Source: Halanaerobiaceae bacterium (lineage in GTDB: Bacteria; Bacillota; Halanaerobiia; Halanaerobiales; Halarsenatibacteraceae). From it: 49,490 nucleotides of DNA. The stretch covers positions 1-49,490 of the forward strand of contig PWEJ01000087.1 in the NCBI GenBank assembly GCA_003553485.1. The letters are read 5' to 3'. The position numbers and the translations under genes were made by a program. The notes below the pieces were generated by a model, which had not been told where the DNA came from, searched no databases, and saw only the letters and a list, made by a program, of their open reading frames with translations. Below, one piece after another: positions 1 through 49,490 of this stretch (its first letter is position 1; each line of letters begins with the position of its first letter).

Positions 1-750
1 CTTGAAAGTCTCCAGGGTTTCAGGTCCAACGGTGGGGATATCCAGTCTAAAGTCCTGCCGGGGGCGACTGGCCTTAGCCAGCTGCAGTCCCGCTGACTCA
101 GATCCGGCCAGCAGTTTACCGGCTCTCTTGATGGCGGCATCGGTCCCCTCTACCGCCTCCACTGCCAGCACGGTACCTGAGGCCAGAAGCAGTGACTGGC
201 CCACCTCAAAATCAGCCAGCTTTTGGGCCAGCTTGAGACCCTCTTTAAGTTCCTGCTCCAGTTTATCCTCTGGCGACTCAATAAAGGGACCCACCTGCCA
301 GCCCGGTTCAAAAAAGACTTCATCTAAGAAGGTATCCTGGGGTAAGAGCTCAATCCCTCTCTCCTGGAGACACTTTAAAAATCCTTTGAGGATGGTCTCA
401 TCCTGCCAGTCGGGCAGGCTGGCCAGGAGTTTCTTCATCTCGGCATCAAAATATTGTTCCTGAAAGAGGCGGGCTTTCTCTATCTTACCTAACATTACTG
501 CCTGACTGATATCATCGGCCTCTAGCTGAGATAGGAGTTCCCCTAAAGAGGCGGGATTTACCTCCCGCACCAATTCTGCCGCCGATAAATCCGGTTTTGC
601 CAGGCCAGAGCGGGCAACCGTCTCCGGCAGCTCAATCTTTTCAGGGGCTGTTAAGTGATAGGCCACCACCTCTGCCCCAGCTCTTTGAGCCTCTTTTAGC
701 CAGATAGACGGCAGCCGACCGGTTCCTGCCAGCAAAGCTATCCTACTCAT
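1..750 (-). CDS. lpxI: LpxI, UDP-2,3-diacylglucosamine pyrophosphatase (partial, C-terminus beyond window)
   Basis: Predicted cytoplasmic or membrane-peripheral hydrolase of UDP-2,3-diacylglucosamine to lipid X and UMP, the fourth step of lipid A synthesis (LpxI family, formerly DUF1009, which replaces LpxH in many bacteria). I translated 250 codons from the ATG at 750 without a stop. The start MSRIALLAGTGRLP resembles the family N-terminus, and the family signatures LAVEAVEGTDAAIKRAG and DFRLDIPTVGPETLE are visible near the C-terminal end. LpxI is usually about 270-285 residues, so roughly 20-35 residues lie outside the window. Its start overlaps the lpxA stop by 8 bases (ATGAGTAG), which suggests translational coupling. 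LpxB would be expected next downstream, but it cannot be seen here. Confidence 0.9.
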   Translation of the reverse strand, partial: MSRIALLAGTGRLPSIWLKEAQRAGAEVVAYHLTAPEKIELPETVARSGLAKPDLSAAELVREVNPASLGELLSQLEADDISQAVMLGKIEKARLFQEQYFDAEMKKLLASLPDWQDETILKGFLKCLQERGIELLPQDTFLDEVFFEPGWQVGPFIESPEDKLEQELKEGLKLAQKLADFEVGQSLLLASGTVLAVEAVEGTDAAIKRAGKLLAGSESAGLQLAKASRPRQDFRLDIPTVGPETLETFK

Positions 751-1615
751 CCTTATCCCTCCGAAGAAAAACCAGCAGCTCCTCTCCTAATGCCGTCTCT
801 GGCTCTGGAAAATCTTTATCCTTGAGGCTCTGAAGCTGTGACTGGCGAAGTTTTCCCTCTTCCTCTGAGCGGTAAAGCTGGCGGTAAATATTTTTGAGAT
901 CCTTCACATCTGAGTGCTGATAGCCAGCTCGTCTCAGAGCAATGACATTAAGCCCCCGCAGAGCAGCTGGATTACCATCGGCTAAAAGAAAAGGAGGCAG
1001 ATCATCTCTTTGATAGGAATGGCCTCCTAACATGCTGAGCCTTCCCTGTTTGACTCCCGGGCCAAGCTGACATAAGCCTCCCAGAAAAGCCCCGCTGTCA
1101 ATCTCGGCCTCTTCACCGACTACAGTGGCATTGGCAATATTGATATTATCCTTAAGCCTGGCCCCGGCTTTTATCACCGTATAGGCCATCAAAAAATTAT
1201 TATCACCAATTATGGTGACTGGTGCCTTTTCTTCGGTCTGTTTTATCTCAGTCTGTTTCTCTCTTAGATACTGCTTTCTCTGGCCGTACTCCCTGCTCGA
1301 GCTATATATAATTGTGTATTCCCGAAAAACATTGTTGGCTCCGATTTTAACCTGACCTCTTTCTGAGGAGCCAGGCTGATCCTCTCCTTCTCTGGCCCCG
1401 ATTATTACTCCGCTCTGAAAGATATTGTTTTCACCGGCTGTCACTTTTCCTGTCAATCTGACCCTGGACTTAAGCCTGCAGCCCGGTCCTAATTGCACTT
1501 CAGGACCAACCACCGACCAGGGACCAATCTCACAGCCCGGTCCCAGTTGAGCCCCGGGAGATATTTCAGCACTGGCGGCAACCTTTATTTCAGTAGTGGG
1601 CATCGGCTGCTTCAC
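743..1615 (-). CDS. lpxA: LpxA-like UDP-GlcNAc acyltransferase homologue lacking the catalytic histidine
   Basis: Left-handed beta-helix hexapeptide-repeat protein of 290 residues (family about 255-270). It starts with GTG, which overlaps the fabZ TGA in a GTGA box. The fold, the C-terminal helical domain (LPPFLLADGNPAALRGLNVIALRRAGY, quoted here only as LPPFLLADGNPA and GLNVIALRRAGY) and the position between fabZ and lpxI identify it as the LpxA orthologue. LpxA transfers an R-3-hydroxyacyl group from ACP to UDP-GlcNAc. By hand alignment the E. coli residues His122, His125 (general base), His144, His160 and Gln161 fall on Val147, Ala150, Glu168, Gly185 and Pro186, and the His99 region reads IIYSSS. 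An insertion of about 20 residues, rich in K, E and Q, sits at 108-131. Either the mechanism differs, another protein does the reaction, or this one is a structural or inactive relative. Orthology is fairly sure; activity is not. Confidence 0.82.
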   Translation of the reverse strand: MKQPMPTTEIKVAASAEISPGAQLGPGCEIGPWSVVGPEVQLGPGCRLKSRVRLTGKVTAGENNIFQSGVIIGAREGEDQPGSSERGQVKIGANNVFREYTIIYSSSREYGQRKQYLREKQTEIKQTEEKAPVTIIGDNNFLMAYTVIKAGARLKDNINIANATVVGEEAEIDSGAFLGGLCQLGPGVKQGRLSMLGGHSYQRDDLPPFLLADGNPAALRGLNVIALRRAGYQHSDVKDLKNIYRQLYRSEEEGKLRQSQLQSLKDKDFPEPETALGEELLVFLRRDKDE

Positions 1616-2136
1616 CTGCCAACCTGACGGGTGGCAAAGGTCAGGGTGGCCTCGGCAGCCAGCTCCCCTGCAACCCTGGCAGTTGCTTTAACTTTGCTTA
1701 GAGAGGCCCGCACTCTTAAAATCTCGGCCTCTAAAATCAATGTATCGCCGGGGCGGACCTGACGGCGAAACTTGGCCTCTTTAATGCCAGCAAAGAAGGC
1801 TATTTCATCCCTATCCTGTTCCTCTTCTTCCTGCTCCGACTGATAGCTTTTAAGAAGGAGAATCCCTCCAGCCTGAGCCATAGCCTCAATGATTAAAACT
1901 CCTGGCATCACCGGTAGTTCAGGAAAATGGCCCTGAAAAAACTCTTCGTTGATGGTAACATTTTTTTTGGCTCTAATGGACTCTTCCTCTTGATAATCCA
2001 AAACTCTATCTACCAGGAGGAAGGGATAACGATGGGGCATAATATCCAGTATCTCATCTATCTCAAGCTGATTCATTTTCTTCTTTTTTTCTTTCTGGTC
2101 AGTCTGTTTCTCCTCATCTGCTGTCATCTCTATCAT
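1612..2136 (-). CDS. fabZ: FabZ, 3-hydroxyacyl-ACP dehydratase
   Basis: Hot-dog-fold dehydratase of fatty-acid elongation. It competes with LpxA and LpxD for R-3-hydroxyacyl-ACP, hence the common fabZ-lpxA pairing. The catalytic histidine is in the motif DIMPHRYPFLLVDRV (His35 counting from the first ATG) and the catalytic glutamate is in VLIIEAMAQAGG (Glu84). Three starts are possible: ATG at 2136 (23-base overlap with lpxC), ATG at 2127 (well spaced from the AGGAAAGGA sequence), or ATG at 2076, which gives the usual FabZ N-terminus MNQLEIDEIL. The first 20 residues are charged and lysine-rich and are not conserved in the family. A short acidic insertion (SEQEEEEQDRDE) precedes the IAFFAGIKEAKF motif. 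Confidence 0.95.
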   Translation of the reverse strand: MIEMTADEEKQTDQKEKKKKMNQLEIDEILDIMPHRYPFLLVDRVLDYQEEESIRAKKNVTINEEFFQGHFPELPVMPGVLIIEAMAQAGGILLLKSYQSEQEEEEQDRDEIAFFAGIKEAKFRRQVRPGDTLILEAEILRVRASLSKVKATARVAGELAAEATLTFATRQVGR

Positions 2137-3181
2137 TCCTTTCCTGCTTTTTTTCCTGGTCCCGCTGGGCTGCTATTTTTCGGGCTAACTCATGATTATG
2201 GCGGTGACCACTTCTGACGGCCAGGACCCTGGCTATCAGGGGACCGGCCAGGTAAAGATCGCCCAGAAGGTCTAAAAGTTTATGGCGGGCTGGTTCATTT
2301 ATAAAGCGCAGTTTTTGATTGGGACCCTGGTGGGAAAATAAGAGGGCCTCCTGAGCCTCTGCTCCCCCGGCTAAACCCTGCTTCTTTAAAGCTCTAAATT
2401 CTCTTTTCAGGGCAAAAGTCCGGGCAGGAGCCAGCTCCCGGGCAAAGTTATTAAGGCGTTCCTGGGGCTTTAAGCGCTGGTCAAGCTCAAAGGTTGCCCG
2501 CTGATAACCGGGAGGTTCCGGGCCGTAATCGAGATGATACTCCAATTCTAAAGTTAAATTCATATTGGCCATGTTAACAATATTTTCTATGTCAGCACTG
2601 GCTTGAGGCTTAACCCTTGCTCTCTGAGGTTGGTCATTCTGAGATTGATCATAAAGTTGGTCAATAAATGATGGGGGGAGGAGCAGAAGCTGGGCCTCAC
2701 CCTGACCAAGGATAATAGGTCTTTCCGGGATAAAATAACAACGGGGCTGACCCTGAGCTTTAAAGCCAGCCTCCTGTAGTAAGGAGAGAAAAATATTGCC
2801 ACTGCCATCTCTGCTGGGTAGCTCCGCTCCTTCTAACTCCAGCAACACATTATCGATTCCGGTGGCCGCCAGAGCTGCTAAAAGATGCTCACAGGTAGCT
2901 ATCTCTGACCCGGGCTCAGTTTCAGTTTGAGCTCCAGCTAAGTTAAGCCTGCTGGAGTCAGGTCTAATCTGCAAAGTGGTAGACCGCCTGCTCTCCTTTA
3001 GCCGCCCGGGACTCACCATCAGCTCCGGCTCTCCGGCTATATCTCGTCGACGAAGGATAATCCCACTATCGACTGCTGCCGGCCGGGCTGAGAGCAGAGC
3101 AGGGCTACCGCTATGAATTCCCCTGCCTTCGACCCGGGCTTCCTGCCCCAGGGTGTATTGCTCTCCAGCTCTTAACAGCAT
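2114..3181 (-). CDS. lpxC: LpxC, UDP-3-O-acyl-N-acetylglucosamine deacetylase
   Basis: Zinc amidase that catalyses the committed step of lipid A synthesis in the cytoplasm. It has two LpxC domains. Zinc ligands are His99 in TCEHLL, and His300 and Asp304 in PARHKLLDLLGDLYLAG. Asp308 and the proton-relay His326 in RSGHRHNHELA are also present, so the active site looks intact. At 355 residues it is longer than E. coli LpxC (305). The extra length lies around residues 45-90 and in a polar insertion near 171-205 rich in Q, N and D. The ATG at 3181 follows a GAGGAGGAATT site. The last codons overlap fabZ. It is read with the upstream lptA-like and lptF genes. Confidence 0.95.
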   Translation of the reverse strand: MLLRAGEQYTLGQEARVEGRGIHSGSPALLSARPAAVDSGIILRRRDIAGEPELMVSPGRLKESRRSTTLQIRPDSSRLNLAGAQTETEPGSEIATCEHLLAALAATGIDNVLLELEGAELPSRDGSGNIFLSLLQEAGFKAQGQPRCYFIPERPIILGQGEAQLLLLPPSFIDQLYDQSQNDQPQRARVKPQASADIENIVNMANMNLTLELEYHLDYGPEPPGYQRATFELDQRLKPQERLNNFARELAPARTFALKREFRALKKQGLAGGAEAQEALLFSHQGPNQKLRFINEPARHKLLDLLGDLYLAGPLIARVLAVRSGHRHNHELARKIAAQRDQEKKQERNDRDDSR

Positions 3182-3254
3182 CTATAATTCCTCCTCAAAA
3201 TCTACCTTTCTCTAACTCTAGCAGTTTCAAGCTCTAACCCCGGTAAGGCTTCAA

Positions 3255-3887
3255 TTAAAGCTTAAGCTCGATGGAAACATTGCCCTCAGCGGTAAAGACC
3301 TGGCCGTCTTCCATATCAATCTCGGCTCTATCACTGGTGATTCTATCGCCATTTTCTTCTACGATCTCCACCTGACGCCGGAGATAGAAGATGCCCTCTT
3401 CCTCTCGATAATCACCTTCTTCACTGGTGATAGTTCGCCCGCCCTGATAGATGGTCAGGCCAGAATCCATCTCATAGCTTTCTCTTTCGGCATTATAGAG
3501 GAGGCGAGGGGCTGTTAAATTCAAAGGTTCATTATCTTCATCTTCCTCTAAAGTCAACTCTACCTCCTCTTCAAAGAGAATATCCTCATCATCTAAATAG
3601 ATGGTCATCTTTAAGGACCTGATATGGCCCCGCTCCATTAGCATCTCGATATCTTCATAGAGGTAGGCAATGGAGTTCTCCCGGTCAATCTCGCCATAGC
3701 GAGAGGTTATCTCTAAATCCTGCCAGAAAATTGTCACCCCGTCCTTTAAATCAATCCAATCCTCCTGATAGTTGAGACTGCCTGCTGAGATCTGCATGCT
3801 GGCCTGAACCGGGAAAGTTCTAAAGCCTGCCAGCAGAAAGAATGGCAGGATCAGCAGGATAGCCAGCCTGAAAGTGTTTTTTGTCAT
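3255..3887 (-). CDS. LptA/OstA-like periplasmic protein (copy 2)
   Basis: Secreted protein of 210 residues. The N-terminal hydrophobic segment (about residues 7-29, ending PVQAS) is a probable signal peptide, followed by repeating beta-strand motifs of the OstA/LptA N-terminal type: ISAGSLNYQEDWIDLKDGV, then blocks ending in ITSEEGDY and ITSDRAEIDMEDGQVFTAEGN. LptA-like proteins form the periplasmic bridge that carries lipopolysaccharide from LptB2FG/LptC to the outer membrane. The arrangement of motifs closely repeats that of the protein at 5205-5939, so the two are likely paralogues flanking the permease gene. The protein is strongly acidic. One copy may act as an LptC substitute; that is inference. 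Confidence 0.8.
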   Translation of the reverse strand: MTKNTFRLAILLILPFFLLAGFRTFPVQASMQISAGSLNYQEDWIDLKDGVTIFWQDLEITSRYGEIDRENSIAYLYEDIEMLMERGHIRSLKMTIYLDDEDILFEEEVELTLEEDEDNEPLNLTAPRLLYNAERESYEMDSGLTIYQGGRTITSEEGDYREEEGIFYLRRQVEIVEENGDRITSDRAEIDMEDGQVFTAEGNVSIELKL

Positions 3888-3961
3888 AGTTCTGCTCCCT
3901 TCACTGCCGGCCTGATTTTAATGCTCTTTCACCGACAGCTTTTTTATTGGGCCAATCCTTT

Positions 3962-4002
3962 AAAAAACTGGCTCTGACCAGCCGCGATTCCCTATCAGCC
4001 AG
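3962..4002 (-). terminator. Weak hairpin plus T-run after lptF (possible attenuator)
   Basis: Just after the lptF stop, CTGGCT and AGCCAG can pair across a loop of about 23 bases and are followed by TTTTTT on the minus strand. The stem is short, so it may only attenuate read-through into the downstream lptA-like, lpxC, fabZ, lpxA genes. Confidence 0.3.
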
Positions 4003-4005
4003 AGG

Positions 4006-5130
4006 CTAAAAGAAATGAGTCATAAAGCGGTTAATGACACCAAAGAGTGAATCGCGAAAAATTATCAACAGAACACCCAAAACAAAGAAAAAGCCATTGG
4101 GCAGCCAGGCAGCCACTAAGGGTGTAAAAGCGCCAGCCCGGCCTAAAGAACGGGAAAAGGAGACCAGCACATAATAGGTGAAGATAATAACCACCGTCAG
4201 AGCTAAAGATAAAGCCCGGCTCTCCCTGTTACCAAGACTTAAGGGAGTTCCCACCAGGATAAAGATAAAGGCTGTGAAGGGCAGGGCCAGTTTCATGTGA
4301 TAATCGACTAAAAGCCTCGTCACATCAATGCCGCTGCGCTGAAAGAGCTCTATCTCCTGGCGCAACTCCTGGCGGCTCATCTCTGCCGGTGTCCGCTGCC
4401 GGGCTAAAAATTGCTCCATATCATCCTCCAGCTGGAGCTCCATCTCCGAGAAGCCAGCTGCTACCTCTAACCGGCCATCACTGGTATAGGAATGGAGGTG
4501 ACCGTCGGTTAAAAGCCAGTCGCTGCCTAAGACCTGGCCCTGCTGAGCGGTGATGACCTCCGGGAAACCATCTCCCCGGGAGCGATCAAAGATCACCACT
4601 GATTCTAAAGTGAGCTCATTTTCATCATAGTTTTCCACATAGAAGATTTTATCGTCGGGCCCCTCAAAAAAGACATTTTCCTGCACATCAGGCATCACAT
4701 CCTGCAGAGCCAGTCTCCTGATGATATTGCGGGCCTGGTGGTTGCTCCAGGGTACTACCTGTTCGTTGATGAGATAAGTGCCCAGGGTAACTAATAGCCC
4801 AAAGACTATCAGCGGTACCACCAGCCGATAGATACTGAAGCCCCCCATTCTGATGGCAAAGAACTCATTCTCCCGGGTCAGCCTGCCCAGCCCCACCATG
4901 ACGGCAAAGAGCACGGCCATGGGAAAAGACTGAACGAAAATCTCCGGCAATTGATAAAGGAGCAGGCGCAGAACCTCATCCACAGGGGCATCCTGCATGA
5001 TGATAAGGTCAGCAACTTCATAGAGAAAGTTACTCAACATCACAACGCCGATTACCATCACTCCGGCCACATAGGGCCGGGCAATCTCCTTAAAAATATA
5101 TTTATCTACTATTAACGGTTTAATTCTCAA
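4006..5130 (-). CDS. lptF: LptF/LptG family permease (YjgP/YjgQ)
   Basis: Inner-membrane permease component of the lipopolysaccharide export ABC transporter. The 374 residues follow the family plan: transmembrane helices near 15-40, 60-80 and 100-125, a large periplasmic beta-rich domain (about 130-265), and three C-terminal helices (about 275-365). Characteristic stretches are YIFKEIARPYVAG, LPEIFVQSFPMAVLFA and GRLTRENEFFAIRMGG. The start is a TTG at 5130 spaced seven bases from GGAGGG. Proteobacteria carry two such genes, lptF and lptG; only one lies here, between two LptA-like genes. A homodimer or a second copy elsewhere is possible. No LptB ATPase gene is in the window. Confidence 0.92.
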   Translation of the reverse strand: MRIKPLIVDKYIFKEIARPYVAGVMVIGVVMLSNFLYEVADLIIMQDAPVDEVLRLLLYQLPEIFVQSFPMAVLFAVMVGLGRLTRENEFFAIRMGGFSIYRLVVPLIVFGLLVTLGTYLINEQVVPWSNHQARNIIRRLALQDVMPDVQENVFFEGPDDKIFYVENYDENELTLESVVIFDRSRGDGFPEVITAQQGQVLGSDWLLTDGHLHSYTSDGRLEVAAGFSEMELQLEDDMEQFLARQRTPAEMSRQELRQEIELFQRSGIDVTRLLVDYHMKLALPFTAFIFILVGTPLSLGNRESRALSLALTVVIIFTYYVLVSFSRSLGRAGAFTPLVAAWLPNGFFFVLGVLLIIFRDSLFGVINRFMTHFF

Positions 5131-5204
5131 TCCTAAACCCTCCAGAACTAAACTTCCTTTGAAAACTAAAAGTTACATTCAGGACCTTTGTCCTTATCAT
5201 TAAT

Positions 5205-5939
5205 TTATAATTCCAGCTCTATCTCTACTTCGCCTTCGGCGGTGAAGAGGTCGCCTTCACCGAGGTGGAGTTCGGCCTGCTGACTGGTGATGGTATCGCC
5301 ACCGGCTTCCACTATCTCCACCCCGTCATAGAGATAAAAGACATCCTCTTCGGCACTATAATCACCGGAACCTGCTGCTATATCGCGGTTCTCATCTTCA
5401 ATGGCAAGGTCACTCTCTATGAAAAAGTCATCGCTGGCTGTATCATACTCCAGCTCTTCGGTCTCCAATATATAGCCTTCGCCGTTATCTTCTCCGGTGA
5501 TATCGAGGATTACATCGTCTTGAAAAAATACCTGGTCATCCTCTAAATAAATCACCATCTCCTGGGAGTTTATCTCGCCCTGGTCAAACTCCATGCTGAT
5601 ATCCTCATAAAGATAGGTGATGGAATCTTCGCGGTCCACTTCCCCGCGCTGGGAGTAAATATCATATTCCTGCCAGTAAATCACTACTCCATCCTCTAAA
5701 TCTATATAGTCCTCTTCATAGGTCAATCCACCGGCATCTATCTGGAGACTCTCGCCGGCTTCCTCTGCCTCCTCTGTCTCTTCCTGCATTTCTTCCTCTA
5801 CTGCCTCCTCTGCCTGTACTCTGGCTTCAAAGCCAGGCAGGGTCAGGCTAAGGGCCAGAAATAACAGTGTCAACACTATTAGCATTAGCCCTCTTTTAGT
5901 AAAATCAGTTGGAGCCAGTTTTCTTTCCAGTCTCTTCAT
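5205..5939 (-). CDS. LptA/OstA-like periplasmic protein (copy 1)
   Basis: Secreted protein of 244 residues starting at an ATG after CTGGAGGG. A basic N-terminus and hydrophobic segment (about 17-42) form a signal peptide with cleavage probable near VQAEE. An acidic linker (about 44-64, mostly E and A) follows. The rest is an OstA/LptA-type beta repeat region: LQIDAGGLTYEEDYIDLEDG, then several 30-residue units ending TITSQQAELHLGEGDLFTAEGE. It shares the same unit order and many identical positions with the protein at 3255-3887. The likely role is periplasmic LPS transport together with the LptF permease encoded immediately downstream. Confidence 0.8.
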   Translation of the reverse strand: MKRLERKLAPTDFTKRGLMLIVLTLLFLALSLTLPGFEARVQAEEAVEEEMQEETEEAEEAGESLQIDAGGLTYEEDYIDLEDGVVIYWQEYDIYSQRGEVDREDSITYLYEDISMEFDQGEINSQEMVIYLEDDQVFFQDDVILDITGEDNGEGYILETEELEYDTASDDFFIESDLAIEDENRDIAAGSGDYSAEEDVFYLYDGVEIVEAGGDTITSQQAELHLGEGDLFTAEGEVEIELEL

Positions 5940-5971
5940 AGGCTACCCTCCAGAATTAGTAAAATTTACAG

Positions 5972-6012
5972 TTCATCAATAGTTCTATTCATTAATAGTC
6001 CCCTTAATAGTC
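5972..6012. repeat. Three degenerate copies of a TTCATYAATAGTY-like element
   Basis: Upstream of the lptA-like gene, TTCATCAATAGTT (5972-5984), TTCATTAATAGTC (5988-6000) and a shorter CTTAATAGTCC copy (about 6003-6013) follow each other. They lie in the 119-base gap between the barrel gene and the lptA-like gene. They could be a regulator site or simple slippage. Confidence 0.4.
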
Positions 6013-6058
6013 CATCATTTTTTATTAAAATTGGTTCTTCCTGCATGCAGCTGGTGGA

Positions 6059-6724
6059 TTAAAAGTTAAAGCTCACCCCGGCCTTAACGCTATCCAGGTT
6101 TAATATGCCTAGTTCCGCCGTTACCTCTGGTGTTAAATTCATCCGAGCCCCGACATTAAGGGACTCATCGAGATATTCAGCCATCAATCTAGTCTGGGGC
6201 ATATTTAATTGACCCTCTTCCCGGGTTATCTGCTGTTCTCCAGGATTAACGACATAATCCATTCCCAGCATAATTCCACCTATAGCAGTATCGGTGAGGC
6301 CAAAATGAATCGAAAGATTATCAACCAGAGTGGTACTGCCTACCACATAAAGCGCCCGACCCTGAATACCCACTGCTACATCGGGGATCTCACCATCTTC
6401 TCTGATGATGCGGGTCTTGAGCAGGACACCCAACTCGGGATCGTCGTTGGGGTGGGTCCTTACCTGCCCCCCTAATTCAATAAAGTTTTCAATGCGAAAA
6501 ACTCCAAATATCCTGCCCCGACTGCCAATCATATTGGCTCCCACGCTGCCCTCACCAGCCATTATCCGGGCCGTCGGCCCCTCAATCAGCTCAGTGGGAT
6601 GAGCCCGGGCTTCTTCTGCCGATAGAGTCAGGCTTAAAATCAGCAATATAGTAACCAGAAAAAAAGAACCTATGATTTTAGCTGTTATATTATAATCTTT
6701 TGGTTTTGTTAGTTTTTGCACCAC
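6059..6724 (-). CDS. Predicted small outer-membrane beta-barrel protein
   Basis: No specific family recognised. The 221 residues begin with a signal sequence (hydrophobic about 17-36, ending AEEARA). Alternating strands follow, with many glycines and aromatic or hydrophobic residues on every second position, and the last residues are AGVSFNF. A terminal phenylalanine of this kind is the usual BAM-recognised end of an outer-membrane barrel. The start is one of two adjacent GTG codons after AAGGAGGG. It is the first gene behind the promoter at 6775-6804 and precedes the LPS transport genes. Stretches such as NMIGSRGRIFGVFRIENF and NVGARMNLTPEVTAELG look like paired strands. Function unknown; it might be a structural porin-like protein or an LPS-related barrel. 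Confidence 0.7.
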   Translation of the reverse strand: MVQKLTKPKDYNITAKIIGSFFLVTILLILSLTLSAEEARAHPTELIEGPTARIMAGEGSVGANMIGSRGRIFGVFRIENFIELGGQVRTHPNDDPELGVLLKTRIIREDGEIPDVAVGIQGRALYVVGSTTLVDNLSIHFGLTDTAIGGIMLGMDYVVNPGEQQITREEGQLNMPQTRLMAEYLDESLNVGARMNLTPEVTAELGILNLDSVKAGVSFNF

Positions 6725-6774
6725 GAAAAATTGCCCTCCTTAGATGAAATATTGTATAATTTTCTACTGGTACC

Positions 6775-6804
6775 ATTATATCACTAATAGACCACTTTTG
6801 TCAG
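6775..6804 (-). promoter_or_regulatory. Sigma-70-type promoter for the LPS transport/lipid A operon
   Basis: CTGACA, an 18-base spacer and TATAAT with an upstream TGA (extended -10) lie directly behind lpxD. This suggests that the barrel-lptA-lptF-lptA-lpxC-fabZ-lpxA-lpxI genes can be transcribed separately from bamA-lpxD. Confidence 0.65.
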
Positions 6805-6809
6805 CCTCT

Positions 6810-7919
6810 TTATTGCTCTGATGGCAAATATTGATCCAGACGCTTTTCTAACTCCTGGATCTGCTGCTTGAGCTTATCGAGACGGCGGAAATGAGCCTGC
6901 TGTTTTAAATAGGTGCGATGTTCCTGAGCCGGAATGCCAGAATAATAACCCCCTTCTTCAAGGTCCCGGCTAACCTTGGCCTTGCCGGTGATGGTGACTC
7001 CTTCTCCTATTTTAAGGTGATCTTCCACGCCCACCTGACCGGCTAAAGTTGTTCTGGCACCAAGCTCGGTGCTGCCGGCAATCCCACTCTGACCGGCCAC
7101 CAGCGAACCCGGACCTAGCTTGACATTATGGGCTATCTGAACTAGATTATCGATCTTGCTGCCAGCTCCAATCCGTGTTTCTCCTGCCACTCCTCTGTCA
7201 ATGGCGGTTAAAGCACCGATCTCCACCTCATCTTCAATCACCACTTTTCCCTGCTGAGGCACCTTATGGTGACGCTCTTCGTCACTGGCATAGCCAAACC
7301 CATCAGAACCTATGACTGCTCCGGCCTGAATCTCCACCTTATCACCGATTATAGCTCCCGGCATCACCTTAACTCCGGGATGGAAAAGACAGTCCTGGCC
7401 TATCTCAATATCAGCTACCAGGATGACTCCGGCAGCTATTCTGCTCCTGGCACCAATCTTCACTCCCGGTCCGATGATAGCTCCGCTCATCACGGTGACA
7501 CCTTCTTCTAACTCAGCTGCTGGCGATACTCTGGCTCCAGCAGCTATTTCCCCCTGGTTGACCAGGATTTTACTGCTCTCCTGACCATAGTTTTCAGCCA
7601 GATAGCGTTTATCCGGAAAGAGATTGGCCAGCTGAGCAAAGGCAGTCCGGGGGTTATCCACCAGCAGTAATGGAACATCAGCAAGAGCCAGCTCCGATTC
7701 CTGGTAAAGACTCCTGGTTAATAAAATTAAACCAGCCTTATTTTCCCGGGCCAGTTTTAAAAAATTTTCATCTTCAGCATAGGTCAGATAGTCAGGGTCA
7801 GCCTCTGGCGCTCCCCGCACCCCTTTAATATTCTTCTCCGGATTAGCTTTGAGCTCTCCTCCTGCTTTAGCCGCCAATTCCGAAGCCTGCCAGACTGATT
7901 TAGTTTCCTTCTGAGACAT
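6810..7919 (-). CDS. lpxD: LpxD, UDP-3-O-acylglucosamine N-acyltransferase
   Basis: Adds the second R-3-hydroxyacyl chain, to the 2-amino group of UDP-3-acyl-glucosamine, in the cytoplasm. The N-terminal uridine-binding domain spans about residues 1-110, the left-handed beta-helix with hexapeptide repeats about 115-325, and a C-terminal coiled helix about 330-369. Key residues are present: the GSDGFGYA motif (205-212), the catalytic His264 in NLVQIAHNV (E. coli His239) and His301 in [12 protein letters not shown] (E. coli His276). Length 369 against 341 in E. coli. The ATG at 7919 lies 2 bases after the stop of the OmpH-like lipoprotein gene, so the two are co-translated or coupled. This contrasts with lpxA, which lost its catalytic histidines. 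Confidence 0.96.
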
Positions 7920-7921
7920 GA

Positions 7922-8419
7922 TTAATCCCCTTCCTCTTCCGCTAACTCCTCTAGTTTTTCCTTAACCTCTTCTGTTATATCCAGAGCACCTGCTGGAGCC
8001 GCTTCCGAGGTCAGCACGGTATGTAAGTCTTTCTCCCCGGCCAGTTCCTCCAGCACCTCGTATAAAAGTTCGCTAAAATCCTCTTCCAGCTCTTCCTTTT
8101 CAGCTAGGTAACGTTGATAGATATCCTCCTGCTGGCTGGTCTCTAAGGGGTTTTCTGTCCTCACCGACCTGTACTGCTCCTCTAACTCCTGGCCTCGCTC
8201 ATCTAACCTTTCCTGATGTTCCTGACCGACTTTAGTGGCAGTCAATATTTCATGTAAATCGACCCGGCCTACTTCCGGGCCTGGCTCCTCCATCAGCTCA
8301 CAGCCTGCCGGGCTCAGGAAAAGTGCCAGCAATAAAAAAACAGCCAGACCCCCCCTGGCGGTGAAGTATTTTGGAGCTGATTTTACTATCATCAGAAAAT
8401 TTTTAGCCGTCTTCATCAT
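7922..8419 (-). CDS. OmpH/Skp-like putative lipoprotein
   Basis: Protein of 165 residues with an N-terminal membrane segment (about 23-40) ending SPAGC, a plausible though non-ideal lipoprotein cleavage box (proline at -3). The mature part begins with the OmpH-type motif [17 protein letters not shown], then long charged helices (about 65-125) expected to form a coiled coil, and closes with the [13 protein letters not shown] pattern of Skp-family C-termini. Skp family proteins hold unfolded outer-membrane proteins in the periplasm. An anchored version would act at a membrane surface. It starts at two ATG codons directly after GGAGGAA and is tightly linked to lpxD, as skp is in E. coli. Family assignment is good; lipidation is inferred. 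Confidence 0.72.
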
Positions 8420-8514
8420 TTCCTCCTCAGTATAACCACTGTTCTGATATTGATTGCAAATCCTTATCCAAATGTTTAATTTTTGTTATAATTTACAGTT
8501 TCCAGGCTAATTAA

Positions 8515-9534
8515 TCACCAGAAGTCAAGCTGGCGGTCATATAAACGCTGAGACTGAGTCTGTAATCTCTCTTCTAACTCTGTTAACTCCCGGGTAACAC
8601 GCTCTTCCTCTGATTTTTCCCAGGCCTGCTGCCAATTGTCCAGCTCTCTTTCTCTCTCTGCAATGGCTTCACTGGCCTGCTGCTGAATCTCTTCCTGGGC
8701 CGAGACAAACTCCAGTCGCAACAGGGCTGCTTCCCGCATCAACTGCTGATCTATCTGGGCATCGAAGATGCTCCTCACCTGGTCGACCTGAGCCTCCACC
8801 TGAGTTTCAATCTCCTCTCTCCTCTGCCGCAGCTCAATCTCCTGTTGCGCTGTTAAGGGCATGGTCCGCTGTTTAATCCGGATACTAAGGAGCTCCTGGC
8901 GATATTCTGCCTGGGCTTCTCTTCTGATCTGCCGTAAGAGTTCCTCATCCTCAGGGTCATAGCCGATATCAATCGCAGCAATATCTTCCTCTATCTGCTG
9001 TTGTTTGCGGTCAATCTCACGGTTAGCCGCTGCTCTAACCTCTTCCTGCCACTGCTTCAAATCCCGCTCTAAGTTTCTGATGAGCTCCTGGCGAAGCCGC
9101 TCTGATTCCTGAGCTACCAGCCAGTCCCGGGAGTCTTTAAGCTCCGACAGCCAATCAGTTACCAGAGCCAGAGACCTGGAGCGCTGAGCCTGTTGTTCCT
9201 CTCTGGAACTCTGCCAGCTCTCCTCTGTCATCGACTGTCTGACTCCCTGATCAGCCAGCAGAGCTTCATGGTCATTAACGGCTCCCCGGGGAGTAATTTC
9301 TCGTTCCAGTCTCTCAGGGACTGCAGCCACCTGAGTGGAGATGAAGAGAATACCCATAGCTCCAGTGGCAAAGAAGAGGGCTAGAACAGTGAGGAGCAGG
9401 AATTTTTTGCTTAAAATTCCCCTCTCCGGACAGAAAGCATCGGGCCAGCTCTTCAACCTGGCCAGCAACTTCTTTTTTACACTGCTGGCTAGTTTTTTTA
9501 TTTTAAGCAGCACTCTGCGACTTAAGTCAGCCAT
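8515..9534 (-). CDS. Membrane-anchored long coiled-coil protein of unknown function
   Basis: No known family recognised. I place the start at the ATG at 9534, preceded by AAGGGGG at a normal distance; a TTG at 9558 would add eight residues. A very basic cytoplasmic N-terminus (about 1-42) is followed by one transmembrane helix (about 46-67, rich in L, F and A). About 270 residues rich in E, Q and R then give heptad-like coiled coil, ending in RLYDRQLDFW. It lies between skp and the OmpH-like lipoprotein. Composition and setting suggest a giant relative or partner of the Skp proteins projecting into the periplasm, but no Skp motif is obvious. Alternatively it could be a scaffold spanning the envelope. 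Confidence 0.75.
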   Translation of the reverse strand: MADLSRRVLLKIKKLASSVKKKLLARLKSWPDAFCPERGILSKKFLLLTVLALFFATGAMGILFISTQVAAVPERLEREITPRGAVNDHEALLADQGVRQSMTEESWQSSREEQQAQRSRSLALVTDWLSELKDSRDWLVAQESERLRQELIRNLERDLKQWQEEVRAAANREIDRKQQQIEEDIAAIDIGYDPEDEELLRQIRREAQAEYRQELLSIRIKQRTMPLTAQQEIELRQRREEIETQVEAQVDQVRSIFDAQIDQQLMREAALLRLEFVSAQEEIQQQASEAIAERERELDNWQQAWEKSEEERVTRELTELEERLQTQSQRLYDRQLDFW

Positions 9535-9604
9535 CTGCTCCGCCCCCTTTTTTTTCAATCCAGCCTTTTGATTGCTGGAGCCCCGGGCTAATTAGTCAAT
9601 GAAT

Positions 9605-10057
9605 TTATTGTTGATTCAAATATTCAATGATTTCTGGAGTTAAATCATAGCCTCCATAGAGCACATTTTGTCCTTCCAGGACAACCTTGGCTCCCACTTC
9701 CTCAGCCAGTTCTGTAATAATCCCTTCGATATCGCTTAAGACCTCCCCGATTAGTTCCTGTTCCCTCTGGGTCAGCTGCTCCTGATAATCCTGCAGGAGG
9801 TCCTGCTGTTCTTCCTGGCTCAGCTCATCAGCCTGGGCCTCTAATTCCTGCTGTAGTTCCTGGGCCTCCTGATTTAGCTGTTCTTCCGCTGATTCCTTGT
9901 CCGGATGGGCCTCAAAGACCTCCTCCAGGTTGACAAAGGCAATCTCACCATCAGTCTCTGCCTGTACTGGACTGCCGCTAAAACCAACACCTATCAAAAG
10001 AAGGGCTACCATTATTGCTGTAATAGTTAATTTAATGCCTTTACTGCTGAAATTCAC
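9605..10057 (-). CDS. skp: OmpH/Skp family periplasmic chaperone
   Basis: Protein of 150 residues. The signal peptide (about 1-33) ends in PVQAE. The mature chain starts IAFVNLEEVFEAHPDKESAEEQL, matching the Skp/OmpH pattern (IAYVDxxxVF), here written as IAFVNLEEVFEAHPDKES. The middle (about 58-105) is a Q/E-rich helical hairpin, and the end reads GAKVVLEGQNVLYGGYDLTPEIIEYLNQ, quoted in part as VVLEGQNVLYGGYDLTPEI, the classic C-terminal beta-strand segment of the family. It starts with GTG after GGAGG. It lies immediately behind bamA, as skp does in Proteobacteria and Negativicutes. Role: holdase for outer-membrane proteins on their way to BamA. Confidence 0.9.
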   Translation of the reverse strand: MNFSSKGIKLTITAIMVALLLIGVGFSGSPVQAETDGEIAFVNLEEVFEAHPDKESAEEQLNQEAQELQQELEAQADELSQEEQQDLLQDYQEQLTQREQELIGEVLSDIEGIITELAEEVGAKVVLEGQNVLYGGYDLTPEIIEYLNQQ

Positions 10058-10124
10058 TGCTTAAATTCCTCCTTTAAGTTTGCTTTTCTTTGCTTTTTTC
10101 CGACCTTTATTTTAAAAAATAGCT

Positions 10125-11756
10125 TTAGAATGTCTGACCGAAACCTAAATGCGGTGTTCCGCTCCAGTCTTCATCGAAGGCATAATCCAGCCTGACCTGG
10201 CCAATGGGAGTATCCAGTCTTACTCCTAAGCCCTGGGAGCGGCTGAAATTCTGGGTGCGGAATATCTTATCTTCTTCATCTTCCTCGGGATAATGATTCC
10301 AGACATGACCTATGTCCATAAAGCCCACACCCTGTACACTATCGATGATCTGAAAGCGGTACTCTAGATTACCAAGAACCATATTATCACCGGTCATCCG
10401 GTCATATCCTCTGAGAGTATCAGGACCTCCAATGGCATATTTCTCCTGGGAAGGGAGCTCATCATCGCTAAAACCTGATTTAACTCTGAGGCCGATGGCA
10501 TGGTCATCCTGATAACCTTCGGTAAAACGGCTAAATTCATTGCCATATTTGATAAAGTCCTCATCGCCACCTACCAGATAACCGCCAAACTCCAGGTTGA
10601 ACTCATTGATGCCTCCCTCCTGGGGAAAGAAGGGATTATCGCGACTATCTTCCCGGGCCCTAAAGTTCATGCTGCGAGTCACAATATCTTCATCGAGGTT
10701 ATTGCGGTGCCGAAATCTTACATTGCCCCGCCAGTCATTGATCAGGGGATAACCTAAGGCAGTGCTTAACTCCCGCATCCGATCTCCGCGCTGGATAAAA
10801 TCTGCGGCTTCAATATCAAAGGAAATTTCACTGCCCATCACCCGGGGTTCATAGAAGCTCAACCGATATTCTCGTTCTCCTCCGAAACGACCATAGACGG
10901 AGACCTCCTGACCTCGCCCCAAAAGATTGCGCTCCTCTAAATCCACAAAGCCAAACCAGTCACTGCCATCGGGGTTTTGCTGATAACCGGCCCCGAAGTT
11001 GATTGAACCTGTATTACCTTCCATGAATTCCAGAATTAAGTTGGCCGTATTTTCAGCTTCGTCGGCCATCATTAAATCAGGGTAAATATCTTCAAAAAAC
11101 TCCAGCATGAATACATTTTCCAGATTCCGCTGCAGTTGATTATAGTTTAAGGGGTCACCTGGCTCCAGCTCCAGTTCCCGTAAGATCACATAATCCCGGG
11201 TCTTGTCGTTACCCTCCAGAATTATATCCTCCAGGTAACCCAGATTAATATCCACTGTAAGTAAACCATCAACACTGATATCTACGTCATCGATGCGGGC
11301 TATTATATAGCCATCATCCTGAAAGCGATATTGCAGGTCCCGCACTCCAGTATTGAGGCGTTCGGCATTTAAAACCTCACCTTCCTCGACACCTAAAATT
11401 TCCTTTACTTCTGCACTGGTATAGACATCAGCCAGGCCGCTGATATCAACTTCCGTGACCCTGGGAAACTCCTGGACCTCAAAGATGGCCTTAAGCCCCT
11501 CGGCGGTGCTTTGAAAGCTAACGCTGACATCTTCAAAATAACCCATATCATAAACAGCTTCCATATCCTGTTGTAAGACGTCCCTGTCATACTCATCACC
11601 AGCCTGACTGGAGATCTGCCCTCGGATCTCAGCTTCACTGATATTTTCATTACCTGTAATCTCAATTTCCGCCAGCGTCTCCTGGGCCTGCAGGGCCCCT
11701 GGTACCAATAGGAGAGCTAACAATATCATTCCGGTAAAAAGAGCGATTTTCTTCAT
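10125..11756 (-). CDS. bamA: BamA, Omp85-family outer-membrane assembly factor with three POTRA domains
   Basis: Core of the beta-barrel assembly machinery. Signal peptide 1-24 (ends ALQA). Three POTRA units are visible by their repeated pattern: about 26-96, 97-173 and 174-246. The C-terminal Omp85 barrel starts about 250 with NFGAGYQQNPDGSDWFGF and runs to the final phenylalanine (GFGQTF). The barrel carries the family motif GGPDTLRGYDR (the VRGF/Y loop). At 543 residues it is much shorter than E. coli BamA (810, five POTRAs). It starts with an ATG after AAAGGAGG. It has tamB upstream and skp downstream. No other Omp85 gene is in the window, so it may also serve as the TamA partner of TamB. 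Confidence 0.93.
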   Translation of the reverse strand: MKKIALFTGMILLALLLVPGALQAQETLAEIEITGNENISEAEIRGQISSQAGDEYDRDVLQQDMEAVYDMGYFEDVSVSFQSTAEGLKAIFEVQEFPRVTEVDISGLADVYTSAEVKEILGVEEGEVLNAERLNTGVRDLQYRFQDDGYIIARIDDVDISVDGLLTVDINLGYLEDIILEGNDKTRDYVILRELELEPGDPLNYNQLQRNLENVFMLEFFEDIYPDLMMADEAENTANLILEFMEGNTGSINFGAGYQQNPDGSDWFGFVDLEERNLLGRGQEVSVYGRFGGEREYRLSFYEPRVMGSEISFDIEAADFIQRGDRMRELSTALGYPLINDWRGNVRFRHRNNLDEDIVTRSMNFRAREDSRDNPFFPQEGGINEFNLEFGGYLVGGDEDFIKYGNEFSRFTEGYQDDHAIGLRVKSGFSDDELPSQEKYAIGGPDTLRGYDRMTGDNMVLGNLEYRFQIIDSVQGVGFMDIGHVWNHYPEEDEEDKIFRTQNFSRSQGLGVRLDTPIGQVRLDYAFDEDWSGTPHLGFGQTF

Positions 11757-11792
11757 AGCCGCCTCCTTTATCAGTAAAATTATTTTTTCTGC

Positions 11793-11822
11793 TCTGATTT
11801 TCTTGCTTCTGATTTTCTTGCT
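11793..11822. repeat. Perfect tandem duplication of a 15-mer upstream of bamA
   Basis: TCTGATTTTCTTGCT occurs twice head to tail (11793-11807 and 11808-11822). It sits in the leader between the promoter at 11844 and the bamA start. Confidence 0.8.
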
Positions 11823-11843
11823 ATAGAACTATCGTCTACCTGC

Positions 11844-11873
11844 ATTATAACATAGAGTTTCCTGACTTAATTT
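11844..11873 (-). promoter_or_regulatory. Extended -10 promoter upstream of bamA
   Basis: TGTTATAAT (TGnTATAAT) lies at 11844-11852 on the minus strand, about 90 bases before the bamA start. The -35 region is AT-rich with no good match, as is usual for extended -10 promoters. It would allow bamA-skp-lpxD expression apart from tamB. Confidence 0.5.
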
Positions 11874-11928
11874 AAAATTTTTATTAAATTATCATCATAT
11901 TTCTTTATAAAGACCGGTTCATCTTTTT

Positions 11929-11956
11929 AATCCCGGATAATCAATCCCGGATAATC
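11929..11956. repeat. Perfect tandem duplication of a 14-mer after tamB
   Basis: AATCCCGGATAATC occurs twice without spacing (11929-11942 and 11943-11956), 12 bases beyond the tamB stop. It is the second small tandem duplication in the 211-base tamB-bamA gap. Confidence 0.8.
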
Positions 11957-11967
11957 CAGTTGCAACC

Positions 11968-14900
11968 TTAAAACTCAAAACCTGTCTCCAGGGTAAAGGA
12001 AAAATCATCGAAGGAGTTAAAGGTGCCATCTAAAAAGGTGCGTTCGCTGAGATAATAGCGGAAGGATAGTGAAGTATCCCGCTCATCAAAGCCGAAACGG
12101 CTTTCACTCTCCAGATAAAGACGGTCAGTTAAATCCATACCCATATAAAGGGTCATCTCCTGGTCTTCCAGAAGACCACCTTCAGAAACCAGCTCAAAGC
12201 GGTCCAGCTCTAAAGCCCGGCGCAATCGAGCAGAGACATCAGCCAGGAGCTCAAATTCCAGTTGCTCCCGCAAAAATCTCATGAATTCCTGCTGAATCAC
12301 CTGGGGCATGCTGTACTCCTGCCCGGCCAGCACTCCCCCCAGGCCGCCGCGGCTTAAGAGCAGTGAAATTATCTCCTCTTCCTCTCTTTCTGGAGTGGAG
12401 GCAAAGGTAGTGGATAAATTATCGGCTGGACCATCGATATTCACCTGAATCTCATGGTTATCGGCTTCAGTTCTGGCCCTCACTGTGGCCCGGGGAATTA
12501 TCCCCCGTCGACGGCTAAAGTCCAGCCGGGCTGTTTCTAAAGTAAAACGATTATTATAAAAGTAGACTGAACCCTGATTGGAGGCCAGCTCTCCATCTAT
12601 CTCAAAATTATCGCTATAAAGCAGGCGCAATTCCCCGCGTTGAATCTGCACTTCAGCGTTATCATGCTGGAAATAGTTGTTATCACCTACAATTAATTTG
12701 AGGTCCATCTCCGGCTGAAAATTACTCCTGGGCGGTTCCTCTCCTTCGCCGGTCGGGTCCGGAACAGCTACATCTTCCGGTAAAACTGCTATCAAATTAT
12801 TGAAAGTAATTTCACCTGCCAGAAGTGGATTTAACATTGCTCCGCTGAAGGTAAGTTCTCCCGTTATGTCCACTTCACTGCCCTGATAAAAGAGGGGCAG
12901 GGCCCTGGTTTTAGCAGTAAGGTCCCAGAAATCAGCCTGCTGATTTAAATTAAGACCGCCGCTAAAATCGACCTGACCGCCATCCAGATAGCCGGTAAAA
13001 TCCTCTAATTCCATTCTGCCACCGCTAAAGTTGAAATTGCCGCCTAATTCCAGAGTTTCCTGCTGGCCAAAATCGACTTTACTGATATCTACCAGCAAAT
13101 CACCGGCAGTGGAAATTTCCTCCAGGGAAGCTCCTGTGGCTTCCACTTCTCCCTCCAAAGAGCCGACAATCTCCTCTAACTGGGGCATAAGCTCAGCTAC
13201 CGGGTCTAGGGGGAAATCGGCAGCGGAAATTAAAAATTCAGCCTCGGCAGGTTCCTGCCAGGGCAGACGGGCCGAGAGATTGAGATACTGGCCTGGTTCG
13301 GCCACCAGCTCCTGGCTGATGGTTAAAATCTCCCCGGCAATCAAATTAGCCTCTCCGGCAATTTCAGCAAACTCATAGGGTCCCACCTCGATATCACGGG
13401 CAAGGGTCCTGAGCTCAAAATCAGGCTCCTCCAGGGGGCCTTTAAGCTCTCCGGCAAATTCCATCTGACCGCTGAAGGCAACCTCGGGCTCGAAAAAGTC
13501 ATCCAGCCAGCCCAGCTGGATATCTTCCCCTATAAGTTCAACATCAAATTCGTCGGTCATATCGCCCTGCAGGCTCACCTGCCCCAGCTCTCCTGATTCA
13601 CTGCTGGCCAGAAGGTCCACTCCGGCCTGAAAATCTGTGGGAGAACCGGTGAGGTTTAATTCTCCGCTGAGTAGATAATCTATATCCAGGGGAGTTTCCA
13701 GGGCCAGTCTCTTGAGATAATGGTTTAACTCTACCTCTGCAAGATCTAAGGTAAGATCCAGCCTGGGCTCATCTAAGAGTGATTCCACCTCTCCCCTTAG
13801 AGTATATTGACCGGGACCGGGCTGCCAGTCAGCTTCCACCAGAGTCAATACATCATCTGCCAGAGTTAAATCAGCCTTAAGAGAGCCCAGATCTTCCTCT
13901 GCCCAGGCCAGCTCCTCTATCTCTAAATGGGTTTCTCCTGCCGGGTTATCATAGCTCCCCTCAAGCTCTCCGCTGGCTGAGGCCAGGCCGCTGAGATCCT
14001 CCAGCTCTTCGAACTCCAAACCCTGGAGGGGGAAATCACTGATAGAGTAATCAACCCAAAACTCTTCACTAAAGGCTCCATCCATGGTGAAAAGAGCCTC
14101 TTCCTTCTCCATTTTCAGATCGATAACCTGGAAGGGCTCCCCTGTCTGCCAGTAAAAACTGGAGCTGGCATTAGTGAATTCAAATACCTGCTGCTCTTCT
14201 CCTTCTCCCAGGGGTAAAATGGTGCTGCGAGAAGTGGCCTCAGAGTTTACCTCCAGCTCTGAAAAGGGCCCCTCTACCTCTACTATTCCACTAACATCAC
14301 CTTCTAAGGGCAGACCAATATCAAAGATCTCGTTAATATATTGATAGGTTATTTCAGCTATATCCAGGCGGGCAGTCAACTCCGGCTCCTCTGCGGCTAG
14401 AGAAAGATCGCCCTGTCCCTGAACTTCTGCCCCGCGACTTGTAAAATCCAGCCCCCTGATACTAATGAGGTCGCGGTCAGAAAAATAAAATAAGTTACCA
14501 TAACCCTCTACAACTTCCACGCCAAAGATTTCAGCTTCAGGCAGGGCCAGACTGGCTGAGATACCCGGTGATTCCAGGGTGCCAGTGAGGCGACCTGAGA
14601 GGCTACCCCGGCCCGTAAGCTCATTATTGAGACCAGTGAGGGAGCCAATCTCCGTCAGATCAACCTCTCCTGTCTCCAGCCTTAAATCCATCTCTCCAGC
14701 CAAGAGGTCTACCTCGCCTCCCAGTTCCAATTCTGCCAGTTCAGTATCGGCTCGGGCAGGACCTACTTCCATCCTGCCCTCACTGAGCCAGAAAGCGCTG
14801 GAGATCTCACTGGCCTGGAAGGCCCCTGCTGGAAAGAGTTCCTCTTCCTGCAGGCGAAAATCTGTCAGGCTAATTTCTCCAGCTAAAAGCAGGTCCTCTA

Positions 14901-16560
14901 AAGATAGACCCTCTCCGGAGCCGGTGAAATTGGCCCGGAAATCACCGCCAGGAGAGGCAGCCATAACCTCCTCCAGGCCCAGCTCAGCTGCCAGTTCAGC
15001 TGGAAAGACTTCAACCAGAGACTGCTGCCAGCGCTCTAAGTCCATATCAGCCACTTCCAGCTGAAAGTTATATTCCTCACTGGCCGGTTTATAATCTCCC
15101 TGGGCCCGGAGAAGCTCCTGGCCCTCTAAAGTATTCAGGGAAAGATCATCCAGCCACAATCGGTCCTGCTGCCAGCGGGCCGCCACTTCAGTTATAAGTT
15201 CCTCCTGGCCAATATTGCTGCCATTTAAGGATATTTCTGCCCCCAGCGCCGGGCCCTTTTCTTCGGGGCCAGAGGCAAAATTATCAGAATCAAAACTTCC
15301 AGAGCTTAAATTTAAGGTAAAATCAGCCTCCCGGGGCCAGCTATCAGCCAATCCAGCAGGTTGATCGTCGTAATCCTCTTCTTCCATCATGGCCTGCGGC
15401 AGGTCCAGAGAAAATTCTTCTGCTAAAAATTCCTGCCAGGGGGCCAGGGCAATCCCCTCACCGGAGAGGGTAAAGAAATAATCAGTAAAGTCAGGTAATT
15501 GAACATTTCCCTGCCCCTGATAGCTGTGGTCCAGGAAATCCAGCTTTAAATCATCCAGCAATAGATGACCCTTCTCACTGTGGTAAGAGGTCCCCCAGCT
15601 GATATTCTCCAGCTTAAGTTCTGGATCCTCCAATCCCAGCTGAGAGAGCTCTGTTATTCCTTCGACTTTAAAGCTCTCAAGCTCATCCCGGTAACCTTCA
15701 CCGGTAAAACCCAGCTGCTGCTCACCGCTAAAATTTAACCCCTCTAGAGGCAGTTCCTGGTCGGCTGCCAGCTCAGCTGTGATAGGCTGCAGCTGATCCA
15801 GTTCAGCTTTAAGGTCAGAGCGGATTTCCCATTCTTCTGCTGAAAGTTCCAGGGCCAGCTCCAGCTCCGGCAGCTCCAGGCTCTCTAATATAACAGCTTC
15901 CTCGGCAGTAAATAATTCTGCCGGCAGTTGCAGACCGGTAAGCTCTAAAGACCCTCCTAAGCCGGCAGCTAGCGATTGCTCATCTTCAACAATGATTTCC
16001 AGCCGCTGCAGGGCCAGGGCCAGGCTGCTCTCCCGTTCCTGGTAGAATATTTCTCCACCCTGAACAACAAGACCTGCCCCGGCAGGTAACGGCGGGAGTT
16101 CACGCCAGATAGGGGCAGGGTCAGGTATTTCCATATCTTCATCCAGGTCCAGTTCCGTCAGCAATTCCCCTTCAGGGTCGCTGACATAGACCTCGGGTTC
16201 AATTACTTTTAACTGCTTAAAACTGGCCAGCAGACCTTCTCCCAGGTCAAAGTTGTTTAAATCAGCTAAAGAATTCCAGGCTACCTGCAAAAGGTTAGAG
16301 AAGTCATAATAAATAACAGCCTCTGGCAGATAAATATCAATCTCCTCTGACCGTGAAAGGGTAAGGTCAGTAAGGCGCAGTTGATTTAAAGGCAACCAGT
16401 TTATCTCCTCAACTTCAATATCCATTTCCAGGGAGTTTTCCAGCTCGGTTATAATTCTCTCCTGTCCCTCTTCCAGCCAGCCCTGCTCTAAGATATAGAA
16501 AGGGGTGGCTGCTACAGCTGTTAATAGCAGCAGAATTAAAAATAATTTTTTCCAGGTCAT
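11968..16560 (-). CDS. tamB: TamB-family (AsmA-like) inter-membrane protein
   Basis: Very large protein of 1530 residues. An N-terminal transmembrane helix (about 4-24) anchors it in the inner membrane. An AsmA-like segment (about 25-130) is followed by a long beta-rich repeat body, acidic and rich in G, L and E. The C-terminal TamB domain (former DUF490; about 1200-1530) includes ISLLLSRGGLGGVLAGQ and the final VSARLRRALELDRFEL...TGFEF region. TamB proteins bridge the envelope and help outer-membrane protein assembly and phospholipid transport. E. coli TamB is 1259 residues, so this one is longer. It lies directly upstream of bamA, the arrangement reported for diderm Firmicutes. Start ATG after GGGGAGGG. 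Confidence 0.9.
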   Translation of the reverse strand: MTWKKLFLILLLLTAVAATPFYILEQGWLEEGQERIITELENSLEMDIEVEEINWLPLNQLRLTDLTLSRSEEIDIYLPEAVIYYDFSNLLQVAWNSLADLNNFDLGEGLLASFKQLKVIEPEVYVSDPEGELLTELDLDEDMEIPDPAPIWRELPPLPAGAGLVVQGGEIFYQERESSLALALQRLEIIVEDEQSLAAGLGGSLELTGLQLPAELFTAEEAVILESLELPELELALELSAEEWEIRSDLKAELDQLQPITAELAADQELPLEGLNFSGEQQLGFTGEGYRDELESFKVEGITELSQLGLEDPELKLENISWGTSYHSEKGHLLLDDLKLDFLDHSYQGQGNVQLPDFTDYFFTLSGEGIALAPWQEFLAEEFSLDLPQAMMEEEDYDDQPAGLADSWPREADFTLNLSSGSFDSDNFASGPEEKGPALGAEISLNGSNIGQEELITEVAARWQQDRLWLDDLSLNTLEGQELLRAQGDYKPASEEYNFQLEVADMDLERWQQSLVEVFPAELAAELGLEEVMAASPGGDFRANFTGSGEGLSLEDLLLAGEISLTDFRLQEEELFPAGAFQASEISSAFWLSEGRMEVGPARADTELAELELGGEVDLLAGEMDLRLETGEVDLTEIGSLTGLNNELTGRGSLSGRLTGTLESPGISASLALPEAEIFGVEVVEGYGNLFYFSDRDLISIRGLDFTSRGAEVQGQGDLSLAAEEPELTARLDIAEITYQYINEIFDIGLPLEGDVSGIVEVEGPFSELEVNSEATSRSTILPLGEGEEQQVFEFTNASSSFYWQTGEPFQVIDLKMEKEEALFTMDGAFSEEFWVDYSISDFPLQGLEFEELEDLSGLASASGELEGSYDNPAGETHLEIEELAWAEEDLGSLKADLTLADDVLTLVEADWQPGPGQYTLRGEVESLLDEPRLDLTLDLAEVELNHYLKRLALETPLDIDYLLSGELNLTGSPTDFQAGVDLLASSESGELGQVSLQGDMTDEFDVELIGEDIQLGWLDDFFEPEVAFSGQMEFAGELKGPLEEPDFELRTLARDIEVGPYEFAEIAGEANLIAGEILTISQELVAEPGQYLNLSARLPWQEPAEAEFLISAADFPLDPVAELMPQLEEIVGSLEGEVEATGASLEEISTAGDLLVDISKVDFGQQETLELGGNFNFSGGRMELEDFTGYLDGGQVDFSGGLNLNQQADFWDLTAKTRALPLFYQGSEVDITGELTFSGAMLNPLLAGEITFNNLIAVLPEDVAVPDPTGEGEEPPRSNFQPEMDLKLIVGDNNYFQHDNAEVQIQRGELRLLYSDNFEIDGELASNQGSVYFYNNRFTLETARLDFSRRRGIIPRATVRARTEADNHEIQVNIDGPADNLSTTFASTPEREEEEIISLLLSRGGLGGVLAGQEYSMPQVIQQEFMRFLREQLEFELLADVSARLRRALELDRFELVSEGGLLEDQEMTLYMGMDLTDRLYLESESRFGFDERDTSLSFRYYLSERTFLDGTFNSFDDFSFTLETGFEF

Positions 16561-16615
16561 GAAGAGGCCCTCCCCGGCTTAAACCACAGCACGGCAGGAA
16601 GGTCCCCGCTCAAAC

Positions 16616-18742
16616 TCAGACACCTCTAAAGCCACCGCCCTGGGTGATACTTTTTTGCCAACATTTTTCCAGGATATTAGTATTAAGCCTGCTTTCTCGC
16701 TCTTCACTCTCCAGAGACTGCCAATCATCCAGGGAACTGGCCGCCTCACTGGCTTCACCATTTTCCTGATTTTCCTGCTCAGATTCCTGTTCAATATTAT
16801 CTTCGTAATCTTCTTCATAGATAACATCTTCATCTTCTGTATTTTCTAGATCCTCTTCGTATTCTTCCTCAACCTCTTCTGCATCAGGATCCTCAATCAT
16901 AAAGTCTAAATAAAGGTCACCTTCTAAAACATAATCAGTGGAGATAGTCTCTCTAATCTTCTCCTCTTCCACAGGCTCAGCCGGCAGTTCCTCATCTTCC
17001 TCTTCTGCTGGAGCTCTCTCCTCTTCCTCCTCAGGAGGCTCAGGCTCTTCTTCCTCTTCGGTTTCCTCAACTTCCTCAACTTCTTCCTCCTCTTCTATCG
17101 GTGGAGCAGCCGGGAAACCGGGGTAGACCTCCAGTACCATTTCGTTATTTTGCGGTCTAGCTAAAAAATCATCTATCATTTCCTCTAAGCTCTGATAGCC
17201 CGCCGCTGAAGCTGTCAGCTCTTCCTCAGGAGCATAGTCATCATAATAGTGGGTCTGGCCAAACTGCCCATAAGTCTGACCGCTGCGGGCCGAGAGGGTG
17301 TTAGGGCCAGGCTCAATATCCTCTGGCAATTCCAGATACATCTCAAATTCAAAGGATTCCTGCCGATAGGGGCGCAGGCTAACTTTTAAATCAAGTTCAT
17401 CGCCGGGATAAATCTCCTCTTCATTTTGAATCTCTAGCTCATCGATGAGGGCCACCTTGTCCTCTTCCCGCACCTTGATTTCATAGGAGATATCAAAGAG
17501 CTCGGCATCGACGAAGCTATTGAGATTGACAATCTCCAATATAGCCAGCAGATCATCGAGGCTACGAGCTGCGATATCCTGTTGGCTGTAATAAAGATTA
17601 TCCCGGGTCACTATGGTACCGGGAATATTATTACCCATAATAGTAAGTCTGGTCTCGGCAACTCCTGCCCCTATCCTATCGAGGCCGCTATCGATACCCT
17701 GTAAAGCCAGTGTTGGAGGAAGCTCCAGCAACAGCTCCTCATCTCTAATGATCTGCACATTTAAATTGGTCTCCTCCTGGCGGTCCTCATCATGGACAGC
17801 TATCTCCATGGGGACTACTTCAGGAAAGACATTTAACTCTCCGGAGATTCCTGCGCCCCGGTCCTGGGTAATGACTCCCTGGGGTACCCCGATGGGGTTG
17901 CCCAATTTAAAGGGCATGTCGCCAGGTATTACCTGACTGACCTGGGAGTGGCCGAAGAAAAAACTGACGTTGCCGCGGTTGGTGAAGGGATGGCCGAAGG
18001 AGACAGTCTTATCATCATCCACATAGGTTAGAGTTCCTATAGAGGCAATACTAATATCACCGCGAGTCAAGAGAGCTGCCACCGAGCTACCGGGCTCTAA
18101 CTCAGGGTACTCCTCTAATTGCTTGCCGGCATCATCTCCACCGGGAACCACTTTAAAATCACTGGAAAAATAATTATCCAGGTCTGCTTCCAGATGCTCC
18201 AAACCCCGTCCTGATAGACCACTCACTGCCAGCGGAACACTTAACTCCGGCAGGTCATCCACGGGTTCCAGCTCTGCAGAGGGGTCCTCCAGTAAATCCA
18301 GCATGGGTTCAATGGGAGTAGCCAGAACATAGCGGCTATCACCATCCACCCAGCCGTAGGATATGGCTCCGATTATTTTATCATCGAGATAAAGAGGGCT
18401 ACCGCTCATCCCTGAGGCCACGCCCTCAGTTTCCTCAATAAGCTCTCCGCTGAGCCTGGCCAGGATAAAGTCCCGCCCTGGTTCATAGTTATAAAGAATA
18501 TCTATCACTTCAAAATCAAATTCCTCGATTTTAGTGCCTGTTACCACGGTTCTCCCATAACCGCTATCTCCCTGCTGCACCTCTTCTAGAGGCATGGTCT
18601 CCGGGGAGGTCTCAGCGGCTTCAAGCTGACCAGCAGTTGCCAGCAGGATAAGTCCCAGACATAAGGTAAAAATAAACAAGAAACTCTTCCATTGTCCCTG
18701 GCTAACATCGGTATCCCGGATTAACGATTTATTGACAGCCAC
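16616..18742 (-). CDS. SpoIVB-type S55 peptidase-domain protein with acidic C-terminal tail
   Basis: Protein of 708 residues starting with GTG. A signal-anchor helix lies at about 20-37. The S55 region begins at 60: GYGRTVVTGTKIEEFDFEVID, quoted as GYGRTVVTGTKIEEF, then the serine-peptidase motif GMSGSPLYLDDKIIGAISYG (GMSGSP at 111-116) and ATPIEPMLDLL. A second conserved block has TVSFGHPFTNRGN with His251. This order (GMSGSP first, GHPF later) matches the widespread non-sporulation branch of S55 proteins rather than SpoIVB itself, in which the histidine precedes the serine. Residues about 547-667 are a low-complexity tail made mostly of E, P and D. It sits between mbl and tamB, so an envelope role is likely; the substrate is unknown. 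Peptidase activity is not assured. Confidence 0.82.
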   Translation of the reverse strand: MAVNKSLIRDTDVSQGQWKSFLFIFTLCLGLILLATAGQLEAAETSPETMPLEEVQQGDSGYGRTVVTGTKIEEFDFEVIDILYNYEPGRDFILARLSGELIEETEGVASGMSGSPLYLDDKIIGAISYGWVDGDSRYVLATPIEPMLDLLEDPSAELEPVDDLPELSVPLAVSGLSGRGLEHLEADLDNYFSSDFKVVPGGDDAGKQLEEYPELEPGSSVAALLTRGDISIASIGTLTYVDDDKTVSFGHPFTNRGNVSFFFGHSQVSQVIPGDMPFKLGNPIGVPQGVITQDRGAGISGELNVFPEVVPMEIAVHDEDRQEETNLNVQIIRDEELLLELPPTLALQGIDSGLDRIGAGVAETRLTIMGNNIPGTIVTRDNLYYSQQDIAARSLDDLLAILEIVNLNSFVDAELFDISYEIKVREEDKVALIDELEIQNEEEIYPGDELDLKVSLRPYRQESFEFEMYLELPEDIEPGPNTLSARSGQTYGQFGQTHYYDDYAPEEELTASAAGYQSLEEMIDDFLARPQNNEMVLEVYPGFPAAPPIEEEEEVEEVEETEEEEEPEPPEEEEERAPAEEEDEELPAEPVEEEKIRETISTDYVLEGDLYLDFMIEDPDAEEVEEEYEEDLENTEDEDVIYEEDYEDNIEQESEQENQENGEASEAASSLDDWQSLESEERESRLNTNILEKCWQKSITQGGGFRGV

Positions 18743-18774
18743 AATATCAAAACCTTTCCTTCTCTAATAATTAA

Positions 18775-19800
18775 TTACTTATAGGCCTTCTCGCGATTAT
18801 TGAAAATGATCTCTTTAAGCTCATCGATCTCTTCCAGGGCCTTTCCTGTCCCCCGGGCTACGCAGGTCAGGGGGTCATCGGCCAGAAATACAGGTACGTC
18901 GGTTTCGTTGCTCAACAACTTATCAAAATTTTTCAAGAGCGAGCCGCCTCCTGTCATGATTACCCCACAGTCCATGATATCGGAGGAAAGCTCCGGCGGG
19001 GTGCGCTCTAAGACCGAGCGGACTGCTTCTACAATGGAATCTATGGATTCATCCACAGCCTCCCGGACTTCTTCAGCAGTAATCTCCTGATGACGGGGCA
19101 GGCCACTCATCAGATCCCGCCCCCGCATCTCAAAGCTCTCATTCTCCTCGACTACGGCCGAACCAATTTCAAATTTGATTTCTTCTGCTGTTTTATCGCC
19201 AATTACCATATTGTACTGTTCCCGGACATAGCGGACTATATCAGCATCAAACTGATCGCCACCCAAGCGCAATGACTCGCTGACCACGATACCACCCAGC
19301 GATATCACCGCTATCTCGGCTGTTCCACCGCCGATATCGATAATCATACTGCCGCTGGGCTCAGCCACTGGCATACCTGCTCCTATGGCGGCAGCCAGGG
19401 CCTCTTCAATTAGATAGGTCTTGCGAGCTCCCACCTGGTTGGCAGCCTCTTCCACCGCCCGGCGCTCTACTTCCGTTATTCCTACGGGAATACAGACCAT
19501 AAGCTCCGGCTTAAAGAGAGGCCGGCTCTTGACTACTTTGGAGATAAAATTTTTCAACATGGCTTCAGTCATTTCAAAATCAGCTATTACTCCGTCCTTT
19601 AAAGGACGGATGGCTACAATATGACCGGGGGTACGACCAATCATCCTTCTGGCTTCAGCCCCGACGGCCAGCGTCTTATTATTATTCTTATCGATGGCCA
19701 CCACCGAGGGCTCCTGTAAAACAATACCATTTCCCTTCTGATAAACCAAGACATTTGCCGTTCCTAAATCTATGCCAATCTTCTGTGATAAATTAAACAT
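18775..19800 (-). CDS. mbl: MreB/Mbl rod-shape actin homologue
   Basis: Cytoplasmic actin-like ATPase that guides lateral wall synthesis. The 341 residues are typical. Phosphate loops are visible: IGIDLGTANVLVYQKGNGIV at the N-terminus, IIDIGGGTAEIAVISLGGIV in the middle (about 155-175) and VIMTGGGSLLKNFDKLL near the C-terminus, together with the EEALAAAIGAG motif. No mreC or mreD follows, and the gene sits behind murA near the ATP synthase operon, which is the position of mbl in Bacillus. I therefore prefer Mbl over MreB, but the sequence alone does not settle it. The sporulation genes spoIID, spoIIQ and spoIIID found in the Bacillus version of this locus are absent. Confidence 0.88.
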   Translation of the reverse strand: MFNLSQKIGIDLGTANVLVYQKGNGIVLQEPSVVAIDKNNNKTLAVGAEARRMIGRTPGHIVAIRPLKDGVIADFEMTEAMLKNFISKVVKSRPLFKPELMVCIPVGITEVERRAVEEAANQVGARKTYLIEEALAAAIGAGMPVAEPSGSMIIDIGGGTAEIAVISLGGIVVSESLRLGGDQFDADIVRYVREQYNMVIGDKTAEEIKFEIGSAVVEENESFEMRGRDLMSGLPRHQEITAEEVREAVDESIDSIVEAVRSVLERTPPELSSDIMDCGVIMTGGGSLLKNFDKLLSNETDVPVFLADDPLTCVARGTGKALEEIDELKEIIFNNREKAYK

Positions 19801-19818
19801 AATATATCTAAAACCTCC

Positions 19819-21096
19819 TCAGGCCGTTGTTACCTGGCTCTCTATGGTTCCTTCCACCTTTTCCATCTCCGCTCCTAAAGCAGTGAGTTTCTCTTCAATA
19901 TCTTCATAGCCTCTTTCCACATGGCCAATATTTTCTACCACGGTCACTCCATTAGCCTTAAGTCCAGCCAGGATCAAAGCAGCTCCAGCCCTGAGGTCAG
20001 TAGCTTCAACCTCAGCACCGGTCAATCTGGCTGGCTTAACCAGGGCCGAATTATCATCAACGTTGATGCTAGCTCCCATAGTTTCTAACTCTTCCACATG
20101 CTTAAATCTATCTTCCCAGACCGTCTCTGTCACCACACTGGCTGTATCAGCCTGGGTTAAAAGCACCATCATCTGAGCCTGTAAATCAGTGGGAAAACCT
20201 GGATAGGGCAGGGTTTTAACATCGACGGAATCCAGTTTCTCCGGGGCAGCTACCCGGACTCCAGCAATATCCTCTTCCAGTTCCACGCCCATCTCGCCTA
20301 ATTTAGCCAGCAGCGGTTTAATATGCTCCACCAGTACATTTTTCACATAGACATCCTGTCCCATCAAAGCACCGGCAATTATATAGGTGCCGGCTTCAAT
20401 CCGGTCAGGAATAATGCGGTGTTCTTCTCCGTGTAAGGCTTCCTGACCTGTAATTTTAATCACATCAGTTCCGACACCCTTTATCTTAGCGCCCATCACC
20501 GTCAGATAATTGGCTAAATCCACAATCTCCGGCTCCCGGGCTGCATTTTCAATCACTGTCTGCCCCTTTGCTCCAGTGGCAGCCAGCATGATGTTTATCG
20601 TTGCCCCGACACTGGGGTAATCTAAATATATCTTATTACCCGTAAGCTCAGGAGCTGTAAGTTCAACTATATTTCCATTGATATTAACCTCTGCTCCCAG
20701 GGCTTTAAAGCCCTTTAAATGCAGATCAATGGGCCTATTGCCAATGCTGCAACCTCCTGGCAGGCTGGTCCGGGCCTGGCCCTGACGAGCCAGCATCACC
20801 CCCAGCATATAATAGGAGGCTCTAATCTTCCCGGCCAACTCCGGGTCAGTGGCATACTGGTCTAAGGAACGGGGGTCTATCTCCATGGTGTTATCCTGAT
20901 AATCAACTCTAGCCCCCATTCTGCGGATTATCTCGGCCAGATTCCTCACATCTTTTAAGTCGGGAATATCTTCCAAGAGACTGGGACCGGAGCCCAGCAG
21001 GCTCGCCGAAATAATAGGCAGAGCAGCATTTTTAGCTCCACTTACTTTAACAGTCCCCGTCAGTTTATGTCCACCTTCTATGTAAAATTTTCGCAC
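19819..21096 (-). CDS. murA: MurA, UDP-N-acetylglucosamine 1-carboxyvinyltransferase
   Basis: First committed enzyme of peptidoglycan synthesis; transfers enolpyruvate from PEP to UDP-GlcNAc. I choose the GTG at 21096, nine bases after AAGGAG, which gives MRKFYIEGGHKLTG, the standard MurA N-terminus. A TTG at 21114 is less likely. The length is then 425 residues, normal for the family. The catalytic cysteine lies in LPGGCSIGNRPIDLHLKGF (Cys116). The two inside-out alpha/beta domains of the EPSP-synthase fold are complete, with SGAKNAALPI at the start and the typical APYPGFPTD-like loop (here LPYPGFPTDLQAQMM). Its promoter is at 21221-21249 and it is followed at 18 bases by mbl. Confidence 0.96.
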   Translation of the reverse strand: MRKFYIEGGHKLTGTVKVSGAKNAALPIISASLLGSGPSLLEDIPDLKDVRNLAEIIRRMGARVDYQDNTMEIDPRSLDQYATDPELAGKIRASYYMLGVMLARQGQARTSLPGGCSIGNRPIDLHLKGFKALGAEVNINGNIVELTAPELTGNKIYLDYPSVGATINIMLAATGAKGQTVIENAAREPEIVDLANYLTVMGAKIKGVGTDVIKITGQEALHGEEHRIIPDRIEAGTYIIAGALMGQDVYVKNVLVEHIKPLLAKLGEMGVELEEDIAGVRVAAPEKLDSVDVKTLPYPGFPTDLQAQMMVLLTQADTASVVTETVWEDRFKHVEELETMGASINVDDNSALVKPARLTGAEVEATDLRAGAALILAGLKANGVTVVENIGHVERGYEDIEEKLTALGAEMEKVEGTIESQVTTA

Positions 21097-21220
21097 ATTC
21101 ACTCTCTCCTTCAATAACTGATAATGTTTATTTTTAATGCGGCTTTTCCCTAACCACTATCATATCACACCTGCCATCAAAACAAAAATTCAAAACCGGC
21201 AAAAAGGAAAATTAGTCCTA

Positions 21221-21249
21221 ATTATATACTGTAAAATCTCCGGTCTTAA
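21221..21249 (-). promoter_or_regulatory. Promoter for murA-mbl-S55-tamB
   Basis: TTAAGA, a 17-base spacer and TATAAT on the minus strand, followed by an AT-rich leader of about 110 bases to the murA start. A second candidate, TGATATGAT, lies closer to the gene. The whole 294-base gap before murA holds only this promoter region and the hairpins at 21278-21351. Confidence 0.55.
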
Positions 21250-21277
21250 ATAAAAGTTAATAAAAGTCTTAATAAAT

Positions 21278-21351
21278 AATTCGCTATTAAAGAGCGAATT
21301 CCTCTAAAGAGAAAGAGCTATTTCCTGTATATTATCAAATTAATAGCTCTT
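21278..21351 (-). terminator. Two hairpins after the small barrel gene, probable terminator region
   Basis: A 10-bp stem AAGAGCTATT/AATAGCTCTT with a 19-base loop (21313-21351) is followed by TCTCTTT. Next comes an 8-bp stem AATTCGCT/AGCGAATT (21278-21300) followed by AT-rich sequence. T-runs are imperfect, so efficiency is uncertain. Confidence 0.5.
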
Positions 21352-21408
21352 CTGCAAACAGGAGCTCTTCTGAAAAAAGGAAAGAATATAAACAATTTTA
21401 ACTGTTCT

Positions 21409-21999
21409 TTAAAACTCAAAGCCATAAAATAGCTGGAGGCCAGCTTCCAGACCGGCTAAGTTGATATCTTCATCCTCCTCATCGCTGATATCCAGGTTGC
21501 GGAAAGCCAGGTCTGCTCCCAGGCCAAAGCCAGCTATAATCTCTGCCTCGGCTCCAACTCCAGCTTTTATTCCCATTCCACTGAAATCCCTCTCCTCCAG
21601 ACTGCCAAAGTAATAGCCTAAATTTCCTTTGGCATAAAACCTGAGAACTTCAAATTCCTCTCTCACCACCTGGGCCAATTCATAGATAAAATCAGCTGAA
21701 ACAGCATTTAAACCTAAGTCCTCAGCAAAATACCTCTCATATTGGGCCACCATCAGGACATCTTCGCTAAGAGGTACTCCCAGGCCGCCAAAAACAGCAA
21801 AACCGGTATCAACATCGCCAAAGGTGGCTACCCGCCCCCCGGCCGTGACTCTGGTATCGCTGAGTTCAATCTCCGGCGGCTCCTCCGCCACTACCGCTTC
21901 TCCTGCTAAAAAGCTCATTGCAGCCAATAAAACTAACACCAACAATAAAACCAGGATCCTTTTCCCCGGCACAGTAGATAATTTTGTCACCAGCAACAT
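21409..21999 (-). CDS. Predicted small outer-membrane beta-barrel protein
   Basis: No specific family recognised. The start is set at the ATG at 21999 after AGGAAAGG, because a strong promoter (22040-22068) overlaps the longer reading frame that opens at 22077. A GTG eight codons... close downstream is also possible. The resulting 196 residues have a signal peptide (hydrophobic about 14-30, ending VVAEE), then amphipathic strands such as RVATFGDVDTGFAVFGGLG, AKGNLGYYFGSLEER and GIKAGVGAEAEIIAGFGLG, and end QLFYGFEF with a terminal phenylalanine, typical of outer-membrane barrels. The size suits an 8-stranded barrel. It is encoded alone between the ATP synthase operon and murA. Confidence 0.7.
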   Translation of the reverse strand: MLLVTKLSTVPGKRILVLLLVLVLLAAMSFLAGEAVVAEEPPEIELSDTRVTAGGRVATFGDVDTGFAVFGGLGVPLSEDVLMVAQYERYFAEDLGLNAVSADFIYELAQVVREEFEVLRFYAKGNLGYYFGSLEERDFSGMGIKAGVGAEAEIIAGFGLGADLAFRNLDISDEEDEDINLAGLEAGLQLFYGFEF

Positions 22000-22039
22000 C
22001 CTTTCCTGAGTTAATTTAGGTTGATTTATTTCATCTGTA

Positions 22040-22068
22040 ATTATATCATCAATTAGCAGCACAGACAA
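22040..22068 (-). promoter_or_regulatory. Strong sigma-70-type promoter for the barrel gene at 21409-21999
   Basis: TTGTCT, exactly 17 bases, TATAAT on the minus strand, starting 4 bases from the atp operon terminator. It decides the start of the barrel gene, since the in-frame codons upstream of 22040 would lie inside or before the promoter. Confidence 0.75.
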
Positions 22069-22073
22069 TGATT

Positions 22074-22136
22074 GCAAAAAAAGAGATGGTTCTTTTCCCT
22101 CTCTGCGATTTAGCAGGAAAGAAAAGAACCATCTCT
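22074..22136 (-). terminator. Rho-independent terminator of the ATP synthase operon
   Basis: A perfect 15-bp stem AGAGATGGTTCTTTT/AAAAGAACCATCTCT (22082-22096 with 22122-22136) is followed on the minus strand by TTTTTTT. It ends transcription about 110 bases beyond atpC. Confidence 0.9.
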
Positions 22137-22150
22137 GGTTAACTATTAGT

Positions 22151-22186
22151 TAACTATAAATTAAAATGTAACTATAAATTAAAGTG
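22151..22186. repeat. Tandem 18-mer duplication after atpC
   Basis: TAACTATAAATTAAAATG (22151-22168) is followed at once by TAACTATAAATTAAAGTG (22169-22186), 17 of 18 bases identical. It lies between atpC and the operon terminator. Confidence 0.75.
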
Positions 22187-22248
22187 CAAATTTATATCAC
22201 AGTATTTTAAGCTGCTCTAATTTCTAGCCACTTAATTTGTATTACCAG

Positions 22249-22659
22249 TTAATAGCGGCTTTTATTTTCAACGGCATCAATTCTGGCTATGGCTCTCTCC
22301 AGCGCTGCTTCGGCCCGGGTTTCATCTACCCGACCTTTCTCCTCGCGCAGGCGTCTTTCGGCCCGTTCGCGAGCTTCTCGAGCTCTTTCAACGTCGATCT
22401 CCTCTGGCAGCTCCGCCGTCCGGACGATGACATTAACCTGCTCCGGCTTTACTTCCAGAAATCCGTCACTTATTGGCACCGGAATCTCTTCCTCGCCCTC
22501 AATAATCTTTAAGACACTGGTCTCTAGAGCTGTTACCAGCGGAGTGTGGCCAGGCATGATGCCAATATCACCGTCGATGGCTCGAGCTACCACCATATCC
22601 ACCGGTTCGCTATAGACAACCCTTTCTGGAGTGATAATATCAAGCTTAACCTGCGCCAT
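22249..22659 (-). CDS. atpC: F1Fo ATP synthase epsilon subunit
   Basis: Central-stalk subunit that couples and regulates the F1 motor. The N-terminal beta-sandwich contains LDIITPERVVYSEPVDMVVARAIDGDIGIMPGHTPLVT (key parts ITPERVVYSEPVDMV and GDIGIMPGHTPLV). The C-terminal helical hairpin, rich in A, R and E, spans about residues 85-136. At 136 residues it is the normal length. It starts with ATG two bases after the atpD stop and is the last gene of the operon, followed by the terminator at 22074-22136. Confidence 0.97.
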   Translation of the reverse strand: MAQVKLDIITPERVVYSEPVDMVVARAIDGDIGIMPGHTPLVTALETSVLKIIEGEEEIPVPISDGFLEVKPEQVNVIVRTAELPEEIDVERAREARERAERRLREEKGRVDETRAEAALERAIARIDAVENKSRY

Positions 22660-22661
22660 AT

Positions 22662-24095
<1,434 letters not shown>

Positions 24096-24151
24096 TCATC
24101 AAGCAACTAATCATTAACTCACTGCTTGCCAATCTATTTTTGTATTTCCTT

Positions 24152-25045
24152 TTACTTCTGTGCTTCAGCACCACTGACAATCTCACTGATCTCCTTGGTG
24201 ATCTGTGCCTGACGGGCTCGGTTGTACTCTAAGGTCAGGTCATCGATCATCTCGGTGGCATTCTCAGTGGCTGAATCCATAGCTGTCATCCGGGCTCCAA
24301 ACTCGCTGGCCTTTGATTCCAGCAGCGCAGCATAGATTAAATTATTGACATATTGAGGTAGGATAACATCCAGAACCTCTGGCGGGGACGGCTCGTAAAG
24401 ATAATCAACGGCTATCCCCTCTTCCCCCTCTTCTCCATCAGCATCACCTCTGGACTCGGGATCCCGCTCCTCCGGTGGGATTACCGGCAATAGCGGAATG
24501 TTATAGACTGTCTGATTTAAGGGAGAATCAAAATGGGTATAAATCAGTCGGGCCTCTTTATATCCTTCCTGCTTATAGGTATCAATTATCCGATTGGTAA
24601 TTCTCCGGGCAAACCAGAAGCCGGGATAATCATCAATATCGGTATAATCAGCCACAATTTCCTGCTGCTCTCGACTAAAGGTCCGCAGAGCTTTCTTGCC
24701 AATGGTCAGGAGAGTGGCTGGCTCTCTTTTGAGCAGAGAGCGGCGGGTTTCTTTTATAACCCGGGAATTATAAGCGCCGCAAAGTCCTCGATCACCGGTG
24801 ATAGTTACCAGCAGAGTCTTCTCTCCAGTGGCATCACCCAATAAAGGGTGTTCAGCAAAGGTACCGGTATTGCTGACAATATCCTGCAATACCAGCCTGG
24901 TCCGCTTGAAGAAGGGACGAGTCGATTCAGCCTTCTCCTGAGCCCGGCGCAGTTTTGCCGCCGCCACCATCTTCATCGCCTTGGTGATCTTTTTAGTATT
25001 TTCCACACTTTTTATCCGGCGTTTAATATCGTGCATCGTTTCCAT
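24152..25045 (-). CDS. atpG: F1Fo ATP synthase gamma subunit
   Basis: Rotating central stalk of F1. I set the start at the ATG at 25045, eight bases after GAGGTG, giving METMHDIKRRIKSVENTKKITKAM (key part HDIKRRIKSVENTKKIT), the standard gamma N-terminus; the upstream codon at 25078 adds eleven unrelated residues. The C-terminal helix ends LTLEYNRARQAQITKEISEIVSGAEA, again typical. At 297 residues it is slightly long because of an acidic insertion near residues 190-205 (RGDADGEEGEEG) in the central Rossmann-like domain. Confidence 0.97.
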   Translation of the reverse strand: METMHDIKRRIKSVENTKKITKAMKMVAAAKLRRAQEKAESTRPFFKRTRLVLQDIVSNTGTFAEHPLLGDATGEKTLLVTITGDRGLCGAYNSRVIKETRRSLLKREPATLLTIGKKALRTFSREQQEIVADYTDIDDYPGFWFARRITNRIIDTYKQEGYKEARLIYTHFDSPLNQTVYNIPLLPVIPPEERDPESRGDADGEEGEEGIAVDYLYEPSPPEVLDVILPQYVNNLIYAALLESKASEFGARMTAMDSATENATEMIDDLTLEYNRARQAQITKEISEIVSGAEAQK

Positions 25046-25159
25046 AACTTGCTCACCTCTATTTCCAGGCACCTTCAAATAGTCTAAATCCAGTGAAATC
25101 CAATCAATCTATTCTTAAAACTAAAAAGCACTAAAGCCAGTATTTATAATGAGAAACAA

Positions 25160-26791
25160 TTAACCGGCTTCAACTTCCTCTTGGCCGTCTTCTTCAGCCT
25201 CTTCAGTCTCTTCAGTTTCCTCGGCTTCCTTTTGGGCTGCTTCTGCCAGGTCGCTATCGCTAACCAGACTCTCCTCCTGAATGGAGAAGGTATCTTTAAA
25301 TTCTGTGATAATCTCCTTGAGATTATTTTCGATCTCCTCCGTGAGCTCTCCTTCATCTTTGATGGCCTTTAAGAGCTCCTGATAGCTGGAGCGACAGTAG
25401 GAGAGAAACTCCTTCTCAAAGCGTTCAATATTATCTACAGGAATATCATCCAGATGGCCATTGACCACCGCATAGATGATAGCCACCTGCTCCTCGACGG
25501 GCATCGGTTCATTTTCAGGCTGTTTGAGGACTTCCACTATCCGCTCACCCCGAGCCAGACGGCGCTGAGTAGCCTCATCTAAATCAGAACCAAACTGAGC
25601 GAAGGCCTCTAGCTCCCGGTACTGAGAGAGGTCCAGCCTCAAGTTACCGGCTACATCCTTCATGGCTCTTATCTGAGCATCTCCACCTACTCGAGAGACA
25701 GAAATACCCACATTGATAGCCGGCCTAACCCCGGAGAAGAAGAGCTCACTCTCCAGATAAATCTGGCCATCTGTAATGGAGATTACGTTAGTGGGGATAA
25801 AGGCTGAAACGTCGCCAGCCTGAGTCTCAATTATAGGGAGAGCTGTCAAAGAACCGCCGCCATAATCAGGATTTAACTTGGCCGCTCTCTCCAATAAGCG
25901 AGAGTGGAGATAGAAAACATCACCAGGATAAGCTTCCCGTCCCGGCGGACGCCTTAATAGCAGTGACATGGCTCGATAGGAATCAGCATGCTTGGAAAGG
26001 TCGTCATAGACTACCAGTACATCATCGCCCTTTTCATACATAAAATGCTCGCCCATGGCACAGCCGGCATAGGGAGCCAGATATCTCAAGGGGGCGGGTT
26101 CACTGGCAGTTGCTGAAACAATAATGGTATAATCCAAAGCTCCCTCTTCAGCCAGGCGCTCTCTTAACCGGGCAACATCGGAAGCTTTTTGTCCAATGGC
26201 AACATAGACGCATTTCACATCGTTATTGCGCTGATTTATAATCGTATCCACAGCAATGGCTGTTTTACCGGTCTGGCGGTCACCAATTATAAGTTCCCGC
26301 TGTCCGCGACCGATGGGAATCATGGAGTCAACGGCTTTCAAACCAGTCTGTAAGGGTACCTTAACTGGCTCTCTGGTTATAACGCCAGGAGCCTTGATTT
26401 CCACCGGGCGGTTTTGCTCAGTGGAGATTTTACCCTGACCATCTAAGGCCTGGCCTAAAGAGTTTACTACCCGGCCCAGCATTTCTTCGCCTACCGGAAC
26501 CTCTATAACCCGACCTGTGCGCTTAACTTCGTCTCCTTCATCAATGGCTGTCTCATCGCCGAGGATAACTACCCCGACGTTGTCCTCTTCTAAGTTTAAA
26601 GCCATGCCAAAAACTTCATTGGGAAATTCCACCAGCTCCATCGACATGCAGTCTTCCAGTCCATAGACATGAGCAATACCATCACCCACATCTAAAACTG
26701 TACCTACACCGACAGTCTGGAGCTCAGTCCCATATTTCTCTATTTCTTTTTTAATGACTGAACTTATCTCTTCCGGTCTTATATTCATCAT
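25160..26791 (-). CDS. atpA: F1Fo ATP synthase alpha subunit
   Basis: Non-catalytic nucleotide-binding subunit of F1. Two ATG codons (26791 and 26788) follow the atpH stop with a one-base overlap (TGATG), so translation is coupled. The Walker A loop [18 protein letters not shown] is near residue 170 and the signature [17 protein letters not shown] near 365. The body ends where the family normally ends (about 502-510), but this protein runs on to 543 residues with a tail made almost only of E, A, T and Q. Acidic tails of this kind recur in several proteins of this window. Confidence 0.97.
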
Positions 26792-27354
26792 CAATCCACC
26801 CCTAACTTGCTGACAGGTATATTTTCCAGTCTTTTCTGCAACTGCTCCAGCTCATTTTTAATGCTGCCATCAATTACCTGGTCGCCAACTTTTATCTGCA
26901 GGCCACCGATTAAATCCTCGTCAACCCGGGCTGTGAGCTCTATCTGATAGTCAAAAATACTTTCCAACTTCTTGACTATCTGCTCCTGTAATTCTACTGG
27001 CAGCTTGAAAGCTGAGACCAGTTCCACTTCTAAAATTTCTTTGAATTCCTTGGTTCTCAGTTCAAAATCTCTGACAATGGCAATAAAAAACCTGATTCTT
27101 CTTTTATCTATCAACAGCTGGCAAAAATCTAAGACCAGCTGAGAGACTTCGTCTCCCACAATCTTTTTTAAAGTGCGTTTTTTCACTTCTGGAGCTATTC
27201 TGGGATGGTATAAGAGGTTTTTAAAATCCCCATTATCCTTAATTAAATCCCTGAGCTCCTCCAGATCCTGGGCAACTTTATCTATCTCTTCTTTTTCTGT
27301 CGCCAGTTCAAAGATAGCCTGTCCATATTTGCGGGCGATTTCATTTTCTATCAT
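26791..27354 (-). CDS. atpH: F1Fo ATP synthase delta subunit
   Basis: Peripheral-stalk cap that holds F1 to the b subunits. The 187 residues follow the OSCP/delta plan: a helical N-terminal bundle beginning [18 protein letters not shown], and a C-terminal domain with [10 protein letters not shown] and [20 protein letters not shown]. It starts with an ATG that overlaps the atpF stop by 4 bases and ends overlapping atpA. Confidence 0.96.
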
Positions 27355-27857
27355 TTAGCCTCACCTAACCTGGCTGATTCTAAATCTTCAATGTACTGCT
27401 GGATTAACTCTTCATGTTCCTCTTCATCCAGCTTCTCCCGCAAAAATTTGCTGGCCACCATCATGGAAATACTGGCAACTTCTCTGCGCAGTTCATCGGC
27501 TGCCTCCTGGCGAGCCTGTTCAATTTCAGCTAAGTTGCGCTCTTTAATACGCTCCGCCTCGTCCTGGGCCTCAGCAATGATCTCCTGGGCTCGTTCCTCC
27601 CCGCGGTCTTCAGCTTCATCAATAATCTGCTGGGCCTTCTGGCGGGCTTCATTCAATTCCCTCTGATGCTGCTCCTTCAGCCGGTGAGCTTCTTCTTTCT
27701 GCCGCCGGGCCTGTTCTAAATCACCTTTGATTTTCTGGCGCCGGGAGTCCAGCATCTCCGTGACCGGCTTATATAAAAATCTTTTCAGTAAATACATCAG
27801 CACCAGAAAGTTGACAACTTCCCAGAGCATGGTTATATTCAGGTCAACCAAATCCAC
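27351..27857 (-). CDS. atpF: F1Fo ATP synthase b subunit
   Basis: Membrane-anchored stator of the ATP synthase. The start is the GTG at 27857 after GGAGGTGAA. One transmembrane helix spans about residues 9-26 (WEVVNFLVLMYLLKRFLYKPV, key part FLVLMYLLKRFLYKPV), then a long charged helix rich in E, R, Q and A (about 30-160) forms the right-handed coiled coil of the stalk. A single b gene is present, so a homodimer is expected. 168 residues, normal length. Confidence 0.97.
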   Translation of the reverse strand: MDLVDLNITMLWEVVNFLVLMYLLKRFLYKPVTEMLDSRRQKIKGDLEQARRQKEEAHRLKEQHQRELNEARQKAQQIIDEAEDRGEERAQEIIAEAQDEAERIKERNLAEIEQARQEAADELRREVASISMMVASKFLREKLDEEEHEELIQQYIEDLESARLGEAK

Positions 27858-27964
27858 TTCACCTCCAAATTGAAAAACCTATTGCACCCAATCTTATCCT
27901 GCTAACTTCCTTTAGAGCTAAAATTTTCAGGTTATAAAATCACCCTGCCCTTAAAGGACAATAA

Positions 27965-28243
<279 letters not shown>

Positions 28244-28322
28244 TTAAGTAATTTGGTTAGTTTGGTAGTAATAATTCTCATAGCGATAGGTCTTCAAGCA
28301 AAATCTAAACCAGTTTTTCACA

Positions 28323-28982
28323 TCAATCCCGACAGACAGCTATATAGGCAATAGCAATCATTCCAAAGATTAAAGCCTGGACAGCTCCAACGAAGAGGTC
28401 AAACCAGGCATGTAAAGGTACAGGTAGTACCCAGGGCGCTGCTGAATATATCAACATTATGATAATTCCTCCGCCTACCATGTTACCAAAAAGACGGAAG
28501 GAGTGAGATATGGGCTTGGCCAACTCCCCTACCACATTTAGGGGTAATAGAATAATCACTGGCTCGCCAAAGCCCTTGATATAACCAAAAACGCCATGCT
28601 TTTTCATTCCTTCGTAGTGGCTTACCAAAAAGACCACTAACCCCAGACCTAAAGTGGTATTAATATCAGCGGTAGGATTAACTACCCCGGGGATAAAGCC
28701 CACCAGGTTGGAGAGGCCAATAAAAATAAATATGGTCGCTATAAAGGGCAGCATTCTTTTGCCCTCTCCTGGCATCATAGCTTCTATCTGGTCATAGATT
28801 AATTCTACAGTCATCTCAGCTACATTCTGCAGACCAGCTGGTACAATCTTCATATCCTTAGTGGCCAATCGGGCCCCAATTATTATCACAATACATACTA
28901 CCCAGGCCCAGATCAAGGTATCGGTAATCGGCAAGGATTCATTGCCAAAGAGATAGGTTACTACCTGTGGTCCTGGATCCAT
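28323..28982 (-). CDS. atpB: F1Fo ATP synthase a subunit
   Basis: Stator channel subunit that passes ions to the c-ring. 219 residues with about five to six transmembrane helices. The essential arginine is Arg163 in the motif ISHSFRLFGNMVGGGI, and the last helices read VGAVQALIFGMIAIAYIA, a family hallmark. It starts with ATG 18 bases after atpI. Together with the c subunit it should form the Na+ path. Confidence 0.97.
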   Translation of the reverse strand: MDPGPQVVTYLFGNESLPITDTLIWAWVVCIVIIIGARLATKDMKIVPAGLQNVAEMTVELIYDQIEAMMPGEGKRMLPFIATIFIFIGLSNLVGFIPGVVNPTADINTTLGLGLVVFLVSHYEGMKKHGVFGYIKGFGEPVIILLPLNVVGELAKPISHSFRLFGNMVGGGIIIMLIYSAAPWVLPVPLHAWFDLFVGAVQALIFGMIAIAYIAVCRD

Positions 28983-28999
28983 TTAAATCCCCCCTTTCA

Positions 29000-29437
29000 C
29001 TAAATATACTTGCTGGAATCATATTCCTGATACTTATTTTTTTTAGTGGCTAAAAAATCCTGCAACAGCTGTATTAAGGCAGAACCAATAATAACAAATT
29101 TTAACAGCAAAAGGCCCAACACCGCTCCCACAAAGCTCAAACCGGCATTATTCATGGCCACTGCCAGGACAACAAAATAAATCAAGAGATTTACCAGGGT
29201 CCTATTGCGGATGAACTTTTCTGCTTTAGCTGGCTCCATTTGCAGGGCTTTGCGGCTATTAACCAGCTTAAGCCTAAAGAGCAACAGGCTTATGGCCAGA
29301 CCAAAGATAAGACCTAAAAATCCTGGCACCTCACCCTGGAGCAGGGCCATAATTAGCAAAAAAGAACCGAGAACCAGAGTCCTCTTTGTTAAAGTTTTAA
29401 CAACTATTTCCGGCTGCTGGCTAAAGATATTAGTCAT
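29000..29437 (-). CDS. atpI: ATP synthase subunit I (AtpI)
   Basis: Small membrane protein of 145 residues with four predicted helices (about 22-38, 42-58, 82-98 and 102-122). It has the position and size of UncI/AtpI, which helps assemble the c-ring. The ATG at 29437 overlaps the end of atpZ by 8 bases; an adjacent GTG at 29440 is possible. Sequence identity of this family is low, so the call rests on hydrophobic pattern and location at the head of the atp operon. Confidence 0.82.
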   Translation of the reverse strand: MTNIFSQQPEIVVKTLTKRTLVLGSFLLIMALLQGEVPGFLGLIFGLAISLLLFRLKLVNSRKALQMEPAKAEKFIRNRTLVNLLIYFVVLAVAMNNAGLSFVGAVLGLLLLKFVIIGSALIQLLQDFLATKKNKYQEYDSSKYI

Positions 29438-29654
29438 CACCTAAAGACCCCTTTATAACTTGATAGACAACATAAAAGCCGGATGCTATCCCTACTAGTA
29501 GCCCGGCTATTAAAAAAACTGGCTCAGTTTTAAGGAAATCATCAATTTTAGAACCGATAAAATAGCCGATACCAATGGAAACCACCATTAAAATCCCCAG
29601 GTAACTGACCAGTCCCAGAGCCTGTAAAATTTTTTGCCAGTCCTTATTATCCAT
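29430..29654 (-). CDS. atpZ: AtpZ/AtpI-family protein, first gene of the ATP synthase operon
   Basis: Protein of 74 residues with two helices (about 16-32 and 45-65). It carries the AtpZ-type features: GLVSYLGILMVVSIGIGYFIGSKIDDFLKT (parts LGILMVVSIGIGYFIGSKID) and a second helix with GLLVGIASGFYVVYQ. AtpZ/AtpI pairs have been linked to ion supply or assembly for Na+ and alkaliphile ATP synthases. ATG after AAGGAGCAG. The 187-base gap upstream holds no convincing promoter, so the operon may be read through from wecA. Confidence 0.85.
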   Translation of the reverse strand: MDNKDWQKILQALGLVSYLGILMVVSIGIGYFIGSKIDDFLKTEPVFLIAGLLVGIASGFYVVYQVIKGSLGDD

Positions 29655-29841
29655 GGGGACTGCTCCTTCTGCCTTATAATGTCTGGTTATGCTCGATTCT
29701 AATATATAACATTCAAGGTTAAGCAGAAAAATCCTGCCCTAAAATTAAAATCTAAATTTTCTAAATGGGAGCATAAATTGCCTTAGCTGCCAAGAATCTG
29801 CCTGATTTAAAAGCACTTAAGTAATCATGATTACCGGGTTA

Positions 29842-30915
29842 TCATATGTTTTGCTCCTGCTGACTTTCTGAGTGGAGGGCTCTTCCCTCCCGGGGTAAAT
29901 CCACGGAAAAAATTCCAATTCGCCAGCAGCTATATAGTAAAAATATACCAGTTATTATCACCAGCAGAATTCCATTTTGCGAATTTAAGTGATTTACCAG
30001 ATAGGCCGTGGCGCCAAGAAATATGCTCATCACGTAGACTATAAGTGCGGTCTGTTTCTGACTCCAGCCCAGAGCCAGGAGCCGATGATGGAGATGACCA
30101 TGGTCAGCTCTGCTTATGGGGCGGCCGTAATAAAAGCGGCGGACAATGGCAAAGGCTGTATCAAAGATAGGTACTCCCAGGGCCAGTATCGGCACCAATA
30201 AAGTCATGGCAGCTGCTCCCTTTAAAGCTCCAATTACCGAGACGGCAGCCAGGAGATATCCTATCAAAAGTGCCCCGCTATCCCCCATAAATATTTTAGC
30301 AGGGTGAAAGTTGTAGGGCAAAAAACCCAGACAACTGCCGGCCACGGCTGCAATGATAGCCGCCGTAAAATACTGGCCCTGTTGAATACTGACGGCCAGT
30401 AATGTTAGAGCAGCAATAAGAGAGACTCCTGCGGCCAGTCCATCTAAACCATCTATCAGGTTAACAGTATTGGTGAGTCCTACAATCCAAAAAACCGTTA
30501 AAGGAGGTCCTAAAATGCCGAGATAAATCATCCCCTCTCCTAGAGGATGACTGACAAACTGAATGCTAACCCCGGCAACTACCAAAACCAGGGCCGCTAT
30601 AATCTGCCCCATGAGTTTAACTGCCGGCTTAAGTTGATATAGGTCATCAAAAACCCCTAAAAGGACGATAAGGGTGGCGCCGATGAGAATGGCCCCTAAT
30701 TCAAAGCCGGAGTCCAGTCCCACTCTTAAGAGTACCGCCAGCAAAAATCCCAGGTAAATGGCCAGACCACCCAGATTGGGCACCGAGCGCAAGTTGATCT
30801 TGCGTTTACCCGGTTTATCCACGGCTTCAATCTGCTGGGCAAATTTGCGGACCACCGGTGTTAGAATATATGTAATTAACAGGGCTAATAAAAAGACCTG
30901 TAGTTTATCTGGCAT
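29842..30915 (-). CDS. wecA: WecA/TagO-type UDP-GlcNAc:undecaprenyl-phosphate GlcNAc-1-P transferase
   Basis: Polytopic membrane enzyme of the MraY/WecA family that starts lipid-linked glycans such as O-antigen or other surface polymers. 357 residues, about ten to eleven transmembrane helices. Signature motifs are DKPGKRKINLRSVPNLGG near residue 33, GVFDDLYQLKP near 87, the catalytic NLIDGLDGLAAG near 152, MGDSGALLIGYLLA near 210 and the GlcNAc-type motif ADHGHLHHRLLALG near 272 (H-x-HH-R). The last motif argues for WecA/TagO rather than MraY. In a bacterium with lipid A genes, O-antigen priming is a natural role, but that is inference. It is preceded by upp and followed by atpZ. Confidence 0.92.
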   Translation of the reverse strand: MPDKLQVFLLALLITYILTPVVRKFAQQIEAVDKPGKRKINLRSVPNLGGLAIYLGFLLAVLLRVGLDSGFELGAILIGATLIVLLGVFDDLYQLKPAVKLMGQIIAALVLVVAGVSIQFVSHPLGEGMIYLGILGPPLTVFWIVGLTNTVNLIDGLDGLAAGVSLIAALTLLAVSIQQGQYFTAAIIAAVAGSCLGFLPYNFHPAKIFMGDSGALLIGYLLAAVSVIGALKGAAAMTLLVPILALGVPIFDTAFAIVRRFYYGRPISRADHGHLHHRLLALGWSQKQTALIVYVMSIFLGATAYLVNHLNSQNGILLVIITGIFLLYSCWRIGIFSVDLPREGRALHSESQQEQNI

Positions 30916-30970
30916 AATAAGCGCTCCTTTTAATAGATTAAGCTACTTTGAGAAGCAAAGCTTTTCTTTG

Positions 30971-31603
30971 CTACCTGGTGCCATAAAGGCGGTCCCCTGC
31001 ATCACCGAGTCCTGGTAAAATATAGGCCTTTTCGTTTAATTTATCATCTACTGCCGCTGTAAAGATCTCCACCTCGGGATGGTTCTGCCTCAATTTTTCA
31101 ATTCCCTCAGGGGCTGCCACCAGGCACATAAACTGCACTTTCAAGGGATTGCGTTCCTTAATGAAGGAGAGGGCCGCTGCTGCTGAACCTCCAGTGGCTA
31201 GCATGGGGTCGACTACGATAAGTTCTCTCTCCTCTAGGTCAGTGGGCAATTTGCAGTAATATTCCACTGGCTCCAGGGTCTCCGGGTCCCGGTAAAGACC
31301 GATATGACCTACTCGAGCCGTGGGGATCAGTTTTAAAATGCCATCCAGCATCCCCAGACCGGCTCGCAAAATCGGGACCACAGCTAATTTTTTCCCGGCT
31401 ATGACCTCAGCTTTGGTCTTCTCCAGGGGGGTTTCAATGGTGACTTCCTGGGTGGAAAGACTACGGGTCACTTCATAGGCCATCAAAGTAGAAATCTCAT
31501 TGGTCAATTCTCTAAACTCCTTGGGGCCTGTCTCTGACTTCCGCAGGAAGGTGAGCTTATGTTTGATAAGAGGATGATCTAGAACATGTACTTTGCTCAT
31601 CAT
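30971..31603 (-). CDS. upp: Uracil phosphoribosyltransferase
   Basis: Salvage enzyme that makes UMP from uracil and PRPP. 210 residues, normal. The PRPP-binding loop is [16 protein letters not shown] (about 130-145) and the C-terminal uracil pocket is [18 protein letters not shown]. The ATG overlaps the stop of the upstream fused gene by 4 bases (ATGA). Its place behind rpiB and before the ATP operon is the common Firmicutes order. Confidence 0.97.
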
Positions 31604-32565
31604 TCCTTCAACTCCTTCTCCAGCCCGGTGATCTTATCCACTCTCCGCTGATGACGATCTCCGGCAAATTCGGTGGTCAAAAAGGCTGTTACCACTTCTC
31701 TGGCCAGCCCCTGGCCGATAACTCTGGCGCCCAGGGTCAGAACATTGGCGTTATTATGGGCTCTGGCCATCCGGGCCGAATAAGAATCCTGGCAGCGAGC
31801 TGCTCGAATTCCGGCCACTTTATTGGCTGAAATCGCCATGCCAATACCAGTACCACAGATTAAGATGCCCAGCTCCGCCTGGCCCTCAGCTATTGAGCAG
31901 GCCACTTTCCCGGCAAAATCAGGATAATCCACAGAATCTTCACTGTCGGTACCCTGGTCGATAATTTCATAATCCTGTTCATCCAGCCATTCCTTTAATT
32001 CCTCTTTAAATAAATAACCAGCGTGGTCACTTCCTAATGCTATTTTCACCTTATCCCTCCTGTTGCTCCTGTTATTATAGTTCTGGCCCCGGGTTGAATT
32101 TCCTTCCTGGGAAAAAAATTGCGGCAATTTAACCACTGCTCTGCTCAAGAGCTCCTCTAGCTGATCTCTGGTCTTACGATAAGTCGCCAGACTGCCTCCA
32201 AAGGGGTCCCGAACCGTCTGTTTCTCCTGGACAAAATGCCCCAGGGCATATATTAATTGCGCTTTCTCCTGGTAAGATAACCTCAATCTTCTGGCCTGGC
32301 TTGCAGTCATGGTCAAAATCAAATCAGCCTCTGCCACCATCTTGGAGGACAATTGCTGGCTTTGATGCTGTTTTAGATCAAAATCTTTTTCGGCCGCCAC
32401 TTCAATGGCCTTCTCCGTGGCCTGCTGGCCAGGAAAAGCGGACAGACCGGCTGAAACCACCTGGTAATCTTCCTCTTCGCTCTGAGCCAGCAAATCCTGC
32501 AGAATAACCTGAGCCAGTGGACTGCGACAGGTATTGCCAGTACAGACCAGCAATATTGTCTTCAT
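31600..32565 (-). CDS. Fused protein-arginine phosphatase (YwlE-like) and ribose-5-phosphate isomerase B
   Basis: One frame encodes two enzymes usually made from separate neighbouring genes. The ATG at 32565 lies eight bases after AAGGAGGT. Residues 1-155 are a low-molecular-weight phosphatase with the loop CTGNTCRSP (Cys8 to Arg14; the threonine after cysteine matches YwlE-type arginine phosphatases) and the acid loop [19 protein letters not shown] polar linker follows at about 156-172. Residues 173-321 are a full RpiB with [31 protein letters not shown] and [19 protein letters not shown]. The linker DNA contains ACAGGAGGGATAAG before an in-frame GTG at 32049, the natural start of a 149-residue RpiB. 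So both a fusion and free RpiB may be made. Confidence 0.9.
32036..32062 (-). promoter_or_regulatory. Internal ribosome-binding site and GTG start for RpiB inside the fusion
   Basis: GGAGGG lies five bases before an in-frame GTG at 32049 followed by AAAATAGCATTAGG, encoding the normal RpiB N-terminus [12 protein letters not shown]. It looks like the leftover start region of a formerly separate rpiB gene. Confidence 0.6.
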
Positions 32566-32611
32566 CAGCAATTACCTCCTTACCACTTTTTAAGCTCATT
32601 ATGCTCTGCTG

Positions 32612-33745
32612 TTAATTCTGGCGGGAGGATAAATCCAGCTGACGGCTGGCTGCCTTAACCAATCTATTCATTATCGCTTCTCCCACCCCTACGGCAGGTA
32701 TGGACTCCACAAAGATTTCAGTGATCTCCTCCTGATCCAACTCCCGCAACAAAGTGAAGAGTTTTTTGGCAATGAGGTCGGCATTGGCCTTAGGCCCCAT
32801 GACCCTGACCAGACAGTTGGAATTGAGTAATATTTCCACCTCTTCATCTTTAATCTGCTGTAATTTTCTAAGCTCTTCGGCTGTCTCTCTGGTTAAAAGT
32901 AAAGCTATCGGCTTATCTTCAGTCTCTTTTATAAGGGCCAGAATTTCTTTAGCCTCTCCCCCTGATAACAGGGTGGTTTTAGTCTGGGGAGCATAATGAC
33001 GGTATTTCATCCCAGGGGAGCGAGGTTGAGCATTATCAATCTCCTGACCAGTTTTTTCCGACTCCTGGACTTTAAATTCCCGCCGGGGCTCCTGACCTAA
33101 TACCTCTGCAATCTGCTGCCCGGTAATCTGACCGGGTCGGAGCAGGACGGGTTTCTCCTGAGTCAAATCTATAACCGTGGATTCCAGCCCGATAAAGGTC
33201 TCCCCTCCATCAAGGAGCAGGGGAATTTTATCCTGTAAATCCAGCAGCACGTGACTGGCTCTAGTGGGACTTGGCAGCCCTGAAGCATTGGCGCTGGGTG
33301 CGGCTAATACCAGGCCTGAACGACGAAGAAGGGCCTGAGTTATTGGGTGAGAGGGCATTCTCACCGCCACTGTATCTAGCCCGGCGGTGGTAATATCGGG
33401 AACCTGGCTGTTCCGGTACATGATGATAGTCAAGGGGCCGGGCCAGAAGCGGCTAATAAGCTTCTCACAGGCCTCACATAATTCCCCGGCCACAACCCGC
33501 TTTAGATCCCTGCGCCAGCCGATATGTACAATCAGGGGATTATCGACGGGGCGGCCCTTAGCTTCATATATTTTTTTGATGGCCCTATCATTCAGGGCAT
33601 CGCCACCTAGGCCATAGACTGTTTCTGTAGGAAAAGCCACCACTTCCCCGGCCCGAAGCAGCCGGGCGGCCAGGTTAATCGCTTTATGATTTAAAAGCTC
33701 TGGCATTGATAACTCTCTTGCAATTTTAAGAACTTCTGTCTCCAT
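32612..33745 (-). CDS. Threonylcarbamoyl-AMP synthase (Sua5/YwlC)
   Basis: Makes L-threonylcarbamoyl-AMP for the t6A37 modification of ANN-decoding tRNAs. I set the start at the ATG at 33745, after GGAAAGAAGG, which overlaps the prmC end by 20 bases; the longer frame from 33796 overlaps by 71. The YrdC domain spans about residues 20-210 with VAFPTETVYGLGGDA, YEAKGRPVDNPLIVHI, RMPSHP and APSANASGLPSPT. A linker with SPGMKYRHYAP leads to the C-terminal Sua5 domain (about 250-365). The length of 377 is somewhat above the usual 345. The order prfA-prmC-sua5-ywlE-rpiB-upp is typical of Firmicutes. Confidence 0.95.
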   Translation of the reverse strand: METEVLKIARELSMPELLNHKAINLAARLLRAGEVVAFPTETVYGLGGDALNDRAIKKIYEAKGRPVDNPLIVHIGWRRDLKRVVAGELCEACEKLISRFWPGPLTIIMYRNSQVPDITTAGLDTVAVRMPSHPITQALLRRSGLVLAAPSANASGLPSPTRASHVLLDLQDKIPLLLDGGETFIGLESTVIDLTQEKPVLLRPGQITGQQIAEVLGQEPRREFKVQESEKTGQEIDNAQPRSPGMKYRHYAPQTKTTLLSGGEAKEILALIKETEDKPIALLLTRETAEELRKLQQIKDEEVEILLNSNCLVRVMGPKANADLIAKKLFTLLRELDQEEITEIFVESIPAVGVGEAIMNRLVKAASRQLDLSSRQN

Positions 33746-34628
33746 CGCCCTTCTTTCCTTTCCAGGCCAGATAAATTCTCTCTCGACCAGCTCCATCTAA
33801 AATTAACTGGCTGTCATGCCAGCCGCTATCTTTAAATATCTGACCTATTGTCTCTCCCTGGTCCTGGCCTATCTCCAGAGCCAGCAGTCCTCCTGGTTTT
33901 AAAATGTCATTGGCCTGGGGGATCAATTTGCGGTAAAAAACCAGACCGTCTTCTCCCCCGGCCAGCGCCAGGACTGGCTCTTCCTTTACCTCTGCAGATA
34001 ACTCCTCTAACTCTGCCGCTGGAATATAGGGGGGGTTGGAGATAACTATATCTACCTCTCCTCTTTTTTCTGGCAGCAGAGGCTCTAAGAGATCCCCTTC
34101 CAGAACGGCGGCTCGATCAGTAAGCCCATGTTTTTTCAGATTTTTACGGGCTACCTTTAGAGCCTCAGGGCTAATATCGATACCGACTCCAAGAGCCTGA
34201 GGTATATAATAGAGGAGACTAACCAGTATTGCCCCGGAGCCTGTCCCTACGTCGACTATCCGCGGAGAAGACCATTGCTGCTCCTGGCTTATCTCCAACA
34301 CCTTCTCCACCAGTTCTTCTGTCTCCGGCCGCGGGATCAAAACTTCTTCCTGCACCTCCAGTTGCAAAGACATGAACTCCTTTTTACCAGTGAGATAACT
34401 CACCGGCTTCCCCCGGGCTCTCTGGCGCAGACGCTTACGGAGTATAGTTAACTCCCTTTCGTTAAGGGGATAGTCATAGTTAACATAGAGCTTTATTCTC
34501 TCGGTCTGTAAAAGGTCAGCCAGCAGCACTTCAGCATCAAGCCTGGGGGTGTCGACTCCCTGTTTAGCAAGATACTCCTGGCTGCCCTGAAGAATACTTT
34601 TAATGGTACGCTCTTTGGCTTTTTTCAT
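33726..34628 (-). CDS. prmC: PrmC, release-factor glutamine methyltransferase
   Basis: SAM-dependent enzyme that methylates the glutamine of the GGQ motif in release factors. 300 residues. An N-terminal helical domain (1-85) is followed by the Rossmann methyltransferase with VDVGTGSGAILVSLLYYIP (motif I, about 125) and the diagnostic ISNPPYIPAAEL (NPPY, about 194). It lies directly behind prfA, its substrate gene, 17 bases apart. Start ATG at 34628. Confidence 0.96.
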   Translation of the reverse strand: MKKAKERTIKSILQGSQEYLAKQGVDTPRLDAEVLLADLLQTERIKLYVNYDYPLNERELTILRKRLRQRARGKPVSYLTGKKEFMSLQLEVQEEVLIPRPETEELVEKVLEISQEQQWSSPRIVDVGTGSGAILVSLLYYIPQALGVGIDISPEALKVARKNLKKHGLTDRAAVLEGDLLEPLLPEKRGEVDIVISNPPYIPAAELEELSAEVKEEPVLALAGGEDGLVFYRKLIPQANDILKPGGLLALEIGQDQGETIGQIFKDSGWHDSQLILDGAGRERIYLAWKGKKGDGDRSS

Positions 34629-34645
34629 GGTTTAGAGTTAACTCC

Positions 34646-35725
34646 TTATAATTTCTCCAGTCTCTTCTCTAAATCCTCGGCTATCAGGGGTTCTATCATA
34701 TGCTCTAACTCCCCATCAAGAATCTGCTCCAGTTTATGCTCGGTTAGGTTAATGCGGTGATCGCTGACCCGCCCCTGGGGAAAATTATAGGTGCGGATTT
34801 TCTCGCTGCGGTCACCACTGCCGACCTGATTCTTGCGAGCTTCAGACCGCTCCTGCTGCTGTTCCTGCTCATACTTTTCCTTCAGGCGAGCCCGGAGAAT
34901 TTTCATCGCTCTATCCTTATTTTTATGCTGAGACTTTTCATCCTGGCAGGAGACCACCAGCCCGGTAGGCTCATGGGTGATGCGTACTGCTGAATCGGTG
35001 GTGTTAACACTCTGCCCCCCGGGACCACTGGAGCGATAAAAGTCAATCCGCAGTTCATTGGGGTCGATATCTATCTCCACCTCTTCCGCCTCAGGCAGTA
35101 CAGCCACGGTGGCAGTGGAGGTATGGATGCGGCCGCTGGACTCGGTACTGGGTACCCGCTGTACCCGGTGCACCCCACTTTCATATTTCAAATAACGGAA
35201 GGCGTTCTTCCCTTCCACATTAAAAATAATCTCTTTAAATCCCCCTACTTCACTGGGACTGGAGGACATCACCTCTACCTGCCAGCCTCTATCTTCAGAA
35301 TAACGAGTATACATCCGATAGAGATCGCGGGCAAAGAGAGCCGCTTCGTCGCCGCCAGCTCCAGCTCTAATCTCCACTATTACATTTTTGCGGTCATCAG
35401 GGTCTTTTGGTATCAGCAGTTTAGGAAGCTCTTCCTTTAGTTTTTCCAGTTGAGGTTCAGCTTCAGCCATTTCTTCTTCAGCCAGCTTGGCTAAATCTCC
35501 ATCTTCGCCTAAAGCTAAAATCTCTTCCGCTTCTTCTATCTGTTCCTTAAGATCCTGATAGCGCTGATATTTTTCCACCACTTTTTTTAAGCGAGCATGC
35601 TCCTGCAGTAATTTCTGATACTCCTGACTGTTATTCATCACTTCAGGATCGCTGATCTTTTTATTTAAACTTTCATATTTTGTTACTACGTCATCTAATT
35701 TATCTTCCAATGTTGAAATATCCAT
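34646..35725 (-). CDS. prfA: Peptide chain release factor 1
   Basis: Terminates translation at UAA and UAG. 359 residues, normal. The codon-recognition tripeptide is PST at 192-194 in [15 protein letters not shown], the position of the RF1 PxT motif (RF2 has SPF). The catalytic GGQ lies at 236-238 in [22 protein letters not shown] after GATGAGGTG, 12 bases behind tdk. Confidence 0.98.
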
Positions 35726-35737
35726 CTTTTCACCTCA

Positions 35738-36313
35738 TCATTTTTTAACCTCATGGCAATGGCGGCAGCGTGCCTCATAGACCTCTTCCGCCCCTACCAT
35801 GATTACTGGATCATCATAACTGGCCGGCTCTCCATCCAGCAATCTCTGGGTTCGAGTAGCCGGTTCACCACAGTTAACGCAGATAGCGTGAAGTTTATCG
35901 ATATACTCAGCCCGGGCCATTAAATCAGGCACCGGCCCAAAGGGTTCACCGCGAAAATCTCTGTCTAAACCAGCCAGGATCACTCTCTTGCCTCTATCGG
36001 CTAATTCTTCCGCCGCCGAAACCAGGCGCTGATGAAAAAACTGGGCTTCATCAATTCCCACTACCTTAGTCTCTTCGCCCACCCGCTGCAATATTCCCTC
36101 AGGGTGGTCGACGGCTAATGCTTCAATGCTATCTCCACTATGGGATACTATGTTGCTCTTATCATATCGATCATCAAGGGCCGGTTTAAAGACCTGGGTC
36201 TTTTGCCGGGCAATCCGGACCCGGCGGAGGCGCCTGATCAATTCCTCGCTTTTACCACAGTACATTGGTCCCACGATTATCTCTATCCAGCCGCTATTGC
36301 TGATTTTATACAT
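35738..36313 (-). CDS. tdk: Thymidine kinase
   Basis: Type II thymidine kinase of the pyrimidine salvage route. 191 residues. P-loop [17 protein letters not shown] (15-31), catalytic Glu89 in [11 protein letters not shown], the lasso region and a zinc site made by CVNC and CRHC pairs near the C-terminus. ATG after GGAGGT. It is the first gene of the long run tdk-prfA-prmC-sua5-ywlE/rpiB-upp-wecA and is separated from rpmE by the terminator at 36446-36479. Confidence 0.96.
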
Positions 36314-36445
36314 TTAGCTTTACCTCCATTTACCTGCCTTCTTAACTGCCTTAACCCTCGCCTATAGACGAGCTATTTTGTTTTTGCTGCCTTAAAAGTT
36401 CTAGAACAGACTGGGAGCGGAGAGCGATAGCTAACATAACTCTGC

Positions 36446-36479
36446 AAAAAAAAAGCAGAGCAAAAGCCCTTGCCCTGCT
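36446..36479 (-). terminator. Rho-independent terminator after rpmE
   Basis: AGCAGGGCAA and TTGCTCTGCT form a 10-bp stem with one G-T pair around the loop GGGCTT, followed by eight to nine T residues on the minus strand. It lies 20 bases beyond rpmE. Confidence 0.9.
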
Positions 36480-36499
36480 CCCCACCGCTAGATATTTTG

Positions 36500-36748
36500 C
36501 TAGTTATCTTCCTGATCTTCTGCTTCTTCTTCGGAAGAATCATCTGCCTGAACACGACCATATTTCTCATTAAATCTTTCTACCCGACCCCCCCGGGCAG
36601 CAGTGCGCTGCTTGCCAGTATAAAAGGGATGGCAACTAGAGCAGACCTCCACTCTAATATCATCGCCGGTAGAAAGAGTTTCATATTCTTCTCCACATGC
36701 ACAAAAAATTGTTGTGGCAGTAGTCTCAGGATGAATTCCTTCTTTCAA
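36500..36748 (-). CDS. rpmE: Ribosomal protein L31 (zinc-binding type) with acidic tail
   Basis: Large-subunit ribosomal protein. I choose the TTG at 36748, preceded by AGAGGTGA at normal spacing, because it yields [10 protein letters not shown], the standard L31 start; a GTG at 36757 adds three residues. Four zinc-type cysteines are present in FCACGEEY and [14 protein letters not shown], so it is the C+ form, tied to zinc sufficiency. After the conserved end [13 protein letters not shown] the protein adds about 17 mostly acidic residues, which is unusual for L31. It has its own promoter and terminator. Confidence 0.95.
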
Positions 36749-36784
36749 GATACTCACCTCTTTCCAACATTTTTTACTAAATTG

Positions 36785-36813
36785 ATTATATCACAGCCTT
36801 TTTTGCTATGCAA
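36785..36813 (-). promoter_or_regulatory. Strong promoter for rpmE
   Basis: TTGCAT, 17 bases, TATAAT with a TGTGA just upstream (extended -10) in the rho-rpmE gap on the minus strand. Confidence 0.8.
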
Positions 36814-36856
36814 CCAGGATAATTTTTAATCCCCTTAAATTTCCAGGCCAGAAATA

Positions 36857-38113
36857 TCAGTGGTTAAAAATTCGGGCCAGGGCTGCCAAAAGTTCTTTGT
36901 TGCTGCTGGTATTTTTAATCTGTTTGATTAAAGTCCGCATCATCTCAGCTCCATCCATCTCCGCTGTCTCCCGGCGCATCTTCCAGATAGTCTGAAGCTC
37001 CTCCTCTTCCAGGAGCAGTTCTTCTTTTCTGGTCCCGGAGCGCTGAATATCGAGAGCCGGGAAAATTCGCCTTTCAGCCAGGCGGCGGTCCAGATGGAGT
37101 TCCATATTGCCAGTACCTTTAAATTCTTCATAAATCATATCATCCATCCGGCTGCCGGTATTGACCAGCGCAGTAGCTAATACCGTTAAACTTCCTCCCT
37201 CTTCAATGTTGCGACCGGCGCCAAAAAATCTCTTGGGAAAGTGCATGGCTGTAGGGTCTAAGCCGCCAGAGAGAGTTCTACCGCTGGGAGGGGTGGTTAC
37301 ATTGGCAGCGCGGGCCAGGCGGGTGATGCTGTCCAGCAAAATCACCACATCATGGTGGTGCTCCACCAGCCGTTTGGCCTTGGCCAGGGCCAGCTCCGAT
37401 ACCTGAATATGGTCATCGGCTGGATGATCAAAGGTGGAGCTCACCACCTCAGCATCAACAGAGCGTTCCATATCAGTGACCTCCTCTGGCCTCTCATCTA
37501 TCAAGAGTATCATCATTTTAGCGCTGGGATGGTTTTCGCGGATGCTGTTGGCTATTTTTTTCAACAGGATTGTCTTGCCGGCCTTAGGTGGGGAAACGAT
37601 CAGGCCGCGCTGCCCCAGACCGATGGGGGATATTATATCGACGAGGCGGCTGGAAACCTCCTGGGGGTGATGCTCTAATCTCAATCTTTGTCGGGGATAG
37701 AGGGGGGTCAGATCATCGAAGTAGGCTCTATCCGTTGCCTTCTCCGGGTCCTGGTAATTAACGGCTTCAATTCTGAGCAGGGCAAAATATCTTTCATTAT
37801 CCTTGGGTTCCCGCACCTGACCGGAGACCACATCTCCTGTGCGCAGATCAAAGCGACGAATCTGGGAAGCCGATATATAAATATCATCGCTGGAAGGAAG
37901 ATATTTAGAGGGTCTGATAAAACCATAGCCCTCTGTCTCTATCACCTCTAAAACCCCTTCAGCAAAAATATTTCCGCCAATTTCGGTCTCTTTTTTTAAC
38001 AGGGCGAAGATCAAATCTTTTTTCCGCATCCTGGCATAGCCTGTTATTTCTCTATCCTGGGCTAACTTATGTAATTCGGTAATATTCTTTTTCTCTAATT
38101 CTGAAATATTCAC
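36857..38113 (-). CDS. rho: Transcription termination factor Rho
   Basis: Hexameric RNA helicase that ends transcription. 418 residues. The N-terminal helical domain begins [18 protein letters not shown]. The cold-shock-like RNA site carries [21 protein letters not shown], the Walker A loop is [17 protein letters not shown], and the Walker B and Q/R loops follow ([39 protein letters not shown] given in part as [17 protein letters not shown]). Start GTG after AGGTGATTT. It lies 65 bases behind the antiporter gene and before rpmE, the usual Firmicutes pair. Confidence 0.98.
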
Positions 38114-38178
38114 TGCAAATCACCTGCTAATATGTTTTTGAAAATAATAACACTGGCTAAAACTTACTAAGGGTAAGA

Positions 38179-39276
38179 TCAAAGGGGGACAGGCAAGTTA
38201 AAAAGATAGAGCAAGATAATCGTAACCACATAAACAACTAACAGAGATATTGCTCCCCAACCAAGGCGTAAAAAGGAAGCTCGAGAACGGTAGAAAAGAC
38301 CCAATAATATTAAATTGGTCATTAAAATTGATGAGAAAAGAGGAAGGAGATTAGCAGGCTCCGAGGCTGCTAGGAGACTGCCAGCATGAAAAAAATCCAG
38401 CCAGACCAGTATCAGGAGGTTAAAGAGGTTGCTTCCCAGCACATTCCCCACAGCCAGATTGAAGGCCCCCAGTTTGTAAGCTGAAATCGAGGTGACAATC
38501 TCCGGCAGGGAGGTAACGGCGGCTAAAAGCACTGGCCCTAAAAAGGTGTGGCCCAGTCCTGTAAGCTCGGCTATTTCAGTGGCTGTGAAAATCAAGTTTC
38601 TACCTGCTAGCAGGATGACTACTGCCGAAATAAGAGTGACGAGATAGGCCGCTGGCAGGCTAATATCGGGCCAGCTAAAGCCTGTAATTGAATTCCTGGG
38701 AGCAAGAGCTGATTTGGAAATTTCCTGGTCTGGAGCATCCCCGGCGGTCACAGTCAAAAGGTCTGCTAGAGGACTGGCTCTTGAGATGTCCTGGTCAGAG
38801 GAGCGGTTTTGATAACGATAAATCAATCTCAAACCCAGGATATAAGCGAAGACTAAGAAAAAGCTTTCTAAACCCAGCCAAAGGGATGGTGAAAAGCCCG
38901 CAACGGAGTATAAAACCAGAAAAAATCCCACAATAGCGCTCATAATGAGCATTAAAAAGCCCGGCATTATCTGCTGGATGCTGACCTTTAACATCAGAGG
39001 GCCCGGACCCTCTAGGACGTCGATCAGGGCCAGAATAGCCAGGTTGAAAATATTACTGCCGATAACATTTCCCAGAGCTAAGTCCGGGGCAGCAATAACT
39101 GCAGCGGTGCTGCCAGTCACCAGTTCCGGAAGAGAGGTGACCAGGGAAAGCAAAATTATACCAATTAAAAGCTGGCTAAATCTGGTCTTCGCTGCTATCT
39201 GTTCTCCTGATTTAGTCAAGAGCAGGCCAGCTATTATTATCAGGACTGAAGAGATGAAAAAGTCCAGCCAGAGCAA
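38179..39276 (-). CDS. Ca2+/Na+ antiporter of the CaCA family
   Basis: Polytopic inner-membrane cation exchanger with two inverted repeats. The alpha-1 motif is VTSLPELVTGSTAAVIAAPDLALGNVIGSNIFN, seen as TSLPELVT and ALGNVIGSNIFN; the alpha-2 motif is TSLPEIVTSISA with AVGNVLGSNLFN. About ten transmembrane helices are separated by a cytoplasmic loop in the middle (about residues 165-200). Probable exchange is Na+ (or H+) for Ca2+. I place the start at the TTG at 39276, after CAGGTGAT, because the longer frame (TTG at 39315) begins inside the aldolase terminator. Close in type to YrbG/CaxA-like exchangers. It precedes rho. Confidence 0.88.
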   Translation of the reverse strand: MLWLDFFISSVLIIIAGLLLTKSGEQIAAKTRFSQLLIGIILLSLVTSLPELVTGSTAAVIAAPDLALGNVIGSNIFNLAILALIDVLEGPGPLMLKVSIQQIMPGFLMLIMSAIVGFFLVLYSVAGFSPSLWLGLESFFLVFAYILGLRLIYRYQNRSSDQDISRASPLADLLTVTAGDAPDQEISKSALAPRNSITGFSWPDISLPAAYLVTLISAVVILLAGRNLIFTATEIAELTGLGHTFLGPVLLAAVTSLPEIVTSISAYKLGAFNLAVGNVLGSNLFNLLILVWLDFFHAGSLLAASEPANLLPLFSSILMTNLILLGLFYRSRASFLRLGWGAISLLVVYVVTIILLYLFNLPVPL

Positions 39277-39294
39277 AATATCACCTGCTTCCTG

Positions 39295-39324
39295 AAAAAT
39301 CCCCACCAGTTTCAAACTGGCGGG
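39295..39324 (-). terminator. Rho-independent terminator after the aldolase gene
   Basis: CCCCGCCAGTTT pairs with AAACTGGTGGGG (one G-T pair), followed by ATTTTT on the minus strand, 27 bases beyond fba. Confidence 0.85.
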
Positions 39325-39351
39325 GATGCCTGTCTTTGCAATTAAAAGGTC

Positions 39352-40215
<864 letters not shown>

Positions 40216-40402
40216 TCACTCCCTCTTTGATTAGGTGATTAAGCCAAGCTCAAATAATTGCAAAAAATAGATTAGCTTAAGGTTAAAAAATTAAGGCAAA
40301 AAAGTTTAAGAGATTAATAGAAATAGGTAAAGGTAAAATAGATAAGTGTAAAAACGTCGGGCAAATTTGTTCCCAGTCGCAATTTCAATGGGACTCTATC
40401 GT

Positions 40403-40431
40403 ATTGTATCGAAAACCAAAGTTTATTGCAA
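40403..40431 (-). promoter_or_regulatory. Promoter for the aldolase gene
   Basis: TTGCAA, exactly 17 bases, TACAAT on the minus strand. The start of transcription would be near 40396, leaving a pyrimidine-rich leader of about 190 bases before the aldolase ATG. Confidence 0.7.
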
Positions 40432-40474
40432 GTGCTAATTTTAACTTTTAGCAACTTATTTTCTGGCAGCCGAA

Positions 40475-41182
40475 CTAGGTTCTGGGGTTGGTTGGAGAGG
40501 TGTTGCTGCGATATTGCAAAAGCAGGGAATCAAAATTTTCCAGTCGATTGATATCATTGGGAGAGCTGGCTGGGATCGATAATACCCCGGCACAGAGTTT
40601 ACAGGTGAGTACTATCTGTTCAGATAACAGCTCAATATTTACTTCATGAGAGCCACACTCGCAATTTAGTTCTCCCTGGGCAGCAAAGTCATGGAGAATA
40701 TCAAGGGCAGTCAGCATAACCTTAGGGTCAGCAAAATCATCGAAACCCAACCCATCGGTCAAGAGCTCCAACTCCCTTTGCTGTTGGTCGATCTCCTGCT
40801 GCAGCTGGGCAAAGGGACCATAATATCCCAGGTTGAGCCTGGTCCGAGGGCAGACCAGGGCCTGCACATCTCCACTATTCCAGAGCTGCTCCTCCGGTAA
40901 TACAAGTTGATGATACCGACCACAGGCCAAACAGTAGGGCTTGATGATTATTTCCTGACTAACCCGCTGAACTTCCACTTTATTATGGCCGCATTCACAG
41001 CCTAAATCGAGTTTCTTTTCTCCGGATAGCTGGAAAATATTTAATTGATGGGTCTCCAGCTTGCCGCAATCAGAACAGCGTAAAGCCAGAGATGTTATCT
41101 TTTCAATAATCATAATAATAAAGCCGGTCTGTTGGGCACCAGAGCCGGTGTCCACCTCCTTGTATTTTAAATTATTCTGCAC
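40475..41182 (-). CDS. Cysteine-rich zinc-ribbon protein of unknown function
   Basis: No family recognised. The 235-residue frame starts with GTG at 41182, but the first residues may be untranslated; an internal ATG at 41113 gives MIIEKITSLALRCSDCG. Cysteine pairs are spaced as in zinc ribbons: C36-x2-C39 with C62-x-C64, C84-x2-C87 with C111, and C174-x-C176 with C194-x2-C197. A helix rich in Q and E (about 125-145) separates the second and third sets. Such modules usually bind nucleic acid or stabilise protein contacts. An AAGGAGGTG lies at about 41152-41160 but has no in-frame start at good spacing. It is flanked by the ridA terminator and the aldolase promoter, so it is transcribed as a single gene. 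Confidence 0.72.
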   Translation of the reverse strand: MQNNLKYKEVDTGSGAQQTGFIIMIIEKITSLALRCSDCGKLETHQLNIFQLSGEKKLDLGCECGHNKVEVQRVSQEIIIKPYCLACGRYHQLVLPEEQLWNSGDVQALVCPRTRLNLGYYGPFAQLQQEIDQQQRELELLTDGLGFDDFADPKVMLTALDILHDFAAQGELNCECGSHEVNIELLSEQIVLTCKLCAGVLSIPASSPNDINRLENFDSLLLQYRSNTSPTNPRT

Positions 41183-41210
41183 TTTTTACTGAAATCCTCT
41201 TTTCCAGCCT

Positions 41211-41252
41211 AAAAAAATAAAAAAACCAGAGCTAGCTTTTAGCCAACTCTGG
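41211..41252 (-). terminator. Strong Rho-independent terminator after ridA
   Basis: A 12-bp stem, CCAGAGTTGGCT with AGCTAGCTCTGG (two G-T pairs) around a 3-base loop, is followed by TTTTTTTATTTTTTT on the minus strand. It closes the thiolase-to-ridA gene run. Confidence 0.92.
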
Positions 41253-41333
41253 CTCTTCAGTAATGCTTATTGAGTTAAACTCTTAAGTTTACCTGCCCGA
41301 CAAAAAATTGCTATTACCAGCAGCTTAAGGGTT

Positions 41334-41711
41334 TTAACAGATAGCAGTGCAGGAGATTTCCACTTTGACATCTTTAGGGAGCCGACTTACCTCAACAAAG
41401 GCTCTGGCCGGTGGCTCTTCAGAAAAATAACCGGCATAGACCTCATTTATCTCGGCAAAATAATCTATATCAGAGGTGTAGATATTCACCTTGACCACCT
41501 GCCCCAGTGAACTGCCGGCCTCTTCTAAAATTGCCGTCAAATTGTCCAGAGCCTGTCTGGTCTGCTCCTTGACCCCTGACCCCACCAGCTCTCCGGCCGG
41601 AGTAAAGGGTATCTGCCCGGAGACAAAGAGCATCTCTCCGGCTTTAACAGCCTGTGAATAGGCACCAATGGCTGCCGGAGCATCATCAGTGCTGATAATT
41701 TCTCTCTTCAT
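41334..41711 (-). CDS. ridA: RidA family enamine/imine deaminase
   Basis: YjgF/YER057c/UK114 protein of 125 residues that hydrolyses reactive 2-aminoacrylate and similar enamines. The conserved start APAAIGAYSQAVKAGEMLFVSGQIP and the active-site stretch PPARAFVEVSRLPKDVKVEIS (with the arginine that binds the substrate carboxylate) are both present. It is the last gene of the acyl-CoA cluster and is followed by a strong terminator. The link to CoA metabolism is by position only. Confidence 0.95.
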   Translation of the reverse strand: MKREIISTDDAPAAIGAYSQAVKAGEMLFVSGQIPFTPAGELVGSGVKEQTRQALDNLTAILEEAGSSLGQVVKVNIYTSDIDYFAEINEVYAGYFSEEPPARAFVEVSRLPKDVKVEISCTAIC

Positions 41712-41772
41712 TAGTAATCACCTCTACTTATGACTATTTGACTAGTAAAGAGCTCGTTGTTATCTGGCAGAA

Positions 41773-42555
41773 TTATCTACCGGCAAAGTCAACTTTCTCT
41801 TTGTTAAGAAAAGCCTCCATACCCTGCTCCTGATCACTGGTACCAAAGCAGAGGGCAAAGGCGTTTATTTCATAGGAGTCTCCCTTTTCCACTCCCTCTT
41901 CTAAACCGAAGTTTACGGCTTCTTTAGTCAGCTTAACTGCCACTGGAGCCTGAGCCGCTATCTGCCGGGCCACTTCTCTGGCACGTTCTTTGACCTGGTG
42001 ATGTTCCACTAATTCATTGACCAGGCCCAGCTCCTTCGCTCTTTCAGCATCTATTTTCTTACCGGTAAAGAGCAGCTCTTTAGCTTTGCGGACCCCCACA
42101 AGTTGAGCTAGCCGCTGAGTTCCACCATAACCTGGCATTATGCCCAGCCCCGTTTCTGGCTGGCCAAAGACCGCTTCCTGACTGGCAATAGCCAGGTCAC
42201 AGGCCATCATCAACTCATTGCCGCCTCCCAAACAGTAGCCATTGACAGCTGCAATAACAGGGCGGGGAAATTCTTCGATCTGCTGCATCAACTGATGGCC
42301 TTCCCGGGAAAATTCCCGGGCCGCTCCAATGGAAAGGTCCTTCATTTCGGCCACGTCAGCGCCGGCTATAAAGGACTTATCACCGGCACCGGTTATGATC
42401 AAAGCTCTAATCTCTGTCTTTTCCAGCTCCAGCAGAGCCTTTTTCAGCTCAGCAATCACCTTTGAGGTGAGGATATTGTGTTTCTTTTCCCGGTCAATGG
42501 AGAGCACTGCAATTTGAGCTTCTTTTTCCAGCTTTATCTCATCAAAATTAGTCAT
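41773..42555 (-). CDS. Enoyl-CoA hydratase/crotonase (copy 1)
   Basis: Crotonase-fold enzyme, 260 residues. The oxyanion hole motif SFIAGADVAEMKDL and both catalytic glutamates are present, in YCLGGGNELMMACDLAIAS and VFGQPETGLGIMPGYGGTQRL. It would hydrate crotonyl-CoA to 3-hydroxybutyryl-CoA or run in reverse. It shares this setting with a second crotonase (43511-44287), which suggests that the two differ in chain length or stereochemistry. ATG at 42555 after GGGGAGGA. Confidence 0.92.
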   Translation of the reverse strand: MTNFDEIKLEKEAQIAVLSIDREKKHNILTSKVIAELKKALLELEKTEIRALIITGAGDKSFIAGADVAEMKDLSIGAAREFSREGHQLMQQIEEFPRPVIAAVNGYCLGGGNELMMACDLAIASQEAVFGQPETGLGIMPGYGGTQRLAQLVGVRKAKELLFTGKKIDAERAKELGLVNELVEHHQVKERAREVARQIAAQAPVAVKLTKEAVNFGLEEGVEKGDSYEINAFALCFGTSDQEQGMEAFLNKEKVDFAGR

Positions 42556-42626
42556 TATTCATCCTCCCCGGGTATTATTTTTAAAATTATAGTGCTAATC
42601 TATAAAGTATCTAAAACTAGCGAATT

Positions 42627-43472
42627 TTAACTGTAAGAATAAAATCCCTGGCCAGTTTTCCTTCCTAACTGGTCAGCCCGGACTTTTTTCTTTAATAAGG
42701 GACAGGGACGGTATTTATCATCACCTAACTCCTGATGCAGAGTTTCCATGATGGCCAGGCAGACATCAATTCCAATCATATCAGCCAGAGCCAGGGGACC
42801 GATGGGATGATTAGCTCCCTTCTTCATGGCCGTATCAATGTCAGCAGCAGTTGCCGTTCCCTCCTGCAGTAAGAAAGCAGCCTCGTTTATCATGGGAATG
42901 AGAATACGATTGACAATAAAACCTGGAGATTCCTCCACCTCCACCACCGTCTTGCCGGTGCCAGCAATAAATTCCCTGGCTTGAGCGAGGATCTCCTCAG
43001 AGGTGGTTAGTCCCTTAACTACCTCCACCAGCTCCATCAGAGGCACCGGATTGAAAAAGTGGATTCCCAAGACCTTTTCTGGCCGGTCTGTGGAGGTGGC
43101 AAGCTCTGTAATGCTCAAAGCTGAAGTATTAGTGGCCAAGATGGTCTCCCGGGGACAGACAGTATCTAAATCCTGAAAGATCTTTTTCTTAATGTCCATT
43201 TTTTCTGTAGCCGCTTCAATGATCAAATCACAATCCTTAAGATTTTTCATATCGGTAGTTATTTCAATATTCCCCAGAGCTTCATTTTTCTCCTGAGCTG
43301 TGATTTTATCTTTTTCTACCAGGCGCTTAAACCTCTTTTCAATCGATTCTAAAGCATCCTCGATATATTGCTTTTTTATATCGTGGAGCACAACATTTTT
43401 GCCCTTACCGGCCAAAAATTGCGTTATACCTCTTCCCATGGTGCCAGCACCAACTACGCCAATTTTTTTCAT
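42627..43472 (-). CDS. hbd: 3-hydroxybutyryl-CoA dehydrogenase
   Basis: NAD(P)H-dependent enzyme that interconverts acetoacetyl-CoA and 3-hydroxybutyryl-CoA. 281 residues. The dinucleotide-binding loop is [17 protein letters not shown]. The catalytic histidine lies in [18 protein letters not shown], and the C-terminal helical domain includes [18 protein letters not shown] and [17 protein letters not shown]. The family normally is 280-285 residues. Lying between two crotonase genes and downstream of thiolase, it forms the reductive or oxidative middle of a C4 pathway. Confidence 0.95.
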
Positions 43473-43510
43473 ATAGCAACAACCCCCTTTGATTGCTTGA
43501 GCATCATTCT

Positions 43511-44287
43511 TTAAGCATCATCAATAAAACCCTTTAATTTTTCCAGTCTTTCTACATGTTCAACATTTTCAAAGCAGACCCCAAAGGCTTCAGTTTCATA
43601 ACTGCTGCCGGCAAACCGCCCCTCTCGCAGACCATTATTGATAGCCTGTTTGACCAGACCCACAGCTTGATGAGAGCGGTTGGCGATATTCTCTGCCAGC
43701 TCTCTGCTGGATCTGAGTAAATCTCTGGGAGTTACCAGTCTATTAACCAGACCGATCTCATAGGCCAGACTGGCATCGATAATATTACCGGTGAAGAGCA
43801 TCTCTTTGGCTCGGCCCACACCAATCATCTGAGGCAACCGCTGGGTCCCATCAAAACAGGGTACCAGCCCCAATTTAACCTCAGGTTGACCAAAGCGAGC
43901 CCGACTGGAAGCTAAACGGAGATCACAGGCTAAAGCTATCTCCATTCCCCCTCCTAAAGCATAGCCGTTTACAGCGGCAATGACGACTTTGTCAGATTCT
44001 TCTATCATATTGCAGATTTCCTGTCCCAAACGGGATACCTGGCGGGCTTCTTCGGCTGATAAATCTTCCAGCCAATTGATGTCAGCTCCCACGGTAAAGG
44101 AACGTGAACCTCTCCCCGTCAGGATAATAACTGAAACATTTTCTTGAGCAAAAACTTCCGCTAGAGCCTCTTTTAGCTCCAGCAGCATCTCATGATTATA
44201 GGCATTGAGAACTTCTGGGCGGTTCAAAATCACCTCTGCCAGAGATTCCTCTGCAGAGGTGGTGATGCTTATATTCTGATAACTCAT
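43511..44287 (-). CDS. Enoyl-CoA hydratase/crotonase (copy 2)
   Basis: Crotonase-fold enzyme of 258 residues with [34 protein letters not shown] and [22 protein letters not shown]; both catalytic glutamates are kept. The wording [25 protein letters not shown] is close to clostridial Crt, so this copy is the better candidate for the butyryl pathway hydratase. ATG at 44287, 32 bases behind the thiolase gene. Confidence 0.92.
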
Positions 44288-44319
44288 TATCCAGGCCTCC
44301 TCCAGCTGGTTACTGATAA

Positions 44320-45501
44320 TTAATTGCCTTTAACTAAAGTTGCTATACCCTGACCTCCTCCAATACAAAGAGAAGCCAGGCCATACTTGCTATTCCGTCG
44401 TTTCATTTCATGTAATAAAGTGACCAATATTCTCGCTCCACTAGCTCCAATGGGATGTCCCAGAGCAATGGCACCACCATTGACATTGACAATCTCCGGG
44501 TCAATATCAAGTTCCTTAAGAACAGCCAGAGATTGAGCAGCAAAGGCTTCATTTAATTCCACTAAATCTAAATCCTGCTGTTCTAATTCTGTTTTGGCCA
44601 GAGTTTTCTCAATAGCCGGCACCGGACCAATACCCATGAGGGCAGGGTCAACAGCAGCTGCAGCATAGGAAGTAATCTCAGCTAAGGGTTCTATACCTAA
44701 CTCTTCCGCCTTCTCTGCACTCATCACCACTAATGCGGCTGCTCCATCATTGATTCCCGAGGCATTACCAGCTGTAACAGTTCCATCTTTTTTGAAGGCC
44801 GGTGATAGTTTAGCTAATTTTTCCGCTGTAACACCCTCCCGGTAATATTCATCTTTATCGAATACTTCCGGTTCACCCCTGCGCTGGGGAACCTCTACCG
44901 GAACTATTTCTGCAGCAAAACGGTCCTCCTGCCAGGCCTTTTCCGCTTTATTCTGGCTGTTAGCAGCAAACTCATCCTGAGCCTGGCGGCTGATATCATA
45001 TTTTTCGGCTAAATTTTCTGCTGTGATACCCATATGATAATCGTTGAAGACATCCCAGAGACCATCGTTTATCATCAGGTCCAGAGTCTCACCATGGCCC
45101 ATTTTGCTACCCCAGCGGTTATTGGGCAGATAATAGCCAGAGTCACTCATATTCTCCATACCGCCGGCAATTACTACCTCTCTGTCACCCAGCATAATTG
45201 CCTGAGCAGCCAGATTGACAGATTTAAGGCCTGAACCACAGACTTTATTGATGGTCATGGCCGGAACCTTTTCCGGCAATCCAGCCTTTAAGGTGGCCTG
45301 TCTGGCCGTATTCATACCCTGTCCTGCTTGCAAAATATGGCCTAAGATAACTTCGTCCACTTCCCCGACCTCCAGACCGGCTCTTTCTAAAGCTCCTTCA
45401 ACGACAGTAGCTCCCAGTTCAGTGACATCTACCTTTTTTAGGCTACCACCAAAACTACCGATTGCCGTTCTGACTGCACTAGCTATAACTACCTTTTTCA
45501 T
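44320..45501 (-). CDS. Acetyl-CoA C-acetyltransferase (thiolase)
   Basis: Condenses two acetyl-CoA to acetoacetyl-CoA, or cleaves it. 393 residues, normal. The nucleophilic Cys88 is in [17 protein letters not shown], the histidine in [18 protein letters not shown], and the second cysteine in [16 protein letters not shown]. It heads the set thiolase, crotonase, dehydrogenase, crotonase, ridA. No butyryl-CoA dehydrogenase or electron-transfer flavoprotein gene is in the window. Start ATG after GGGGGGAG, 65 bases behind pyrG. Confidence 0.95.
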
Positions 45502-45566
45502 TAATATCTCCCCCCAAAAAGATAATATTGTTAGACTTGACTCTTGAGCTTTAAACTTTAAGATAA

Positions 45567-47171
<1,605 letters not shown>

Positions 47172-47186
47172 TTACTCCCTTCTGTT

Positions 47187-48857
47187 TTACATCTGATCCG
47201 GGGCTGAAACACCCAGAACTTCCAGGACATTCCTTAAAACTACCTTGCTGGCTTCTACCAATTTTAGTCGAGCCAGGCTTAGCTCCTCATCATCGGTTAT
47301 CACCCGCCGTTTATTATAAAAGACATGGAAGGCCCCGGCCAATTCATGGGCATAAGATGCTATCAGATGACAGGCTCTCCGCCGGGCAGCCATCTTGAGC
47401 TCTTCCGGGTAACGGGCCAATAATTTTAAGAGATCTATCTCTTCTTCAGTCTTTAGGAGGCTAGCGTCGCCTTCAGCGATATCAGCCTGTATTTCTCCGG
47501 CCTTTTCTTTTATGCTCATAATCCGGGCATGGGCATACTGAATATAATAAACTGGATTTTCCGTGGACTGCTTTTTAGCCAGCTCCAGATCAAAATCAAA
47601 ATGACTGTCGGTGCTGCGCATGCTGTAAAAATATCTAGCAGCATCTTTCCCTATCTCTTCTAATAAATCGCTCATGGTGACAAACTCCCCGGAGCGTTTG
47701 GACATCGGCACTTTTTCACCTTCTCTGAGAAGGGTAACTATCTGGACAATGATGATCTCCAGGGTATCTTGGTCATAACCTAAGGCCTCTATCACTGCCT
47801 TCATCCGCTGAATATAGCCGTGATGGTCTGCCCCCCAGACATTAATGAGGTGGTCAAAGCCTCGCTCCAGCTTATTTTTATGATAGGCAATGTCAGCAGC
47901 CAGATAGGTGGGGTTGCCGTCGGATTTTATAACCACTCGGTCCTTATCATCACCAAAGGCGGTGGATTTAAACCAGAGGGCATCTTCTTTTTCGTAAATA
48001 TAATCTTTTCCCTTAAGTTCTTCCACTGCTGCAGTAATCTTTCCCTCATCATGTAAAGTTCTCTCACTAAACCAGTTATCAAAGACTATACCGAAGTTTT
48101 CCAGTTCAGCCTGGATAAGCTCCAGCATCTCATTAAGGGCAAATTCCCGGGCCAGCTCCATAGCTTCCCCCTCATCTTTATGCAGAAGCTCTTCCCCGTA
48201 TTTAGCCCTCAGCTCCCGGGCTACTTCAATAATATAATCTCCCTTATAACTGTTTTCAGGCATCTCAATCTCCTGGCCAAAGAGTTCTAAATAGCGCCAA
48301 TAGGTGGATTTGCCTAAGAGGTCTATTTGATTTCCGGCATCATTAATATAATACTCTCGCTTAACATCATAACCAGCTCTATCCATGATATTGGCCACCA
48401 CATCGCCCACTACCGCTCCGCGGCTGTGGCCTACATGGAGGGGACCCGTGGGATTGGTGCTGACAAATTCTAGCTGTACCTTCTCCCCCTGGCCATAGTC
48501 GGTGCGGCCATAATCCTCACCGGCAGCTAAAATCTTATCCACTGCTGCTGTCAGCCAGCTTTTATTTAGCGTCAAATTGATAAAACCCGGGCCGGCTACT
48601 TCTACTTTCTCCACCAGGTCCAGGTTCAAGCGGTCGGTTAGTGCTTCAGCCAGCTGCCGGGGATTTTCTCCTAGCTTTCCGGCCATAACCATGGCCAGAT
48701 TACTGGCATAATCTCCATGACTTTTTTCTCGCGGCACCTCTACTTCCACCGGAGGAAGTTCTATTTCTTCTCCCCGGTCCTGTAATATTTTCTCTCGGGC
48801 CTCTGTTAAAGCGCCAACCAATTTTTGCTCCAGCTGCCCGACAGGGTTATAAGACAT
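47187..48857 (-). CDS. argS: Arginyl-tRNA synthetase
   Basis: Class I aminoacyl-tRNA synthetase. I choose the ATG at 48857, seven bases after AAAGGAG; the longer frame to 48881 would include this ribosome site. 556 residues, normal. The HIGH-type motif is PTGPLHVGHSRGAVVGD, and the KMSKS loop reads VPMSKRSGEFVTM. The N-terminal Add1 domain and the C-terminal DALR anticodon domain (ending VLEVLGVSAPDQM) are both complete. Confidence 0.98.
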   Translation of the reverse strand: MSYNPVGQLEQKLVGALTEAREKILQDRGEEIELPPVEVEVPREKSHGDYASNLAMVMAGKLGENPRQLAEALTDRLNLDLVEKVEVAGPGFINLTLNKSWLTAAVDKILAAGEDYGRTDYGQGEKVQLEFVSTNPTGPLHVGHSRGAVVGDVVANIMDRAGYDVKREYYINDAGNQIDLLGKSTYWRYLELFGQEIEMPENSYKGDYIIEVARELRAKYGEELLHKDEGEAMELAREFALNEMLELIQAELENFGIVFDNWFSERTLHDEGKITAAVEELKGKDYIYEKEDALWFKSTAFGDDKDRVVIKSDGNPTYLAADIAYHKNKLERGFDHLINVWGADHHGYIQRMKAVIEALGYDQDTLEIIIVQIVTLLREGEKVPMSKRSGEFVTMSDLLEEIGKDAARYFYSMRSTDSHFDFDLELAKKQSTENPVYYIQYAHARIMSIKEKAGEIQADIAEGDASLLKTEEEIDLLKLLARYPEELKMAARRRACHLIASYAHELAGAFHVFYNKRRVITDDEELSLARLKLVEASKVVLRNVLEVLGVSAPDQM

Positions 48858-48996
48858 GTTAAAACTCCTTTCTTCTCCCAATTTTAATGGTGAACAAATA
48901 TAAATTTTATGTAACCATATTATTAAATTTTGTCTATCAAAACAAAAGTAAGATTAAAATAATAAAAAATAATAAAATCAAAGCAGAAAAATATTA

Positions 48997-49404
48997 TTAA
49001 AGCTTTTCCTGGCTGAACTCCTCTCCGTCAGCTGTTGATTTTAAGGTGGCAAAATCCCTTACCACCATTCCATGCTTCTCCATCTCATTCATTAGTTCCC
49101 GCAATGCTCTGGTATTGCCAAAAAGAGAGGGACGCAAAAAGGCCATTGATTCTTGCCCCACTGTCCTTTTGCAGCGAGAGAAAGTCTCGCTCATAACCTC
49201 TGGCGGCCGCCCCTTTATTAAGCCCTTCTTTTCGCTGCCCACAATGACCAGGTCATAGGGATGAAAACTAATATCCTGGCCGCTGGCTCCAGTAGCCAGT
49301 TTAATATCTACCCGGTGTCCGGATGCTTCGGCTCCTTTTTTTATGCCTTCAGCAACAGCGGTTACTTTTTTATCTTCAGAATGTAATATCAGGATTTTTT
49401 GCAC
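48997..49404 (-). CDS. Flavodoxin-fold protein lacking the usual FMN phosphate loop
   Basis: Small protein of 135 residues from a GTG after AAAGGAGCG. Its pattern (KILILHSEDKKVTAVAEGIKKG, then YDLVIVGSEKKGL, then AFLRPSLFGNTRALREL) resembles flavodoxin-like and NADPH-dependent FMN reductase folds. However, the phosphate-binding loop T/S-x-T-G-x-T is replaced by SEDKKV, so flavin binding is doubtful. It may be a divergent member with a regulatory or structural role. It is a single gene with the promoter at 49455-49483 and stands before argS with a 139-base AT-rich gap to its chosen start. Confidence 0.6.
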   Translation of the reverse strand: MQKILILHSEDKKVTAVAEGIKKGAEASGHRVDIKLATGASGQDISFHPYDLVIVGSEKKGLIKGRPPEVMSETFSRCKRTVGQESMAFLRPSLFGNTRALRELMNEMEKHGMVVRDFATLKSTADGEEFSQEKL

Positions 49405-49454
49405 CTTATAGCGCTCCTTTCTCTTGCTGAAATTGCTTCCCCAAACCTGAGAAA

Positions 49455-49483
49455 ATTATATCATAATCCTGAGGTAAAAACAA
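49455..49483 (-). promoter_or_regulatory. Sigma-70-type promoter for the flavodoxin-like gene
   Basis: TTGTTT, exactly 17 bases, TATAAT with a TATGA upstream (extended -10) on the minus strand. Confidence 0.75.
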
Positions 49484-49490
49484 AGGGTCC

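Follow-up and report, generated by a model that had tools for sequence, protein, structure and literature searches.

The window, by which we mean the whole stretch of 49,490 nucleotides analysed here, carries on the minus strand near its low end the genes lpxD (6810-7919), lpxC (2114-3181), fabZ (1612-2136), an operon homologue of lpxA (743-1615; hereafter lpxA1) and lpxI (1-750), the last of which is truncated at the contig end. LpxA, a drug target, catalyses the first step in lipid A synthesis. The lpxA1 gene lies between fabZ and lpxI, has a GTG start and encodes a product of 290 amino acids. It shares 4 nt with fabZ, and the start of lpxI overlaps its end by 8 nt, in agreement with the tight coupling to the neighbouring genes described in an earlier note on this DNA. 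The operon is intact, since the low end of the window shares 121 bases with contig C46, where lpxI goes on and is followed by lpxB and, downstream of it, by genes for an ABC-transporter ATPase and an LptF/G-like permease (both named by translation). Between lpxD and lpxC, an LptF/G-like permease gene (4006-5130) has an LptA/OstA-like gene on either side (3255-3887 and 5205-5939). Upstream of the lpx genes, OmpH-like, BamA-like and 1530-aa TamB-like genes follow each other in one run (9605-16560) and form an outer-membrane biogenesis cluster; these genes, like the three between lpxD and lpxC, were also named by translation.

The AlphaFold model of LpxA1 (mean pLDDT 88) has the LpxA fold across its full length and matches Pseudomonas aeruginosa LpxA with UDP-GlcNAc (5dep_A) with a Z score of 33 over residues 9-290. 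Both LpxA domains are present (PF00132 and PF13720, scores above cut-off), while the protein remains under the curated equivalog cut-offs (TIGR01852, 164.6 versus 231 bits; NF003657, 180 versus 226). In its fold, operon position, UDP/acyl half-site and C-terminal domain PF13720, LpxA1 resembles the LpxA of Escherichia coli (1LXA) and P. aeruginosa (5DEP).

The active site of LpxA lies between two subunits, each of which contributes one half (PMC7072397). The UDP/acyl pocket on one subunit comprises E. coli residues L116, M118, I134, I152, M170, N198, R204 and others, the GlcNAc/catalytic pocket on the other subunit comprises Q73, D74, K76, H122, H125, G143, H144, H160, Q161, F162 and others, and the oxyanion hole is the backbone amide of a conserved glycine (PMC7072397). 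Another study agrees on the placement of H160 versus N198 and R204, but assigns the Q161 side chain to the other chain (PMC6408518). We mapped LpxA1 by alignment to solved LpxA and to 123 canonical LpxA. In E. coli numbering, H122 is replaced by V147, H125 by A150, H144 by E169, H160 by G185, Q161 by P186 and H99 by Y104; Gly143, which we take to be the oxyanion-hole glycine, is lost as well (E168). The earlier claim that all aligned active-site histidines are lost is exact for the window protein, and the mapping given with it stands in all positions except H144, which aligns with E169 and not with Glu168, the counterpart of G143.

The lost catalytic half is represented on the minus strand by VIKAG (residues 147-151; 1163-1177) in place of E. 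coli H122-x-x-H125-D126, by EE (residues 168-169; 1109-1114) in place of G143-H144, and by GPG (residues 185-187; 1055-1063) in place of H160-Q161-F162. The polar insertion reported near the active site is likewise present (residues ~108-131; 1223-1294) and is partly predicted to be helical (residues 108-121). The UDP/acyl half is kept in M143 (1187-1189; E. coli M118), in the acyl ruler region of residues 195-198 (1022-1033; M170 to G173) and in the UDP-binding residues 223-229 (929-949; N198 to R204). Altogether 14 of the 15 positions of this half-site hold tolerated residues, defined as those found in at least 3% of the 123 canonical LpxA. A hidden active-site histidine can be ruled out, because only H199 and H234 are present and neither is located at the site; H199, the counterpart of C174, is nothing unusual in canonical Halanaerobiales LpxA (MVGAHS motif). 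A sequencing or assembly error can be ruled out as well, because the same loss recurs in 11 genomes.

Our survey covered 38 Halanaerobiales genomes, mostly MAGs. All 11 operon LpxA recovered from families f1 and f7 (pseudo-LpxA1) lack H125, H144, H160 and Q161, and the oxyanion-hole G143 is lost along with H125 in each of them; H122 is kept in family f7, and all five catalytic residues are replaced in the window protein. The operon LpxA is canonical in the 23 other genomes analysed, and in four (G032, G028, G027 and G001) LpxA1 was not recovered, with lpxC missing too or the contig ending there. H122 and H125 are kept in LpxA recovered elsewhere in the same class and in 81 of 82 LpxA frames from many phyla, the exception belonging to the pseudo-LpxA1 clade. 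Pseudo-LpxA1 is in frame in all 11 genomes, and its pairwise dN/dS in the f7 genus (0.03-0.13) is not above that of fabZ, lpxC and lpxI of the same genomes. The sharing of the loss by operon LpxA of two families and the purifying selection measured in the f7 genus uphold the earlier view that lpxA1 is not an obvious pseudogene. In a genome of the same genus as the window bacterium (G029, L013:472-2388), the LpxA1 homologue lies inside an open frame of 639 codons, its LpxA core being preceded and followed by long Lys/Ser/Gly-rich low-complexity stretches.

The genome from which the window derives also contains a second LpxA (LpxA2), divided between the ends of contigs C59 and C101, whose exact overlap is again 121 bases. 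LpxA2 keeps H122, H125, H160 and Q161 as well as G143, and has lost H144. Its gene order is LptD-LpxA2-GnnA-GnnB, so that LpxA1 and LpxA2 are encoded in different operons. LpxA2 accompanies pseudo-LpxA1 in 10 of 11 genomes, the exception being a genome of 62% completeness; canonical LpxA1 occurs without LpxA2 in 19 of 23 genomes and with it in four. Contamination as the source of LpxA2 is ruled out by the presence of both copies on one contig in G025, G030, G033 and G037, and is likewise contradicted by the phylogeny, in which LpxA2 is a single clade (support 100/100) grouping with Halanaerobiales LpxA1. This position suggests that LpxA2 originated by duplication within the Halanaerobiales lineage. 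Another acyltransferase, as had been proposed, is available and retains most catalytic residues. The earlier note had named a second canonical lpxA in the genome as evidence that would speak against its reading, and LpxA2 largely corresponds to such a copy; but LpxA2 is itself incomplete in the UDP half, so that the anomaly is relocated rather than explained away.

The homologues of GnnA and of the aminotransferase GnnB adjoining LpxA2 have predicted substrates. The best named family of GnnA is UDP-GlcNAc 3-dehydrogenase, with a score below the curated cut-off of NF040723, which is an archaeal model. In Acidithiobacillus, GnnA and GnnB convert UDP-GlcNAc en route to GlcN3N (PMC8036547; PMC5644692). 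This role, together with the position of both genes beside LpxA2, leads us to predict UDP-GlcNAc3N as the acceptor. The same sugar nucleotide is the acceptor of Leptospira LpxA. LpxA2 would accordingly resemble the GnnA/GnnB-dependent LpxA of Acidithiobacillus and Leptospira, although both half-sites are retained in L. interrogans LpxA (tabulated in PMC7072397), whereas here LpxA2 is accompanied by another LpxA that is catalytically empty. In G030 (L048), unlike in other LpxA2 clusters, GnnB directly follows LpxA2, and a search at E 1e-30 found no GnnA in that genome. The GnnA of other members of the phylum have no convincing LpxA adjacent, and the phylum consequently provides no GnnAB-linked control.

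The distribution of losses over the two half-sites, whose residue sets were taken from PMC7072397 and not fitted to our data, is reciprocal. The LpxA1 of f1 and f7 keep 159 of 165 positions in the UDP half (96%) and 32 of 154 in the GlcNAc half (21%), LpxA2 keep 88 of 240 (37%) and 179 of 224 (80%), respectively, and canonical Halanaerobiales LpxA1 keep 100% in both halves; retention at other positions is 0.81 in LpxA1 and 0.85 in LpxA2. At the 29 pocket sites the retention of LpxA1 and LpxA2 is anticorrelated (rho -0.68, p 6e-5), while at 88 other conserved sites it is not significantly correlated (rho +0.12), and in conservation-matched permutations the UDP half of LpxA1 is high (P 0.0004) and both the GlcNAc half of LpxA1 and the UDP half of LpxA2 fall below all 20,000 draws, with the proviso that sites and genomes are not fully independent, as they represent few lineages and mostly MAGs. 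An interface mixed from the UDP half of LpxA1 and the GlcNAc half of LpxA2 has tolerated residues at 22-28 of 29 positions, compared with 14-21 in LpxA1 homomers, 9-22 in LpxA2 homomers and 2-14 in the opposite pairing. A pairwise aligner, a different method, returned the same half-site picture. This reciprocity is most pronounced in f1: in most genomes of this family, LpxA2 has lost the UDP contacts N198 and R204 outright.

These results bear on whether LpxA1 is a decaying gene that is merely kept in place by translational coupling within the operon. We regard this as very improbable, and it was already disfavoured: long branches, the low-complexity insertions of the G029 homologue and a shorter C-terminus in f1 would be in line with decay, but the low dN/dS, the reading frame open in 11 of 11 genomes and a UDP half retained above matched sites are not. 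Equally hard to sustain is the idea that LpxA1 alone still acylates with novel catalytic residues, such as the Lys-Glu pair that replaces His160-Gln161 in f7 and G030. This pair is conserved in six sequences and the fold of LpxA1 is intact; however, it is missing in the window genome (G-P), G024 and G029, and H125 and the oxyanion-hole glycine are lost throughout. A changed mechanism, as suggested in the earlier note, is not supported for LpxA1 alone.

It is also conceivable, but rather unlikely, that LpxA2 by itself constitutes a working homotrimeric LpxA that has adapted to UDP-GlcNAc3N or to a different acyl donor, and that LpxA1 is a pseudoenzyme acting as sensor or regulator. Such a regulator would, with the same small probability, bind acyl-ACP or a UDP-sugar by means of its intact UDP/acyl half and, for example, balance the flux through FabZ, LpxC and LpxA. 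The preservation of the UDP/acyl half of LpxA1 under purifying selection and its gene position between fabZ and lpxI agree with a regulatory role, and the retention of H122, H125, G143, H160 and Q161 with an active LpxA2. Nevertheless, the loss of N198 and R204 from most f1 LpxA2 is difficult to reconcile with an independent enzyme. A new sugar could account for the changes of LpxA2 at D74 and K76, but does not explain why the UDP half was lost, given that the nucleotide is the same and Leptospira LpxA keeps the equivalent contacts N193 and R199 (PMC7072397). The site-by-site anticorrelation is likewise not predicted by a self-sufficient LpxA2, and an acyl-ACP-binding regulator accounts only for LpxA1, whereas a mixed oligomer accounts for the state of LpxA1 and for the loss of the UDP half in LpxA2.

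Given the residues, gene order, co-occurrence, reciprocal loss and purifying selection that the sequences document, we consider it likely that LpxA1 and LpxA2 are old paralogues with complementary half-site loss that work as a mixed complex, their association, activity and substrate being predicted. LpxA2 would supply the GlcNAc/catalytic face (H122, H125, the oxyanion-hole G143, H160 and Q161), and LpxA1 the UDP/acyl face (M118, G155, M170, N198 and R204). In a mixed trimer of both, cyclic symmetry would leave exactly one interface in productive order, and the probable acceptor would be UDP-GlcNAc3N produced by GnnA and GnnB, resulting in lipid A with amide-linked acyl chains at position 3. 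That LpxA is here an obligate hetero-oligomer, with one composite site formed by reciprocal loss after duplication and coupled to GlcN3N (amide-linked) lipid A, is a more specific reading that we favour somewhat less firmly. The heteromeric arrangement once envisaged for this locus is thus right in type, with the evidence favouring LpxA1 and LpxA2 as the partners and giving no support for LpxA with LpxD. We also have to consider that the catalytic half of LpxA2 is itself altered, which counts against a mixed complex: D74 is lost in 16 of 16 LpxA2, K76 is often lost, and H144 and F162 are altered in the genus of the window bacterium. The location of the two genes in different operons counts against it likewise, as do the conflicting assignments of Q161 in the two structure papers and the weakened UDP half of LpxA2 in four genomes whose LpxA1 is fully canonical.

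The LpxA2 of G004, G006, G022 and G023 provide insight into the order of events. Their UDP half is weakened (6-8 of 15) despite a fully canonical LpxA1, so the loss in LpxA2 was not triggered by that in LpxA1; instead, the dependence of LpxA2 on LpxA1 probably preceded the loss of the catalytic half of LpxA1. These four genomes would represent a stage alive today with LpxA2 weakened and LpxA1 intact, f7 and G030 a later one with both reduced, and the rest of f1 the extreme. In the tree, the pseudo-LpxA1 of f1, except that of G030, are placed outside Halanaerobiales on long branches. AU tests did not reject one LpxA1 clade and one pseudo clade (p 0.106 and 0.123), and the tree is thus compatible with one or two origins of the LpxA1 loss. 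In G047 (same class, family f10; L195:1054-1866), which has a canonical operon LpxA, a further LpxA encoded away from the lpx operon has G143 replaced by E, H160 by Y and Q161 by E but retains H125 and the entire UDP half; this may be an early, independent instance of such a loss.

To our knowledge, solved LpxA are homotrimers whose three sites are identical, whereas here each paralogue keeps one half-site. Our literature search, with subscription journals mostly outside its scope, found no LpxA heteromer or LpxA pseudoenzyme. A comparable arrangement is the gamma-carbonic anhydrase CA1/CA2/CAL2 of plant mitochondrial complex I, a left-handed beta-helix heterotrimer of paralogues that includes subunits without catalytic residues and has one competent interface of three (PMC7447434). 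The mixed LpxA trimer is predicted to be alike from sequence, but the anhydrase complex concerns another reaction and its enzymatic role is unclear, whereas LpxA1-LpxA2 would carry an essential pathway step. For these bacteria, operon gene order alone is misleading, and an annotation of lpxA1 as a working LpxA is wrong. If our interpretation is true, GlcN3N lipid A should occur in diderm Firmicutes, and the two paralogues would be a clean natural case of the transition from a homomer to an obligate heteromer by the splitting of an active site between them.
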